DNA of 40,542 nt from a virus: IMG/VR virus record IMGVR_UViG_3300037258_000612, positions 1 to 40,542 of that record; one strand, 5' to 3'. The notes below the pieces were generated by a model. That model was not told where the DNA came from and did not search any database. It saw only the letters and a list, made by a program, of their open reading frames with translations. A program made the position numbers and the translations under genes. Within the stretch, counting starts at the first letter, position 1. The number at the start of each line of letters is the position of its first letter. Of this stretch, positions 1-40,542 are shown piece after piece.

Positions 1-127
1 CGGTGTCGAGATAGAGGATGCGGTCGTAATTGTTAAGAAGTTCGTAGATCCTAAACTTTTCCCAGTGAGGGGTAGTTTCATAGACTTTCTGGTGAGAAAT
101 ACAAATGAATTCAGCTCCAATTTTCTC
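1..127. repeat. Left copy of 127-bp terminal direct repeat
   Basis: Bases 1-127 are identical to bases 40416-40542. This is the overlap by which a circular or circularly permuted genome closes; unique length is 40415 bp. Exactly 127 bases is a common largest k-mer in metagenome assemblers, so the repeat is more likely an assembly overlap than a physical terminal repeat. The copy lies inside the glycosyltransferase gene. Confidence 0.93.
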
Positions 128-217
128 TGCATAGGCTTGCATGAGAGGATGGGTGAGTTTACCGATCTTTTGGTGGTCTTCCCCGATGGCGAGGGTAACT
201 AGAGCTAATTTGGGCAT
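1..217 (-). CDS. Glycosyltransferase GT8-GT9 fusion, N-terminal part (continues at 40415 after circularisation)
   Basis: Starts at the ATG at 217 and runs to base 1 in the same frame as the coding region ending at 39034. Joined through the terminal overlap, the gene is 1599 nt and 532 aa. This part encodes residues 1-72. It opens with a short beta-strand (PKLALVTLAIG) and reaches LYLDTD, the DxD metal and nucleotide-sugar site (71-73) of GT8-type transferases. No good Shine-Dalgarno site is visible; a short inverted repeat (TGGGG at 217-221 with CCCCA at 236-240) overlaps the start codon and could fold over it. See the entry at 39034-40542 for the rest of the protein. Confidence 0.88.
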   Translation of the reverse strand, partial: MPKLALVTLAIGEDHQKIGKLTHPLMQAYAEKIGAEFICISHQKVYETTPHWEKFRIYELLNNYDRILYLDT

Positions 218-268
218 GGGGCAAATATTATTTTACCCCAAGACTTAATGGAAAGGATTTTCTTTAGA

Positions 269-925
269 CTATGAGATTACCCACCAATTGCACGTACTAG
301 TATCTGTGGTCGCTGATGAGTTAATCACAAAGCTAGTTCCAGCAACGATTGATCCAACAGGGACTGAAAGTACGCCAGGAGTTCCGCCGATAGTATTGTG
401 TACCGCGAATATGATAGATGAAGCATCAACGGCTGTGGTAGAAACGGTGACAGTCCCAGATACCATGTTTGCTGAGGTTCCAATGGAGGCATTAGATCCA
501 GGTTTGATAATAAGTTTGTTGCCAATTGTGCCAAGGGTCAAGTTACCGTTAGTTGTAGCAAGGAAAGTTGTGGCAGTGACCGAACCTGGGGCGACTACTG
601 TAGAGGGTAAAGAAACGACGACCGCGCCAGTTGTAGGAGAGGCAGCGACTTGGTTGGCCGTTCCAGTAACTGAGGTTACAGTACCAGCACCAGATCCACC
701 CTCTTGCGTCCAAACTGCACTGACGATTCCGCCTAATGATGTAAAAGATGTCAGAGTGAAGGTTTCATTCAAGATATCGTTAACCCATCTCTGACCAATC
801 TTAAAAGGGCCGGATGGGCCTAAAAGGTTTGTAGAGCTAGGGTTGTAGTTTGTTACAAAAGCAGGCGTGGTGGGGGCAGAGCCAACAGCTATGCCGTAGG
901 TATTTACTGGGGTTGGGATAGACAT
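269..925 (-). CDS. Tail-fibre-like structural protein
   Basis: 218 aa, rich in Gly, Ser, Thr and Val, with almost no charged residues after the first 70. The middle carries GAGTVTSVTGTANQV, a short motif seen in many phage fibre and appendage proteins, followed by beta-rich repeats suited to a trimeric fibre. The ATG follows TTGGAG at good spacing. It lies between the glycosyltransferase and a divergent plus-strand operon, and resembles the fibre at 36784-37989 in composition and in its TITAG/VTVS-type repeats. It probably forms an accessory fibre or receptor-binding tip. Fibre assignment is from composition and motif only. Confidence 0.7.
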   Translation of the reverse strand: MSIPTPVNTYGIAVGSAPTTPAFVTNYNPSSTNLLGPSGPFKIGQRWVNDILNETFTLTSFTSLGGIVSAVWTQEGGSGAGTVTSVTGTANQVAASPTTGAVVVSLPSTVVAPGSVTATTFLATTNGNLTLGTIGNKLIIKPGSNASIGTSANMVSGTVTVSTTAVDASSIIFAVHNTIGGTPGVLSVPVGSIVAGTSFVINSSATTDTSTCNWWVIS

Positions 926-1011
926 ATTGACTCCAAAAGGTTTGTTTATCTATTAAAAAATTTATTATGAGTTAGGTATTTGTGCAAGGGAATTAAAGAT
1001 ATGTTTAGGAC

Positions 1012-1039
1012 TTGTGTTATTCAGGGGAAATGTTATAAT
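1012..1039 (+). promoter_or_regulatory. Sigma70-like promoter for the 1062-1886 small-gene operon
   Basis: TTGTGT at 1012-1017 and a perfect TATAAT at 1034-1039 are 16 bp apart, a few bases ahead of the first Shine-Dalgarno site. The same TTGTGT-N16-TATAAT arrangement occurs on the minus strand at 33376-33403. Confidence 0.7.
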
Positions 1040-1061
1040 AACATCAACAAAGGAAATGAAG

Positions 1062-1253
1062 ATGAGAAAAGGCCAAGTTAAACACCACAGCGAACAGTAC
1101 AGAAACCTCAACGGTAAATACTTCCAGTGCTGGACTGCTAACCAAGAAGTATTCGAGCAAGAGATTGCTGAGTTCAAAACAGAAAACCGTGCCTATCGAA
1201 TCATCGAGGGACAACTTTACAGAGAAATAAAAAAAGGTGAAAAAATAGGATAA
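1062..1253 (+). CDS. Small hypothetical protein
   Basis: 63 aa starting MRKGQVKHH. An in-frame ATG lies 6 nt upstream, but AAAGGA at 1049-1054 is best placed for the ATG at 1062. The protein is charged and mainly helical in character, with no family recognised. It is the first gene of a compact plus-strand operon of five small genes directly downstream of a strong promoter, a layout typical of early phage genes that act on the host. Function unknown. Confidence 0.65.
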   Translation: MRKGQVKHHSEQYRNLNGKYFQCWTANQEVFEQEIAEFKTENRAYRIIEGQLYREIKKGEKIG

Positions 1254-1282
1254 TTACCCTTTTTAAAACAAAGGAAATAAAA

Positions 1283-1420
1283 TTGAGAGATAAATTAATA
1301 GAAATAATCGTTAAATGGGAAAAATCAGAATATCGATCTTCTTATGTTATATGGGAACTAAACGATATAAAGGATTTGATTATTAAATTTGTCGATGAAT
1401 GTTTAAAGGAGAAATTATGA
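1283..1420 (+). CDS. Small hypothetical protein with TTG start
   Basis: 45 aa (RDKLIEIIVKWEKSEY...). It begins at a TTG at 1283 preceded by AAAGGA with about 8 nt spacing; no ATG is available. Its stop overlaps the next start as ATGA (1417-1420), indicating translational coupling. The helical, charged protein matches no family I know. The overlap and the well-placed ribosome site are the main evidence. Confidence 0.6.
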   Translation: MRDKLIEIIVKWEKSEYRSSYVIWELNDIKDLIIKFVDECLKEKL

Positions 1421-1584
1421 GCGAACCATGCAGAGAAGAGTTGATGGCAGACTTCACAGATCATGTGAATACTGAATGTGCCGAGCATTATTTAAAAGAG
1501 TTTGGCAGGCTTCCTACACCTCAAGAACAAGAGTGGTTTTTTGATGAATATATGGAAGGTGATTTAAGAATAGGGGAGGAATAA
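1417..1584 (+). CDS. Small acidic hypothetical protein
   Basis: 55 aa starting MSEPCREELMADF. AAAGGAG lies 6 nt before the ATG at 1417. Acidic and probably helical; includes a GRLPTPQEQEWFFDEYM segment. Coupled to the gene before it by a 4-nt overlap and followed after one base by the next start. Function unknown. Confidence 0.65.
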   Translation: MSEPCREELMADFTDHVNTECAEHYLKEFGRLPTPQEQEWFFDEYMEGDLRIGEE

Positions 1585-1585
1585 A

Positions 1586-1720
1586 ATGGAATTTTTAAAA
1601 GAAATGGGAATAGGACTTATTATTTGTGCGATATACATGTATGCAATTCATTGCCTTAAAAAAGAGATTAAGGAAGAGATATATGAAGAGTTAGATGAAA
1701 AAAGGAGTGGTTGTGATTAA
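1586..1720 (+). CDS. Small single-pass membrane protein
   Basis: 44 aa. AGGGGAGGA precedes the ATG at 1586. Residues about 8-23 form one hydrophobic segment (GIGLIICAIYMYAIHCL), followed by a Lys/Glu-rich helix. Its end overlaps the next gene's GTG start by 8 nt. Probably an inner-membrane peptide with a cytoplasmic helical tail; role unknown. Confidence 0.6.
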   Translation: MEFLKEMGIGLIICAIYMYAIHCLKKEIKEEIYEELDEKRSGCD

Positions 1721-1886
1721 AAAAATATTAGCGAGCAAAGTTTTAGGAGTTTTCATCATTATGTTTGCTTGCGGATCTGATAGATTAAGCCCTTTCGTTA
1801 CAATCCTTATAATCCTAGGGTATATAATTTTTTATGATGAAGCAGAAGAATATGAGAAGTTGAAAAAAGAATTTAAGAAGACTTGA
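1713..1886 (+). CDS. Small two-helix membrane protein with GTG start
   Basis: 57 aa from a GTG at 1713 with AAAAGGAG at good spacing. An in-frame ATG at 1695 is possible but has no ribosome site. Two hydrophobic segments (about residues 10-20 and 32-43) are separated by a short CGSDRLSP turn and followed by a Glu/Lys-rich tail. The size and topology would fit a holin-like or superinfection protein, but nothing specific identifies it. It converges on, and overlaps by 14 nt, the 805-aa minus-strand gene. Confidence 0.55.
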   Translation: MIKKILASKVLGVFIIMFACGSDRLSPFVTILIILGYIIFYDEAEEYEKLKKEFKKT

Positions 1887-4290
1887 AATTTTCCACTGCC
1901 TCTTTCCTTATAGCTGGTGGGTAGGAATAGAATTTCTTGGCATTCCCTTTTTCATAAGCGTCTTTTGCTTGCTTTGTCCGATAGGCTTTAATCAACTTAT
2001 TCCCGATCATTTTCCCGACTTGCTGAACTGGAATACCAATTATTCTTTTAAAGAATATAGTCGAAATTACACCCGTTGGTATCCCTAGTTTTAGATCCTT
2101 GTTTATTTGATCCAATAAGGAAATTATGAGGCCAGCTGCAATATTTCTGCCGATGAAAGTCTTGCCCAAAATCGGGATCTTTTTAAGAAGGTTGTCTATT
2201 TTATTTTGAAATTCCCTTATAGCTTTAAGAGCACTTTTAGCTTGAGATTTAGCAGTTTCCCCCGATTTTGGCAATGGTTCAGTCTCAGGGGTTTTTGGTT
2301 CGCGGAATCGTTCTTTCCCGAAGTCTTTAAGCCTTTCACCCTCTTTGCGGATCTGCTCAGACGCTTTTGGACTCTCTTTAGCCACTTGCTCCACCGCTTC
2401 GTCAATAACACCCGCTTGAGCCTCTGGGGATTCGCTTGCTACGATCCTATCTCTCCATATCTTCTCTTGAACGGTCTTAGTGACTTTAGGTTCTGGTCCT
2501 TTCTTCTCAAGCTTACCCAATCGGTCAGAGAGTTTCTTGCGCTCGGCTGTTTCTCTTAAGGCAAGTCTGCGGTGTTGGATCGCACGTTCAGCTTCAATTT
2601 GATCGAGGAGCTTGTTGAGTATTTCCTTTTCACTGACTAACGCTCGTTTTTGCTCAGCATGGGAAAGAGAACTGACAGGCTTGCGTAACTCTTCATTCAC
2701 TTGTTTCAAGCGATTGCGATACTCGTCACCATAGATCTCGTGGACTTGTCGGTAGAAATCATCTTCTTTAACTTGAGGGGGATGAACTTTCTTCTGTAAT
2801 GCTTTACCTTTTTTGACCATTTCGGGGTTATAGTCCATTTTGGCAAGCTTCACTTCCTCGCCATCGGCTATTGCATCCTGAATCCCTGTGAGCTTGTTTC
2901 TAGCAGCAGTTCTCATTTCATCGATTCCCGCACGAACATTAACCCCTTTTAAGTTCTCAAAGGATTGCTTTAGATCGAACTGGGCATCGAGCATCTCTTG
3001 TTGAGCGGCTTCATATAATGGTTGAAGCTCCTTACGAACTGACTCAGGTCGTCTGGCCATTTGATCTTCAATCGCTCGAACTCTAGCCAATGCCTTGTTA
3101 TATCCCTCTTGTACTTGAGGATACTTTTTCTCAGCTTCATGTATACGGATCTCTTGTGATTGTCTACCTTTTACAGTCTTAGGAATGCGGGATTCGGCAC
3201 GCATGGCACGTTCTGCCGCATCTTGGGCAATCTCTTCTGCATACTTGGGGAAAGCTTTTAGTTGCTCTTGAAGAACTCTTTGTCTTTCTTGGACAGGGTA
3301 CATTTTCTTCTCAGGACGAGTTCTTGCGACTCTCATTTCAGTTGCGGTTTCAGGGGGTGGTGTGACTCGCCCTTTAAGAGAGGGTGCTGTCGCTTCTGCT
3401 TCTACTGTTGATCCAGCCTTACCAGCAAAGGGGAGAGCTTTTTGAGCTTCTGGTCCCAATACAGCAGATGGTGAAATTGCCTTAGTAGATTTAGGGAGAA
3501 GTTTTTTCAACAGGGATGGAAAACCTAATTGGGTGATATTCCCGTATGTTCCTGCGATTTGCTCTCTTGCCGCTTGTTCATCAGGGGACATTTCTTGAGG
3601 GCGGATCTTGCTAGATAAAAGATCAGATAGGAGTTGTTGCTTTTGAACGAATGGAAGGTTGTCTCTAACGTCGCCAAAAGGTTTTGGCTTGGAAGGTTTG
3701 TAGCCTGTAATCTGAGTCAGAAAGTCGGATAGATTGCGTCCTGAAAATGTATCTTCAATCCCTCTTGCTATACCCGTTGGAGCTTCTTCAAGCAATAGCT
3801 TAGGATTTTTCTTTACCGCTTCAATGGAAGGAGCGAATGTTTGTCCAAATGTTCGAGAATGGGGACTTTCACTGAACTTGCCTCTAGTTCCTGGGGCTAC
3901 GTCAAATGGGCCTTCTGTCTCTCCACCAAATAAATCTCCTAAAGCACCGCTTGCTTCTTTTCCTTGTGGTTGGCTAGATCGATAGTCTTGGTAGGCTTGA
4001 CGAATCGCTTCTTCTGTGCCGTATCCTTCATTGATATATTTACTAGCCAGATCAGAGATGGGTTCGATATCGGTTGGTAAATATTCACCTTTTCGAGTCG
4101 AATTTAAGTAAGAGGCTGTATCTTTGGTGATTCGTGAGAGTTTTTTCTGTAAATCGGCAGATCGTTTATCTCTAGTTTTTTGGTATTCACCGAGCAACTC
4201 AGGCAAAGCATGACCTGCATTACCTAGACCTTCGAGTAATCTTTCGCCCACTGACTTTCGTCTTGCAGGTCTTTCTAGTACTTGAACCAT
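1873..4290 (-). CDS. Large internal virion / DNA-ejection-like protein
   Basis: 805 aa. Mostly charged, with extended helical and coiled-coil character in the middle (about residues 310-650, rich in Lys, Glu, Arg and Gln), and a C-terminal section with hydrophobic stretches (about 700-770, including AAGLIISLLDQ and GVISTIFFKRIIGIPV) before a basic tail. Long helical proteins ending in membrane-active segments are typical of podovirus internal proteins that leave the head and help DNA cross the envelope. It sits beside the Gly/Ala-rich 211-aa protein and the tail hub, as P22-type ejection genes do. AAGGGA precedes the ATG. No enzymatic domain such as a transglycosylase was seen. The assignment rests on position and composition. 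Confidence 0.6.
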   Translation of the reverse strand: MVQVLERPARRKSVGERLLEGLGNAGHALPELLGEYQKTRDKRSADLQKKLSRITKDTASYLNSTRKGEYLPTDIEPISDLASKYINEGYGTEEAIRQAYQDYRSSQPQGKEASGALGDLFGGETEGPFDVAPGTRGKFSESPHSRTFGQTFAPSIEAVKKNPKLLLEEAPTGIARGIEDTFSGRNLSDFLTQITGYKPSKPKPFGDVRDNLPFVQKQQLLSDLLSSKIRPQEMSPDEQAAREQIAGTYGNITQLGFPSLLKKLLPKSTKAISPSAVLGPEAQKALPFAGKAGSTVEAEATAPSLKGRVTPPPETATEMRVARTRPEKKMYPVQERQRVLQEQLKAFPKYAEEIAQDAAERAMRAESRIPKTVKGRQSQEIRIHEAEKKYPQVQEGYNKALARVRAIEDQMARRPESVRKELQPLYEAAQQEMLDAQFDLKQSFENLKGVNVRAGIDEMRTAARNKLTGIQDAIADGEEVKLAKMDYNPEMVKKGKALQKKVHPPQVKEDDFYRQVHEIYGDEYRNRLKQVNEELRKPVSSLSHAEQKRALVSEKEILNKLLDQIEAERAIQHRRLALRETAERKKLSDRLGKLEKKGPEPKVTKTVQEKIWRDRIVASESPEAQAGVIDEAVEQVAKESPKASEQIRKEGERLKDFGKERFREPKTPETEPLPKSGETAKSQAKSALKAIREFQNKIDNLLKKIPILGKTFIGRNIAAGLIISLLDQINKDLKLGIPTGVISTIFFKRIIGIPVQQVGKMIGNKLIKAYRTKQAKDAYEKGNAKKFYSYPPAIRKEAVENFKSS

Positions 4291-4296
4291 AGTCCC

Positions 4297-4932
4297 TTAC
4301 CTGAATGCTCGGCCAGCAGCACTTCCTAAGCTACCGCCAAATTGTGCGCCTGTTAATGCCCCCGCAGGGCCACCACCTAGGAAGCCAAGTCCTGCACCTA
4401 AGCCAGCTCCGGCAATTGGAAGGCCAGCACCGAGAAGTTGGGACAACCAATCTTGCTCCTCTTCTTGAGGAATTAAAGATGTGTCAAAAAGTTTGGTACC
4501 TAGAAGTTCTTTACTCAGGCTCATAAGATCTTTTAGAGCTTGCTGTTGAAGATTCATTCTTTGAGATTGCAACCGTTCAGCCAAATCTGTAGTCGCCGCT
4601 CCCGTTGCATTCTGGAATCCTGATGAGTTCTGTGCGCCTGTCCCCATCCCTGAGAATCTAGCCCCAATATTCCCTAAAAGGGCGTGATGCTGACGAAGGG
4701 CGGGTGCTTCAAGTTGGGAAAACTGTGATTGATCGCCACCTGCCAAGCCCCCTAGAGAGCCGAGTCCTTTTTCTAGTCCTGGGGATAATCCGCCTAAAAG
4801 TTTTTGGAAAAGATTCATTTGCTCAGCGGAAAGCGTGGGTAGTTGAACCGAATCATAGCCCGTTCGCCCAACAGGACTAACATTGGCTCCTGTGGCTTTA
4901 GACATCCCGCTTCTACCGATCATTGAACTCAT
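4297..4932 (-). CDS. Small DNA-ejection-like internal virion protein
   Basis: 211 aa. N-terminal half is Gly/Ser/Gln-rich; residues about 125-150 form an amphipathic helix; the C-terminus is a Gly/Ala-rich hydrophobic region (LGAGLPIAGAGLGAGLGFLG). This pattern resembles the small ejection proteins of P22-like phages, where a Gly/Ala-rich tail inserts in membrane. AAGAGG lies before the ATG and its stop is 6 nt from the next gene, the 805-aa protein, suggesting joint expression and function. Sequence identity to known ejection proteins cannot be judged here. Confidence 0.6.
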   Translation of the reverse strand: MSSMIGRSGMSKATGANVSPVGRTGYDSVQLPTLSAEQMNLFQKLLGGLSPGLEKGLGSLGGLAGGDQSQFSQLEAPALRQHHALLGNIGARFSGMGTGAQNSSGFQNATGAATTDLAERLQSQRMNLQQQALKDLMSLSKELLGTKLFDTSLIPQEEEQDWLSQLLGAGLPIAGAGLGAGLGFLGGGPAGALTGAQFGGSLGSAAGRAFR

Positions 4933-4963
4933 GTGAACCTCTTTGATTTAAGATATCATCTAC

Positions 4964-5446
4964 TCAACTATTGGACAACCATTCCAGAACGATCAATCCG
5001 TTATTGCAAGCAGGTGGGCTTCCAGCCCCTTTGGTGATAACAATTGTCGATGAATTGACCGACACGTTGATTTGGTTGTTAGCAGCCGTTACGTCAACAT
5101 AAGGGAGAGGACACCAATTCCCAGAACCATCTAGGAAAGTCCCATAGATTTTTACAAAGTTCGTAACCCCATTGAAGTTGATGTTATGCTTTATAGTCAG
5201 GTTTGAATCGCTAAATGGGTAAACTTGCCGTAATGGTTGTTGTTGTCGATTAGCTCCGTTCAGATACCAAAGATCACCACAGAAAGCAGGGAGATTGGTT
5301 GGGTAATGGCCAATCGTCCTCATATTCGTGACGATAGCGACTTCATTGAACGAACGAGTTAACTCCACCGTCAAGGCTTGCAGATCATTGGTGAAGTGCC
5401 AAGAGGTTCTGAGGAAGGGGTCGACGTTTGATACGTTTAAAGTCAT
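4964..5446 (-). CDS. Virion-associated hypothetical protein
   Basis: 160 aa, starting MTLNVSNVDPFLRTSW. Predominantly beta in character, with Asn/Val/Thr-rich strands and an aromatic middle (GDLWYLNGANRQQQPLRQVYPF). Starts a few bases after the tail-hub gene stop and precedes the ejection genes, so it is very probably a tail or connector component. Family not recognised. Confidence 0.6.
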   Translation of the reverse strand: MTLNVSNVDPFLRTSWHFTNDLQALTVELTRSFNEVAIVTNMRTIGHYPTNLPAFCGDLWYLNGANRQQQPLRQVYPFSDSNLTIKHNINFNGVTNFVKIYGTFLDGSGNWCPLPYVDVTAANNQINVSVNSSTIVITKGAGSPPACNNGLIVLEWLSNS

Positions 5447-5449
5447 ATC

Positions 5450-8400
5450 TTATGCCAAGTAACTTGATGGATTAACGTCTATTACCGCAGAGTGGAATTC
5501 AATCTCTGCAAACTGGTTGCTAAAAGTTGGGTCAAACATTTGATCTTCTGACAAAGTGAATCCTATCTGGATCGTGTCGCCAATCAAAGATGGGTTGAAT
5601 CTATGCCAAATCTGTTGACTACCACCTGATCCTAATTGCTGTAGATTGATATTTTCAGGGGTTAACCCAATATTTGTTCCTTCTGGGCAGGTATAGAGGA
5701 TTGTGCTGTAAATCATGGCATTGTTGAAAGTAGGATCGTTAGGAGCTTCGAGAGTTGGGCCGAGACTGTTTTCAGAAAGGTAGATTTGAACTGTGATCTG
5801 TCCGTTGTCGGTAGCGGTGAATAGGTACATCTGCGCCCCAATCCTCGTCTTTCTTTGATAGCCCCAAGAGACAGGGAATTGCTTGGATTGGATTAGAGGG
5901 ACATACATGCGAGTGAATACGCCATTGCCCGCATAGGTTCCAGTAATTGGGATATTGGGATTGAATATGGTGAACTGAGAACTACTTATGATCGTTCTTA
6001 CTTGGAAGATTTGGTTATTGACTGATGCTCCAATTGATCCATAGCAGTTTTGGATGTAGATAAAATCCCCAGTATTTAAGCAATGATCGGGGGATGTAAC
6101 AGTCGAGCCAGAGATGTTTTGTATGTACTCTGATGGGTCTTCATTGGTTGTGTTATTGCGTAGCATAATAAACCCTTGCTGATTACCCGCAATAAGTTGC
6201 TGTTGCAATAGAGTCGAGGTTCCCGATCCCCAAGGTTCTGTCCATTCTTCCCAAGTTGCGGCGGGAGGGTTTGCCCATGTATAGCCTGTGACTAACCGGA
6301 TCTGTCCATAGGTTGTATAGCATTCATCGATCAATGACCATGACTGATCTCGGTAGTTGTAGAAGAGGGATTGATTTGGGAAGGTCGCTGTTGAACTATC
6401 AGTATCTTGATAAGTGAAATAGACCCATTCGTTGATGAAGTCTCGACCTGCCGTGACTCTAAAGTTCCCATTATTGGTGTAGTTGATCTGGAAGACTTGA
6501 TCTGGGATCTCAAGGTCAATACGTGCCGCTGATACTTGGGTACAAAGAGCGAGGCCATAGCTACCGATAGTGACGGACCCTCTATCAAAGGTGATGGCAG
6601 AAAAGGTTGATCCAGCACCAAGTTCTGTATTGATCCGATAGAAAAGGAATGGGGTCAAGTTATTGCCAGTGTAGATTAGACGGGTAAAAGCGTTTGTATA
6701 GCCCAAAATTAACACATCCTCGTTGGGGACTAGTGTAGTGATGGGTTGAGCTACTCCTGAGGAAATATAGCCTCCAAAACCAGTCACATCCTCAAAGAAT
6801 GATGAAGAGACAGCGGATTGGACGGTTAGAGTTGTCGTGTTCTGATTGAGGGGAGTCAGGATAGGGATAAGGTTGTTCAACGTCTGAGATATTGGGAAGG
6901 TCTTACCATAAGCAGTCGTAGTACTAAATGAACAGGTGTAATAGGGCGTCCCGTTTTGGCTATAGATAATCGTATCTTGCAGATAGATAGGAGGGCCAGT
7001 AGAAGTTTGGATGTAGGGGCCAAAGAAGATCAAAAATCCACGTAATGGATAAATCATCTTTGCACCGACGAGGTAGTATTGCCCAGGTGTGTTATCTCCA
7101 ATATAGAAAGTGGTCGTAGGTCCACTCAAAAGAGGAGGAGCAAAGTTGACCCATCCTGTGGCTGATGCAGGGGGATAAGTCCCGCCATTGGTAGGATCTC
7201 CGTCAAACCAACGAATCCCATCTTTTGTAGAACCATTAGGGGCAATATTGGTTAAGTATTGAGCGATTCCGCCAGTACCATTGGTAGCGATAATGGCATT
7301 GGGGAATGTAACTACAACAGTTGATGAGTCCGTAACCGTCGTCACGTATCCTGTTTGGAAGTTGATTCCTGTGGTAGAGGCCACCTCATTGATGAACAAG
7401 AAATCCCCAACCACAAGTGCGCTTGGTGAGTTAAATGCTATACTTACAATTGCGGGCGAACTGGCCTGTGTTACCGTAGTCGTGCTAATCGTATTGAACT
7501 GCATACCAGGGTTGCCATTCGTTACCCAAAATGACCCTTGGTAGTTCGTACTCCAAAACTGTTGATAGTTTTGGCCACTCCACGTTAAAGGAGTCCAAAT
7601 AGTTTTAGGGGTATAGGCGGTGTAATTTGTTGGAGGAGTAGCTGGTGGGTTTTTGTAGAAGCTTACATCATAGGCATCATAGGGAGCTGATGTGTTGATT
7701 TCATAGGAATAGGTAGTGTCAAAAGCCAATGTCTCAGGAAAAGCGAGAGGGTTCAAAAGGAGATCTTCAAGTCCCATGACGGGGAGATTTGGATAGTAGT
7801 AGAAGATGGCAGTTACCGTATGGCTTGCAGCCCCAGTGATGGTAAAAGCACCCGTTGAATAGTTAATCGTTCCTGATTGAGTCGTTGCCGATCCTGAGGG
7901 TTGCAAATAGGGAGTAAGATCTTGGATCGTTCCTCCACTTGTATAGGCATGGAAATTAGTTGAGTCAACGGCTATAGTGACAGTTGTGCCACTGACCGCA
8001 GTGATCGTGTATGGCTCAGGATTTTCCAACCCATTATTGATTTCGGTCATCCCGCCAGCGCCCATGATATAAACTTTGTCGCCCATTGAGAAGTTAGTGA
8101 TAGCAGAGACGACCGCAGGGTTTGCTTTGGTGATGCCAGTAATTGAAACGCCAGTGTTGTTTGTGTCGGTATAAGTGGTCATTGAAACCGTATCTGTAAT
8201 CGATACAGTGCCAGGCATAATAGAACCGTTTGCTTGAAGTGAGAACCCAGTGATTAGATTCCCTGATCCGCTTGAGAGAGTAATCGTAGTTGAACCTGAA
8301 TTGAAGTATCTCTCAAGCCTTGTGAGGAACCTTGTTCCCCTTTTCCTCTTGATCCTACCTCTCCATTGGATAGCATTCTCAAGATAAGGGAAGGAGTCAT

Positions 8401-8473
8401 TATCGATCATGAAAGGTTCACGATCATTCCTTAACCCTTTGTTGATAGGACCGATGACGACTTTTTCGCCCAT
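5450..8473 (-). CDS. Large tail hub / stabilisation protein
   Basis: 1007 aa. The N-terminus (GLRNDREPFMIDNDSFPYLEN, then WRGRIKRKRGTRFL) is the usual opening of podovirus tail hub proteins, the group that includes P22 gp10 and T7 tail tubular protein B, which form the lower tail under the adaptor. The rest is beta-rich. At least three segments (about residues 105-180, 330-400 and 785-850) share a pattern of ITGITKANPAVVS or similar, then G-D-x-hydrophobic, then a T-V-T strand, as in the capsid-proximal proteins at 10821 and 11376. The start abuts the stop of the previous gene (TAA then ATG), with AGGA upstream. Length well above P22 gp10 is explained by these inserted domains. Confidence 0.68.
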   Translation of the reverse strand: MGEKVVIGPINKGLRNDREPFMIDNDSFPYLENAIQWRGRIKRKRGTRFLTRLERYFNSGSTTITLSSGSGNLITGFSLQANGSIMPGTVSITDTVSMTTYTDTNNTGVSITGITKANPAVVSAITNFSMGDKVYIMGAGGMTEINNGLENPEPYTITAVSGTTVTIAVDSTNFHAYTSGGTIQDLTPYLQPSGSATTQSGTINYSTGAFTITGAASHTVTAIFYYYPNLPVMGLEDLLLNPLAFPETLAFDTTYSYEINTSAPYDAYDVSFYKNPPATPPTNYTAYTPKTIWTPLTWSGQNYQQFWSTNYQGSFWVTNGNPGMQFNTISTTTVTQASSPAIVSIAFNSPSALVVGDFLFINEVASTTGINFQTGYVTTVTDSSTVVVTFPNAIIATNGTGGIAQYLTNIAPNGSTKDGIRWFDGDPTNGGTYPPASATGWVNFAPPLLSGPTTTFYIGDNTPGQYYLVGAKMIYPLRGFLIFFGPYIQTSTGPPIYLQDTIIYSQNGTPYYTCSFSTTTAYGKTFPISQTLNNLIPILTPLNQNTTTLTVQSAVSSSFFEDVTGFGGYISSGVAQPITTLVPNEDVLILGYTNAFTRLIYTGNNLTPFLFYRINTELGAGSTFSAITFDRGSVTIGSYGLALCTQVSAARIDLEIPDQVFQINYTNNGNFRVTAGRDFINEWVYFTYQDTDSSTATFPNQSLFYNYRDQSWSLIDECYTTYGQIRLVTGYTWANPPAATWEEWTEPWGSGTSTLLQQQLIAGNQQGFIMLRNNTTNEDPSEYIQNISGSTVTSPDHCLNTGDFIYIQNCYGSIGASVNNQIFQVRTIISSSQFTIFNPNIPITGTYAGNGVFTRMYVPLIQSKQFPVSWGYQRKTRIGAQMYLFTATDNGQITVQIYLSENSLGPTLEAPNDPTFNNAMIYSTILYTCPEGTNIGLTPENINLQQLGSGGSQQIWHRFNPSLIGDTIQIGFTLSEDQMFDPTFSNQFAEIEFHSAVIDVNPSSYLA

Positions 8474-9043
8474 TTAATATCCTATTGCAAACCAGTAAAG
8501 TGTTACGTTCGTGCTGTTAACCTTAAATGTCACCTGAGTTTTGCTGACGCTAGCAACTGAGGCTACAACGCCATTTCCACTAGTGATCGCTTGTACTGAT
8601 GGGACTATACCTTGGTAGTTCAGAATAGTAAAATCAACTACATAAGTTGTTGCTGGCGATGAGAGAACGGCAGTTCCAAAATAAATGATCAATTGACCAA
8701 TTTGCAGAAAGTATCCTTGAGTATTGGGCGTAATATTTGGGATCATCGGGAAACTTAATGCACCTGCCGTAAAAAAGGGCAGTAAAAGCGTGTTGTAATT
8801 TCCTCTACTTTGTAGAGCCGTGTCGATGAGAGCTAAGGCATTTGTAGGGACAGTTTGATTGCCAGCCGCAGGTATAGAAACTCTTTTATGGTATCCATCT
8901 GTGTTACTTGCTGATCCAAAAGTCACATGATCTACCCCGACTATGGAGTTGATCGATCCAAAGTTCGTTAGCATTTGCCCTTGAGAGGTAGAAGGATTAT
9001 CTGTTCGTTGAGGGATTGCTGAATAATAAGAATATGAAGACAT
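8474..9043 (-). CDS. Tail-fibre-like protein with gp53-like C-terminus
   Basis: 189 aa. The N-terminus (SAIPQRTDNPSTSQGQM... VDHVTFG) and the end (FKVNSTNVTLYWFAIGY) match a common class of small phage fibre proteins; the terminal WxAIGY motif is typical of tail-fibre C-terminal beta domains that trimerise or bind receptor. Central part is beta-rich and contains FGTAV. AAGGTAAAAT precedes the ATG. It lies between the adaptor and the tail hub, so the product probably attaches there. Confidence 0.65.
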   Translation of the reverse strand: MSSYSYYSAIPQRTDNPSTSQGQMLTNFGSINSIVGVDHVTFGSASNTDGYHKRVSIPAAGNQTVPTNALALIDTALQSRGNYNTLLLPFFTAGALSFPMIPNITPNTQGYFLQIGQLIIYFGTAVLSSPATTYVVDFTILNYQGIVPSVQAITSGNGVVASVASVSKTQVTFKVNSTNVTLYWFAIGY

Positions 9044-9051
9044 ATTTTACC

Positions 9052-10239
9052 TTAAGTTGATGGCGAACCACTGCCAGTAAAGTTGTTTTGACCTTGTAGA
9101 TCGCTAAAGATCGTGCCTGTTCGGGTAGAGGTGAACTGCCTTTGACTCCTTTTCCAAACGAGCGTCTCTTGTTCTTTGAACAAAGGTTCGTAGAAAGCGA
9201 ATTGCTCATTGTCGCCCTGATCGCTCAAAATCTTACGAGCAGCTCCTCTAGCGATATATTCAGCCATGTAGCCAAACGGGATTGCTTGGGCGGAGTTTAA
9301 AAACGCTGCGGGGGTTAAATAGCAATCAAGCTCGATGAGATATTGAACATTGGGAGGAGGGCGGATCGTGATAGTGTTGTTATACATCAAAACTGCTCTT
9401 GGCAACCCTTGTTCATAAAAGTAAGAACTGACATTGATATTGCTACCTGCTTGAACGCCTTTTGGAAAAGTTACGTTAAGAATCCCATTTTGATAGTCGA
9501 CAGTGTTGGTAGTGGTATCGTAGACTCCAAGTGATCTGCTAGAAGGAGTGTTTGCCAATGGGTTCATTAGGAGGCCAAACTGTTGATTATTCATCAAGAA
9601 CTGGCCACTATCCCAAATCGTCATTTGGCTACTATCTGTAGCTGTTGCATTGATGATGATTCCAGGGCGAATAGAAGTGATGGGAATGGTAGGAATTGGG
9701 GCAGATAAGGTTAAACTTTGAGTGACCAATGTGTTTGTAATGATCGGATCAATGGTCGATCCACTCATTATGATTCCAGTGATATCCATATGACCCGCAA
9801 GGGCAGGGAAAAGAGGTAAGGGCAGCGAATAGGTTGTCCCTCCATTGCCAATACCAGCGGGGATTAATTGTTGTATATAGTTCGGCCAGATGTTCCAAAA
9901 GGATCGTTTTTCTGTATAGAATGGGATTTGTATACCATTAGCTTCAGCACCTTGTAAAAAACCTTGATAGACAGGATATTGGCCTACGACATCTCCTCCT
10001 GGCTCTGTTGGGTCATAGAATTGGTTAACACCATACAAAGGCATGTTGTAGGAATCTATGCCAGGGGTTGTAGAGAAAATGTATTGGCTCTTTAAATCGA
10101 ATAACTGAATGCGAGCATCAACGTCTGAAATCCAAAAGCGGTTAATGTAGTCGATGATTAAATCATCAGAGAGCGACGTATTAGATGGTGTCTTAACGAT
10201 ACGTCGGACATATGTAATGATGTCGCTCAATAAAAACAT
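9052..10239 (-). CDS. Head-tail adaptor (P22 gp4 / T7 tail tubular A-like)
   Basis: 395 aa. The N-terminal helical part (SDIITYVRRIVKTPSNTSLS then DDLIIDYINRFWISDVDARIQ) and the C-terminal helical part (YIARGAARKILSDQGDNEQF, YEPLFKEQETLVWKRS) are the two halves of the adaptor fold that docks beneath the portal. A beta-rich insertion occupies about residues 110-290. GGAG precedes the ATG at 10239, which overlaps the previous gene's stop by one base. Placement between capsid genes and tail hub agrees. Confidence 0.72.
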   Translation of the reverse strand: MFLLSDIITYVRRIVKTPSNTSLSDDLIIDYINRFWISDVDARIQLFDLKSQYIFSTTPGIDSYNMPLYGVNQFYDPTEPGGDVVGQYPVYQGFLQGAEANGIQIPFYTEKRSFWNIWPNYIQQLIPAGIGNGGTTYSLPLPLFPALAGHMDITGIIMSGSTIDPIITNTLVTQSLTLSAPIPTIPITSIRPGIIINATATDSSQMTIWDSGQFLMNNQQFGLLMNPLANTPSSRSLGVYDTTTNTVDYQNGILNVTFPKGVQAGSNINVSSYFYEQGLPRAVLMYNNTITIRPPPNVQYLIELDCYLTPAAFLNSAQAIPFGYMAEYIARGAARKILSDQGDNEQFAFYEPLFKEQETLVWKRSQRQFTSTRTGTIFSDLQGQNNFTGSGSPST

Positions 10240-10814
10240 TAGAATGCTCCACTTAATGGTCTAGCATCGAGACGGTGCTTGACGGTTTCGGCCACCATGT
10301 CGGTGAAGTATCCAGAGGAAACTCCATCTCCGCCACCAGTGATCCTTGGGTCTTGAGCAACGTATCGGACATACTTACATTGAGAGATCTGCTTTGCGAG
10401 TAGCCTTGGGATGTAGATAGGTTTATTAGAAGGTAGAATCCAGAAATGAGCAGGATCCCCAGCATATCGCTTTGTCCACGTCTCGATCTTTTCCCCTACA
10501 ATCTCATTATTCTCTACTACGCATTTCACATATTCCCAGTCATGCTCCCAAGCTTTGCGATACTGTTCATTGAACTTTTCTTTGGAAGCGATGGATCTAG
10601 CAGGCTTGATATACAAGGCATCTGCGTACTTGGCCTCTTTTGTCGATAGCTTGGTTTGGGGTTCGGTTTCTACATCTTTTGTACGATCAAAAGGGTCTAA
10701 TTTTTTTAACTGATTTTGGTACTCTTCAAATCGAACCTCAGCTTTATCAAGTTCTTTTTGCGCCTCAGAATTAACCTTGGGCCTCTCCATTTCTTTAGGT
10801 GCATCTTTTGCCAT
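10239..10814 (-). CDS. Virion-region hypothetical protein
   Basis: 191 aa. Charged, helical N-terminus (Lys/Glu-rich, residues 1-75) and a more compact C-terminal half with FWILPSNKPIYIPRLLAKQI and a GGGDGVSSGYF loop. GAGGAAAT precedes the ATG. Proteins of this type occur beside head-tail connector genes in podovirus-like genomes, but I cannot name the family; a connector or portal-associated role is inferred from position only. Confidence 0.6.
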   Translation of the reverse strand: MAKDAPKEMERPKVNSEAQKELDKAEVRFEEYQNQLKKLDPFDRTKDVETEPQTKLSTKEAKYADALYIKPARSIASKEKFNEQYRKAWEHDWEYVKCVVENNEIVGEKIETWTKRYAGDPAHFWILPSNKPIYIPRLLAKQISQCKYVRYVAQDPRITGGGDGVSSGYFTDMVAETVKHRLDARPLSGAF

Positions 10815-10820
10815 ATTTCC

Positions 10821-11285
10821 TCATGTTGTATAGGGTGATGTGTTTTGGAACGTGCCAGGAATGGTAGTCAGGAGGGTGACAGCCGCAAGTCCTGGGACAT
10901 TCGAGTTATTAAATCTATTTATTGTCGTATTGCCAGTATTCAGATCGCCAATAGCAACGATCTGTGGCGGAGTGGGTCCATAAGCGGGATTAGTGATGAA
11001 TGGGCTAAATCCGATGGAGTTGATGTTTACTGCAACTTGGCTACTTGATGGTAGGGCCGTGACAAAGCCCGTCATTTCATCTAACTGTTGAGAGCCATAA
11101 CTTTCAGGAATAACGAACCTAACTTCTTGGCCAATTGTGTAATTAAAGCTAGATGCGATGGAGACAACGGTGGAACTGCCAAGAGTAATACCTGTGATCG
11201 TAAAAACGCGCGGTTCAAAATAATCTGGCATGATCGGAGGGTTATTGAATGCTGGCGTAGGGCCAATGAAAGGATAACCTGCCAC
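10821..11285 (-). CDS. Virion protein with beta-domain shared with the capsid-proximal protein
   Basis: 154 aa from a GTG at 11285 preceded by AGAGGAG. Residues about 47-115 (YTIGQEVRFVIPESYGSQQL then VAVNINSIGFSPF and PPQIVAIGDLNTG) align with the C-terminal domain of the 374-aa protein at 11376-12500 (YVVGQEIAFRIPSVYGTTGL, VCNIDSSAFSAF, MPQVVAVGDVNSG), so the two genes share a duplicated domain. It lies just below a terminator hairpin. Probably a decoration or minor head protein. Confidence 0.65.
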   Translation of the reverse strand: MAGYPFIGPTPAFNNPPIMPDYFEPRVFTITGITLGSSTVVSIASSFNYTIGQEVRFVIPESYGSQQLDEMTGFVTALPSSSQVAVNINSIGFSPFITNPAYGPTPPQIVAIGDLNTGNTTINRFNNSNVPGLAAVTLLTTIPGTFQNTSPYTT

Positions 11286-11333
11286 AAAGCTCCTCTATTT
11301 ATTACTTGATAGTACTAAAGATTTTATTTACCC

Positions 11334-11369
11334 GAAAGATAAATGGGCTAAGGGGAAAACCCCTAGCCC
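11334..11369 (-). terminator. Intrinsic terminator after the capsid gene pair
   Basis: On the minus strand GGGCTAGGGG, a TTTT loop and CCCCTTAGCCC form a strong stem with one bulge, followed by ATTTATCTTT. It lies just after the 374-aa gene and would separate the highly needed capsid transcript from the downstream tail genes. Confidence 0.75.
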
Positions 11370-11375
11370 AAAGAA

Positions 11376-12500
11376 TTAATACGAAAGGTCGTAATAGGTC
11401 GCAGTCCAAATATAAGTACTGGAAGCGGTCAGAAGAGTTGCGCTCGACTGAACGGCACCTGCACCGTTTTGGATGATGAAACCTTGGTTTGTGTTATTCA
11501 CAAACGCACCTTGAATAGCAGGACCATTGATCGTAGCTGCTCCCCCAGTATAAGTTGGGAAAGATGGGCTAGGATACAATGCACCACCGCTATAAGGAGC
11601 ACCACCACTATTAACATCGCCTACAGCAACAACTTGAGGCATTTGTAGACCTGGAACAGAGGCAACCGTTTGGTTGGTGTTAAAGGCTGAGAATGCACTT
11701 GAGTCGATGTTGCATACGAATATGTTGTTGGCAGTAACCGCCGTTACATATCCGTAAATTGGCGAACCAGGAATGATGACATTAGGCAGAGAGTTCAGTC
11801 CAGTAGTTCCATAAACTGATGGAATCCTGAACGCAATCTCTTGACCAACGACATAATTATGATCCGTGGTTGTTGTGATAGTAGTAGTCGTACCAGTTGC
11901 AATTTCACTGATAAAGTTTACACCTGGCAAATACAAGTATGGATTCAATACCTGTCTAACATAAGCACCCGAAGGATTGCCCGAGAGAGCTGTGTAGTTA
12001 GATTGGTTAGTGTTCCAATTGATTGAAAATGAAGATGAATTTACTACAGTGATCGTAAACGGCATGTTCGACAATTGCGGCATACCAGTTGTTGAAGACT
12101 GATACAAACCTTCCAAGATAACTACTTGGCCTGTTGCTAAAGTATTAGCAGCAGAGGTGCTTACAACAGCAGGTGATGCTTTTGTAATACCGTTGATTTG
12201 CAATTGAGGGCCTAGTTGTAACGAAAGTGCGCCAGCATAAGTACTAACACCTTGAGTAGTATAGTCAACAGCTAGATTCCATGGGGCGCTAGCAGCAGAA
12301 ATGTACTCAAATGCGGTGTTGTTCTGTCCCATTGCAATATCCCACCATGCGCGGGCGACTGCAAATTGAGAAGGAGCACTGAATGCGGTGTAGTTTAAAA
12401 GCTCTACACGTTGTGGTTGATACGGAAGATTGACTCTTACATAGGTAGGAGTCCCAGAAGTAACAAAACTTCCTCTTGCGATTTTTGAATATTCAGCCAT
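11376..12500 (-). CDS. Capsid-proximal structural protein with two beta domains
   Basis: 374 aa. An N-terminal segment (ARGSFVTSGTPTYVRVNLPYQ) is followed by a domain at about residues 100-170 (INGITKASPAVVS, GQVVILEG, MPFTITVVNSSSFSI) that matches the repeated domain of the tail hub, and by a second domain (about 200-285) shared with the 154-aa protein at 10821. AAGGAG lies before the ATG. Gene order (directly after the major capsid gene and before a terminator) suggests a decoration, head-fibre or head-completion protein expressed at capsid level. No enzymatic motif. Confidence 0.65.
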   Translation of the reverse strand: MAEYSKIARGSFVTSGTPTYVRVNLPYQPQRVELLNYTAFSAPSQFAVARAWWDIAMGQNNTAFEYISAASAPWNLAVDYTTQGVSTYAGALSLQLGPQLQINGITKASPAVVSTSAANTLATGQVVILEGLYQSSTTGMPQLSNMPFTITVVNSSSFSINWNTNQSNYTALSGNPSGAYVRQVLNPYLYLPGVNFISEIATGTTTTITTTTDHNYVVGQEIAFRIPSVYGTTGLNSLPNVIIPGSPIYGYVTAVTANNIFVCNIDSSAFSAFNTNQTVASVPGLQMPQVVAVGDVNSGGAPYSGGALYPSPSFPTYTGGAATINGPAIQGAFVNNTNQGFIIQNGAGAVQSSATLLTASSTYIWTATYYDLSY

Positions 12501-12511
12501 GACATTTCTCC

Positions 12512-13471
12512 TTAGTTACCACTGCGTGTGCAGAGTAGGTTTCTAATAGCCGTGTCTTGAGTGATGGCTTGAGCTTGAGCAAACTTGACCGCTAAGGTCG
12601 CGTTCTGTGCAAGCATACCGCTGTAGTATGGGTCACGATAAATCAGGTTCATGGAAAAACCATCCTGATTGATGTGAGTGACCGCCTGTTTACCAACGAC
12701 TGCGTTGTAATACACATCGCGTGAGTTAGCAGAGGCCATACGGGCAACGGGAGCTTCTGAGCTAGTTAGGATACGGATGTTGTATACGTTTCCATACTCA
12801 CTCGGAAGAGCCGAACTATTGGTCGGATAGTTCCATTGGTTCAAGAAACCTGAACCTGTCAAGCTATCAAAATCAGGTTGAAGTTCAGTTGAACTCAACA
12901 TGAAATAACTCGAGCGCACAGGCCCGGTCCCAAAACGATCCATGCCTTCGATGCCAGACATAAATTTGTAGGCGTTGTTGGTATCGAGCGTGGCTGCAAC
13001 TAACGAAAAGTCAGAGACTCCCAAGTTAGTTGGGTTGTCCATATTGGCCCCGCCAGCGGCGAAAATTTGAGATGCGGCAGAAACGATATAATCTCTGAGG
13101 ATCAAATCTTCTGCTTGTCTCATTGCTACTGCGAGACGTTCTGATACCCAAGCGAGAACGCCTTCCTGATCTTGCAGGATGACTTGCTCGTTGATAATAC
13201 AGCCTGTACCGAAGAAAGCCATTTGTGCATCGATGATGTCTCTTTGAGGAACTTGTGCAGGAGGATCGATACCACTGTTGCCCAACTGTACAGTTGGTGG
13301 TTGAAGTGCGCGTGGACGCATGAAACGGCAGGTTGTACCCCCGTTAACAGGCATAGACACTTTGTCGCAAATCAAAATGTTATTCATTGTTGGCGTAGGC
13401 ACATACAACATCGCAGGCGCGAGCGACTGCAAGATCATAGGGCCTAGATTGCCAGTACTAGTAATTGACAT
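12512..13471 (-). CDS. Major capsid protein (HK97-fold, N4 gp56-like)
   Basis: 319 aa. Features fit major capsid proteins of the N4 gp56/P22 coat type: early FMRPRALQPPTVQ, a helix with EGVLAWVSERLAVAMRQAEDLILRD split by short turns, GVSDFSLVAATLDTNNAYKF (A-domain helix) and late GKQAVTHINQDG plus AQAQAITQDTAIRNLL near the C-terminus. GGAG precedes the ATG. It follows scaffold in transcription order, although the SPFH gene interrupts the pair on the opposite strand. The 230-nt leader and the terminator after the next gene suggest separate high-level expression. Family assignment is by recognition of pattern, not alignment. Confidence 0.75.
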   Translation of the reverse strand: MSITSTGNLGPMILQSLAPAMLYVPTPTMNNILICDKVSMPVNGGTTCRFMRPRALQPPTVQLGNSGIDPPAQVPQRDIIDAQMAFFGTGCIINEQVILQDQEGVLAWVSERLAVAMRQAEDLILRDYIVSAASQIFAAGGANMDNPTNLGVSDFSLVAATLDTNNAYKFMSGIEGMDRFGTGPVRSSYFMLSSTELQPDFDSLTGSGFLNQWNYPTNSSALPSEYGNVYNIRILTSSEAPVARMASANSRDVYYNAVVGKQAVTHINQDGFSMNLIYRDPYYSGMLAQNATLAVKFAQAQAITQDTAIRNLLCTRSGN

Positions 13472-13701
13472 CTGTCAACTCCAATGTACGGTTAAAAATC
13501 TTGTTTTATTCTTGGCGAAAGAACTTTACGCCTGCCTATGGTGAGTAGACTTACACCTGCCGTTGCGAGTGGCAATACGCGAATCAGATAACGGACTGAT
13601 GGCCGATGATTCATTTATATAAAATATTTGAATTAAAGAAAAGTATACGGATTGTATTGAATAGATTATTCCCTTAACTTAATCCCAATTTTTGGAGACT
13701 T
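13472..13701. promoter_or_regulatory. Divergent leader region between capsid and SPFH genes
   Basis: 230 nt without a gene. On the minus strand the capsid leader contains three successive small hairpins: TGCC/GGCA, GGTG/CACC, and GGCG..AAG/CTT..CGCC, the last around 13513-13531. An AT-rich segment at 13610-13680 could hold promoters for both directions, but no pair of boxes is convincing. GGAG sites serve both flanking genes. Confidence 0.45.
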
Positions 13702-14958
13702 ATGGAAAAAGAATTCATGTTTGTAAAGCGTCATTGGAAGAAGATTGCGATATGTGTTTCTGGGTTATTTCTGTGGTTCTACTCACTTGGTAGCAATGAC
13801 GATCAAACATGGCTTATCGTTCAGTATCCATGGGGATCAGTGAAAGTGATCGATACGCCAGGGATGTTTTTAAGATCAGGAGCCTCTTGTTGGTATTACC
13901 CTAGGAACTGGCAAGTTGAATATGACAGAGAGCATGCTTTCAAAGTGGTATTTAATGATGGTGGCAGTGCAACCATGAATGCGATGGTGAGGTTTTCATC
14001 TCCTTTGACCATTGATGGCAAGCGTCGATTCCATCAACTCTTTGGCGGTAGCGAAGTGGCCGTTGAAGCCGCTGTTTGGGCGCACCTCTCCGATGCCATG
14101 AAATCATCTGGCCCTGTAATGTCCGCCTCTGAGCATCAATCCGCAAGACGAGGTGAATTCACCGCATTGGTTCAAGATCAGTTGCAAAAGGGTCTTTTTG
14201 AAATGAAAAGAATCAGTAAGGTATTGCAAGATCAATTCGACGATAAAGGCAAAGCAATCACTGTATACGCAACAGAAGTTGTAATGGAGGAAAACAGTGC
14301 CAATCCTAAGATATCTCGTACCTCTCCTCTTACCGATTTTGGTATTATTATCACTCAATTTTCTATTACGGACGTGGTTTACGACGAGCAAACCCAAAGA
14401 CAGTTCGCACAGAAGAAAGAAGCATTCCTCTCTGCCGAAGGATCAAAAGCCCAACGAGAGAAAGAAGTCCAAGAACGATTGATGGTTGAAGAGCGAGGCA
14501 GACGCGAGAAAGCCGAGACTGAGTCTATGGCATTACGTCAAAAGGCAGAAGCGGTTATCAAAGCTCAACGTGAGAAAGAGGTTGAGGAGTTGAATGCTGC
14601 TAAACGATTGGCGGTAGCTCAACTTCACAAACAAGAGGCTGAAACAGTGGCTTTGCAACAACTTGAAGTAGCAAGACTTGCCTTTCAAACAGCCAAAGAA
14701 CAAGCGGAAGCACAGATTTTGTTAGCCACAGCAGCGAATAAAACTCTTACTCTTGGCGGTGGTCTATCAGATAAAGACTATGGATTAGCCACAATCGAGA
14801 AAGAAAAAGCTATTGGCGTAGCCGCAGAACTTGCAAAGATCAAAGTCCCCAACTTCATTATATCAGGGACTCAAGGCAATGGTTCTACTGAGTCCCTTTT
14901 AAACATGGTCTTGATGAAGAAGTTAGGGATTCTTCCTGAATCAGATCCTAAGCCGTGA
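13702..14958 (+). CDS. Membrane-anchored SPFH/band 7 (prohibitin-like) protein
   Basis: 418 aa. One N-terminal transmembrane segment (about residues 14-30, IAICVSGLFLWFYSLG) precedes an SPFH domain (about 40-245; includes VKVIDTPGMFLRSG, ATMNAMVRFSSPL, and FGIIITQFSITDVVYDEQ) and a long Ala/Glu/Gln/Lys coiled coil (about 245-365). The C-terminal tail carries VPNFIISG and SLLNMVLMKKLG, as in prohibitin-like proteins. Such proteins form large ring or cage assemblies on the inner membrane and modulate proteases such as FtsH. GGAGACTT precedes the ATG. The gene lies on the opposite strand between capsid and scaffold genes and its end overlaps the scaffold end by 18 nt. Role in the phage is unknown: membrane remodelling, protection from host proteolysis or an assembly platform are possible. 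Confidence 0.8.
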   Translation: MEKEFMFVKRHWKKIAICVSGLFLWFYSLGSNDDQTWLIVQYPWGSVKVIDTPGMFLRSGASCWYYPRNWQVEYDREHAFKVVFNDGGSATMNAMVRFSSPLTIDGKRRFHQLFGGSEVAVEAAVWAHLSDAMKSSGPVMSASEHQSARRGEFTALVQDQLQKGLFEMKRISKVLQDQFDDKGKAITVYATEVVMEENSANPKISRTSPLTDFGIIITQFSITDVVYDEQTQRQFAQKKEAFLSAEGSKAQREKEVQERLMVEERGRREKAETESMALRQKAEAVIKAQREKEVEELNAAKRLAVAQLHKQEAETVALQQLEVARLAFQTAKEQAEAQILLATAANKTLTLGGGLSDKDYGLATIEKEKAIGVAAELAKIKVPNFIISGTQGNGSTESLLNMVLMKKLGILPESDPKP

Positions 14959-15609
14959 TTTAAGTTCCTGCATCTTCTTATATGCAGACTCTTGCCCTGT
15001 CTTGCTAAAGTCACTCTGACCAGCATAGGGAGGGTTGCCAGTGGTCGGCTGGAAATAATAAGGGTTACGCTGGTTCTTATTCACAGTGTCTTGGATCGAT
15101 TCTTTTGGTTCTTCTTTCTTATGTAAGTTCAAAGCCTTGATCTGATGGTAGACAGCCTTTTGTTGCTCGAAGCCTTTGGGCAGTTTGGTAAGTCCTTCCG
15201 CAACTTCTGGATGCCTTTCAGCGAGCTTGAGGATGTTTTCTTCTTTAAGAATCTCGTTAAAGTCGCTATTGGTTTTGAGGAAGTTGGCCTCTCTTTCAGC
15301 ACTCAAAGCTTTCTGCACTTCATTTTGTACAAGATCGGCTGTATTCTGGTTTACTTTTTGGCCAAACTGGTTTAGTTTTTTGTTTAACCTTTTGGTGTCA
15401 ACATATGGTTCATCGTATTCGTCCTCCTGATCCTCGCTTTGAGATGCTCCTTGCTTTTGGGAAAGCTCTAATTGCTTTGCTCTGTCTTCTGCTTGGAGCC
15501 GCAATTGTCTTTCTTGCTCTAACTGCTTGCGGAGTTTGTCGAAGTTGAGATCTTTTTGATCTTGCTTTGGTGATTCTTGGATTTGGTCTTGTTTGATTTC
15601 TGATGACAT
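14941..15609 (-). CDS. Capsid scaffolding protein
   Basis: 222 aa, highly charged and Gln/Glu/Lys-rich. A coiled coil covers about residues 22-55 (KLRKQLEQERQLRLQAEDR), an acidic linker follows, and a helical region (about 70-165) leads to a short basic C-terminus (YKKMQELKSRLRI), the usual capsid-binding end of scaffold proteins. It precedes the major capsid gene in reading direction and follows the portal, the classic portal-scaffold-capsid order, here interrupted by opposite-strand genes. A Shine-Dalgarno-like AAGGTAAT lies before the ATG. Confidence 0.68.
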   Translation of the reverse strand: MSSEIKQDQIQESPKQDQKDLNFDKLRKQLEQERQLRLQAEDRAKQLELSQKQGASQSEDQEDEYDEPYVDTKRLNKKLNQFGQKVNQNTADLVQNEVQKALSAEREANFLKTNSDFNEILKEENILKLAERHPEVAEGLTKLPKGFEQQKAVYHQIKALNLHKKEEPKESIQDTVNKNQRNPYYFQPTTGNPPYAGQSDFSKTGQESAYKKMQELKSRLRI

Positions 15610-15662
15610 ATTACCTTTGCCGTAACGCTGGCTTGCGATTTAAAGGTTTTTGACTTAGATTA

Positions 15663-15845
15663 ATGAAAAATTTTACTTTATGGCAATATAAAATGGAATT
15701 GAGCATATTTTCACCACCAGGAACTTACTTTTCTAAATGCTTTAATTGTGGCAATCCTTGTATTAAATTTATTGGAGAAGAACCAGGGAATTGCATCTGG
15801 TGCAATGTTAACTTTGATGAGGATGTGAGAAATGAAGATCAATAG
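15663..15845 (+). CDS. Small zinc-ribbon protein
   Basis: 60 aa. CFNCGNPC and CIWC supply two CxxC knuckles of a zinc ribbon in the C-terminal half. The start is uncertain: ATG at 15663 has no ribosome site, nor has the internal ATG before ELSIFSPPG. The coding frame overlaps the next gene by 14 nt, suggesting coupled translation. Probably a small DNA- or protein-binding factor. Confidence 0.5.
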   Translation: MKNFTLWQYKMELSIFSPPGTYFSKCFNCGNPCIKFIGEEPGNCIWCNVNFDEDVRNEDQ

Positions 15846-16326
15846 ACTCGATGCCCATGATAGACTCCAACACTTCACCAAACAATCATTTAACATTGCT
15901 GAATGTTGCCAAGACCTCATCAATAAACGACCCTTTGGCGACCATGCCTTCTACATCTTTGCCCACGCCCGTACTGATGACGATGGAGTGACCAAACGGC
16001 TCATATGGCAACCTAGACTCACTAAGCCTAAGCCTGAATCAAACTCGATGCTATTCAAAGCATATCCTGGCCAAGATACGATCAAAGTCATTTGGATGAT
16101 TCCAGCTCGTGAGTTATGGGAACAGTTTGAGAAAGGTAAGCTCACTGAGAATCAACTTGTTTCTGAATCGATCTATGATTACCGCCATAACAGTAAAAAG
16201 CTTGAAGAACGTGAAGATGATGACCTAACGGATGAAGAAATAGACCAGATTTACCGCGATATCAGTAAAACTGCTAAGGGAAATAAGATTCTTTCAGAAT
16301 TCGGGATGATCAAACCACTGATTTAG
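15832..16326 (+). CDS. Conserved-looking phage hypothetical protein
   Basis: 164 aa, MKINRLDAHDRLQHF. Contains a compact alpha/beta core (GDHAFYIFAHARTDDDG, RLIWQPRLTKPKPE, IKVIWMIPARELW) and an acidic helical tail (EEREDDDLTDEEIDQIYRD). GAGG stands before the ATG. The IWMIPARELW segment is of a kind I associate with phage proteins coded near portal genes, but I cannot name the family. It converges on the minus gene at 16294 with 33 nt of overlap. Confidence 0.65.
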   Translation: MKINRLDAHDRLQHFTKQSFNIAECCQDLINKRPFGDHAFYIFAHARTDDDGVTKRLIWQPRLTKPKPESNSMLFKAYPGQDTIKVIWMIPARELWEQFEKGKLTENQLVSESIYDYRHNSKKLEEREDDDLTDEEIDQIYRDISKTAKGNKILSEFGMIKPLI

Positions 16327-16524
16327 GTGGGGTTCCGATCTGCTTTCTTGATACTGGTATGTATCCCAAGGTATCGTCTCGCATTCGTCCCATGGGCTGC
16401 TTAAAACCCGTACCATAATGATCCCCCATACCAAAACGAGTAGGGCTAGTATGAGCTTCATGATCCCTAGTCCTATTTTTCGGAAGCGATTGCGTCTTTC
16501 CTGGTCGCAGTGGGAACATTTCAC
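16294..16524 (-). CDS. Small membrane protein with CxxC N-terminus
   Basis: 76 aa from a GTG at 16524 that overlaps the previous stop as GTGA. MKCSHCDQERRNR carries a CxxC pair and positive charges; residues about 19-42 are one transmembrane segment (LGIMKLILALLVLVWGIIMV); the tail is polar. Orientation rules would put the CxxC end in the cytoplasm. Function unknown; its last 33 nt overlap a convergent gene. Confidence 0.5.
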   Translation of the reverse strand: MKCSHCDQERRNRFRKIGLGIMKLILALLVLVWGIIMVRVLSSPWDECETIPWDTYQYQESRSEPHLNQWFDHPEF

Positions 16525-16787
16525 CGAGGTCCTATTTTTACGTTTAACTCGACATTGTCCTTCTCAGGGTCGAAAGCAAATGCCTTTTGCGGAATTGGTC
16601 CACTTGCAGGACCAGAGGCTTTTTCTTTACCTACAGGCTGACGGAAGCCAACACCATGGCCATCGCCCGCACACATGAACCGACCAGTTGTGGCCTGTTC
16701 CTTAGTAGGGTCGTGGAAAGGGACTTGTTCCTTACGTGGGCCTCTAGCTTCAATCGGATCTTTGAATGGAGTTTTGAGAAATTGCAT
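16521..16787 (-). CDS. Small hypothetical protein
   Basis: 88 aa. AAAGGAGAACT precedes the ATG. Polar, Pro- and Gly-rich; contains FMCAGDGHGVGFRQPVGK and ends NVELNVKIGPR. Low predicted order; no family known to me. Overlaps the following GTG start by 4 nt. Confidence 0.6.
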   Translation of the reverse strand: MQFLKTPFKDPIEARGPRKEQVPFHDPTKEQATTGRFMCAGDGHGVGFRQPVGKEKASGPASGPIPQKAFAFDPEKDNVELNVKIGPR

Positions 16788-16924
16788 AGTTCTCCTTTAA
16801 AATTTGGGTTTGGATTTTCAATCCTATGGTCAACCCTACACCTCTGTCTCTGCACGGCTCATGCTTACGGGCGAAACAGGAACCACCGTCTAAATTGAGC
16901 GGGTATTTCCACTCACGTGGCCAT

Positions 16925-17140
16925 TTAGTTTCTATAACCAGGCTTGATCTTATGGGCTTTCGCTTTAGAATCACCCATCATTTGATCTTTACGAATATCT
17001 TCTGTAGTATCGGGATATTCAGAACCAAGATGACCTGATCCTTCCGCTGATTGATATTCTTTAAGATGAGTTTTAGACTTCATCATGGCATCGGAGCTAG
17101 ATGGCATCCCGCCCATGTCGTTAATTTTGCGCCCTGACAT
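16925..17140 (-). CDS. Small hydrophilic hypothetical protein
   Basis: 71 aa, MSGRKINDMGGMPSSSDAMM. Rich in Lys, Ser, Asp and Met, probably disordered. AGAGGTAAAT precedes the ATG and a clear promoter lies at 17168-17195, giving good support for expression. No family known to me. Confidence 0.62.
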   Translation of the reverse strand: MSGRKINDMGGMPSSSDAMMKSKTHLKEYQSAEGSGHLGSEYPDTTEDIRKDQMMGDSKAKAHKIKPGYRN

Positions 17141-17167
17141 ATTTACCTCTAAGTTGGCTTTGATTCC

Positions 17168-17195
17168 ATTATAGCTTTCAAAAAATGATTTGCAA
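17168..17195 (-). promoter_or_regulatory. Sigma70-like promoter for 17140-16294 genes
   Basis: On the minus strand TTGCAA (17195-17190), a 16-bp spacer and TATAAT (17173-17168) lie ahead of the 71-aa gene, giving a leader of roughly 20-25 nt. Confidence 0.65.
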
Positions 17196-17201
17196 GTGGA
17201 T

Positions 17202-17876
17202 TTAAAGAATGATTCGGATTGGTTTGTTCACAGGACTGTAATATTGATTCATGATCGATGCGTTAACGAAATAGCTGTCTCCAACTTTTCTCATTCCGTG
17301 GGCTTCATGGATGTGTCCAAAAACGTGAAGCTTTAGATCGAGGTCTACAGTTCGATAAGCTAGATGAAGGCTACCAACATTTGTTATCTCTCGATCTTCA
17401 TAACAAGAGTCTAGATCATCGAGCATGCCAAAAGGAGGCGAGTGAGTTACTAGGATGTCTGTATCATCAGGGATCAAAGCCCACTTTTCTCCTAATTCCG
17501 CCTCTGATTTGAGCATGAAGGCATCGCATTTATCGTTTACACCATCAAACCATCGGCTCCAAGGTGATCCCCATATCTTTAGCCCTTCAAACTCACATCC
17601 TGAATCCTTTAGATACTCATAATCATCAGGATCATCCCCATCTACTAATCCCACATCTTCATCTTCTTTGGAAGACAAGCATTGTTCAAGGAACTTGTCA
17701 TGATTGCCACCGATCATCACTTTCTTACGATAGTCTTGCTTATTAAGCCATTCAAAGAATTTATGCCAGTCGGGAATCGTGTCTCTCACCGTATAGTCGC
17801 CAGCCAAGAGCAAAAGATCCCCACCTTCTAGGATGGGGAAAGATCCATGGAGATCGCTTACACAATCAATGATCAT
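17202..17876 (-). CDS. Calcineurin-like metallophosphoesterase
   Basis: 224 aa with all metal-site motifs in order: DLH (D8, H10), GD (D27), GNHD (57-60), THSPP and GHIHEAHG. The fold binds two metal ions and hydrolyses phosphomonoesters or diesters, including 2',3'-cyclic nucleotides and nucleic-acid ends in related proteins. AAGGATTAACC precedes the ATG; the next gene upstream has an almost identical ribosome site. The substrate is not deducible. A link to the two RNA ligases encoded elsewhere (end healing before sealing) is possible but speculative; control of nucleotide signals is equally open. Confidence 0.85.
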   Translation of the reverse strand: MIIDCVSDLHGSFPILEGGDLLLLAGDYTVRDTIPDWHKFFEWLNKQDYRKKVMIGGNHDKFLEQCLSSKEDEDVGLVDGDDPDDYEYLKDSGCEFEGLKIWGSPWSRWFDGVNDKCDAFMLKSEAELGEKWALIPDDTDILVTHSPPFGMLDDLDSCYEDREITNVGSLHLAYRTVDLDLKLHVFGHIHEAHGMRKVGDSYFVNASIMNQYYSPVNKPIRIIL

Positions 17877-17885
17877 GGTTAATCC

Positions 17886-18260
17886 TTAATATGAAATATC
17901 TGGGTAGCAATATATTTGGACATCCTGAAAAGGAAATAGTGCCTTCATTGCTATCCATTTAGAGGCGAGAGCATCAGGTGAAATTTCAATGAACATATCT
18001 TCATCGCTATCACAATTTCTGTTTGAAGGGGATGAATATATTTCCTTTCCCCATACCTCAACCCTTTCTTCTTCCTCGCAATCAAAGTAAAATCGATCTA
18101 GGTCTTCTAGTATTTTTTCATCATGGCTACATTCAATTTGATCCACTAGTTTTGTGGTAGGCTTTCCAGTCATCTCGTCATAACGGACAACTTCTTTTTG
18201 TACTTCCTTGTAGGTAACTTTGAATCCTACAATCACTTTTACACTGATATCTAATCCCAT
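17886..18260 (-). CDS. Hypothetical acidic protein
   Basis: 124 aa starting MGLDISVKVIVGFKVTYKEV, rich in Asp and Glu with several aromatic residues; probably a small alpha/beta fold. AAGGATTAACA before the ATG repeats the ribosome site of the neighbouring phosphoesterase gene. No family recognised. Confidence 0.62.
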   Translation of the reverse strand: MGLDISVKVIVGFKVTYKEVQKEVVRYDEMTGKPTTKLVDQIECSHDEKILEDLDRFYFDCEEEERVEVWGKEIYSSPSNRNCDSDEDMFIEISPDALASKWIAMKALFPFQDVQIYCYPDISY

Positions 18261-18262
18261 TG

Positions 18263-18460
18263 TTAATCCTTGGCCTCTACGCGATTGATTAAATCTTCCA
18301 TCCTAGATATTAAATCTTTGAATGTTTTGCCAGCCGTTCCCCAGTTAGGGGACATGATCATGTCTACTACGAATGGAACTTCACTTTCAGGATAATGGCT
18401 TACCTTAAAGGAATATCCTCTTAGAATCATGATTAAATAGTCATTTGTTTTTTCATTCAT
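18263..18460 (-). CDS. Small hypothetical protein
   Basis: 65 aa, MNEKTNDYLIMILRGYSF. Contains a central PFVVDMIMSPNWGTAGKTF and a helical end. Only a weak ribosome site; its stop is 2 nt from the next start, supporting co-translation. Function unknown. Confidence 0.55.
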   Translation of the reverse strand: MNEKTNDYLIMILRGYSFKVSHYPESEVPFVVDMIMSPNWGTAGKTFKDLISRMEDLINRVEAKD

Positions 18461-18508
18461 AATTTAGGATAATGTAACTCAAGATAGGATTTACAGGAAT
18501 AGTAGGTA

Positions 18509-18715
18509 TTATTTTAATTCTAAAGGTCGCTCTGGCCTATTCCAACATTCAAAGTGACAGTCAGGGTATTTAGTTGCATTGCAAGGAGGAGAAAGCCATA
18601 GATTGCAAGGTTTGCAAATCCCTGCGTCCCATTTGGTGAAATAGATCCCTTGCTGTTTGCATTGAGGGCATATAGCACAGATAACGTCTGGGTCAAACAT
18701 TCCTTCATCGTCCAT
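18509..18715 (-). CDS. Small zinc-finger protein
   Basis: 68 aa with ICPQC, ICKPC, PPC and CHFEC, consistent with one or two zinc-binding sites. It starts shortly after the portal stop codon. Several ATGs are possible (18715, or the one before FDPDVICAICP) and none has a convincing Shine-Dalgarno site; an alternative frame from 18726 lacks the cysteine pattern. Probably a small nucleic-acid-binding protein. Confidence 0.5.
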   Translation of the reverse strand: MDDEGMFDPDVICAICPQCKQQGIYFTKWDAGICKPCNLWLSPPCNATKYPDCHFECWNRPERPLELK

Positions 18716-18747
18716 GTGGACATCATGCTTAAAAGAATAGAAATTGT

Positions 18748-21079
18748 CTATCTGCTCATGATTTGGCTAACAAAGTCATTAGCCATTGTTTGACGGCGAG
18801 CATCCATCTTGTCACGTTCTGCATCTATTGCTTCCCCCGCATCGATACTTTCGATTTGCCCCATCTTAAGCATTGTTTCAACTTCACCAAACTTTTGAAT
18901 AGATTCGATGAGTTTTTCCAATGCCTCCATCTTAGCTTTAGTCGAAAGAGCCTGGTTCTTCTGTACCTCTGAAATCCGCTCTTCGAAGAGACCAACATTG
19001 CTCTCAGCTCTTCCATGTCTTTCTCTGGCCATTGCAACCATGTTTGCGGCTCTGGCTTGCATTTCTTTGAGTTTCGCTTCTTCGAATGCGTGTTGGATCG
19101 TGGTGGCTTCTTGAGCGACGGCGGATTGTTGCTGTTCTGCACCTTGGAGGAGTTGCATGAGTTCTGTTTTTCCATGGAGCGTAGCTTTGGAGGCAATGTA
19201 AGAGGGAGGGATGATTCCGCCCAATTGCTGGTTAAGCTCGAGAAGTTGGGCATACTCGAATTGTTTTTGCGTCGCCGTGAGTAATCCTTCTTCGACGATG
19301 ACTTGGTATTTTGCGAAGACTTTGCTATAGAAGTGCGGTGTCGGTTCTTCCCCAATGATCAATCCTACTTTAGCGGCGTTCCAGTTGTTTAATACTATTT
19401 TCAAGCATAAATCACCGAGAACTTTTAAGGATACATCCCATTGGTCAAAGTACTTTTGGAGTACAGTCAAATTGGCGGCTTGTTTGATGAGAGTTGTGAG
19501 TGTAGATGCTTGCTTATCGTTCTGAGCTGACCAGTTCTCCATGTCGATGCCAGAGGTGGAGAAGATTAACTGATGCAATTGATTGGCAAGTTCCATGTCA
19601 GATGGAGGTACACCCGATGGCATGATCTTCTCAACGTCGGACATGTCATAGCCTTCATTGACCACGATATCCCAGCCTTGACCTGATTTCTTGAGATTGT
19701 CTTCGTTGGCTACAGCACCGACTTTACGCTTCCATCCTGCATTGATGGTGGCTTCTGTGATGTCATGATTTAATATGATGCGACGGTTGAGCAGGAACTG
19801 AGGATCGCGCATGGTTTTTACAAGTGAGCGCACACGAAGATCGTAATAGTTGATGTGAGGTTCATAGTTCCAAAACACAGGGATCATGGGACATTCATCA
19901 AAGCCAAGAGGATTGTCCCCTTGGAACATGAGTTGATCGTTGAGGACTACGGCTAGCTTCCATGTTGGTGTCTCGACCGTTACTTCTTCCATATCTGGAA
20001 TGCCATACAGGATTTGGTCGAGTTGTTCTTGACCACCCGCATAGTCGAAGAACTGATTGCGAGATCGGGAATAGAGACGTTTTTTCTTACGTCGCCATTT
20101 ATACCATACATAGCTCAGGATCATGAGATCGTTACGAGCCATATTGTAATTCTCTGGCAAGAAATAGAATGAGCCATAGCGTTGTGGCGTTCCTGCCATT
20201 GGAGCAATCTGTTGGAGCTTATCGGGGAATCGGTTCTCAGCTTCTTTCTTAGAGATGTATTCCTGACACCAGATGAACTGAGCATCTGACATGCGCTCAG
20301 TGTCTCGGAAGTAAGGATCGACGAGGAAGGAGTTATATTCCCAAGTCTTTAACTTCAATTTACCTTGAGCTGGATCATCACCCATATAATCGAGATAAGG
20401 TTGCAACAGAACCATGCCCGATATTGCAGACAACTCACACGCCCTAGAGAACTCTTCATGCAAATGGTTTTGGTTGAAAGTCGTGGTCATTAAACGGTTG
20501 TATTGATCGGTCGTTTGAGGATCGGCCCCTTCTGTCGGAATGTAGTTGATCGATTTACGATGCTGGCGTTGGTAGCCTGTGACTAAGTTGACTGGCTGTT
20601 GGAGTAGGTTGAAGTAGAAGTTTTGGTATGAAAATGAGGGAGTGAAGTTGAAGTATCGATTAATAAAAGTCTGCGAACCGGCATAAAATAATGTCTTGTC
20701 ACTGTTACTTGATGACCATTTGCATGGCGGGAGGTCTTGTTATTCCCTCCTCCGCAATTTCATGTATAGTTGCGGAACAGACTATCGCATCTCTTTCGAG
20801 TCTCCTCGCTTAGTCGTTCAGGCTGCTTTCGCTTGCCCCTTGTCACCCCATCGGGCTTCCAAGTCAATCAGAGGAGATTTAACATCGACTCATATTTTAA
20901 TCGATGTTGGATTGGTTCCATCTAGCTTGCTCAATCTTAATTTTTTACTTGATAAACCAAACCAATTCAGCCCATGAGCGTTAAGGCTGAAACTTAGAGT
21001 ATAAATTATCGAGCCACTGCCGAACGTTTCCTTGGTTAGGTTCCAAAGCATTGTTCCAGGGGGGGTAATAAAAGCTGAT
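18748..21079 (-). CDS. Portal protein (P22-type), split by a group I intron: exons 20984-21079 and 18748-20715
   Basis: Exon 2 is open well upstream of its first ATG (20490): about 75 codons before it encode portal sequence (INRYFNF, FYFNLLQQPVNLVTGYQRQH, YIPTEGADPQTTDQYNRLM) up to an in-frame stop at about 20740. A 32-codon exon 1 (SFYYPPWNNALEPNQGNVRQ, WLDNLYSKFQP) lies beyond the intron. Spliced length is 687 aa, near that of P22 gp1. The protein forms the dodecameric head vertex through which DNA passes; the middle has the usual clip/stem pattern, and the end is a long charged helix like a P22 barrel. Exon 1 has no ATG, GTG or TTG at its head: AGGAGG (21090-21085) stands 5 nt before an ATC at 21079. 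The exact 3' splice point (after 20716) is inferred from frame and a preceding G. Confidence 0.82.
20716..20983 (-). ncRNA. Self-splicing group I intron in the portal gene
   Basis: 268 nt with no reading frame of its own. P1: exon end TTCAGCCT (20991-20984) pairs with guide GGGCTGAA (20973-20966), giving the obligatory U.G pair at the splice site. P3: TCTCCTC (20877-20871) with GAGGAGA (20807-20801). P7: GACTA (20815-20811) with TAGTC (20784-20780). P8: CTC-GAAA-GAG between them. P6: a GC-GAAA-GC hairpin. P9: CCGCAA with TTGCGG (20775-20752), then a GGAGG/CCTCC hairpin. The order P3-P4-P5-P6-P7-P3-P8-P7 is that of a group I core. Without splicing, a stop codon directly follows exon 1. Confidence 0.9.
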
Positions 21080-21088
21080 AAGTACCTC

Positions 21089-21123
21089 CTATAAAGTAAA
21101 ATTATTACTTACTTACTTTATAG
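21089..21123 (-). promoter_or_regulatory. 11-bp hairpin overlapping the portal ribosome site
   Basis: CTATAAAGTAA (21123-21113) and TTACTTTATAG (21099-21089) are perfect inverted repeats with a 13-nt loop. The stem covers the last codons of the HNH gene and touches the first base of the portal AGGAGG. Ribosomes finishing the HNH gene would open it, which suggests coupling of portal to HNH translation (inference). Confidence 0.6.
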
Positions 21124-21737
21124 CCGTACTGCTCCAAAAATTCAATGTAGTATTTGATTCTGTCTTCTACTCTCTGCCCCGCTGGCTGTGCTTTATTCCA
21201 TAATTCTAGGTTTTCTAAGCGGTTATCGTCTCTCACACCATTCAAATGATGAACAGTCTCACCAGGAAACAATGATCTCTTGAGATGATCTTCCATAACT
21301 AAGACGTGTTGATATTTGTATTTATATTTTTGAGATATTTCATCCTTATAGAAAATTTGGACATATCCTTTAGCATTCTTATATCCATCTTTGCATAGTT
21401 CAGATCTTCGCAAGATAGCATCATGAGGTAATCCAAGTTTATCTCGCAGTTCTTTGCTTCTTTTTTCAACGAACTCTTTGTTCTTTCGCTTATATAATTT
21501 CACATGATTTTCATTGTGATTGTTTTTATACCAACGATATTGGCAATTCGGGCATCGCTTGTATTTGACCTTATAGGCAAAGGTCTTCCCGCAATCGATA
21601 CATATACAAGGAATTTTGCATGTATCGCAGCGTTTCTTTCTAGATCCAGTCAAATCTTTTGAACAGACATCACAGAAGTTAGGCTTAGGTTGGTAGGTAT
21701 GACGATGATATTCTTGGTAGTATAGTTTTTTATCCAT
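21105..21737 (-). CDS. Free-standing HNH homing endonuclease
   Basis: 210 aa. The N-terminal 85 residues hold several CxxC pairs (CDVC, CDTC, CIDC, CPNC), probably zinc-binding DNA-recognition modules. The C-terminal half is an HNH_3-type nuclease: HVLVMEDHLKRSLFPGETV, then HHLNGVRDDNRLENLELW, with catalytic HH and N, followed by PAGQRVEDRI typical of this class. The gene is outside the intron that interrupts the portal gene but ends 26 nt before exon 1. It probably cuts intronless portal alleles or a neighbouring sequence and so spreads itself and the intron. No good Shine-Dalgarno site at the ATG. Confidence 0.85.
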   Translation of the reverse strand: MDKKLYYQEYHRHTYQPKPNFCDVCSKDLTGSRKKRCDTCKIPCICIDCGKTFAYKVKYKRCPNCQYRWYKNNHNENHVKLYKRKNKEFVEKRSKELRDKLGLPHDAILRRSELCKDGYKNAKGYVQIFYKDEISQKYKYKYQHVLVMEDHLKRSLFPGETVHHLNGVRDDNRLENLELWNKAQPAGQRVEDRIKYYIEFLEQYGYKVSK

Positions 21738-21762
21738 GGATAAATTATATCACCATTAATCA

Positions 21763-22035
21763 TTAATCCCTAGTCCTAATTCTCTTTTTCCCATCCCTTG
21801 CGACTTCCAATTGAACACCATTACATTCCTTACACCTAAAAACATTCATTTCTGGTTTCGTTGGTGGGTCAGTCATTTGAAGTGTTCCATCGATCCAATC
21901 ATTAGCTCCACAATCACAAGGGGAAGGAACATATAGATCATTGAGCCAATCTTCATATTCTTTTTGATGCTTAGGACACCATTGCATTTCCATATGGATA
22001 TAAAATGTGTTCTCACATTTGGCGCAATATTTCAT
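21763..22035 (-). CDS. Zinc-ribbon hypothetical protein
   Basis: 90 aa. Cys pairs CAKC, WCPKH, CDCG and FRCKECNG imply two zinc-binding knuckles; the last resembles a rubredoxin-like ribbon. GGAGGACTAA lies before the ATG and is made from the last codons and stop of the preceding gene. Function unknown. Confidence 0.62.
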   Translation of the reverse strand: MKYCAKCENTFYIHMEMQWCPKHQKEYEDWLNDLYVPSPCDCGANDWIDGTLQMTDPPTKPEMNVFRCKECNGVQLEVARDGKKRIRTRD

Positions 22036-22197
22036 TTAGTCCTCCATATCTTTTTCTCTAATAAAGCACTCTGGAATTTCATCCAAAAAAGGATTTAATG
22101 GCTTAGATGCACGCATTTTCTTTAATTCATCTAACATAGCTTTTGAAACATCTTCTTCATTGATTTCTGGTAATTTATTCGTCCCTAAAATTCCCAT
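22036..22197 (-). CDS. Small acidic hypothetical protein
   Basis: 53 aa: MGILGTNKLPEINEEDVSKA, then a helical region and an ECFIREKDMED end. GGAGGACTAA before the ATG is within the end of the upstream gene, and its own last codons provide the same sequence for the next gene. The stop-start junctions (TAA directly followed by ATG) show tight translational coupling. Confidence 0.65.
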   Translation of the reverse strand: MGILGTNKLPEINEEDVSKAMLDELKKMRASKPLNPFLDEIPECFIREKDMED

Positions 22198-22470
22198 TTA
22201 GTCCTCCGTAGGATATTGTGGATATTCGCCTTTTATACCATCAACATCGAATCCAATGATTTCAAAACCTGGTTTATCAGGTAAAGGCATCCAGTATTCA
22301 AAGTCTATTGGCACACCATGAAAATGATGGCCATTCTCATAACAACATTCAGTATGACCCCAATCTTCATAATCGTAATAGGCGACATGTTGTTTGCCAC
22401 AATCACCAAAGACCAATATTTGTTTCAGTTCTGGATTTGGTTCTTGAAATGATCGTTTAATCCATTTCAT
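22198..22470 (-). CDS. DUF551-like protein
   Basis: 90 aa. MKWIKRSFQEPNPELKQILV, then a tyrosine-rich middle and DFEYWMPLPDKP, follow the DUF551 layout (opening W-I, a P-x-x-x-x-x-V-L-V segment, closing WMPLP). DUF551 proteins are common in phages with unknown function. A paralogue lies at 22824-23102. The start overlaps the previous gene by 14 nt. Confidence 0.72.
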   Translation of the reverse strand: MKWIKRSFQEPNPELKQILVFGDCGKQHVAYYDYEDWGHTECCYENGHHFHGVPIDFEYWMPLPDKPGFEIIGFDVDGIKGEYPQYPTED

Positions 22471-22756
22471 ATTCTTTTAACCTAGCTTTGCATTTCTCTA
22501 ATAGTTCAGGAGCTTCAATCTCTCTAAAACGTTTTTCAGCCTGTTGGCCTTCCTCAGTCATCTTTGCTAATCTCGCATATCGAACGGCAGGGTCGGGGAT
22601 ATAACATGATCCTCCTGAAACCATCAAACCTTCAATCACACTTTCTAAAGTGGTAATCCCATCTTGAATATTACAAACGCAGGAACATCCCCCAGCTTCT
22701 CTAGTCTTACATCCAGCCCTAAGACACCGTCGATCACAACAAGGTTTATATTTCAT
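22457..22756 (-). CDS. Cysteine-rich hypothetical protein
   Basis: 99 aa. The first 30 residues hold eight cysteines (PCCDRRC, AGCKTREAGGCSCVC), a likely metal cluster or zinc site; the remainder is helical. GGAG lies about 11 nt before the ATG. No family recognised. Confidence 0.58.
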   Translation of the reverse strand: MKYKPCCDRRCLRAGCKTREAGGCSCVCNIQDGITTLESVIEGLMVSGGSCYIPDPAVRYARLAKMTEEGQQAEKRFREIEAPELLEKCKARLKEYEMD

Positions 22757-22823
22757 CTTGACAACAACTCCAAATTTGATACAATCTCGCCTTCTGCTTG
22801 AGGCTGAGGATCAAGCGATGCCC

Positions 22824-23102
22824 TCACGACGAAGGACGAGAATCGGGTTCTTCTGGTAAAGGCATCCAGTACAAAGGTTCTATTGTCTCATAGTCATGCT
22901 CATGACCTGAACAATCGCAATCAGATTTCCATTTATATTTAGGCTTTAACTTCTTAAAACCTTCATTATCATTATATAAATAACAAATGTATATTTTAGA
23001 TGCTCTATTGTCTTTTCCTTCAAAATGATATCCAACTAAAGCGTATACTAAAACGGATTGATGAGGTTCAGGCAAATGATCAGAACATTTAATCCACTTC
23101 AT
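22824..23102 (-). CDS. DUF551-like protein
   Basis: 92 aa from the ATG at 23102 (ATGA overlap with the upstream stop). MKWIKCSDHLPEPHQSVLVY and LYWMPLPEEP are clear DUF551 signatures. An earlier in-frame ATG at 23120 would overlap more of the upstream gene. Paralogue of 22198-22470, implying a local duplication with intervening insertion. Confidence 0.75.
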   Translation of the reverse strand: MKWIKCSDHLPEPHQSVLVYALVGYHFEGKDNRASKIYICYLYNDNEGFKKLKPKYKWKSDCDCSGHEHDYETIEPLYWMPLPEEPDSRPSS

Positions 23103-23314
23103 TGAATCTCTTTTCTCCATAACTTGATCATCTCTGGCACATCATAAGCTATATAGCTATCCTTATGGATCTTAAACTTATCCCCATGTATCTCATTCCA
23201 CCGATCCGGCCAGTCTTTAAATGGGAGACCTAAGTCACCAACAGCCCATTTAGCGAATGATTCAGCATCGCTACCGATTAGTTCTTCTATGAACTCACGA
23301 GTGTTATATTTCAT
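23099..23314 (-). CDS. Small hypothetical protein
   Basis: 71 aa from the ATG at 23314 (MKYNTREFIEELIGSDAESF); an earlier start at 23344 would lie deeper in the methyltransferase gene. Aromatic and acidic, with LPFKDWPDRWNEIHGDKF. Overlaps both neighbours slightly. Function unknown. Confidence 0.58.
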   Translation of the reverse strand: MKYNTREFIEELIGSDAESFAKWAVGDLGLPFKDWPDRWNEIHGDKFKIHKDSYIAYDVPEMIKLWRKEIQ

Positions 23315-23906
23315 ATTTACATTCGAACCAGATACGATTCCCACAAGAATCCTTAGAACAATATGTTGTGGTGGGACGCTTTAAGACTCCAAGATAAAAG
23401 CATTCATCTACAGCTTTTTTCACTTCATCGGTATAGTCATCGATCCAAAGTATCGTGTCCTTATGAGCCAGCCTACGACAATTCATAATGTCGTTGAAGC
23501 AGCAATCGAATGAATGACCGCCGTCGATGTAGATTAGATCGAACGTACCTTCATTGCATCTTATGAACTCAGGAATTGCAATTTGAGAATCTCCTTGTTT
23601 GAACGTGAATCTGTTTTCATACGTTTTGTATAAATATTTAAGGGCAGACATTGTATAGGGATGAATGTTGAGATCAAAAGATACAAGTCTAGTGAGATTC
23701 GGGAGCATTTGAAAGAAGTTCTCAGCACTATGTCCCGCATTGAGTCCAATCTCCAACACTCGCTTGACATGTTGCAACTCCGCCAATCGCCTATTGAATT
23801 GGCTTTGCTGTAGATGAGTCATGTAGCCTTCATTCTTTTTTGAATGTTCAGGGCTTAGGTCAAAGCCGTGTTCCTTTAAGTATTCATCTAATGCCATTGT
23901 CTCCAT
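23304..23906 (-). CDS. Class I SAM-dependent methyltransferase
   Basis: 200 aa. RVLEIGLNAGHSAENFF is the glycine-rich SAM loop (motif I), VSFDLNIHP gives the acidic residue that binds the ribose, and DLIYIDGGHSFDCCFNDI matches the Methyltransf_24-type motif IV. Members of this group often modify small molecules or sugars rather than DNA. The gene overlaps the end of the terminase gene by 19 nt and is followed by small genes. Substrate unknown. Confidence 0.78.
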   Translation of the reverse strand: METMALDEYLKEHGFDLSPEHSKKNEGYMTHLQQSQFNRRLAELQHVKRVLEIGLNAGHSAENFFQMLPNLTRLVSFDLNIHPYTMSALKYLYKTYENRFTFKQGDSQIAIPEFIRCNEGTFDLIYIDGGHSFDCCFNDIMNCRRLAHKDTILWIDDYTDEVKKAVDECFYLGVLKRPTTTYCSKDSCGNRIWFECKYEI

Positions 23907-25213
23907 CCAAAACCTGGTCCTGCATTCTCTTCCTTCCTAGTTAAGTTCCTAAAGTTTGTATCCTTTTTGCCCAACTGCTTGAGAGTCGTTCTAGTCTTTA
24001 AAAAGCTCTTCACTGCATAGCGCAAGGCATCGACAGCGTGATCGTTCTGTTTCAATGGTGCATCTTTGCCCATCTTTGCCTGTTTCGGGTCCCATGAGTA
24101 AGTCTCTATCTCACGTATGAGATTACTACAGCTATCGACAACGGTCAGCGTCCCTTCCTTCATGAGATTGGTCATGACTTGTATACCATTGAATACATCA
24201 TTGTCTGCATCCTGAGCATGAATACCAAGCCTTTGCAACTCTGCCTTGAACGATGCCGCTGACGGATCAATATAAACCGTTCTAATCGGGTAAGCATCCC
24301 AAAAGCCTTGTAGGTCACGTGCATACTCGCTATTCGTTTTTTGCCTACTTTCCTTTGGATTCCAGTAGTATTCCTTCTCTACCCAAATACATGGCCCCTC
24401 TTGTGTGGTCTCACCAGAGTGATATCCCATCAGTACACAGGCGAAAGCATTTGAAGAACCGTAATCAATCCCAGCAATATAATAATCAGCAGAGCGCGGA
24501 GGACGGTTGACCAGATGTAACTTGCGATCGAAGAAGTCGAATATCGCACCCTCAGCGAGACACCACTCACCCAAATAATTGCGACGATAAAATAAACCAG
24601 TCGAAGTTTTTCTAAGATCATCTTTGTATTGCTCCGTTAGAAATGTGTTGTCATCTACCCTGAAATGCAAGGCGTAGAAGGATTTATCGCCCGCTTCGCC
24701 CGCATCGATCATTTTCTCTTTAATCATATGAGAAGGAGCTACAGGGTTCATATCTGCAAACAACTTGGAATGAGGATTGGATAAGCGAGATATGATCATC
24801 TGCACGATGGAATCAGGATATAGGGTCATTTCATTGCAATAGCATAAGTCGAATGTCTTACCTTGAATGCCCCCCAATGCACCCTCATCTTTAGCACCGA
24901 GTGTGTAAATGGTTTTCTCCCCCATCTTAAGTTCTCTTTTCCCAGGGAACCAAGTGCAGATATGCTTGAAGATAAAGAAAGGTGATTTCTCCTCAGCCTC
25001 AGTGATAAGACGAACACAGTTATGGTAGAGATCCGCTTGAGTCCTTCCCACCATCCACAATTGATTACCAGGGCAAGTCCTACACTCCATAAGGAAGGCG
25101 AATAAGCAACAAATGGTCTTACCAGAGCGTACCGATCCATGAGCAAGATTGAACTTTGCTACGCTTTGGGTTATAAACTTCAATTGTTTAGGAGTAAATA
25201 CGGGGTCTTTCAT
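23888..25213 (-). CDS. terL: Terminase large subunit
   Basis: 441 aa from ATG 25213. ATPase: Walker A GSVRSGKT (26-33), Walker B region FDLCYCNEMT (121-130), coupling NP at 156-157. Nuclease domain: IDYGSSNAF (D250), YIDPSAASF (D316) and NDHAVDALRYA (D391, D395), the acidic metal site that cuts the concatemer. Type resembles the PBSX/P22-like group. The ATG lies on CATG shared with the divergent gene at 25212, and no Shine-Dalgarno site is visible; a TTG 48 nt upstream (25261) would read antisense to the conserved start of that gene, so it is less likely. Partner small subunit is at 25558-26001. Confidence 0.92.
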   Translation of the reverse strand: MKDPVFTPKQLKFITQSVAKFNLAHGSVRSGKTICCLFAFLMECRTCPGNQLWMVGRTQADLYHNCVRLITEAEEKSPFFIFKHICTWFPGKRELKMGEKTIYTLGAKDEGALGGIQGKTFDLCYCNEMTLYPDSIVQMIISRLSNPHSKLFADMNPVAPSHMIKEKMIDAGEAGDKSFYALHFRVDDNTFLTEQYKDDLRKTSTGLFYRRNYLGEWCLAEGAIFDFFDRKLHLVNRPPRSADYYIAGIDYGSSNAFACVLMGYHSGETTQEGPCIWVEKEYYWNPKESRQKTNSEYARDLQGFWDAYPIRTVYIDPSAASFKAELQRLGIHAQDADNDVFNGIQVMTNLMKEGTLTVVDSCSNLIREIETYSWDPKQAKMGKDAPLKQNDHAVDALRYAVKSFLKTRTTLKQLGKKDTNFRNLTRKEENAGPGFGWRQWH

Positions 25214-25658
25214 GCGTAATAGAGCAAAATGTAAGCTATGTCTAGAGATTATTGAAAGCAAATTTTCTTACGACTACGTTAGGTGCAAATGCGGGGAAAT
25301 CTTCGTCGATGGCGGTAATGGAGATACGAGTCAAATGAGGGCTGGAGCCAATGACTTTAGTAACTTCATGAGAGTTGATGATGCAGACAACGAATTCGAT
25401 GTTGTCTTTATTGACCAAGTCTCAAAAAAAGAAGAACTATTGCTCGTCCCCAAAGAAGAGAAAAAGATCGTATTTACCTCATCAGATCACATTGAACTTT
25501 TAGATGAAATGATTCGCAGAATCGAAGCTTTGCCAGAAGTGGCTATGTACCAAACAGTCAATCAATATGACTATCTATCTCTGATGATTTGGCTTCGGGC
25601 TTTTTCAGCTCGGATAGTTGCCGATCAATCCGGTCAAACTGTGCCTCCGCCTTCTTAA
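25212..25658 (+). CDS. DUF7695-like zinc-ribbon protein on the opposite strand between terminase genes
   Basis: 148 aa. MRNRAKCKLCLEIIESKFSY, then RCKCGEIFVDGG, follows a widespread small-protein pattern (KCKxC, IES, CxCG, VDGG) that I know as DUF7695-type; the name should be verified. A C-terminal half (DVVFIDQVSKKEELLLV onward) follows. It starts 2 nt from the terminase start on the other strand and runs into the small-subunit gene end by 101 nt. The conserved N-terminus argues that it is real and not a shadow. Ribosome site weak. Confidence 0.65.
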   Translation: MRNRAKCKLCLEIIESKFSYDYVRCKCGEIFVDGGNGDTSQMRAGANDFSNFMRVDDADNEFDVVFIDQVSKKEELLLVPKEEKKIVFTSSDHIELLDEMIRRIEALPEVAMYQTVNQYDYLSLMIWLRAFSARIVADQSGQTVPPPS

Positions 25659-26001
25659 TTTGCTCATCAGTAACAGGAACAGTAAGAGGTGTGTATCCTC
25701 TCTTTCTACCTTGGTTATTGAGAACATATTGTGATGATCGTATGGCAGAATTCAAATCTTCTCTCTGAATAAGTGCTTCCTTGAGTACGTTCTCGGAAAG
25801 ATCACACAAGTTTTCAGTAAATGAATGCCTTTCTTCTTTCAACAACTCAACAAGTTCAGGATCTGCATTAATGATTTTCAAAGCAGTAGAATGATGAATG
25901 TCTAGTTCTCTACAAACATAAGTGAGAACACCATTATTTTTTTTAATACTATCTATTATTGCTGATTTTGGTATATTTAATGGCACGCCTTGTGTTCCCA
26001 T
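25558..26001 (-). CDS. terS: Terminase small subunit
   Basis: 147 aa. N-terminal helix-turn-helix (IIDSIKKNNGVLTYVCRELD, then IHHSTALKIINADPEL) as in many terminase small subunits that recognise packaging sites; central helices (FTENLCDLSENVLKEALIQ) for oligomerisation; C-terminal coiled coil (EQIKKAEAQFDRIDRQLSEL). Directly upstream of the large subunit in reading order, though a plus-strand gene separates them. Confidence 0.75.
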   Translation of the reverse strand: MGTQGVPLNIPKSAIIDSIKKNNGVLTYVCRELDIHHSTALKIINADPELVELLKEERHSFTENLCDLSENVLKEALIQREDLNSAIRSSQYVLNNQGRKRGYTPLTVPVTDEQIKKAEAQFDRIDRQLSELKKPEAKSSEIDSHID

Positions 26002-26007
26002 AATTAA

Positions 26008-26199
26008 CTACCAAGTAAACTTTATCTTAATTACAACATCTTCAATTGTACCTTGAAACTCAGAGATCGCTTGATCGACATATGCTTTTAGAGTCTTATC
26101 GTCTTTAGAGATCACAAGCCCCTCTTGATGGATCAGATATTTCTTTGAGTATCGAGTTTCATCATTGGAGATTTTCACAGTCACTTCAATCATGATCAT
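26008..26199 (-). CDS. Small hypothetical protein
   Basis: 63 aa, MIMIEVTVKISNDETRYSKK, a probable small beta-alpha fold. Stop is 6 nt before the terminase small subunit, and its start overlaps the preceding gene by 4 nt. Function unknown. Confidence 0.6.
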   Translation of the reverse strand: MIMIEVTVKISNDETRYSKKYLIHQEGLVISKDDKTLKAYVDQAISEFQGTIEDVVIKIKFTW

Positions 26200-26321
26200 T
26201 TTTTCTTTTTGGCCATCATCTTTGCTTTATCGCAGGACTTATCCCGTTTGACATCAGCATCGACAAGCTTATCCATTTTCTTATCGATCGTCTTTTTTGC
26301 AGCTTTGATCTTTTTGTCCAT
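26196..26321 (-). CDS. Lysine-rich small protein
   Basis: 41 aa, about 40 percent lysine: MDKKIKAAKKTIDKKMDKLV followed by DADVKRDK and a KKKK end. AAAGGTGTAC precedes the ATG at 26321. Likely binds nucleic acid or packaged DNA by charge. Overlaps the preceding gene by 41 nt. Confidence 0.6.
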   Translation of the reverse strand: MDKKIKAAKKTIDKKMDKLVDADVKRDKSCDKAKMMAKKKK

Positions 26322-26538
26322 GTACACCTTTATATACATTATTTGATTTAGAAACAATATTGAGTTGTTCTTCGTAGGCTTGGAGGTAATTAACGGGGCG
26401 TTCAACGGCATTTATAAAACTATAATGATGAACGAGAAATTCCTGATGACAGATTGGGATATGTAACCAAGGAAGTTTTGGGCGAATGGTTCGGAAAAGT
26501 GTCCTTTCGGCAAACTCGGTGGCGAAATTAATGCCCAT
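26281..26538 (-). CDS. Hypothetical protein heading the terminase operon
   Basis: 85 aa, MGINFATEFAERTLFRTIRP. Contains HIPICHQEFLVHHYSFINAV and a polar tail. GCAGGGATC precedes the ATG. It is the first gene after a structured leader and promoter-like boxes at 26638-26664. Family unknown. Confidence 0.55.
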   Translation of the reverse strand: MGINFATEFAERTLFRTIRPKLPWLHIPICHQEFLVHHYSFINAVERPVNYLQAYEEQLNIVSKSNNVYKGVHGQKDQSCKKDDR

Positions 26539-26637
26539 GATCCCTGCAAGAGTAAACGGCCTTAGGTGGGTTCCTTAACGACTGGCCTGTAGCCGCTCGA
26601 ATAACACCATGTGCTATTTCCCTTCGAGAAAACAGAT
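26539..26637 (-). promoter_or_regulatory. Structured 5' leader of the terminase operon
   Basis: About 100 nt with no gene, GC-richer than its surroundings. CTCGAA (26596-26601) and TTCGAG (26623-26628) are inverted repeats enclosing a near-palindrome (CACCATGTG), and a GGCC-CCTTAGG/CCTTAA-GGCC segment (26558-26587) can fold. It does not match a tRNA. Confidence 0.45.
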
Positions 26638-26664
26638 ATTATACAAATAATTCTAATTGCTCAA
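26638..26664 (-). promoter_or_regulatory. Candidate promoter of the terminase operon
   Basis: Minus strand TTGAGC (26664-26659), 15-bp spacer, perfect TATAAT (26643-26638). The spacing is short, so confidence is moderate. It overlaps the end of the 64-aa gene. Confidence 0.45.
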
Positions 26665-26833
26665 CCTTTTGTTTGGTCGAGCCTTTTTTTGTATATAGGT
26701 GAAGTTTAACAGAATGCTTGAGGAACATTCGCTCGATTTGAGCGCGCTCGTACCTACGTTCGACGTTCCTTAATCTCTTGAACAGTTGTTTCTCATAAAA
26801 TTCAGGATGATCCATATGGCTAATATGATGCAA
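26639..26833 (-). CDS. Small hypothetical protein
   Basis: 64 aa from a TTG at 26833, or 58 aa from the ATG at 26815 (MDHPEFYEKQLFKRLRNVER). Basic, helical, ending VEQLELFV. No convincing ribosome site for either start. The ending and basic composition look like a real small phage protein, possibly DNA-binding. Confidence 0.42.
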   Translation of the reverse strand: MHHISHMDHPEFYEKQLFKRLRNVERRYERAQIERMFLKHSVKLHLYTKKGSTKQKVEQLELFV

Positions 26834-26872
26834 AAGATTAACATTTAGTGGAATACGAAGAATTTTTTTAGT

Positions 26873-27826
26873 TTAATCTTTGTAATCCAAGTTGATCGAT
26901 TTGAAGCTTATGATCCTATCATGGATATGATGAGCTGAGCGAACAACCACACCTTCACTTGGTTTATGGTTTTCATAAAACCCTTTGGCCAATTCGGTCA
27001 GATCGATGTTATTGTAAGAGGTTCCTGTGGCTATAACTTTTGCCATTGGGAATTTGAGTGAACTACAAAACTCCTTCAATTCCTTAAACTCTAGATATTG
27101 TCGTTTTTCAATGTCCCATACAGAGAAAGCAAATCCGTCAATTTCACTGAGTCCCATCGGATTCGACTGAATACCAGGGCCGCATGTCTCCCATTGGATA
27201 GCATACCCTTCTGGAAGCGTTTCTTTTAGGTTGTATTTGTTTGCTACCTTCCAATATCCATTATCTGCATTCTCGACCAATTCTAAGTTCCTAGAGCAAA
27301 CGCCAAATTGACCTTTGTATTTGTAGGCCGTCGTGGATGAACCATCGCATTTCTCTGTAACGTAATAGGGATGAGCTTGAAGTAGATCGACAAGCTCTTG
27401 AGATGATTGGTAGTTCGGTTCATCGGTTTTCGGAATGAATGAAGGGAAATTCCCTTTTGCCAATCCATTGAGATGAGCAGGCATAGGTTTGACATATTTG
27501 AAACACCCACTCCCAACTGTAATATCTGTTCCAACTGGCAAACCTGCTAGATAGGGAAGGATCAAGACCTCAGAGGGACAGCCTCGAAGTCGCTGCATCT
27601 TTACCCGAAACTTATTCTTACTCATGAAAGCGAATTCATCAGTTTGAGGGACGATGGTGTCAGGTAGGTAGACTCGGCACATCGCATCTTTCACCAGTTC
27701 GCCCTTTTTGATTACACCACGCCATTTGCCCCCTGCACCACAGACAATGGTTGCTGCTTGGATGAAGTCCGCATTCGGGATGTCAGAGATTTCGATTACT
27801 TTACCAATCCAAACAAGTGAGTCCAT
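26873..27826 (-). CDS. RNA ligase, DRB0094/Rnl5-like
   Basis: 317 aa from ATG 27826, one base after the previous stop, with GGGATT as ribosome site (a TTG at 27859 would overlap the previous gene). N-terminal OB-type domain (VWIGKVIEISDIPNADFIQA, then GVIKKGELVKD and CRVYLPDTIVP), then the nucleotidyltransferase domain: VTEKCDGSSTT with adenylated lysine K159, motif III-like IQWETCGPG, motif IV EGVVVRS and motif V ISFKSIN. This layout matches the Deinococcus DRB0094-type RNA ligase family. It joins 3'-OH and 5'-phosphate RNA ends using ATP. A second, different RNA ligase is encoded 320 nt upstream. Confidence 0.85.
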   Translation of the reverse strand: MDSLVWIGKVIEISDIPNADFIQAATIVCGAGGKWRGVIKKGELVKDAMCRVYLPDTIVPQTDEFAFMSKNKFRVKMQRLRGCPSEVLILPYLAGLPVGTDITVGSGCFKYVKPMPAHLNGLAKGNFPSFIPKTDEPNYQSSQELVDLLQAHPYYVTEKCDGSSTTAYKYKGQFGVCSRNLELVENADNGYWKVANKYNLKETLPEGYAIQWETCGPGIQSNPMGLSEIDGFAFSVWDIEKRQYLEFKELKEFCSSLKFPMAKVIATGTSYNNIDLTELAKGFYENHKPSEGVVVRSAHHIHDRIISFKSINLDYKD

Positions 27827-27827
27827 A

Positions 27828-28157
27828 TCAATCCCATAGGTGCATGTAATATTTAGCAAATAACTTTAATCCACGTTCAATTTTATTAACATTGCTTTCA
27901 ACCCCATAATTTCCGTCTTCATTTGCAATGATATCAAATGCTTCAATCATTCGATCCAAAATGTTATTCCATTTCTTCATCGTTAGCTCTCCAGGAAACC
28001 CGATGTCTTGTTTTCTGAACTGTTGCAAGCATGGCAATATGATGAGGGCCAAAGTATGATCGAGGTTCCAAGTATCGAACTTCTCAATCTCAATCTTTAT
28101 GACTCTTTCTTTCTCAAGATCGTTAATACTAGGATAAGGGCCGAGTTCAACTTTCAT
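27828..28157 (-). CDS. Phage hypothetical protein between the RNA ligase genes
   Basis: 109 aa. MKVELGPYPSINDLEKERVI, then LDHTLALIILPCLQQFRKQD and W-x-x-ILDRMIEAFDII, resemble a phage family with the pattern DHTLA-x-II-P-x-L and a later W-x-x-hydrophobic-L-D-x-M-I-x-AF. Overlaps the upstream ligase gene by 11 nt. Helical; role unknown. Confidence 0.68.
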   Translation of the reverse strand: MKVELGPYPSINDLEKERVIKIEIEKFDTWNLDHTLALIILPCLQQFRKQDIGFPGELTMKKWNNILDRMIEAFDIIANEDGNYGVESNVNKIERGLKLFAKYYMHLWD

Positions 28158-28851
28158 AACGCCAGTTCCATGTCAGTTTCGTATGATCCTCATTGAAATA
28201 TTTCCCATCTTCTTTAAAAGATCGAACATATTTTCCTAAAATGTCCACTTTGCCTTCTCGCTCAACTCGCCAAACGGCTCCCTCTACTGGCTCTAGAGAT
28301 CCATGATAGCCATAAGTGCCGTCGATGCGATGATCTAATTTTTTCTCAATTTTCTTAATGTTAATGGGACATCCTATATGAAGGAGGAAAGCAGTTGGTA
28401 ATCGAATCCCGATTCGCCGGATCATGTCTATGTACATCGACCGATCATTCCCTTTCATGAGATCAAATGCCACAAACGGGAAATCAAGCTTATATCGAGT
28501 TCCATGAGCCATGGCGAGCCATTCCCCTACAATACGTTCACCCTCTTGGAGAAAATCGAACAACTCAAGGTTCTTATTGACCCACTTGTCGAGCATTTGA
28601 AACTGTTCCATAGGAGAATCGCAAGCCCTATGCCCTTTTCGCGTAAGAGCAATCAATCGTCCCTCGTGTCGTAATATACCTACATTGGCTCCATCCAATT
28701 TTTCTTGGACGATAATCACGTCTTTGTAATCTCTGGCCTGTTCGGTCAATATCTTTTGCTGACCTTTATCCAAGTGATGATCGCCAGGACCTAATCTAGA
28801 ACCTTCTAGATGGCCAATGCTTCCGTAGTTTTTAGCTAGAACTGGTTTCAT
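28147..28851 (-). CDS. RNA ligase (Rnl2/T4-type nucleotidyltransferase)
   Basis: 234 aa. VIIVQEKLDGANVGIL holds motif I with the adenylated lysine K51; GEWLAMAHGTRY is motif III; FVAFDLM is IIIa-like; EPVEGAVWRVE is motif IV; VDILGKYVRSF is motif V. It lacks the N-terminal OB domain of the other ligase, so the pair is not a recent duplication. Such phage ligases repair tRNA cut by host defence nucleases or seal RNA after processing. Overlaps RusA by 20 nt and the 109-aa gene by 11 nt. Confidence 0.85.
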   Translation of the reverse strand: MKPVLAKNYGSIGHLEGSRLGPGDHHLDKGQQKILTEQARDYKDVIIVQEKLDGANVGILRHEGRLIALTRKGHRACDSPMEQFQMLDKWVNKNLELFDFLQEGERIVGEWLAMAHGTRYKLDFPFVAFDLMKGNDRSMYIDMIRRIGIRLPTAFLLHIGCPINIKKIEKKLDHRIDGTYGYHGSLEPVEGAVWRVEREGKVDILGKYVRSFKEDGKYFNEDHTKLTWNWRYES

Positions 28852-29236
28852 ATATCTTAATGACCGTCTTGGGCGTTTCTGAGTAGATCTTGGTGGCTAT
28901 AATCTTTGTCACTTGGGAGTCGTCCTCGATGCAGATTTTCTTCAAAGTGTCCTCGGCGAATTTTACTAAGTTTGTCGTGTCGGGCTTTTTGGTATGTTGA
29001 ATCATCCCAGATAACATCTGTCTCTTTTTTACCTTTGATGTCCCCACAGGTATGGGCATATGAAAGAGGAAATCCAAGGTCACACCCGAAGCAATAGGGT
29101 TTACGCGATTCCACTGAGACTTTATCTGCCATTGATAGAACTCCTTCTCTTTAAACCTTGGATTGTAAGCCCGACGGCCATACCCTTTGTGGGCAGCCCA
29201 TGGCACTGGTAAACAATTTATTTCTATTAGAATCAC
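28832..29236 (-). CDS. RusA-type Holliday junction resolvase
   Basis: 134 aa from a GTG at 29236 without a clear ribosome site. HTKKPDTTNLVKFAEDTLKK and IEDDSQVTKIIATKIYSETP carry the conserved acidic residues of RusA (PD-x-x-N and E-D-D-S), which bind magnesium and cut four-way junctions. The protein probably resolves branched replication intermediates before packaging, along with ERF and exonuclease in the nearby plus-strand operon. Confidence 0.85.
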   Translation of the reverse strand: MILIEINCLPVPWAAHKGYGRRAYNPRFKEKEFYQWQIKSQWNRVNPIASGVTLDFLFHMPIPVGTSKVKKRQMLSGMIQHTKKPDTTNLVKFAEDTLKKICIEDDSQVTKIIATKIYSETPKTVIKIYETSSS

Positions 29237-29280
29237 AGGGCATTTCTAATAGATAATTTTTTTATTGTCTATTCAAGAAA

Positions 29281-29505
29281 TTATTTAACTTTCTTTCTAT
29301 AGTGAGGTTCGACGCTTTTTACTACCTCTTCTATTGCTTTTTTAAAGTCCTCAAAAGGGAGTTTAGCCGTCTCACACATGAAAATATAATAAGATAAAAG
29401 TCCTGTTGCCCATTCAAACTTATTAATGTCTTCATGTGATTCCACAAGTTCGTTTATAAGACGACCCATTTTAATAGCAGTCTCATCTTTCATCACTTTT
29501 TTCAT
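29281..29505 (-). CDS. Small helical hypothetical protein
   Basis: 74 aa. The segment MGRLINELVESHEDINKFEW, L-x-x-YYIFMCETAKLPFEDFKKA, resembles the proteins at 30638-30880 and, less, 31603-31818, suggesting a small family. Overlaps the HTH gene end by 23 nt. Function unknown. Confidence 0.58.
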   Translation of the reverse strand: MKKVMKDETAIKMGRLINELVESHEDINKFEWATGLLSYYIFMCETAKLPFEDFKKAIEEVVKSVEPHYRKKVK

Positions 29506-29722
29506 TCTTCTTTTCCTTATTCCAATTCCAAACCCTTTTGATATCCTCTGGCTTTAAGAACCTTCCCGTAGCATCCACAATTCGAGTGATTGAGCAAGGG
29601 CGGAGGGCAAAGTCGCCCATAAGCTTATATCCCGTCCGAGTAGAGATGCCCGCTCGATGGCAGAACTTTTCGATGCTCTCGCCAGTGAATGAAAGATATT
29701 CTTTGAACTTTTGATGTATCAT
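29483..29722 (-). CDS. XRE/Cro-like helix-turn-helix regulator
   Basis: 79 aa. IEKFCHRAGISTRTGYKLMG is a helix-turn-helix, followed by a helix that ends FLKPEDIKRVWNW. AGGTTCTT lies before the ATG. The gene diverges from the exonuclease-ERF operon, and the two -10 boxes between them form a perfect dyad, a natural operator for this protein. Acts as repressor or switch; no integrase accompanies it. Confidence 0.72.
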   Translation of the reverse strand: MIHQKFKEYLSFTGESIEKFCHRAGISTRTGYKLMGDFALRPCSITRIVDATGRFLKPEDIKRVWNWNKEKKNEKSDER

Positions 29723-29771
29723 AAGAACCTGTATAATGCCTTCATTATAACCAAAAAAGGATTTAAAACAA
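29709..29771. promoter_or_regulatory. Divergent early promoters with palindromic -10 boxes
   Basis: Minus promoter: TTGTTT (29771-29766), 16-bp spacer, TATAAT (29749-29744), for the HTH gene. Plus promoter: TTTTGA (29709-29714), 17-bp spacer, TATAAT (29732-29737), for the exonuclease operon. The two -10 boxes create the dyad TATAATG-CCTT-CATTATA at 29732-29749, a likely operator. Confidence 0.65.
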
Positions 29772-30322
29772 TGGAAATCATCAGAGAAGGGTATGATCGG
29801 GTCACTGAAATATTGGCTATATTTTCCTCATTTGCCCACGTGGATAAGAAGAGACTCAAGAAAGCTCAAGATCTAGGGACAAGTGTCCACGATGCCATTG
29901 AAAAATTCTATCGGGGCCATTTTGACCCAATGGGTTATTTGCAGAACGGATACTTTGAATCTTTCCTTGCTTGGTCAGCTAAGAACCCTGTCTTTCCTAA
30001 AGTCGTTGAAGAGAGGTTTTATGACGATACCCTTATGATCACAGGGAAAGTAGACCTTACCACTAATTGTCATGAATTGATCGACTTCAAGACAGGGTCT
30101 TGGGATCATCCAGAGATTTGGGAGTTGCAAGCCCAGTTCTATTGCCACCTGCTCAATAACTCTATAGAAAAATGTTACATAGTGAAGTTGCATAGCGACG
30201 GATCGTACCCTATGGTCTATACCTTCTATCCTAGTGAGGAGAAGTGGGAGGTCTGTAAACATGCCATTGCTTGCTATCGCTATTTTTATAGAGACAAGAA
30301 AGACGGTGTTATTATAACATAG
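29771..30322 (+). CDS. RecB/Cas4-like PD-(D/E)XK exonuclease
   Basis: 183 aa from ATG 29771 (AAAGGA, 8 nt spacing). GTSVHDAIEKFYRG supplies the first helix; EERFYDDTLMITGKVDLTTN gives the aspartate and HELIDFKTGSW the D-x-K of the nuclease core; ELQAQFYCHLL is the QxxxY motif of RecB/Cas4 nucleases. It probably resects double-strand ends for the ERF annealing protein encoded by the same operon. An in-frame start at 29711 would place the promoter within the gene. Confidence 0.82.
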   Translation: MEIIREGYDRVTEILAIFSSFAHVDKKRLKKAQDLGTSVHDAIEKFYRGHFDPMGYLQNGYFESFLAWSAKNPVFPKVVEERFYDDTLMITGKVDLTTNCHELIDFKTGSWDHPEIWELQAQFYCHLLNNSIEKCYIVKLHSDGSYPMVYTFYPSEEKWEVCKHAIACYRYFYRDKKDGVIIT

Positions 30323-30341
30323 AGTCAACCAAAGGAAAGAT

Positions 30342-30533
30342 ATGCACCTGCCATCCTTCGCAATTTTCACATTCGGAATGTGTCTAACCACCTGGTTTGT
30401 CTCCTTCATTTTGTTTCGTAGAGTAGAAAACTTACATAAACTGATGGGGATGGCTATAGAAAACCAACTAGCTATCATTGAGTTAATCAGAAAAATTGCA
30501 TGTGTGGAGGATAAAAAAGATGGGAAGAATTAA
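30342..30533 (+). CDS. Small membrane protein
   Basis: 63 aa. AAAGGAAAGAT precedes the ATG. One transmembrane segment at residues about 4-25 (PSFAIFTFGMCLTTWFVSFI), then a helical cytoplasmic tail ending CVEDKKDGKN. Between exonuclease and recombination genes; function unknown. Confidence 0.6.
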   Translation: MHLPSFAIFTFGMCLTTWFVSFILFRRVENLHKLMGMAIENQLAIIELIRKIACVEDKKDGKN

Positions 30534-30648
30534 CTACGAGATCTGGCTCGATCAGTACCATGACTATAAGAAATCCTGCCCCACCTATACTGATGATGAG
30601 GAAGAGGATGAAGAACTCGAACCCGAAGGAGAAGACGATGACGAATGA
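30520..30648 (+). CDS. Small acidic-tail protein
   Basis: 42 aa: MGRINYEIWLDQYHDYKKSC followed by a tail in which almost every residue is Asp or Glu. GGAGG stands 9 nt before the ATG. Overlaps both neighbours (14 and 11 nt). The acidic tail could mimic DNA or bind an SSB-like partner (inference). Confidence 0.58.
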   Translation: MGRINYEIWLDQYHDYKKSCPTYTDDEEEDEELEPEGEDDDE

Positions 30649-30880
30649 AAAACCCACAGCAAGCCGACTCTTGCATGAATTAATTGCTTCAAACAAAGAA
30701 GATTTCGTCCCAATTGAGTGGCTTTCTTCCTTGATGGCAATGTTTTATACAATTTGTGTTAAGGCTGGAATGAGCATTGAAGAAGCCTCTGATCTTTTAA
30801 AGCTACTTTCTGAAAGGGCTAAAACCGAACTACCACATGACGGAAGACTCCAATCCCTCATAAAAAAAATTCAAAGATAA
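30638..30880 (+). CDS. Small helical hypothetical protein
   Basis: 80 aa from ATG 30638 with GAAGGAG upstream. SRLLHELIASNKEDFVPIEW, then FYTICVKAGMSIEEASDLLK, shares its pattern (R-L-x-x-E-L, E-D, E-W, C-x-x-A, E-E) with the 74-aa protein at 29281. Encoded just before ERF. Function unknown. Confidence 0.6.
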   Translation: MTNEKPTASRLLHELIASNKEDFVPIEWLSSLMAMFYTICVKAGMSIEEASDLLKLLSERAKTELPHDGRLQSLIKKIQR

Positions 30881-30901
30881 ACTTCACCAAAGGAAGGTTA
30901 A

Positions 30902-31501
30902 ATGGAAACACAATCTAAAGACATCAATGAGATCGTACCAGCATTGGTAGAGGCTCAAAAGAAGATGAAGGGGGCGAAGCTCGACGGCAACAATCCCCAT
31001 TTCAAGAGTAAATACGCGAGCTATGAGTCGTTGCGGACTGCTAGTGAGGACGCACTTTCTGAGGCTGGACTTGCCCTAACGCACCAAATGGTCATTACGG
31101 GAGACAAGCGAGTGATGATGACCCAACTATCTCATGCAAGCGGGCAATGGATGCGCTCATATCTCTTGCTCCCTCAGGACAAAGAGACTCCTCAAGGTGT
31201 TGGTAGTGGCATTACCTATGCAAAAAGGTATACCCTTAGCTCCTTATTGGCTCTATCCATCGATGATGGAACCGATGACGATGGCGAGAAGGCGGAAGCT
31301 CCTTATCGAGGATTGGAGGAGTTACGAATCAGGATCAGTCAGTTACTTGGTGAAGAGGTCGACATCAAAAAACTAGAACTATTTGTGATACATTTGGTCG
31401 ATACAAAACAAGTATCTCAAGCCAGAATCATCGAACAGGCCATGGACGGCAGACAAATCGCTAGATTCCTCAACTCATTTAGAGAATGGGAAAAGGCTTA
31501 G
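30902..31501 (+). CDS. erf: ERF-family single-strand annealing protein
   Basis: 199 aa. NPHFKSKYASYESLRTASED, then ALTHQ, LSHASGQWMRS, and GVGSGITYAKRYTLSSLLAL plus DDDGEKA are textbook ERF features. ERF proteins form rings that anneal complementary strands and pair with a phage exonuclease for recombination and genome circularisation. AAGGAAGGTTAA precedes the ATG. Last gene of the plus-strand early operon, followed by a terminator. Confidence 0.9.
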   Translation: METQSKDINEIVPALVEAQKKMKGAKLDGNNPHFKSKYASYESLRTASEDALSEAGLALTHQMVITGDKRVMMTQLSHASGQWMRSYLLLPQDKETPQGVGSGITYAKRYTLSSLLALSIDDGTDDDGEKAEAPYRGLEELRIRISQLLGEEVDIKKLELFVIHLVDTKQVSQARIIEQAMDGRQIARFLNSFREWEKA

Positions 31502-31530
31502 ACCAGGATTCTAACTTTGAGTGCCTGGTC
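31501..31530 (+). promoter_or_regulatory. 7-bp hairpin just after ERF
   Basis: GACCAGG (31501-31507) and CCTGGTC (31524-31530) are perfect inverted repeats touching the ERF stop. The GTGCCTGG within it recurs at 31566-31573 in the terminator stem, so alternative pairing is possible. It lacks a T run. Confidence 0.5.
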
Positions 31531-31567
31531 GGGGTTATTATTGTCCCTAATGTACATTCAAAGACGT

Positions 31568-31604
31568 GCCTGGGGTGTCCCTGAGGGAGAGCACCAGGCT
31601 TTTT
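31568..31604 (+). terminator. Intrinsic terminator of the exonuclease-ERF operon
   Basis: GCCTGGGGTG and CACCAGGC pair around a TCCCTGAGGGAGAG internal hairpin, followed by TTTTT (31600-31604). It stands between convergent operons. Confidence 0.8.
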
Positions 31605-31818
31605 AGTCTTTATACATGCCCATAAAATATCTAAAAGAAGCATCGAGCAAGATCTCTTTCACTTCATAGGATGGGATTCCGTTTTTATTGAAAACCTGTA
31701 GCAAAAGTGAGAGGAGCGCGGAACATGCGAGTTCATCATCCACGCTTTCTAGACATCCATGTAACTTATCCATCGTCTCGCGAATGTCATAGTAATCGTC
31801 GGAGTTGATCACCTCCAT
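31603..31818 (-). CDS. Small helical acidic protein
   Basis: 71 aa. AGGAGAGTTT precedes the ATG. Helical and acidic; ACSALLSLLLQVFNKNGIPS resembles part of the 80-aa and 74-aa proteins near the switch. Ends beside the convergent terminator. Function unknown. Confidence 0.62.
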   Translation of the reverse strand: MEVINSDDYYDIRETMDKLHGCLESVDDELACSALLSLLLQVFNKNGIPSYEVKEILLDASFRYFMGMYKD

Positions 31819-31826
31819 AAACTCTC

Positions 31827-32147
31827 CTAGAAAAAGGAAGTTGCTGGTGGCTCTAGGTAATGTCCCTCCGGCAATGATTGCTCCAAAAAGGGGCCTAAAG
31901 CTTCCAAGACCTTTTTCTCGAAAGATTCCTTCTTTTCCTTGTTAAAGTCAATGAAAGGGAGCCATTTCTTATCCCCATTGTGTTGAACCTCGGAATAGGA
32001 GGGACCCGTTATGAACAGGTTCCCTTTCTTTGATCGTATGAGCTTCCAATTGCGGAAGGTGAGTCCAAACTGTGCGGGCCAAGCGATGTCGAAGATGGCG
32101 ACGACGCTTCCCCCTGCGGGCTGTTCTCTATAGTTTTCAATTTCCAT
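31827..32147 (-). CDS. Hypothetical protein, weakly SpoVG-like
   Basis: 106 aa from ATG 32147 (GGAAG upstream; an earlier in-frame start at 32168 is possible). The order AIFDIAWPAQFGLTFRNWKL, KKGNLFITGPSYSE, then KKVLEALGPFLEQ recalls the beta-sheet then helix arrangement of SpoVG-type DNA-binding proteins, but the match is loose. Near replication and recombination genes. Confidence 0.55.
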   Translation of the reverse strand: MEIENYREQPAGGSVVAIFDIAWPAQFGLTFRNWKLIRSKKGNLFITGPSYSEVQHNGDKKWLPFIDFNKEKKESFEKKVLEALGPFLEQSLPEGHYLEPPATSFF

Positions 32148-32310
32148 TGTATTCTTCCGGTTCATCAAAGTTTTCTAGGTTTTCTAAACTCTCATAAATT
32201 GCATGAAGGCAAATTTTCATAGTGTTTACGTTGTCTGTCCCTATTCCCTTTGAAGCCAATTCGAGGAGACATACATACTCGTTTTCTTCCATCATGATTA
32301 TTCTTTTCAT
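32137..32310 (-). CDS. Small hypothetical protein
   Basis: 57 aa: MKRIIMMEENEYVCLLELAS, then a helical acidic tail ending PEEYNGN. GGAG lies 5 nt before the ATG, which shares one base with the upstream TGA (TGATG). Overlaps the next gene by 11 nt. Too short for usual length cut-offs but well supported by coupling. Confidence 0.62.
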   Translation of the reverse strand: MKRIIMMEENEYVCLLELASKGIGTDNVNTMKICLHAIYESLENLENFDEPEEYNGN

Positions 32311-33029
32311 CAAATCTCCACTGGGTTTCTTCTTCTATAATTATACATCTCTAGAAGCAATTCTATATATGCCTTCCGCCCGTTTCTTCGATCCATAAGG
32401 AACCCAAATTTATCCACTTGTTCTAAGAACTTAGAAGGGTTGATTTCTGGGTTTGAAATAACATAAGAAAAGGCTCTAACGAACGACTGAGTATGCCAAA
32501 CGGCTGGCGACTTATGGTAAAACATCTTTACTTTGTCTAAATAGGATTTATAAAACTCAATCAATTCTACAGCACTGTCTTTATATCTAAAATTCCCTTT
32601 AGAAAATTCTGAATAGAAAGAGTCCGCAGAGTTCCCCATGAAGAAACCGAGAGTCTCTGTAGGATGAAGGTTATTTGCCTCCGCTAACTTTTTCAGTTTG
32701 ACATATTCTGGATATTGGAGACTATTTGCGTAGAAATCCAAATAGTCCGACATTTTCCAGTCTCGACGGTAAGAGTTCAGTGTGGATATCTGTTGTGAAC
32801 CTATTTGATCCTTTTGTATGTAATAAATTGGAAGATCCAATCTCTTAGCGGCCTCGAGCCGATGCTGGCCATCAATGACCTCAAACTCCTCATTCACCAG
32901 AATGGGGGAGCATTCGAGTAGGTTTTCTTTAGAAATTGAAAGCATCAAATCCTCGACATGCTTTTCATGAAGCTTGCGATTACCACCTTTGACGGTTTTG
33001 AACATATTATAGTTTTTTGTTTTTTCCAT
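32310..33029 (-). CDS. ParB/sulfiredoxin-fold nuclease-domain protein
   Basis: 239 aa from ATG 33029 (AAAGGATAAAA). The ParB-like core is near the N-terminus: KLHEKHVEDLMLSISKENL, SPILVNEEFEVIDGQHRLEA, AKRLDLPIYYI, with the conserved GQHR. A helical domain of about 150 residues follows. Phage proteins of this class act in DNA binding, nicking or regulation; there is no ParA partner, so plasmid partition is unlikely. Confidence 0.78.
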   Translation of the reverse strand: MEKTKNYNMFKTVKGGNRKLHEKHVEDLMLSISKENLLECSPILVNEEFEVIDGQHRLEAAKRLDLPIYYIQKDQIGSQQISTLNSYRRDWKMSDYLDFYANSLQYPEYVKLKKLAEANNLHPTETLGFFMGNSADSFYSEFSKGNFRYKDSAVELIEFYKSYLDKVKMFYHKSPAVWHTQSFVRAFSYVISNPEINPSKFLEQVDKFGFLMDRRNGRKAYIELLLEMYNYRRRNPVEI

Positions 33030-33369
33030 TTTTATCCTTTGGTTTGTAGTAAATTTTAGATTTTTCACTTAATGTAACTATATAAACATGCTTAGGGTTT
33101 ACACAGTTCTTTTCCTTACAAGTCGATATCACTACGAATTTTTTAGAATCCAAACTTTTTAAATGATTCCAGAAAATCATTGCGGCGACACGAATAGGCA
33201 TACTCTTTCCATCCATGACAAACGCAACTTGTTTGATTGTCTTCATCCTGTCATAAGAATAAATCCAATGATCCCCCACTTTCTTGACCCGATTGAAGAG
33301 TCGCCGACGGGCATAGAAATATCGCTTCAAAAACTTAGGGTCTTCTTGAAATGTGAGTTTATCGTCCAT
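33007..33369 (-). CDS. Degenerate HNH-like DNA-binding protein
   Basis: 120 aa. GDHWIYSYDRMKTIKQVAF, PIRVAAMIFWNHL and STCKEKNCVNPKHVYIVT follow the layout of short phage HNH proteins (W-x-x, V-x-x-A-x-x-x-W, C-x-x-x-x-CVNPxHL), but the usual catalytic His before the first Cys is Ser (IST-C). It may bind DNA without cutting. The start has no Shine-Dalgarno site: a strong -10 ends 6 nt before the ATG, so the mRNA would be leaderless. Lysine-rich tail. Confidence 0.58.
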   Translation of the reverse strand: MDDKLTFQEDPKFLKRYFYARRRLFNRVKKVGDHWIYSYDRMKTIKQVAFVMDGKSMPIRVAAMIFWNHLKSLDSKKFVVISTCKEKNCVNPKHVYIVTLSEKSKIYYKPKDKNGKNKKL

Positions 33370-33375
33370 GATGGT

Positions 33376-33403
33376 ATTATAACAAACCCGTGATAAAACA
33401 CAA
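33376..33403 (-). promoter_or_regulatory. Sigma70-like promoter giving a leaderless mRNA
   Basis: Minus strand TTGTGT (33403-33398), 16-bp spacer, TATAAT (33381-33376). Transcription would start at or within a base or two of the ATG at 33369. Same boxes and spacing as the promoter at 1012-1039. Confidence 0.65.
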
Positions 33404-33418
33404 TTGGTAAACTTTATT

Positions 33419-33757
33419 TTACCCGTACTTCTTAAACTCCCGCTCCCACTCTGACGGCAGGTCGATCCGCTTCAACTGACCCTTATATCCCATAGTATTC
33501 AAGATCCCACAAAGCTCACTCCTAAACTCTCTATGTCCCTGATGGAATGAAATGCAATAGGCTCCATTGCGGGTGGGGAAGCCGTGGACGAAAAGGACGG
33601 AGAGCCATTCATCGCGATCCTGCTGAACCTCGACCTTGATATCCTCAGTGAACCGAACCTTTCCAATCATTTTGTGATAGTAAGTAATATTTTCCTTGGC
33701 AGCTGGATGCGGGCTATTGCCCTTTTGAGCTTTTGGCTCTCCGTCTTCATATTTCAT
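33419..33757 (-). CDS. Hypothetical protein
   Basis: 112 aa, MKYEDGEPKAQKGNSPHPAA. Mixed alpha/beta with WLSVLFVHGFPTRNGAYCISF. Start follows the upstream stop directly (TAA then ATG), so translation is coupled to the replication-like gene. Family not recognised. Confidence 0.58.
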   Translation of the reverse strand: MKYEDGEPKAQKGNSPHPAAKENITYYHKMIGKVRFTEDIKVEVQQDRDEWLSVLFVHGFPTRNGAYCISFHQGHREFRSELCGILNTMGYKGQLKRIDLPSEWEREFKKYG

Positions 33758-34645
33758 TTACTTTTTTCTTATATTAAACCGTTTTAAAAGGATCTCTTCA
33801 AAAGTTTCGCATTGGAGATCCAGAGAGATCGAATCGCCCGATTGGAAGGCCACGAAGCTCTTATGGATCGTCAGAAGATGTGGTTCGCCACGGTTGGCGA
33901 GGATTGTTTTGATCTGTCTTGCAACCTCTAGGTTCTGTTTGACCTTGGCCTCTGAGGTATTGGCAGGGGTCATCTGAATCTTGATCTTATCGAACTGTCG
34001 TCGCAAGGAATCGGGACTTTGGACATTTTTCCACCAAAAGTCGCTAATTTCAAATATAAATCTCAAGACAGACTTTATGTCATCCCAACTACGATGATCG
34101 ATCCTGTGGCATTTTTCGAGGTCTTTAGCCCATTGGATAAGATTGGGAGGCTTGTGTCCTGGATTGATCTTAAGGATTCGATCCCAAAGGTCATTGGCTA
34201 TTTCTGTAGATTCAATTGGAATTTTGGAAGGGGTATCTTCTTTCTTGGTGTCTTTCAGTACTTGGTTAGAATCAGTACTTGGTAGTGCGGGATTTTCCGT
34301 TTGCGGATCTTCCGTATACGGAAAACCCCGAAGCGGTAAAATTTTTTGAATTTCTTGAGAATATGGGTAAATAGTGTAATCGACGGCTCCGAACTTACCA
34401 CCCTGGTTTGATTGAGATTTGACGACGAGACCCTCTTTCTCCAATTCTTTGAGGGCTGAATAAATGGCATCCGCCCCCTCCTTGGACACTTTCGCTAAAT
34501 GGGTCACATGAAATTGCCAGTCCTCAGACTTGGACATGCAGAAAGCCCAAAGACCCTTTGCTTTGAAGGAAAGTCGAGGATTTTCTAGGACTCCGTTGAA
34601 TAAAACGGTGAAGTTTTTTTGTATTTGTACTTTTACGACGGTCAT
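33758..34645 (-). CDS. Replication-initiator-like winged-helix protein
   Basis: 295 aa. N-terminal winged helix: ENPRLSFKAKGLWAFCMS, then FHVTHLAKVSKEGADAIYSA and LKELEKEGLVVKSQ, a pattern frequent in phage replication proteins and DnaD/replisome organisers. A polar linker (about 110-150) leads to a C-terminal helical domain with WDDIKSVLRFIFEISDFWWK, typical of proteins that load or attract host helicase. GAGGAGCTT precedes the ATG. The genome has no polymerase or helicase, so this is the best replication-initiation candidate; the dyads upstream might include its binding site. Confidence 0.65.
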   Translation of the reverse strand: MTVVKVQIQKNFTVLFNGVLENPRLSFKAKGLWAFCMSKSEDWQFHVTHLAKVSKEGADAIYSALKELEKEGLVVKSQSNQGGKFGAVDYTIYPYSQEIQKILPLRGFPYTEDPQTENPALPSTDSNQVLKDTKKEDTPSKIPIESTEIANDLWDRILKINPGHKPPNLIQWAKDLEKCHRIDHRSWDDIKSVLRFIFEISDFWWKNVQSPDSLRRQFDKIKIQMTPANTSEAKVKQNLEVARQIKTILANRGEPHLLTIHKSFVAFQSGDSISLDLQCETFEEILLKRFNIRKK

Positions 34646-34708
34646 AAGCTCCTCTATGGTTTTGAAGCCCTGCCACTCTCTAGACCAACGGTAAGAAATT
34701 ACTTAGGA

Positions 34709-34757
34709 TTGCATTTTAGCGACCGCTATGTAAAATGGATGATGTTCACACAGAACA
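34709..34757 (+). promoter_or_regulatory. Candidate promoter with two operator-like dyads
   Basis: TTGCAT (34709-34714), 16-bp spacer and TAAAAT (34731-34736) on the plus strand. A palindrome CATTTTAGCG-AC-CGCTA..TAAAATG (34712-34737) spans the boxes; TAGCG and CGCTA are exact arms. TGTTC-ACACA-GAACA (34743-34757) covers the expected start point. Both are natural repressor or initiator sites. Confidence 0.5.
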
Positions 34758-34765
34758 TTTCCGTT

Positions 34766-34798
34766 GGCCCTAGATTATTGGCTAGGGCCTCTTTTTTT
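34766..34798 (+). terminator. Intrinsic terminator
   Basis: GGCCCTAG (34766-34773) and CTAGGGCC (34782-34789) form a perfect 8-bp stem with an 8-nt loop, followed by TCTTTTTTT. No plus-strand gene ends here, so it would end a short transcript from the promoter at 34709 or attenuate one heading for the gene at 34962. Confidence 0.75.
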
Positions 34799-34908
34799 AC
34801 CCAACATACCCCTTAGATCAAAATAAATCCACCACTTGTCGTAAATTCCTTCATCGGTTAAGTTGGGATCAACATTTTTTCTCCATTTAAAAAAAATGTT
34901 TTTTTCAT
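34775..34908 (-). CDS. Small protein requiring a -1 frameshift (or frameshifted gene)
   Basis: AAAGGTAAGA precedes an ATG at 34908. Read straight, only 16 codons follow. The -1 frame gives a convincing protein (KWRKNVDPNLTDEGIYDKWW, then IYFDLRGMLGKKRGPSQ) to a stop at 34775, but that frame has no start of its own. The switch falls on a run of eight T ending TTTTTTA; T-TTT-TTA is a classic -1 slippery heptamer. Product would be 44 aa. A homopolymer error or real mutation is the alternative. Its stop lies in the loop of the terminator hairpin. Confidence 0.48.
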
Positions 34909-34922
34909 TCTTACCTTTGGTT

Positions 34923-34950
34923 GGGTCCCTTAGTTCGGGGACCCATTTTT
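34923..34950 (+). terminator. Terminator-like hairpin ahead of the 34962 gene
   Basis: GGGTCCC (34923-34929) and GGGACCC (34938-34944) pair perfectly, followed by ATTTTT. It ends only 4 nt before the AGGAG of the next gene, so it could act as an attenuator or translational block. Confidence 0.6.
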
Positions 34951-34961
34951 ATTAGGAGCAT

Positions 34962-35186
34962 ATGGTCACAATCGAGTTTCAAGGCGAGATGCCAAAGATT
35001 TATGAAATGCACTGTTTTAGAGTCCATTGGTCAGACTTTGATCGGGAGGCAGAACTGGCAAAGACCTACAAAGTCCTTTGCTCTGTCGTTTGCCAAGACG
35101 GCGTATTCCTCGTTCTTTTGCCCAAGGACAACCGATATTGCAACTTTGACATAAAGACCGGTCCCATCAGAAATGGCTCAAAATAG
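34962..35186 (+). CDS. Small hypothetical protein behind an attenuator-like leader
   Basis: 74 aa, MVTIEFQGEMPKIYEMHCFR. Beta-rich, with YKVLCSVVCQDGVFLVLLPK. AGGAG lies 3 nt before the ATG, close to the T run of a hairpin. It is alone on the plus strand between minus-strand genes and converges on the 74-aa zinc protein. Function unknown. Confidence 0.6.
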   Translation: MVTIEFQGEMPKIYEMHCFRVHWSDFDREAELAKTYKVLCSVVCQDGVFLVLLPKDNRYCNFDIKTGPIRNGSK

Positions 35187-35188
35187 CC

Positions 35189-35413
35189 CTATTTGCAGAA
35201 GTTCTCACGAATTCCAAAGGTGTCCACGAACGTAACCCCGCAGAAGCTACACTCCAAAACCTCTTTATAAATTATCTTTGGCGGGTGCTTGCGAAAGTAT
35301 CGCTTGCAATTGACACATGTCTTGGGGAGCTTTGGGTTGATTCTAGGAAGTCCCTGACCCCTTCTGTGACGCTTGACGGTAATGCTAAAGTTCATCAGAG
35401 CGCATGGTAACAC
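35189..35413 (-). CDS. Small zinc-ribbon basic protein
   Basis: 74 aa from a GTG that directly follows the upstream TGA; an internal ATG at 35395 (MNFSITVKRHRR) is possible. TCVNCKRYF and CSFCGVTF form a CxxC...CxxC zinc ribbon, with a basic first half. Probably binds nucleic acid. Coupled to the tiny membrane gene upstream. Confidence 0.55.
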   Translation of the reverse strand: MLPCALMNFSITVKRHRRGQGLPRINPKLPKTCVNCKRYFRKHPPKIIYKEVLECSFCGVTFVDTFGIRENFCK

Positions 35414-35521
35414 TCAAATTATTTTTAGACACACCGATAATATGAAGTAAAAAACGAAAGCTACAATACAGGCCAACCAAGCTATCACTAGAGCTATGAA
35501 GATGAGGGGAATAAACCTCAT
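35414..35521 (-). CDS. Tiny membrane protein
   Basis: 35 aa, almost wholly hydrophobic (MRFIPLIFIALVIAWLACIV, then AFVFYFILSVC). GAGG precedes the ATG, which overlaps the upstream stop as ATGA. Size suits a single-pass membrane peptide; a holin-like or regulatory role is possible but unproved. Confidence 0.55.
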   Translation of the reverse strand: MRFIPLIFIALVIAWLACIVAFVFYFILSVCLKII

Positions 35522-35607
35522 CTATCATCCTCGCCAATCAAATATGCAATGACCCCGATTAAGACCAGAGCCATTGTGATAAATGATATAACTTGAAGGT
35601 TATTCAT
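35518..35607 (-). CDS. Tiny membrane protein
   Basis: 29 aa: MNNLQVISFITMALVLIGVI then AYLIGEDDR. One membrane helix with a charged end. AGGGG precedes ATG 35607 (another ATG at 35610), overlapping the lipoprotein gene end by 8 nt. Second of two coupled membrane peptides next to the lipoprotein. Confidence 0.52.
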   Translation of the reverse strand: MNNLQVISFITMALVLIGVIAYLIGEDDR

Positions 35608-35770
35608 CATCCCCTAGTTCTAAAGGGAAGATCAAAATCTTCATGCCCTTGTCGGCATCGAGCGAGTGACGTTGGATTTGAGCTTCAACGGTAAATCCTG
35701 GCTCTTTGTCCAATGTTGATCGGAAAGATGTGCAGGAAGTTAGTAGTGGTAATAGAAGTAGATATTTCAT
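35600..35770 (-). CDS. Small lipoprotein
   Basis: 56 aa from ATG 35770 (GAGG upstream). MKYLLLLPLLTSC is a lipoprotein signal with an LTSC lipobox, so Cys13 would be lipidated and the rest (SFRSTLDKEPGFTVEAQIQR...) placed in the periplasm. Size and context would fit an outer-membrane spanin or an exclusion lipoprotein, but it lacks the proline-rich linker usual in Rz1. Its ribosome site lies inside a 9-bp hairpin. Confidence 0.62.
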   Translation of the reverse strand: MKYLLLLPLLTSCTSFRSTLDKEPGFTVEAQIQRHSLDADKGMKILIFPLELGDDE

Positions 35771-35775
35771 AAACA

Positions 35776-35809
35776 CCTCGGTTGAGCCATTTTTGTAACA
35801 CAACCGAGG
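35776..35809 (-). promoter_or_regulatory. Hairpin that hides the lipoprotein ribosome site
   Basis: CCTCGGTTG (35809-35801) and CAACCGAGG (35784-35776) are perfect 9-bp inverted repeats with a 16-nt loop. The GAGG used as Shine-Dalgarno is the last part of the second arm, 5 nt from the ATG. Folding would block initiation. Confidence 0.6.
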
Positions 35810-35822
35810 ATTTTGAGGGAAG

Positions 35823-36314
35823 TTAGAAACCGAGACCAGAGGAGATGAAAATCTCTTTATCGATAGTCATCCCTGCTTCGATGAAGTGGAAACGGCCAAC
35901 CTCTTGGCGGATGTGATAACCGACTTTGAACGGAACATCCCAAAGTTTGGTTGCCATCCGGTTGTGAGCCGCATCGATAACGACGACATGACTCAGATTG
36001 ATCCCAGCACCAACATAGATCCCTTGAAGGATTGCAGGAGTGGCTAGAACTGAAAACTCAACTCCAACTCTTGAATATTCGGGATGATGAGTATAGTCAC
36101 CAGAAGCATCAAAGCCAAAGTATTGGTTCCAGACTCGTGATCCGAGTCCAACCTTCGTCCCACGAAAAAACTCCCAATTGGGACTCTTTGGAGCTGCACT
36201 GCCCATTTTGACATAAGCGGCTTCATCCCATTTTAGATTGGAGAAGTCCAAGAAAGAAGGGGTGTCAGCGAACAAAGTAACTGTTGATGCTAGTAATGTT
36301 AAAAGAAATTTCAT
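35823..36314 (-). CDS. Secreted outer-membrane beta-barrel-like protein
   Basis: 163 aa. Signal peptide MKFLLTLLASTVTLFA with cleavage expected near FA-DT. The mature part has alternating strands (KVGLGSRVWNQYFGFDASGD, VGVEFSVLATPA, GIYVGAGINLSH, PFKVGYHIRQEV, HFIEAGMTIDK) and ends in phenylalanine, a C-terminal signature of outer-membrane proteins. About 145 mature residues would make an eight-stranded barrel. AAGGAGAGTT before the ATG. Phage-coded barrels can alter host surface or exclude superinfection (known for Lom-type proteins); role here inferred. Confidence 0.65.
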   Translation of the reverse strand: MKFLLTLLASTVTLFADTPSFLDFSNLKWDEAAYVKMGSAAPKSPNWEFFRGTKVGLGSRVWNQYFGFDASGDYTHHPEYSRVGVEFSVLATPAILQGIYVGAGINLSHVVVIDAAHNRMATKLWDVPFKVGYHIRQEVGRFHFIEAGMTIDKEIFISSGLGF

Positions 36315-36386
36315 AACTCTCCTTAAGTTAAAGTTATGAGTGAAGAGTAGATTTGGGAGATATTTTAAGGCAATGCTAAGATTTTT

Positions 36387-36569
36387 TTACTTCTTCTTAG
36401 ATCCGACCTTCATCCCTTTCTTGCGAGCCTCACTGAGTGCGATTGCGATGGCCTGTTTCGGGTTATGAGTTGCAGGGGCAGATTTCTTGCCAGGGTGCAT
36501 GTTCCCTTCCTTAAAGTCGTGCATGCGCTTCTCTACAAATTTCCTTGCTTTCTTACTTTCCTTGGCCAT
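36387..36569 (-). CDS. DUF6496-like small basic protein
   Basis: 60 aa. RMHDFKEGNMHPGKKSAPAT then HNPKQAIAIALSEARKKGMK match a small basic family with a QAIAIALSEAR core, which I know as DUF6496-like. Very lysine-rich; likely nucleic-acid binding. The start overlaps the upstream gene by 17 nt. Confidence 0.72.
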   Translation of the reverse strand: MAKESKKARKFVEKRMHDFKEGNMHPGKKSAPATHNPKQAIAIALSEARKKGMKVGSKKK

Positions 36570-36780
36570 GAGGTTCCTCTATTGGATTGGTGATTTTTTG
36601 GACAAACTTTCGATCTTCTGATGTCCATTCAGATGTAGGTTTGTACTTGTGGTTGGAGTCTTGGATCATTTGCGTGATGGTGGGATAGTGAATGACTGTT
36701 TTAGGTTTGGAGGTGGGGTCGGGAGAGACGAGTTTTGATCGTTCGCAACAACAATACCAACATGCTACTAGTCGGATCAT
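36553..36780 (-). CDS. Small hypothetical protein
   Basis: 75 aa. MIRLVACWYCCCERSKL has four cysteines in a short hydrophobic start; a lipobox-like VAC may be present, but the signal is too short to call. Polar remainder. The ATG is 3 nt after the fibre gene stop with no strong ribosome site. Confidence 0.48.
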   Translation of the reverse strand: MIRLVACWYCCCERSKLVSPDPTSKPKTVIHYPTITQMIQDSNHKYKPTSEWTSEDRKFVQKITNPIEEPHGQGK

Positions 36781-36783
36781 AAG

Positions 36784-37989
36784 TTATTCTACAAATCCAT
36801 AAAGGGTAAATGTGCCACTAAAGGTTCCTCTCGTTTCTGTGACAATTTGGAAAGCATTCGTGTCAGTAGGAGTAGCTGCATTATAATAAATTCCTGCGGT
36901 CATTTGCATACTATTTCCTGATGTAGAAACTCCTGAAATTTCATCAAATGAAGTTTCCTCAGATTGACCTAAAAATAAAGATCCAGAAGCTCCGATTCCG
37001 CCCCCAATCACTTGAACAGCCATTAATAATCCGTCCACAACAGTTACATTAGATCCAGTTGCAGAATTATAAGACCAACTATTTAAACCAGAAATATATC
37101 CAGTAGAGGCATAAGAACTACCTCCGTTTGAGGAAACTTGTAAAATCAAATAATCTGCGCCAGTTCCAAATGTCAAATCTCTAAATGTGATTTGATAACT
37201 TTTATAGGAAGCATTGAGAGTAAAAGCTAGAGAACTCGAAGTAGATGCTGTTTGTGAAGAGAGCAAAACCAAAGAACCACTAGTTGCTGTATTCGCAATC
37301 GTAATCGCTCCTGCCGATGGCGTGACTGAGATGCCTGAGCCTGCGGTGATTGTGGTTTGAAGGAGTTGATCGACAGATGTATCGAGGCCAACGACAACGG
37401 CTGAGGATGTTGAGGTGTTGCCTGTGATGCCTGAAATATAGGCTGTTGAAAGTTGTTGAGTGCCTGTTCCTGTCCCTGCACCTATACGAAGTTCATTAGA
37501 TTTACCAGCCGAACCATTACTATTTAAAGTAATATTATCTGATTCACTAGAAGTATATAATATTCCTGACTGATATCCCAATGATAGGTTGTAACTACCA
37601 GTCAAAAGATTTCCTAATGATTTGGCTCCCCATGCACAATTGTAACTTCCTGATGACAAAGATTGTAAAGCAATTAATCCATTAGCAGTATTGTAAGTTC
37701 CAGAAGTTAATACTCCAAAAACGGCTGCTCCCAAACCAGTATTGTCTGTTCCAGATATACTGGAATTACCCGCTGATTTACCAATAATTGTATTCCCACT
37801 TGCATCGGTAACATTAAATGTAGATGTGGTTCCACTATTTACAAAGCCGACACTTGACCCAGAATTTTGAGTTGATTTATGAGCATAGACCGTAACGGTA
37901 GACCCAGTTATCGACCCTGTGTCGCCATCAATCGTCTGTATGCCTGATCCACTACCACCTGAGTTGTTATTTGCGCCAGCTTGGGACAT
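36784..37989 (-). CDS. Tail fibre with YadA-head-like repeats
   Basis: 401 aa, very rich in Ser, Gly, Thr and Asn. Residues about 70-160 hold repeats such as NTGLGAAVFGVLTSGTYNTA, NGLIALQSLSSGSYNCAWGA and KSLGNLLTGSYNLSLGYQSG, the pattern of trimeric left-handed beta-roll adhesin heads. A linker with TITAGSGISVTPSAGAITIA leads to a C-terminal beta domain (about 245-401). AAGGAG lies before the ATG. Most likely the main receptor-binding fibre or a long accessory fibre. Confidence 0.75.
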   Translation of the reverse strand: MSQAGANNNSGGSGSGIQTIDGDTGSITGSTVTVYAHKSTQNSGSSVGFVNSGTTSTFNVTDASGNTIIGKSAGNSSISGTDNTGLGAAVFGVLTSGTYNTANGLIALQSLSSGSYNCAWGAKSLGNLLTGSYNLSLGYQSGILYTSSESDNITLNSNGSAGKSNELRIGAGTGTGTQQLSTAYISGITGNTSTSSAVVVGLDTSVDQLLQTTITAGSGISVTPSAGAITIANTATSGSLVLLSSQTASTSSSLAFTLNASYKSYQITFRDLTFGTGADYLILQVSSNGGSSYASTGYISGLNSWSYNSATGSNVTVVDGLLMAVQVIGGGIGASGSLFLGQSEETSFDEISGVSTSGNSMQMTAGIYYNAATPTDTNAFQIVTETRGTFSGTFTLYGFVE

Positions 37990-37998
37990 GATGACTCC

Positions 37999-38619
37999 TT
38001 ACTCCGCTGTCTCACTACCATGATGTGTAATCATGTGGCAATTTGCACAGAGCATAATACATTTTTTTGCTTCTTCCATTATGCACTCCCAACTATTACG
38101 TAAGAGGGGAGCCATTTCATATTTTTTCTTTTCGACATGATGGAATTGAAAAACGCGAATGGGAAGATTTTTTTCACCACACATATTGCATTTATTGCCA
38201 AAGTGCTTAATGAGACGGATTCTTTTGTCTCTAACCTTTTTGCAATTTTGCTGGTTCCGATGTTCCCTAATATTTTTGATGCCTTTTCCGAATCTTGGAT
38301 GAGGTCTACCGCATTTTTTCCAACTGATTGATGCTGCATTACATTTTCTGCATAGTCTTGAGATAAGCGTAGGTTTGTATTGCAATTTTCTTTCATGGCA
38401 TTGAGGACATTCTCGCCAATATCTCTTGGCTGTTTTTCTCCCGAATAATCCTGTAATGTCGCCATGACCAAACTTTGCTCTTTTACCCCAACAAAATTTG
38501 CACAATCCACTATGAGGCGTATTTTTTCTGACCAAGATTTCTTTCTGACATCCTGAACAGATGATTTTACGAGCAAGTTTTTTTCGACCGCCCGCCAATA
38601 CATATAACTTTTCTTCCAT
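37999..38619 (-). CDS. HNH endonuclease
   Basis: 206 aa from ATG 38619 (AGGAG with 8 nt spacing). The N-terminus has zinc knuckles (CSGC, CKFC, CPQC, CRKC). The C-terminal core is a classical HNH: KCNMCGEKN, FQFHHVEKKK, MLCANCHMITHH. Free-standing between two structural genes and unlike the portal-linked HNH in its catalytic core, though both carry a multi-knuckle zinc N-terminus. Probably a homing endonuclease targeting relatives in this fibre region. Confidence 0.85.
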   Translation of the reverse strand: MEEKLYVLAGGRKKLARKIICSGCQKEILVRKNTPHSGLCKFCWGKRAKFGHGDITGLFGRKTAKRYWRECPQCHERKLQYKPTLISRLCRKCNAASISWKKCGRPHPRFGKGIKNIREHRNQQNCKKVRDKRIRLIKHFGNKCNMCGEKNLPIRVFQFHHVEKKKYEMAPLLRNSWECIMEEAKKCIMLCANCHMITHHGSETAE

Positions 38620-38656
38620 AAGCATCTCCTAAGAGACACAATTATATGTGAAAATG

Positions 38657-39016
38657 TCATAAAGTATCTATCCCGTTCTGTTCTGTATAAGCATACAAAG
38701 TTACTACATACACCGAACCCGAACCAGATGTTCCCTTTACAAATATCTGGGTTCCTTGCCTAAATACCAACTCTGCCGATGGATTGCCCCGATTAGTGCC
38801 AGCATCATAAAGGACGAATCCGCCCATAGGGACATAATCATAGTCATTTGTGCCATCGACACTGACCGTTACATCCTCAGTTGAGTTGTTCACAATCTTT
38901 AGAATACGGACGGGATAGGTGAAGGCGGTTCCGACTGCGGCATAGGTTCCGCTAACAGAACCAGATGAGAGGGAGCGAAGAAGATCCCATTTAAGGACAG
39001 TTGATTGTGCGCCCAT
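38657..39016 (-). CDS. Accessory virion protein
   Basis: 119 aa. LKWDLLRSLSSGSVSGTYAA, VGTAFTYPVRILKIVNNSTE, VSVDGTNDYDYVP and GSVYVVTLYAYTEQ follow a family often seen among phage structural genes near fibres (beta-sandwich). GAGGTTAC precedes the ATG. Placed between the glycosyltransferase and fibre regions; exact role unknown. Confidence 0.65.
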   Translation of the reverse strand: MGAQSTVLKWDLLRSLSSGSVSGTYAAVGTAFTYPVRILKIVNNSTEDVTVSVDGTNDYDYVPMGGFVLYDAGTNRGNPSAELVFRQGTQIFVKGTSGSGSVYVVTLYAYTEQNGIDTL

Positions 39017-39033
39017 GTAACCTCATGTATAGT

Positions 39034-40542
39034 TTAAATTTTACTATACACTTCAGCTACCTTTTCTATCACATCTTTTGTTTCAGGAAGATATTCACTC
39101 CAAGGGCGAGTTAAATTATCAGCTGTATGTTGGCCGATTTCAGCGGTGGAGGTGCAAAGATCGTCGAGGGCGAGTTTCTTGCACATTGATATAGCTTTGT
39201 AATGCTTCGTCCCATTGCGCCAAGGAAGCAAGTGATCTGGGTGCTTGATACTTGGAATCAGGAAGATCCAATTGTCAAAGGCTCCTGCGATATGAATAGG
39301 GGCACTGTCATTGGAGATAAGTGCAGGAATCAGTGAAATAATTGCTATCAATTCGCTCAAACTGATCTTGTTGGTGAGATCGATTGCAACCTCACGAGTC
39401 TCTAGTTTTATGACCCCACGAGTCTCACTATCTTGACCTACAAAGACAGGAATCAAACCCTTTTCTATTAGACCATCAACTACTTCCTGCCACCATTCAG
39501 TTGGAAAGGTTTTGGATTGCCAGTGACGGCCAGCATGGATGAGGACGCAATTATTGAACTCTTGAAAAGCGAATCGAGTACATATATTTACTCCTGCCAT
39601 AGAATCGACTTTTAACTGATAAGTCTTATCTTTGTCGGGAAGGGTGCGCGCAAGGACGGCAATAGAGCAGAAATCCACCGTATGGCACATCATGTTAGAA
39701 ACCACATGATATTGGATCATGTCGGGTGTAGGAAGCGTGGTTCGGGTGAAGGGTTGAGTGGTTACACCCTCCCATAGATTCTCTTCATGTTTTTTGATAG
39801 GGAGAGGCAAGTGGGCGAACAATTCAGGGAAATGAGTATGTAGCCTAATATCTGCTCCTGGCCAAACATGGTTCATAGCGAAGCGAATAGTGGGTTCTGC
39901 TTGGACTTGATCGCCAAGACCGCCTTGCACAGATAGCCAGATATATTTGGGAGCGATGTAATCAGGGGGCAACTTGGCGATTCGTTCGAGATCCTCTTGA
40001 ATAATAGTAAGTACTCTTTCAGGTGAACCAACGCCAGCATAGTGAATAAAATAAGCTTCAAATCTCTCAACGCCTATGAACTTATCAATGCAGAACATGC
40101 GGTTCCATTTATAGTCCAACATGCTGACAGGGATTTTTTGTTTCTTGATCTGTAGATTGAGATAAGTTTGCTCGAAGAAGTTAGAGGCTTCTAGGTTTGG
40201 TTTAACGAATAGAAGTTGATGAATCTTGCTTATGACCATCACGCCAGTATTGAAATAGATTTTGTCCCAAGGCATGTCGGTATATCCATAGGCTTGGCAA
40301 CCTTGCATGAAAGCGTAGGTGCGATCTTCAACAAAGGGTTGTTCATTGAGAATGCCTAGATGAGTGTCTGGAATGATGTCGAAGATATTGGGAGCATGAT
40401 CTCTTATGATGATGTCGGTGTCGAGATAGAGGATGCGGTCGTAATTGTTAAGAAGTTCGTAGATCCTAAACTTTTCCCAGTGAGGGGTAGTTTCATAGAC
40501 TTTCTGGTGAGAAATACAAATGAATTCAGCTCCAATTTTCTC
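39034..40542 (-). CDS. Glycosyltransferase GT8-GT9 fusion, main part (start lies beyond the window join)
   Basis: Open from the window end to a stop at 39034; the true start is 217 after circularisation, for 532 aa. The N-terminal half is a GT8-like transferase: DTD metal site, GILNEQPF, then KIYFNTGVMVI and MLDYKWNRMF, the acceptor-side motifs of glycogenin/galactosyltransferase types. The C-terminal half is GT9/heptosyltransferase-like: YIWLSVQGGLGDQVQAEPTI, NCVLIHAGRHWQSKTFPTEW, ISLSELIAIISLIPALISND, SAPIHIAG. Phage glycosyltransferases modify surface polysaccharide, virion or DNA; the GT9 part hints at lipopolysaccharide-type acceptors (inference). Bases 40416-40542 repeat 1-127. Confidence 0.87.
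   Translation of the reverse strand, partial: EKIGAEFICISHQKVYETTPHWEKFRIYELLNNYDRILYLDTDIIIRDHAPNIFDIIPDTHLGILNEQPFVEDRTYAFMQGCQAYGYTDMPWDKIYFNTGVMVISKIHQLLFVKPNLEASNFFEQTYLNLQIKKQKIPVSMLDYKWNRMFCIDKFIGVERFEAYFIHYAGVGSPERVLTIIQEDLERIAKLPPDYIAPKYIWLSVQGGLGDQVQAEPTIRFAMNHVWPGADIRLHTHFPELFAHLPLPIKKHEENLWEGVTTQPFTRTTLPTPDMIQYHVVSNMMCHTVDFCSIAVLARTLPDKDKTYQLKVDSMAGVNICTRFAFQEFNNCVLIHAGRHWQSKTFPTEWWQEVVDGLIEKGLIPVFVGQDSETRGVIKLETREVAIDLTNKISLSELIAIISLIPALISNDSAPIHIAGAFDNWIFLIPSIKHPDHLLPWRNGTKHYKAISMCKKLALDDLCTSTAEIGQHTADNLTRPWSEYLPETKDVIEKVAEVYSKI
40416..40542. repeat. Right copy of 127-bp terminal direct repeat
   Basis: Identical to 1-127. Codon phase of the glycosyltransferase is the same through both copies, confirming that the ends join. 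Confidence 0.93.

Follow-up and report, generated by a model that had tools for sequence, protein, structure and literature searches.

Exon layout of the portal gene

The window, a 40,542-base virus record taken as a whole, carries on its minus strand a gene for a P22-type portal protein (P22_portal PF16510, E=6e-48, Pfam), for which a search among cultured phages returned no match. Spliced protein-to-DNA alignment placed two inserts in this gene, one of 48 nt (20936..20983) and one of 205 nt (20695..20899), both on the minus strand like the exons that they separate. Exon 1 comprises 32 codons (20984..21079, delimited by tblastn to 80 relatives and a tally of start codons), exon 2 comprises 12 codons that encode IEQARWNQSNID (20900..20935), and exon 3 runs through the stop codon (18748..20694, from translation); the spliced protein has 692 amino acids. 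In the uninterrupted relatives of the tblastn set, the protein reads ...NLYSKFQP-IEQARWNQSNID-TLFYAGSQTF... with no break, and exon 2, joined there to both of its flanks, is nearly invariant. The identity of exon 1 to its relatives is about 60 to 100%.

These comparisons revise the initial annotation, in which the gene was split by a single ORF-less group I intron of 268 nt (20716-20983). The split portal gene itself is supported by the Pfam match and by the conserved exons flanking the inserts, an ORF-less group I intron does interrupt it, and the 32-codon first exon proposed there is matched in the relatives. However, the single 268-nt intron is ruled out by the conserved 12-codon exon within it; both its borders and its unity were mistaken, and in most tblastn relatives six codons, not 268 nt, lie between exon 1 and what had been taken as the second exon. 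The structural elements that it listed (P1 with U.G, P3, P7, P8 with a GAAA loop, and P9) are all present in the stretch, but its P1 (TTCAGCCT/GGGCTGAA) is that of the 48-nt insert rather than of the core-bearing intron, and its 3' end at 20716 falls 21 nt short of the actual one at 20695. The P1 of one insert was fused with the core of another, absorbing a coding exon, and because the two were joined the core-less 48-nt insert was overlooked. The comparison with intronless portals suggested at that time is what revealed this second insert. The annotation would have been withdrawn on the joint absence of a covariance match and of a homologue for the 32-codon exon; the covariance search indeed gave no match (see below), whereas the exon has homologues.

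The apparent start of the portal frame is an ATC codon (21077-21079) preceded by the ribosome-binding site AGGAGG (21085..21090, minus strand, read from the sequence). Portal starts in 139 distinct relatives were TTG (38), ATT (28), ATG (22), ATC (19), ACG (15), GTG (10), and CTG (2), and a Shine-Dalgarno-like motif precedes all of the ATC, ATT, and ACG starts. That almost half of the portal family uses near-cognate starts suggests that initiation is kept weak deliberately. The portal gene is preceded directly by a freestanding HNH endonuclease gene of 210 amino acids (21105..21737, minus strand; Pfam HNH_3, E=1e-7). An inverted repeat between this gene and the portal ribosome-binding site (CTATAAAGTAA...TTACTTTATAG, 21080-21132), noticed via a chance mir-142 match, is a candidate terminator or control element for portal translation.

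The 205-nt group I intron

The 205-nt insert, delimited by spliced alignment and covariation, starts after the exon-2 end AACATCGAT, which pairs with the IGS GTCGATGTT (20881..20889, minus strand) in a P1 ending with U.G. The 3' end reads ...GACAAG/ACATTA (the slash marking the junction), with an omega-G, and excision would join ID/TLFYAG in frame. The 5' strand of P3 (20871..20877) pairs with 20807-20801, with compensatory changes in 6 of 7 pairs, and the 5' strand region of P7 (GAACGACTA, 20811..20819), assigned by covariation and containing a bulged nucleotide, pairs with TAGTCT at 20784-20779; both strands are given on the minus strand. P7 was 100% paired in 39 sequences, with two compensatory pairs and an invariant G-C pair, and a bulged nucleotide together with an invariant G-C pair in P7 is typical of group I introns. 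Over the whole core (P3, P4, P5, P6, P7, and P8), 97.9% of the cells in the 39-sequence alignment were paired, and compensatory changes were found in 18 of 28 core pairs. The covariation score of the 39 cores was 0.538, against 0.195 for shuffled and at most 0.124 for slid versions.

The covariance search proposed in the initial annotation, with the Rfam model Intron_gpI (RF00028), gave no match to this insert in the window at gathering or at E<=10, and one relative reached only 23.3 bits (E=0.025). An Rfam match is a detection criterion for a group I intron and not a structural one; as there was no match, the core was judged by covariation instead. The P3-P8 core, the U.G pair, the omega-G, and in-frame joining were all found in the insert. 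The core covariation, with the bulge and the invariant G-C pair of P7, identifies the 205-nt insert, by its predicted structure, as a compact, ORF-less group I intron.

Compact introns of this family are common in phages, often with several per contig (L083, L096, L154, L148, and others), and are missed by Rfam at gathering. Core-pattern scans retrieved at least 120 stretches in one scan of viral contigs and at least 98 in another, and 16 contigs were matched in bacteria. Among cultured phages, the core was found in Roseobacter phage CRP-118 and Desulfovibrio phage 7757, and no insert of the short, core-less kind was detected at either of these two cores. The family intron of CRP-118 (L509) is flanked by two CDS that each bear the annotation ribonucleotide reductase, a gene that it probably splits.

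The 48-nt mini, a putative intron, and its second guide

The 48-nt insert, which we term a mini, is missing from the uninterrupted relatives, and its parts follow one another in the order TAACGCTCAT-GGGCTGAA-TTGGTTTGGTT-TATCAAGTAAAAAATTAAG. It opens with an in-frame stop codon (TAA) and closes with G. The portal gene therefore needs the mini to be removed or bypassed. Its IGS (GGGCTGAA, 20966..20973, minus strand) pairs with the end of exon 1 (TTCAGCCT, 20991-20984) in an 8-bp P1 that places a U.G pair at the splice site. A P3-P8 core of its own is absent from the mini, which has no room for one and contains no P3-P7-like sequence, and because this defining test failed the mini was not filed as a group I intron.

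In total, 26 minis are known across at least four genes, ranging from 29 to 94 nt overall and from 29 to 55 nt in 24 of them. All 26 have a U before the insert and a terminal G (U/..G/), borders that at some sites were picked within the one-base freedom of the protein alignment and that at portal residue 7 and at the PG/W site are fixed by a split TGG codon. P1 is 7 bp or longer in 24 of 26 minis (0.34 expected by shuffling), and P10, formed between the first nucleotides of exon 2 and the bases immediately 5' of the mini IGS, is 4 bp or longer in 22 of 26 (0.54 expected by shuffling). The window mini has a P10 of 2 contiguous base pairs, longer only with a bulge. Since the 3' sites of the minis have P10, they favor group I chemistry and oppose translational bypass, and it is very likely that the mini uses group I splice-site chemistry.

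Behind the IGS, each mini has a second complementary stretch of 7 to 12 bp, here called Px, that targets the exon abutting the P1 of its partner, the full intron. In the window, the Px guide TTGGTTTGGTT (20955..20965) is paired at 10 of 11 positions, with one U.U, with the exon-2 target AACCAATCCAA (20907..20917; both minus strand, the target read from 20917 to 20907), whose end is 7 nt short of the full intron's 5' splice site; an alternative register of 8 uninterrupted bp lies 4 nt further from the partner's P1. Of the first 12 pairs, 11 have a best Px helix that ends 7 to 8 nt ahead of the 5' splice site of the partner and so touches the partner's 7-bp P1. The spacing between mini IGS and Px is 0 to 3 nt in 23 of 26 minis, and Px and the P1 of the full intron (P1full) touch on the exon strand. 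Examples of guide and target are TTCCATCGG with CCGATGGAA (L015), TTCCAACGG with CCGTTGGAA (L493), GAGCCAT with ATGGCTC (L050), AAGCCAC with GTGGCTT (L017), GTAAAGCAAT with ATTGTTTTAC (L241), and GTAGAATAAA with TTTGTTCTAC (L048). Less regular cases are L127, with a Px of only 7 bp placed 10 nt from the splice site, and L452, with good pairing only if a bulge is allowed (by eye). In the minimum-energy fold of the window RNA, the mini's P1 (P1mini), the helix that the mini tail forms with exon 2 (part of Px), and P1full are adjacent to one another.

When the sequence upstream of 151 full introns was scanned for P1, P10, and Px together, 21 matches were obtained, compared with 0 in three shuffles, and one new mini was added in a further gene (L454). 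A looser Px scan gave a few matches that are likely false (the homologues L129, L161, and L491, and also L154); these disappeared once P10 was also required.

Within site classes, minis pair better with their own exon than with the homologous exon (swap test, p=4e-7). At portal site 22, where the partner may lie at 31, 35, 40, or 41, own-exon Px scores are 18 to 23 and the mean with another partner's exon is 7.5, and the FYG/ minis of the capsid gene, with partners at EQV/ or QDP/, score 20 to 22.5 against 5.1 when swapped. Likewise, PG/W minis with the partner at DAA/ or SLGP/ (L501 versus L127) have the 5' part in common and differ in the guide and the 3' end. Judged from these pairings, the Px guide at a given mini site follows whichever full intron is the partner.

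The same dependence on a downstream full intron is seen in the distribution of the minis. Among 141 distinct portals, a mini and a full intron occur together in 16 genomes (17 pairs, with two in L017), a full intron alone in 4, and a mini alone in none (Fisher, 1e-17); some of our tables include related genomes and not all counts are independent, whereas the retargeting of the guide at shared sites does not rest on counting genomes. Since four full introns lack a mini, the full intron does not need one. The mini is always upstream of its partner in the portal census, with minis at residues 7, 22, 31, or 35 and full introns at 25, 31, 35, 40, 41, 44, or 50. One and the same site holds either a mini or a full intron at portal 31, portal 35, and SLGP/. 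Outside the portal, minis were found in a major-capsid-type gene (L090, L126, L195, and L478), where none of the 60 listed relatives has an interruption in the junction region, in another coat-like C terminus (L109), and in a gene (L495, L501, L127, and L151) whose annotation in Tunturiibacter phage Tunturi_3 is major head protein.

Of 19 insert-bearing genomes, 10 have a related HNH gene at most 900 nt upstream of the portal; the same holds for only 3 of 103 portals scored as insert-free, all three of which (L060, L217, and L315) carry a hairpin insert of another type. This linkage would fit a model in which a freestanding endonuclease mobilizes the block as a unit by homing, and collaborative homing is possible for the HNH gene beside the portal. 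The other insert was counted in 8 of the 141 portals, the remainder being insert-free except for two doubtful alignments. It measures 47 to 54 nt, sits at portal residue 35-36 (L014, L025, L060, L217, L239, L315, L635, and L659), and forms a near-perfect hairpin with compensatory stem changes and an A-rich tail. It follows directly after a CGG codon, mostly before CGN, and has no group I features; an HNH gene is nearby in several genomes. A bypass cassette similar to T4 gene 60 is a lead for this insert, and those of L239 and L659 are without a matching landing codon.

Proposed splicing by a neighboring core

The reading that we find quite likely from the sequence evidence is that the portal pre-mRNA holds a self-splicing 205-nt group I intron and, upstream of it, a 48-nt satellite that would be spliced by the adjacent core. 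The mini would be a satellite intron reduced to its substrate parts, namely, a P1 with U.G, P10 with the omega-G, and Px, the last of which would tether it beside the partner's P3-P8 core in the role that P2 has in a standard intron. The predicted helix order is P1mini, 1 to 2 nt, Px, P1full, and P3, and because the series P1mini, Px, P1full, P3 resembles P1, P2, P2.1, P3, we propose Px as P2. P1mini would dock in the partner's core, exogenous G would attack, and exon 1 would be joined to exon 2 at the omega-G of the mini; P1full would then take the place of P1mini, and the full intron would excise itself. The mini must go first because the core leaves with the full intron, and Px would also make it splice first. 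The tail past Px is 3 to 8 nt in most minis, so that contact of the omega-G with the G site would require Px to bend or open. This geometry counts against the reading, as do the U.U mismatch and the short contiguous P10 in the window, the short and more distant Px of L127, and the four full introns without a mini. We infer the removal of the mini at the RNA level, the catalysis by the neighbor's core, and the order of splicing. More generally, it is likely that phages harbor a class of nonautonomous, core-less introns derived from group I introns, mostly 30 to 50 nt long, which a neighbor's core would excise and which a programmable guide helix would address; a single core would serve two introns, one after the other in a fixed order, and decay of a full intron into a satellite could follow once a downstream core is able to serve it.

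The alternative that survives best, itself improbable, has the mini spliced in trans by a group I core that comes from excised full copies or another phage intron, with Px only aiding local folding. Engineered group I ribozymes do excise introns in trans (PMC4094466), and P1, P10, and the omega-G would suffice as a substrate. However, every mini shares its gene with a full intron (none of 141 portals has a mini alone), and the retargeting of Px to whichever full intron is downstream points to a local core. We give a smaller chance to a single intron, close to the initial annotation, in which the mini's P1 is an alternative upstream 5' splice site and exon 2 is skipped. Docking of such a P1 in the same core is conceivable, and skipping the 12 codons with both inserts would keep the frame, but uninterrupted relatives have a nearly invariant exon 2 joined directly to its neighbors, and the mini's own 3' site (omega-G and P10 with exon 2) would be useless if exon 2 were skipped. 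Furthermore, minis precede introns in several genes with the intervening exon retained.

Comparably remote is a translational bypass element over which ribosomes hop, of the kind known from T4 gene 60 and the Magnusiomyces byps. The size of most minis (29 to 55 nt), the hairpin on the take-off side, the immediate stop TAA in the window, and the adjoining HNH gene, which recalls the T4 mobA/gene 60 cassette, would all suit this explanation. Nevertheless, matched take-off and landing codons are absent in the window (CCT ... AAG) and in L050 (by eye), on which ground bypass was rejected for the U..G minis, and the U.G pair, the omega-G, P10, and a guide that tracks the downstream group I intron are left unaccounted for. 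Decayed insertions in a dying gene, or artefacts in contigs that are metagenome assembled, are very improbable given the open, conserved exons on both sides, the covariation of the helices, and the recurrence of this architecture across many separate assemblies.

Relation to known splicing and bypass systems

Group I introns are usually taken as self-contained. The full intron resembles those of RF00028 in its P3-P8 core, bulged P7, U.G P1, and omega-G; the mini resembles them in its U.G P1, P10, and omega-G and differs in having no P3-P8. We found no natural core-less group I intron in the open-access literature, and to our knowledge, no natural counterpart of a core-less intron with a neighboring group I partner has been described. 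The group III introns of euglenid plastids are short and derived from group II introns, lack most of the catalytic domains, and probably depend on trans-acting machinery; their chemistry is that of group II, whereas that of the mini would be group I, and we know of no partner-matched guide for them. The T4 gene 60 bypass also involves an insert of about 50 nt in an essential phage gene, next to the gene of the homing endonuclease MobA. Unlike the mini, it has no U.G, omega-G, or P10 and no link to a group I intron, and the mini is without matched take-off and landing codons.

If the proposed reading is true, the minis would offer a group I parallel to the commonly proposed step in the origin of spliceosomal introns, in which catalytic parts are lost and outside machinery is needed, in phages and in a form small enough for in-tube testing, and they would provide natural rules for guided RNA excision. 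They would also show that short, stop-containing inserts in the structural genes of phages can be hidden introns, overlooked by gene callers and by Rfam.

A close likeness is to engineered group I spliceozymes and trans-excision ribozymes, in which a group I core removes a separate intron that lies between two splice sites, recognized via P1 and a second helix (PMC4094466). Since spliceozymes excise introns of 64 to 100 nt in trans (PMC4094466), the chemistry proposed for the mini is feasible. Those ribozymes are designs based on the Tetrahymena intron that work in trans, with the guides located in the ribozyme (PMC4094466). The IGS of the mini, by contrast, lies in the mini itself, whose second guide targets exon sequence adjacent to the partner. 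The architecture and the co-occurrence of mini and full intron fit a pair that would be a natural analogue of the engineered spliceozymes.
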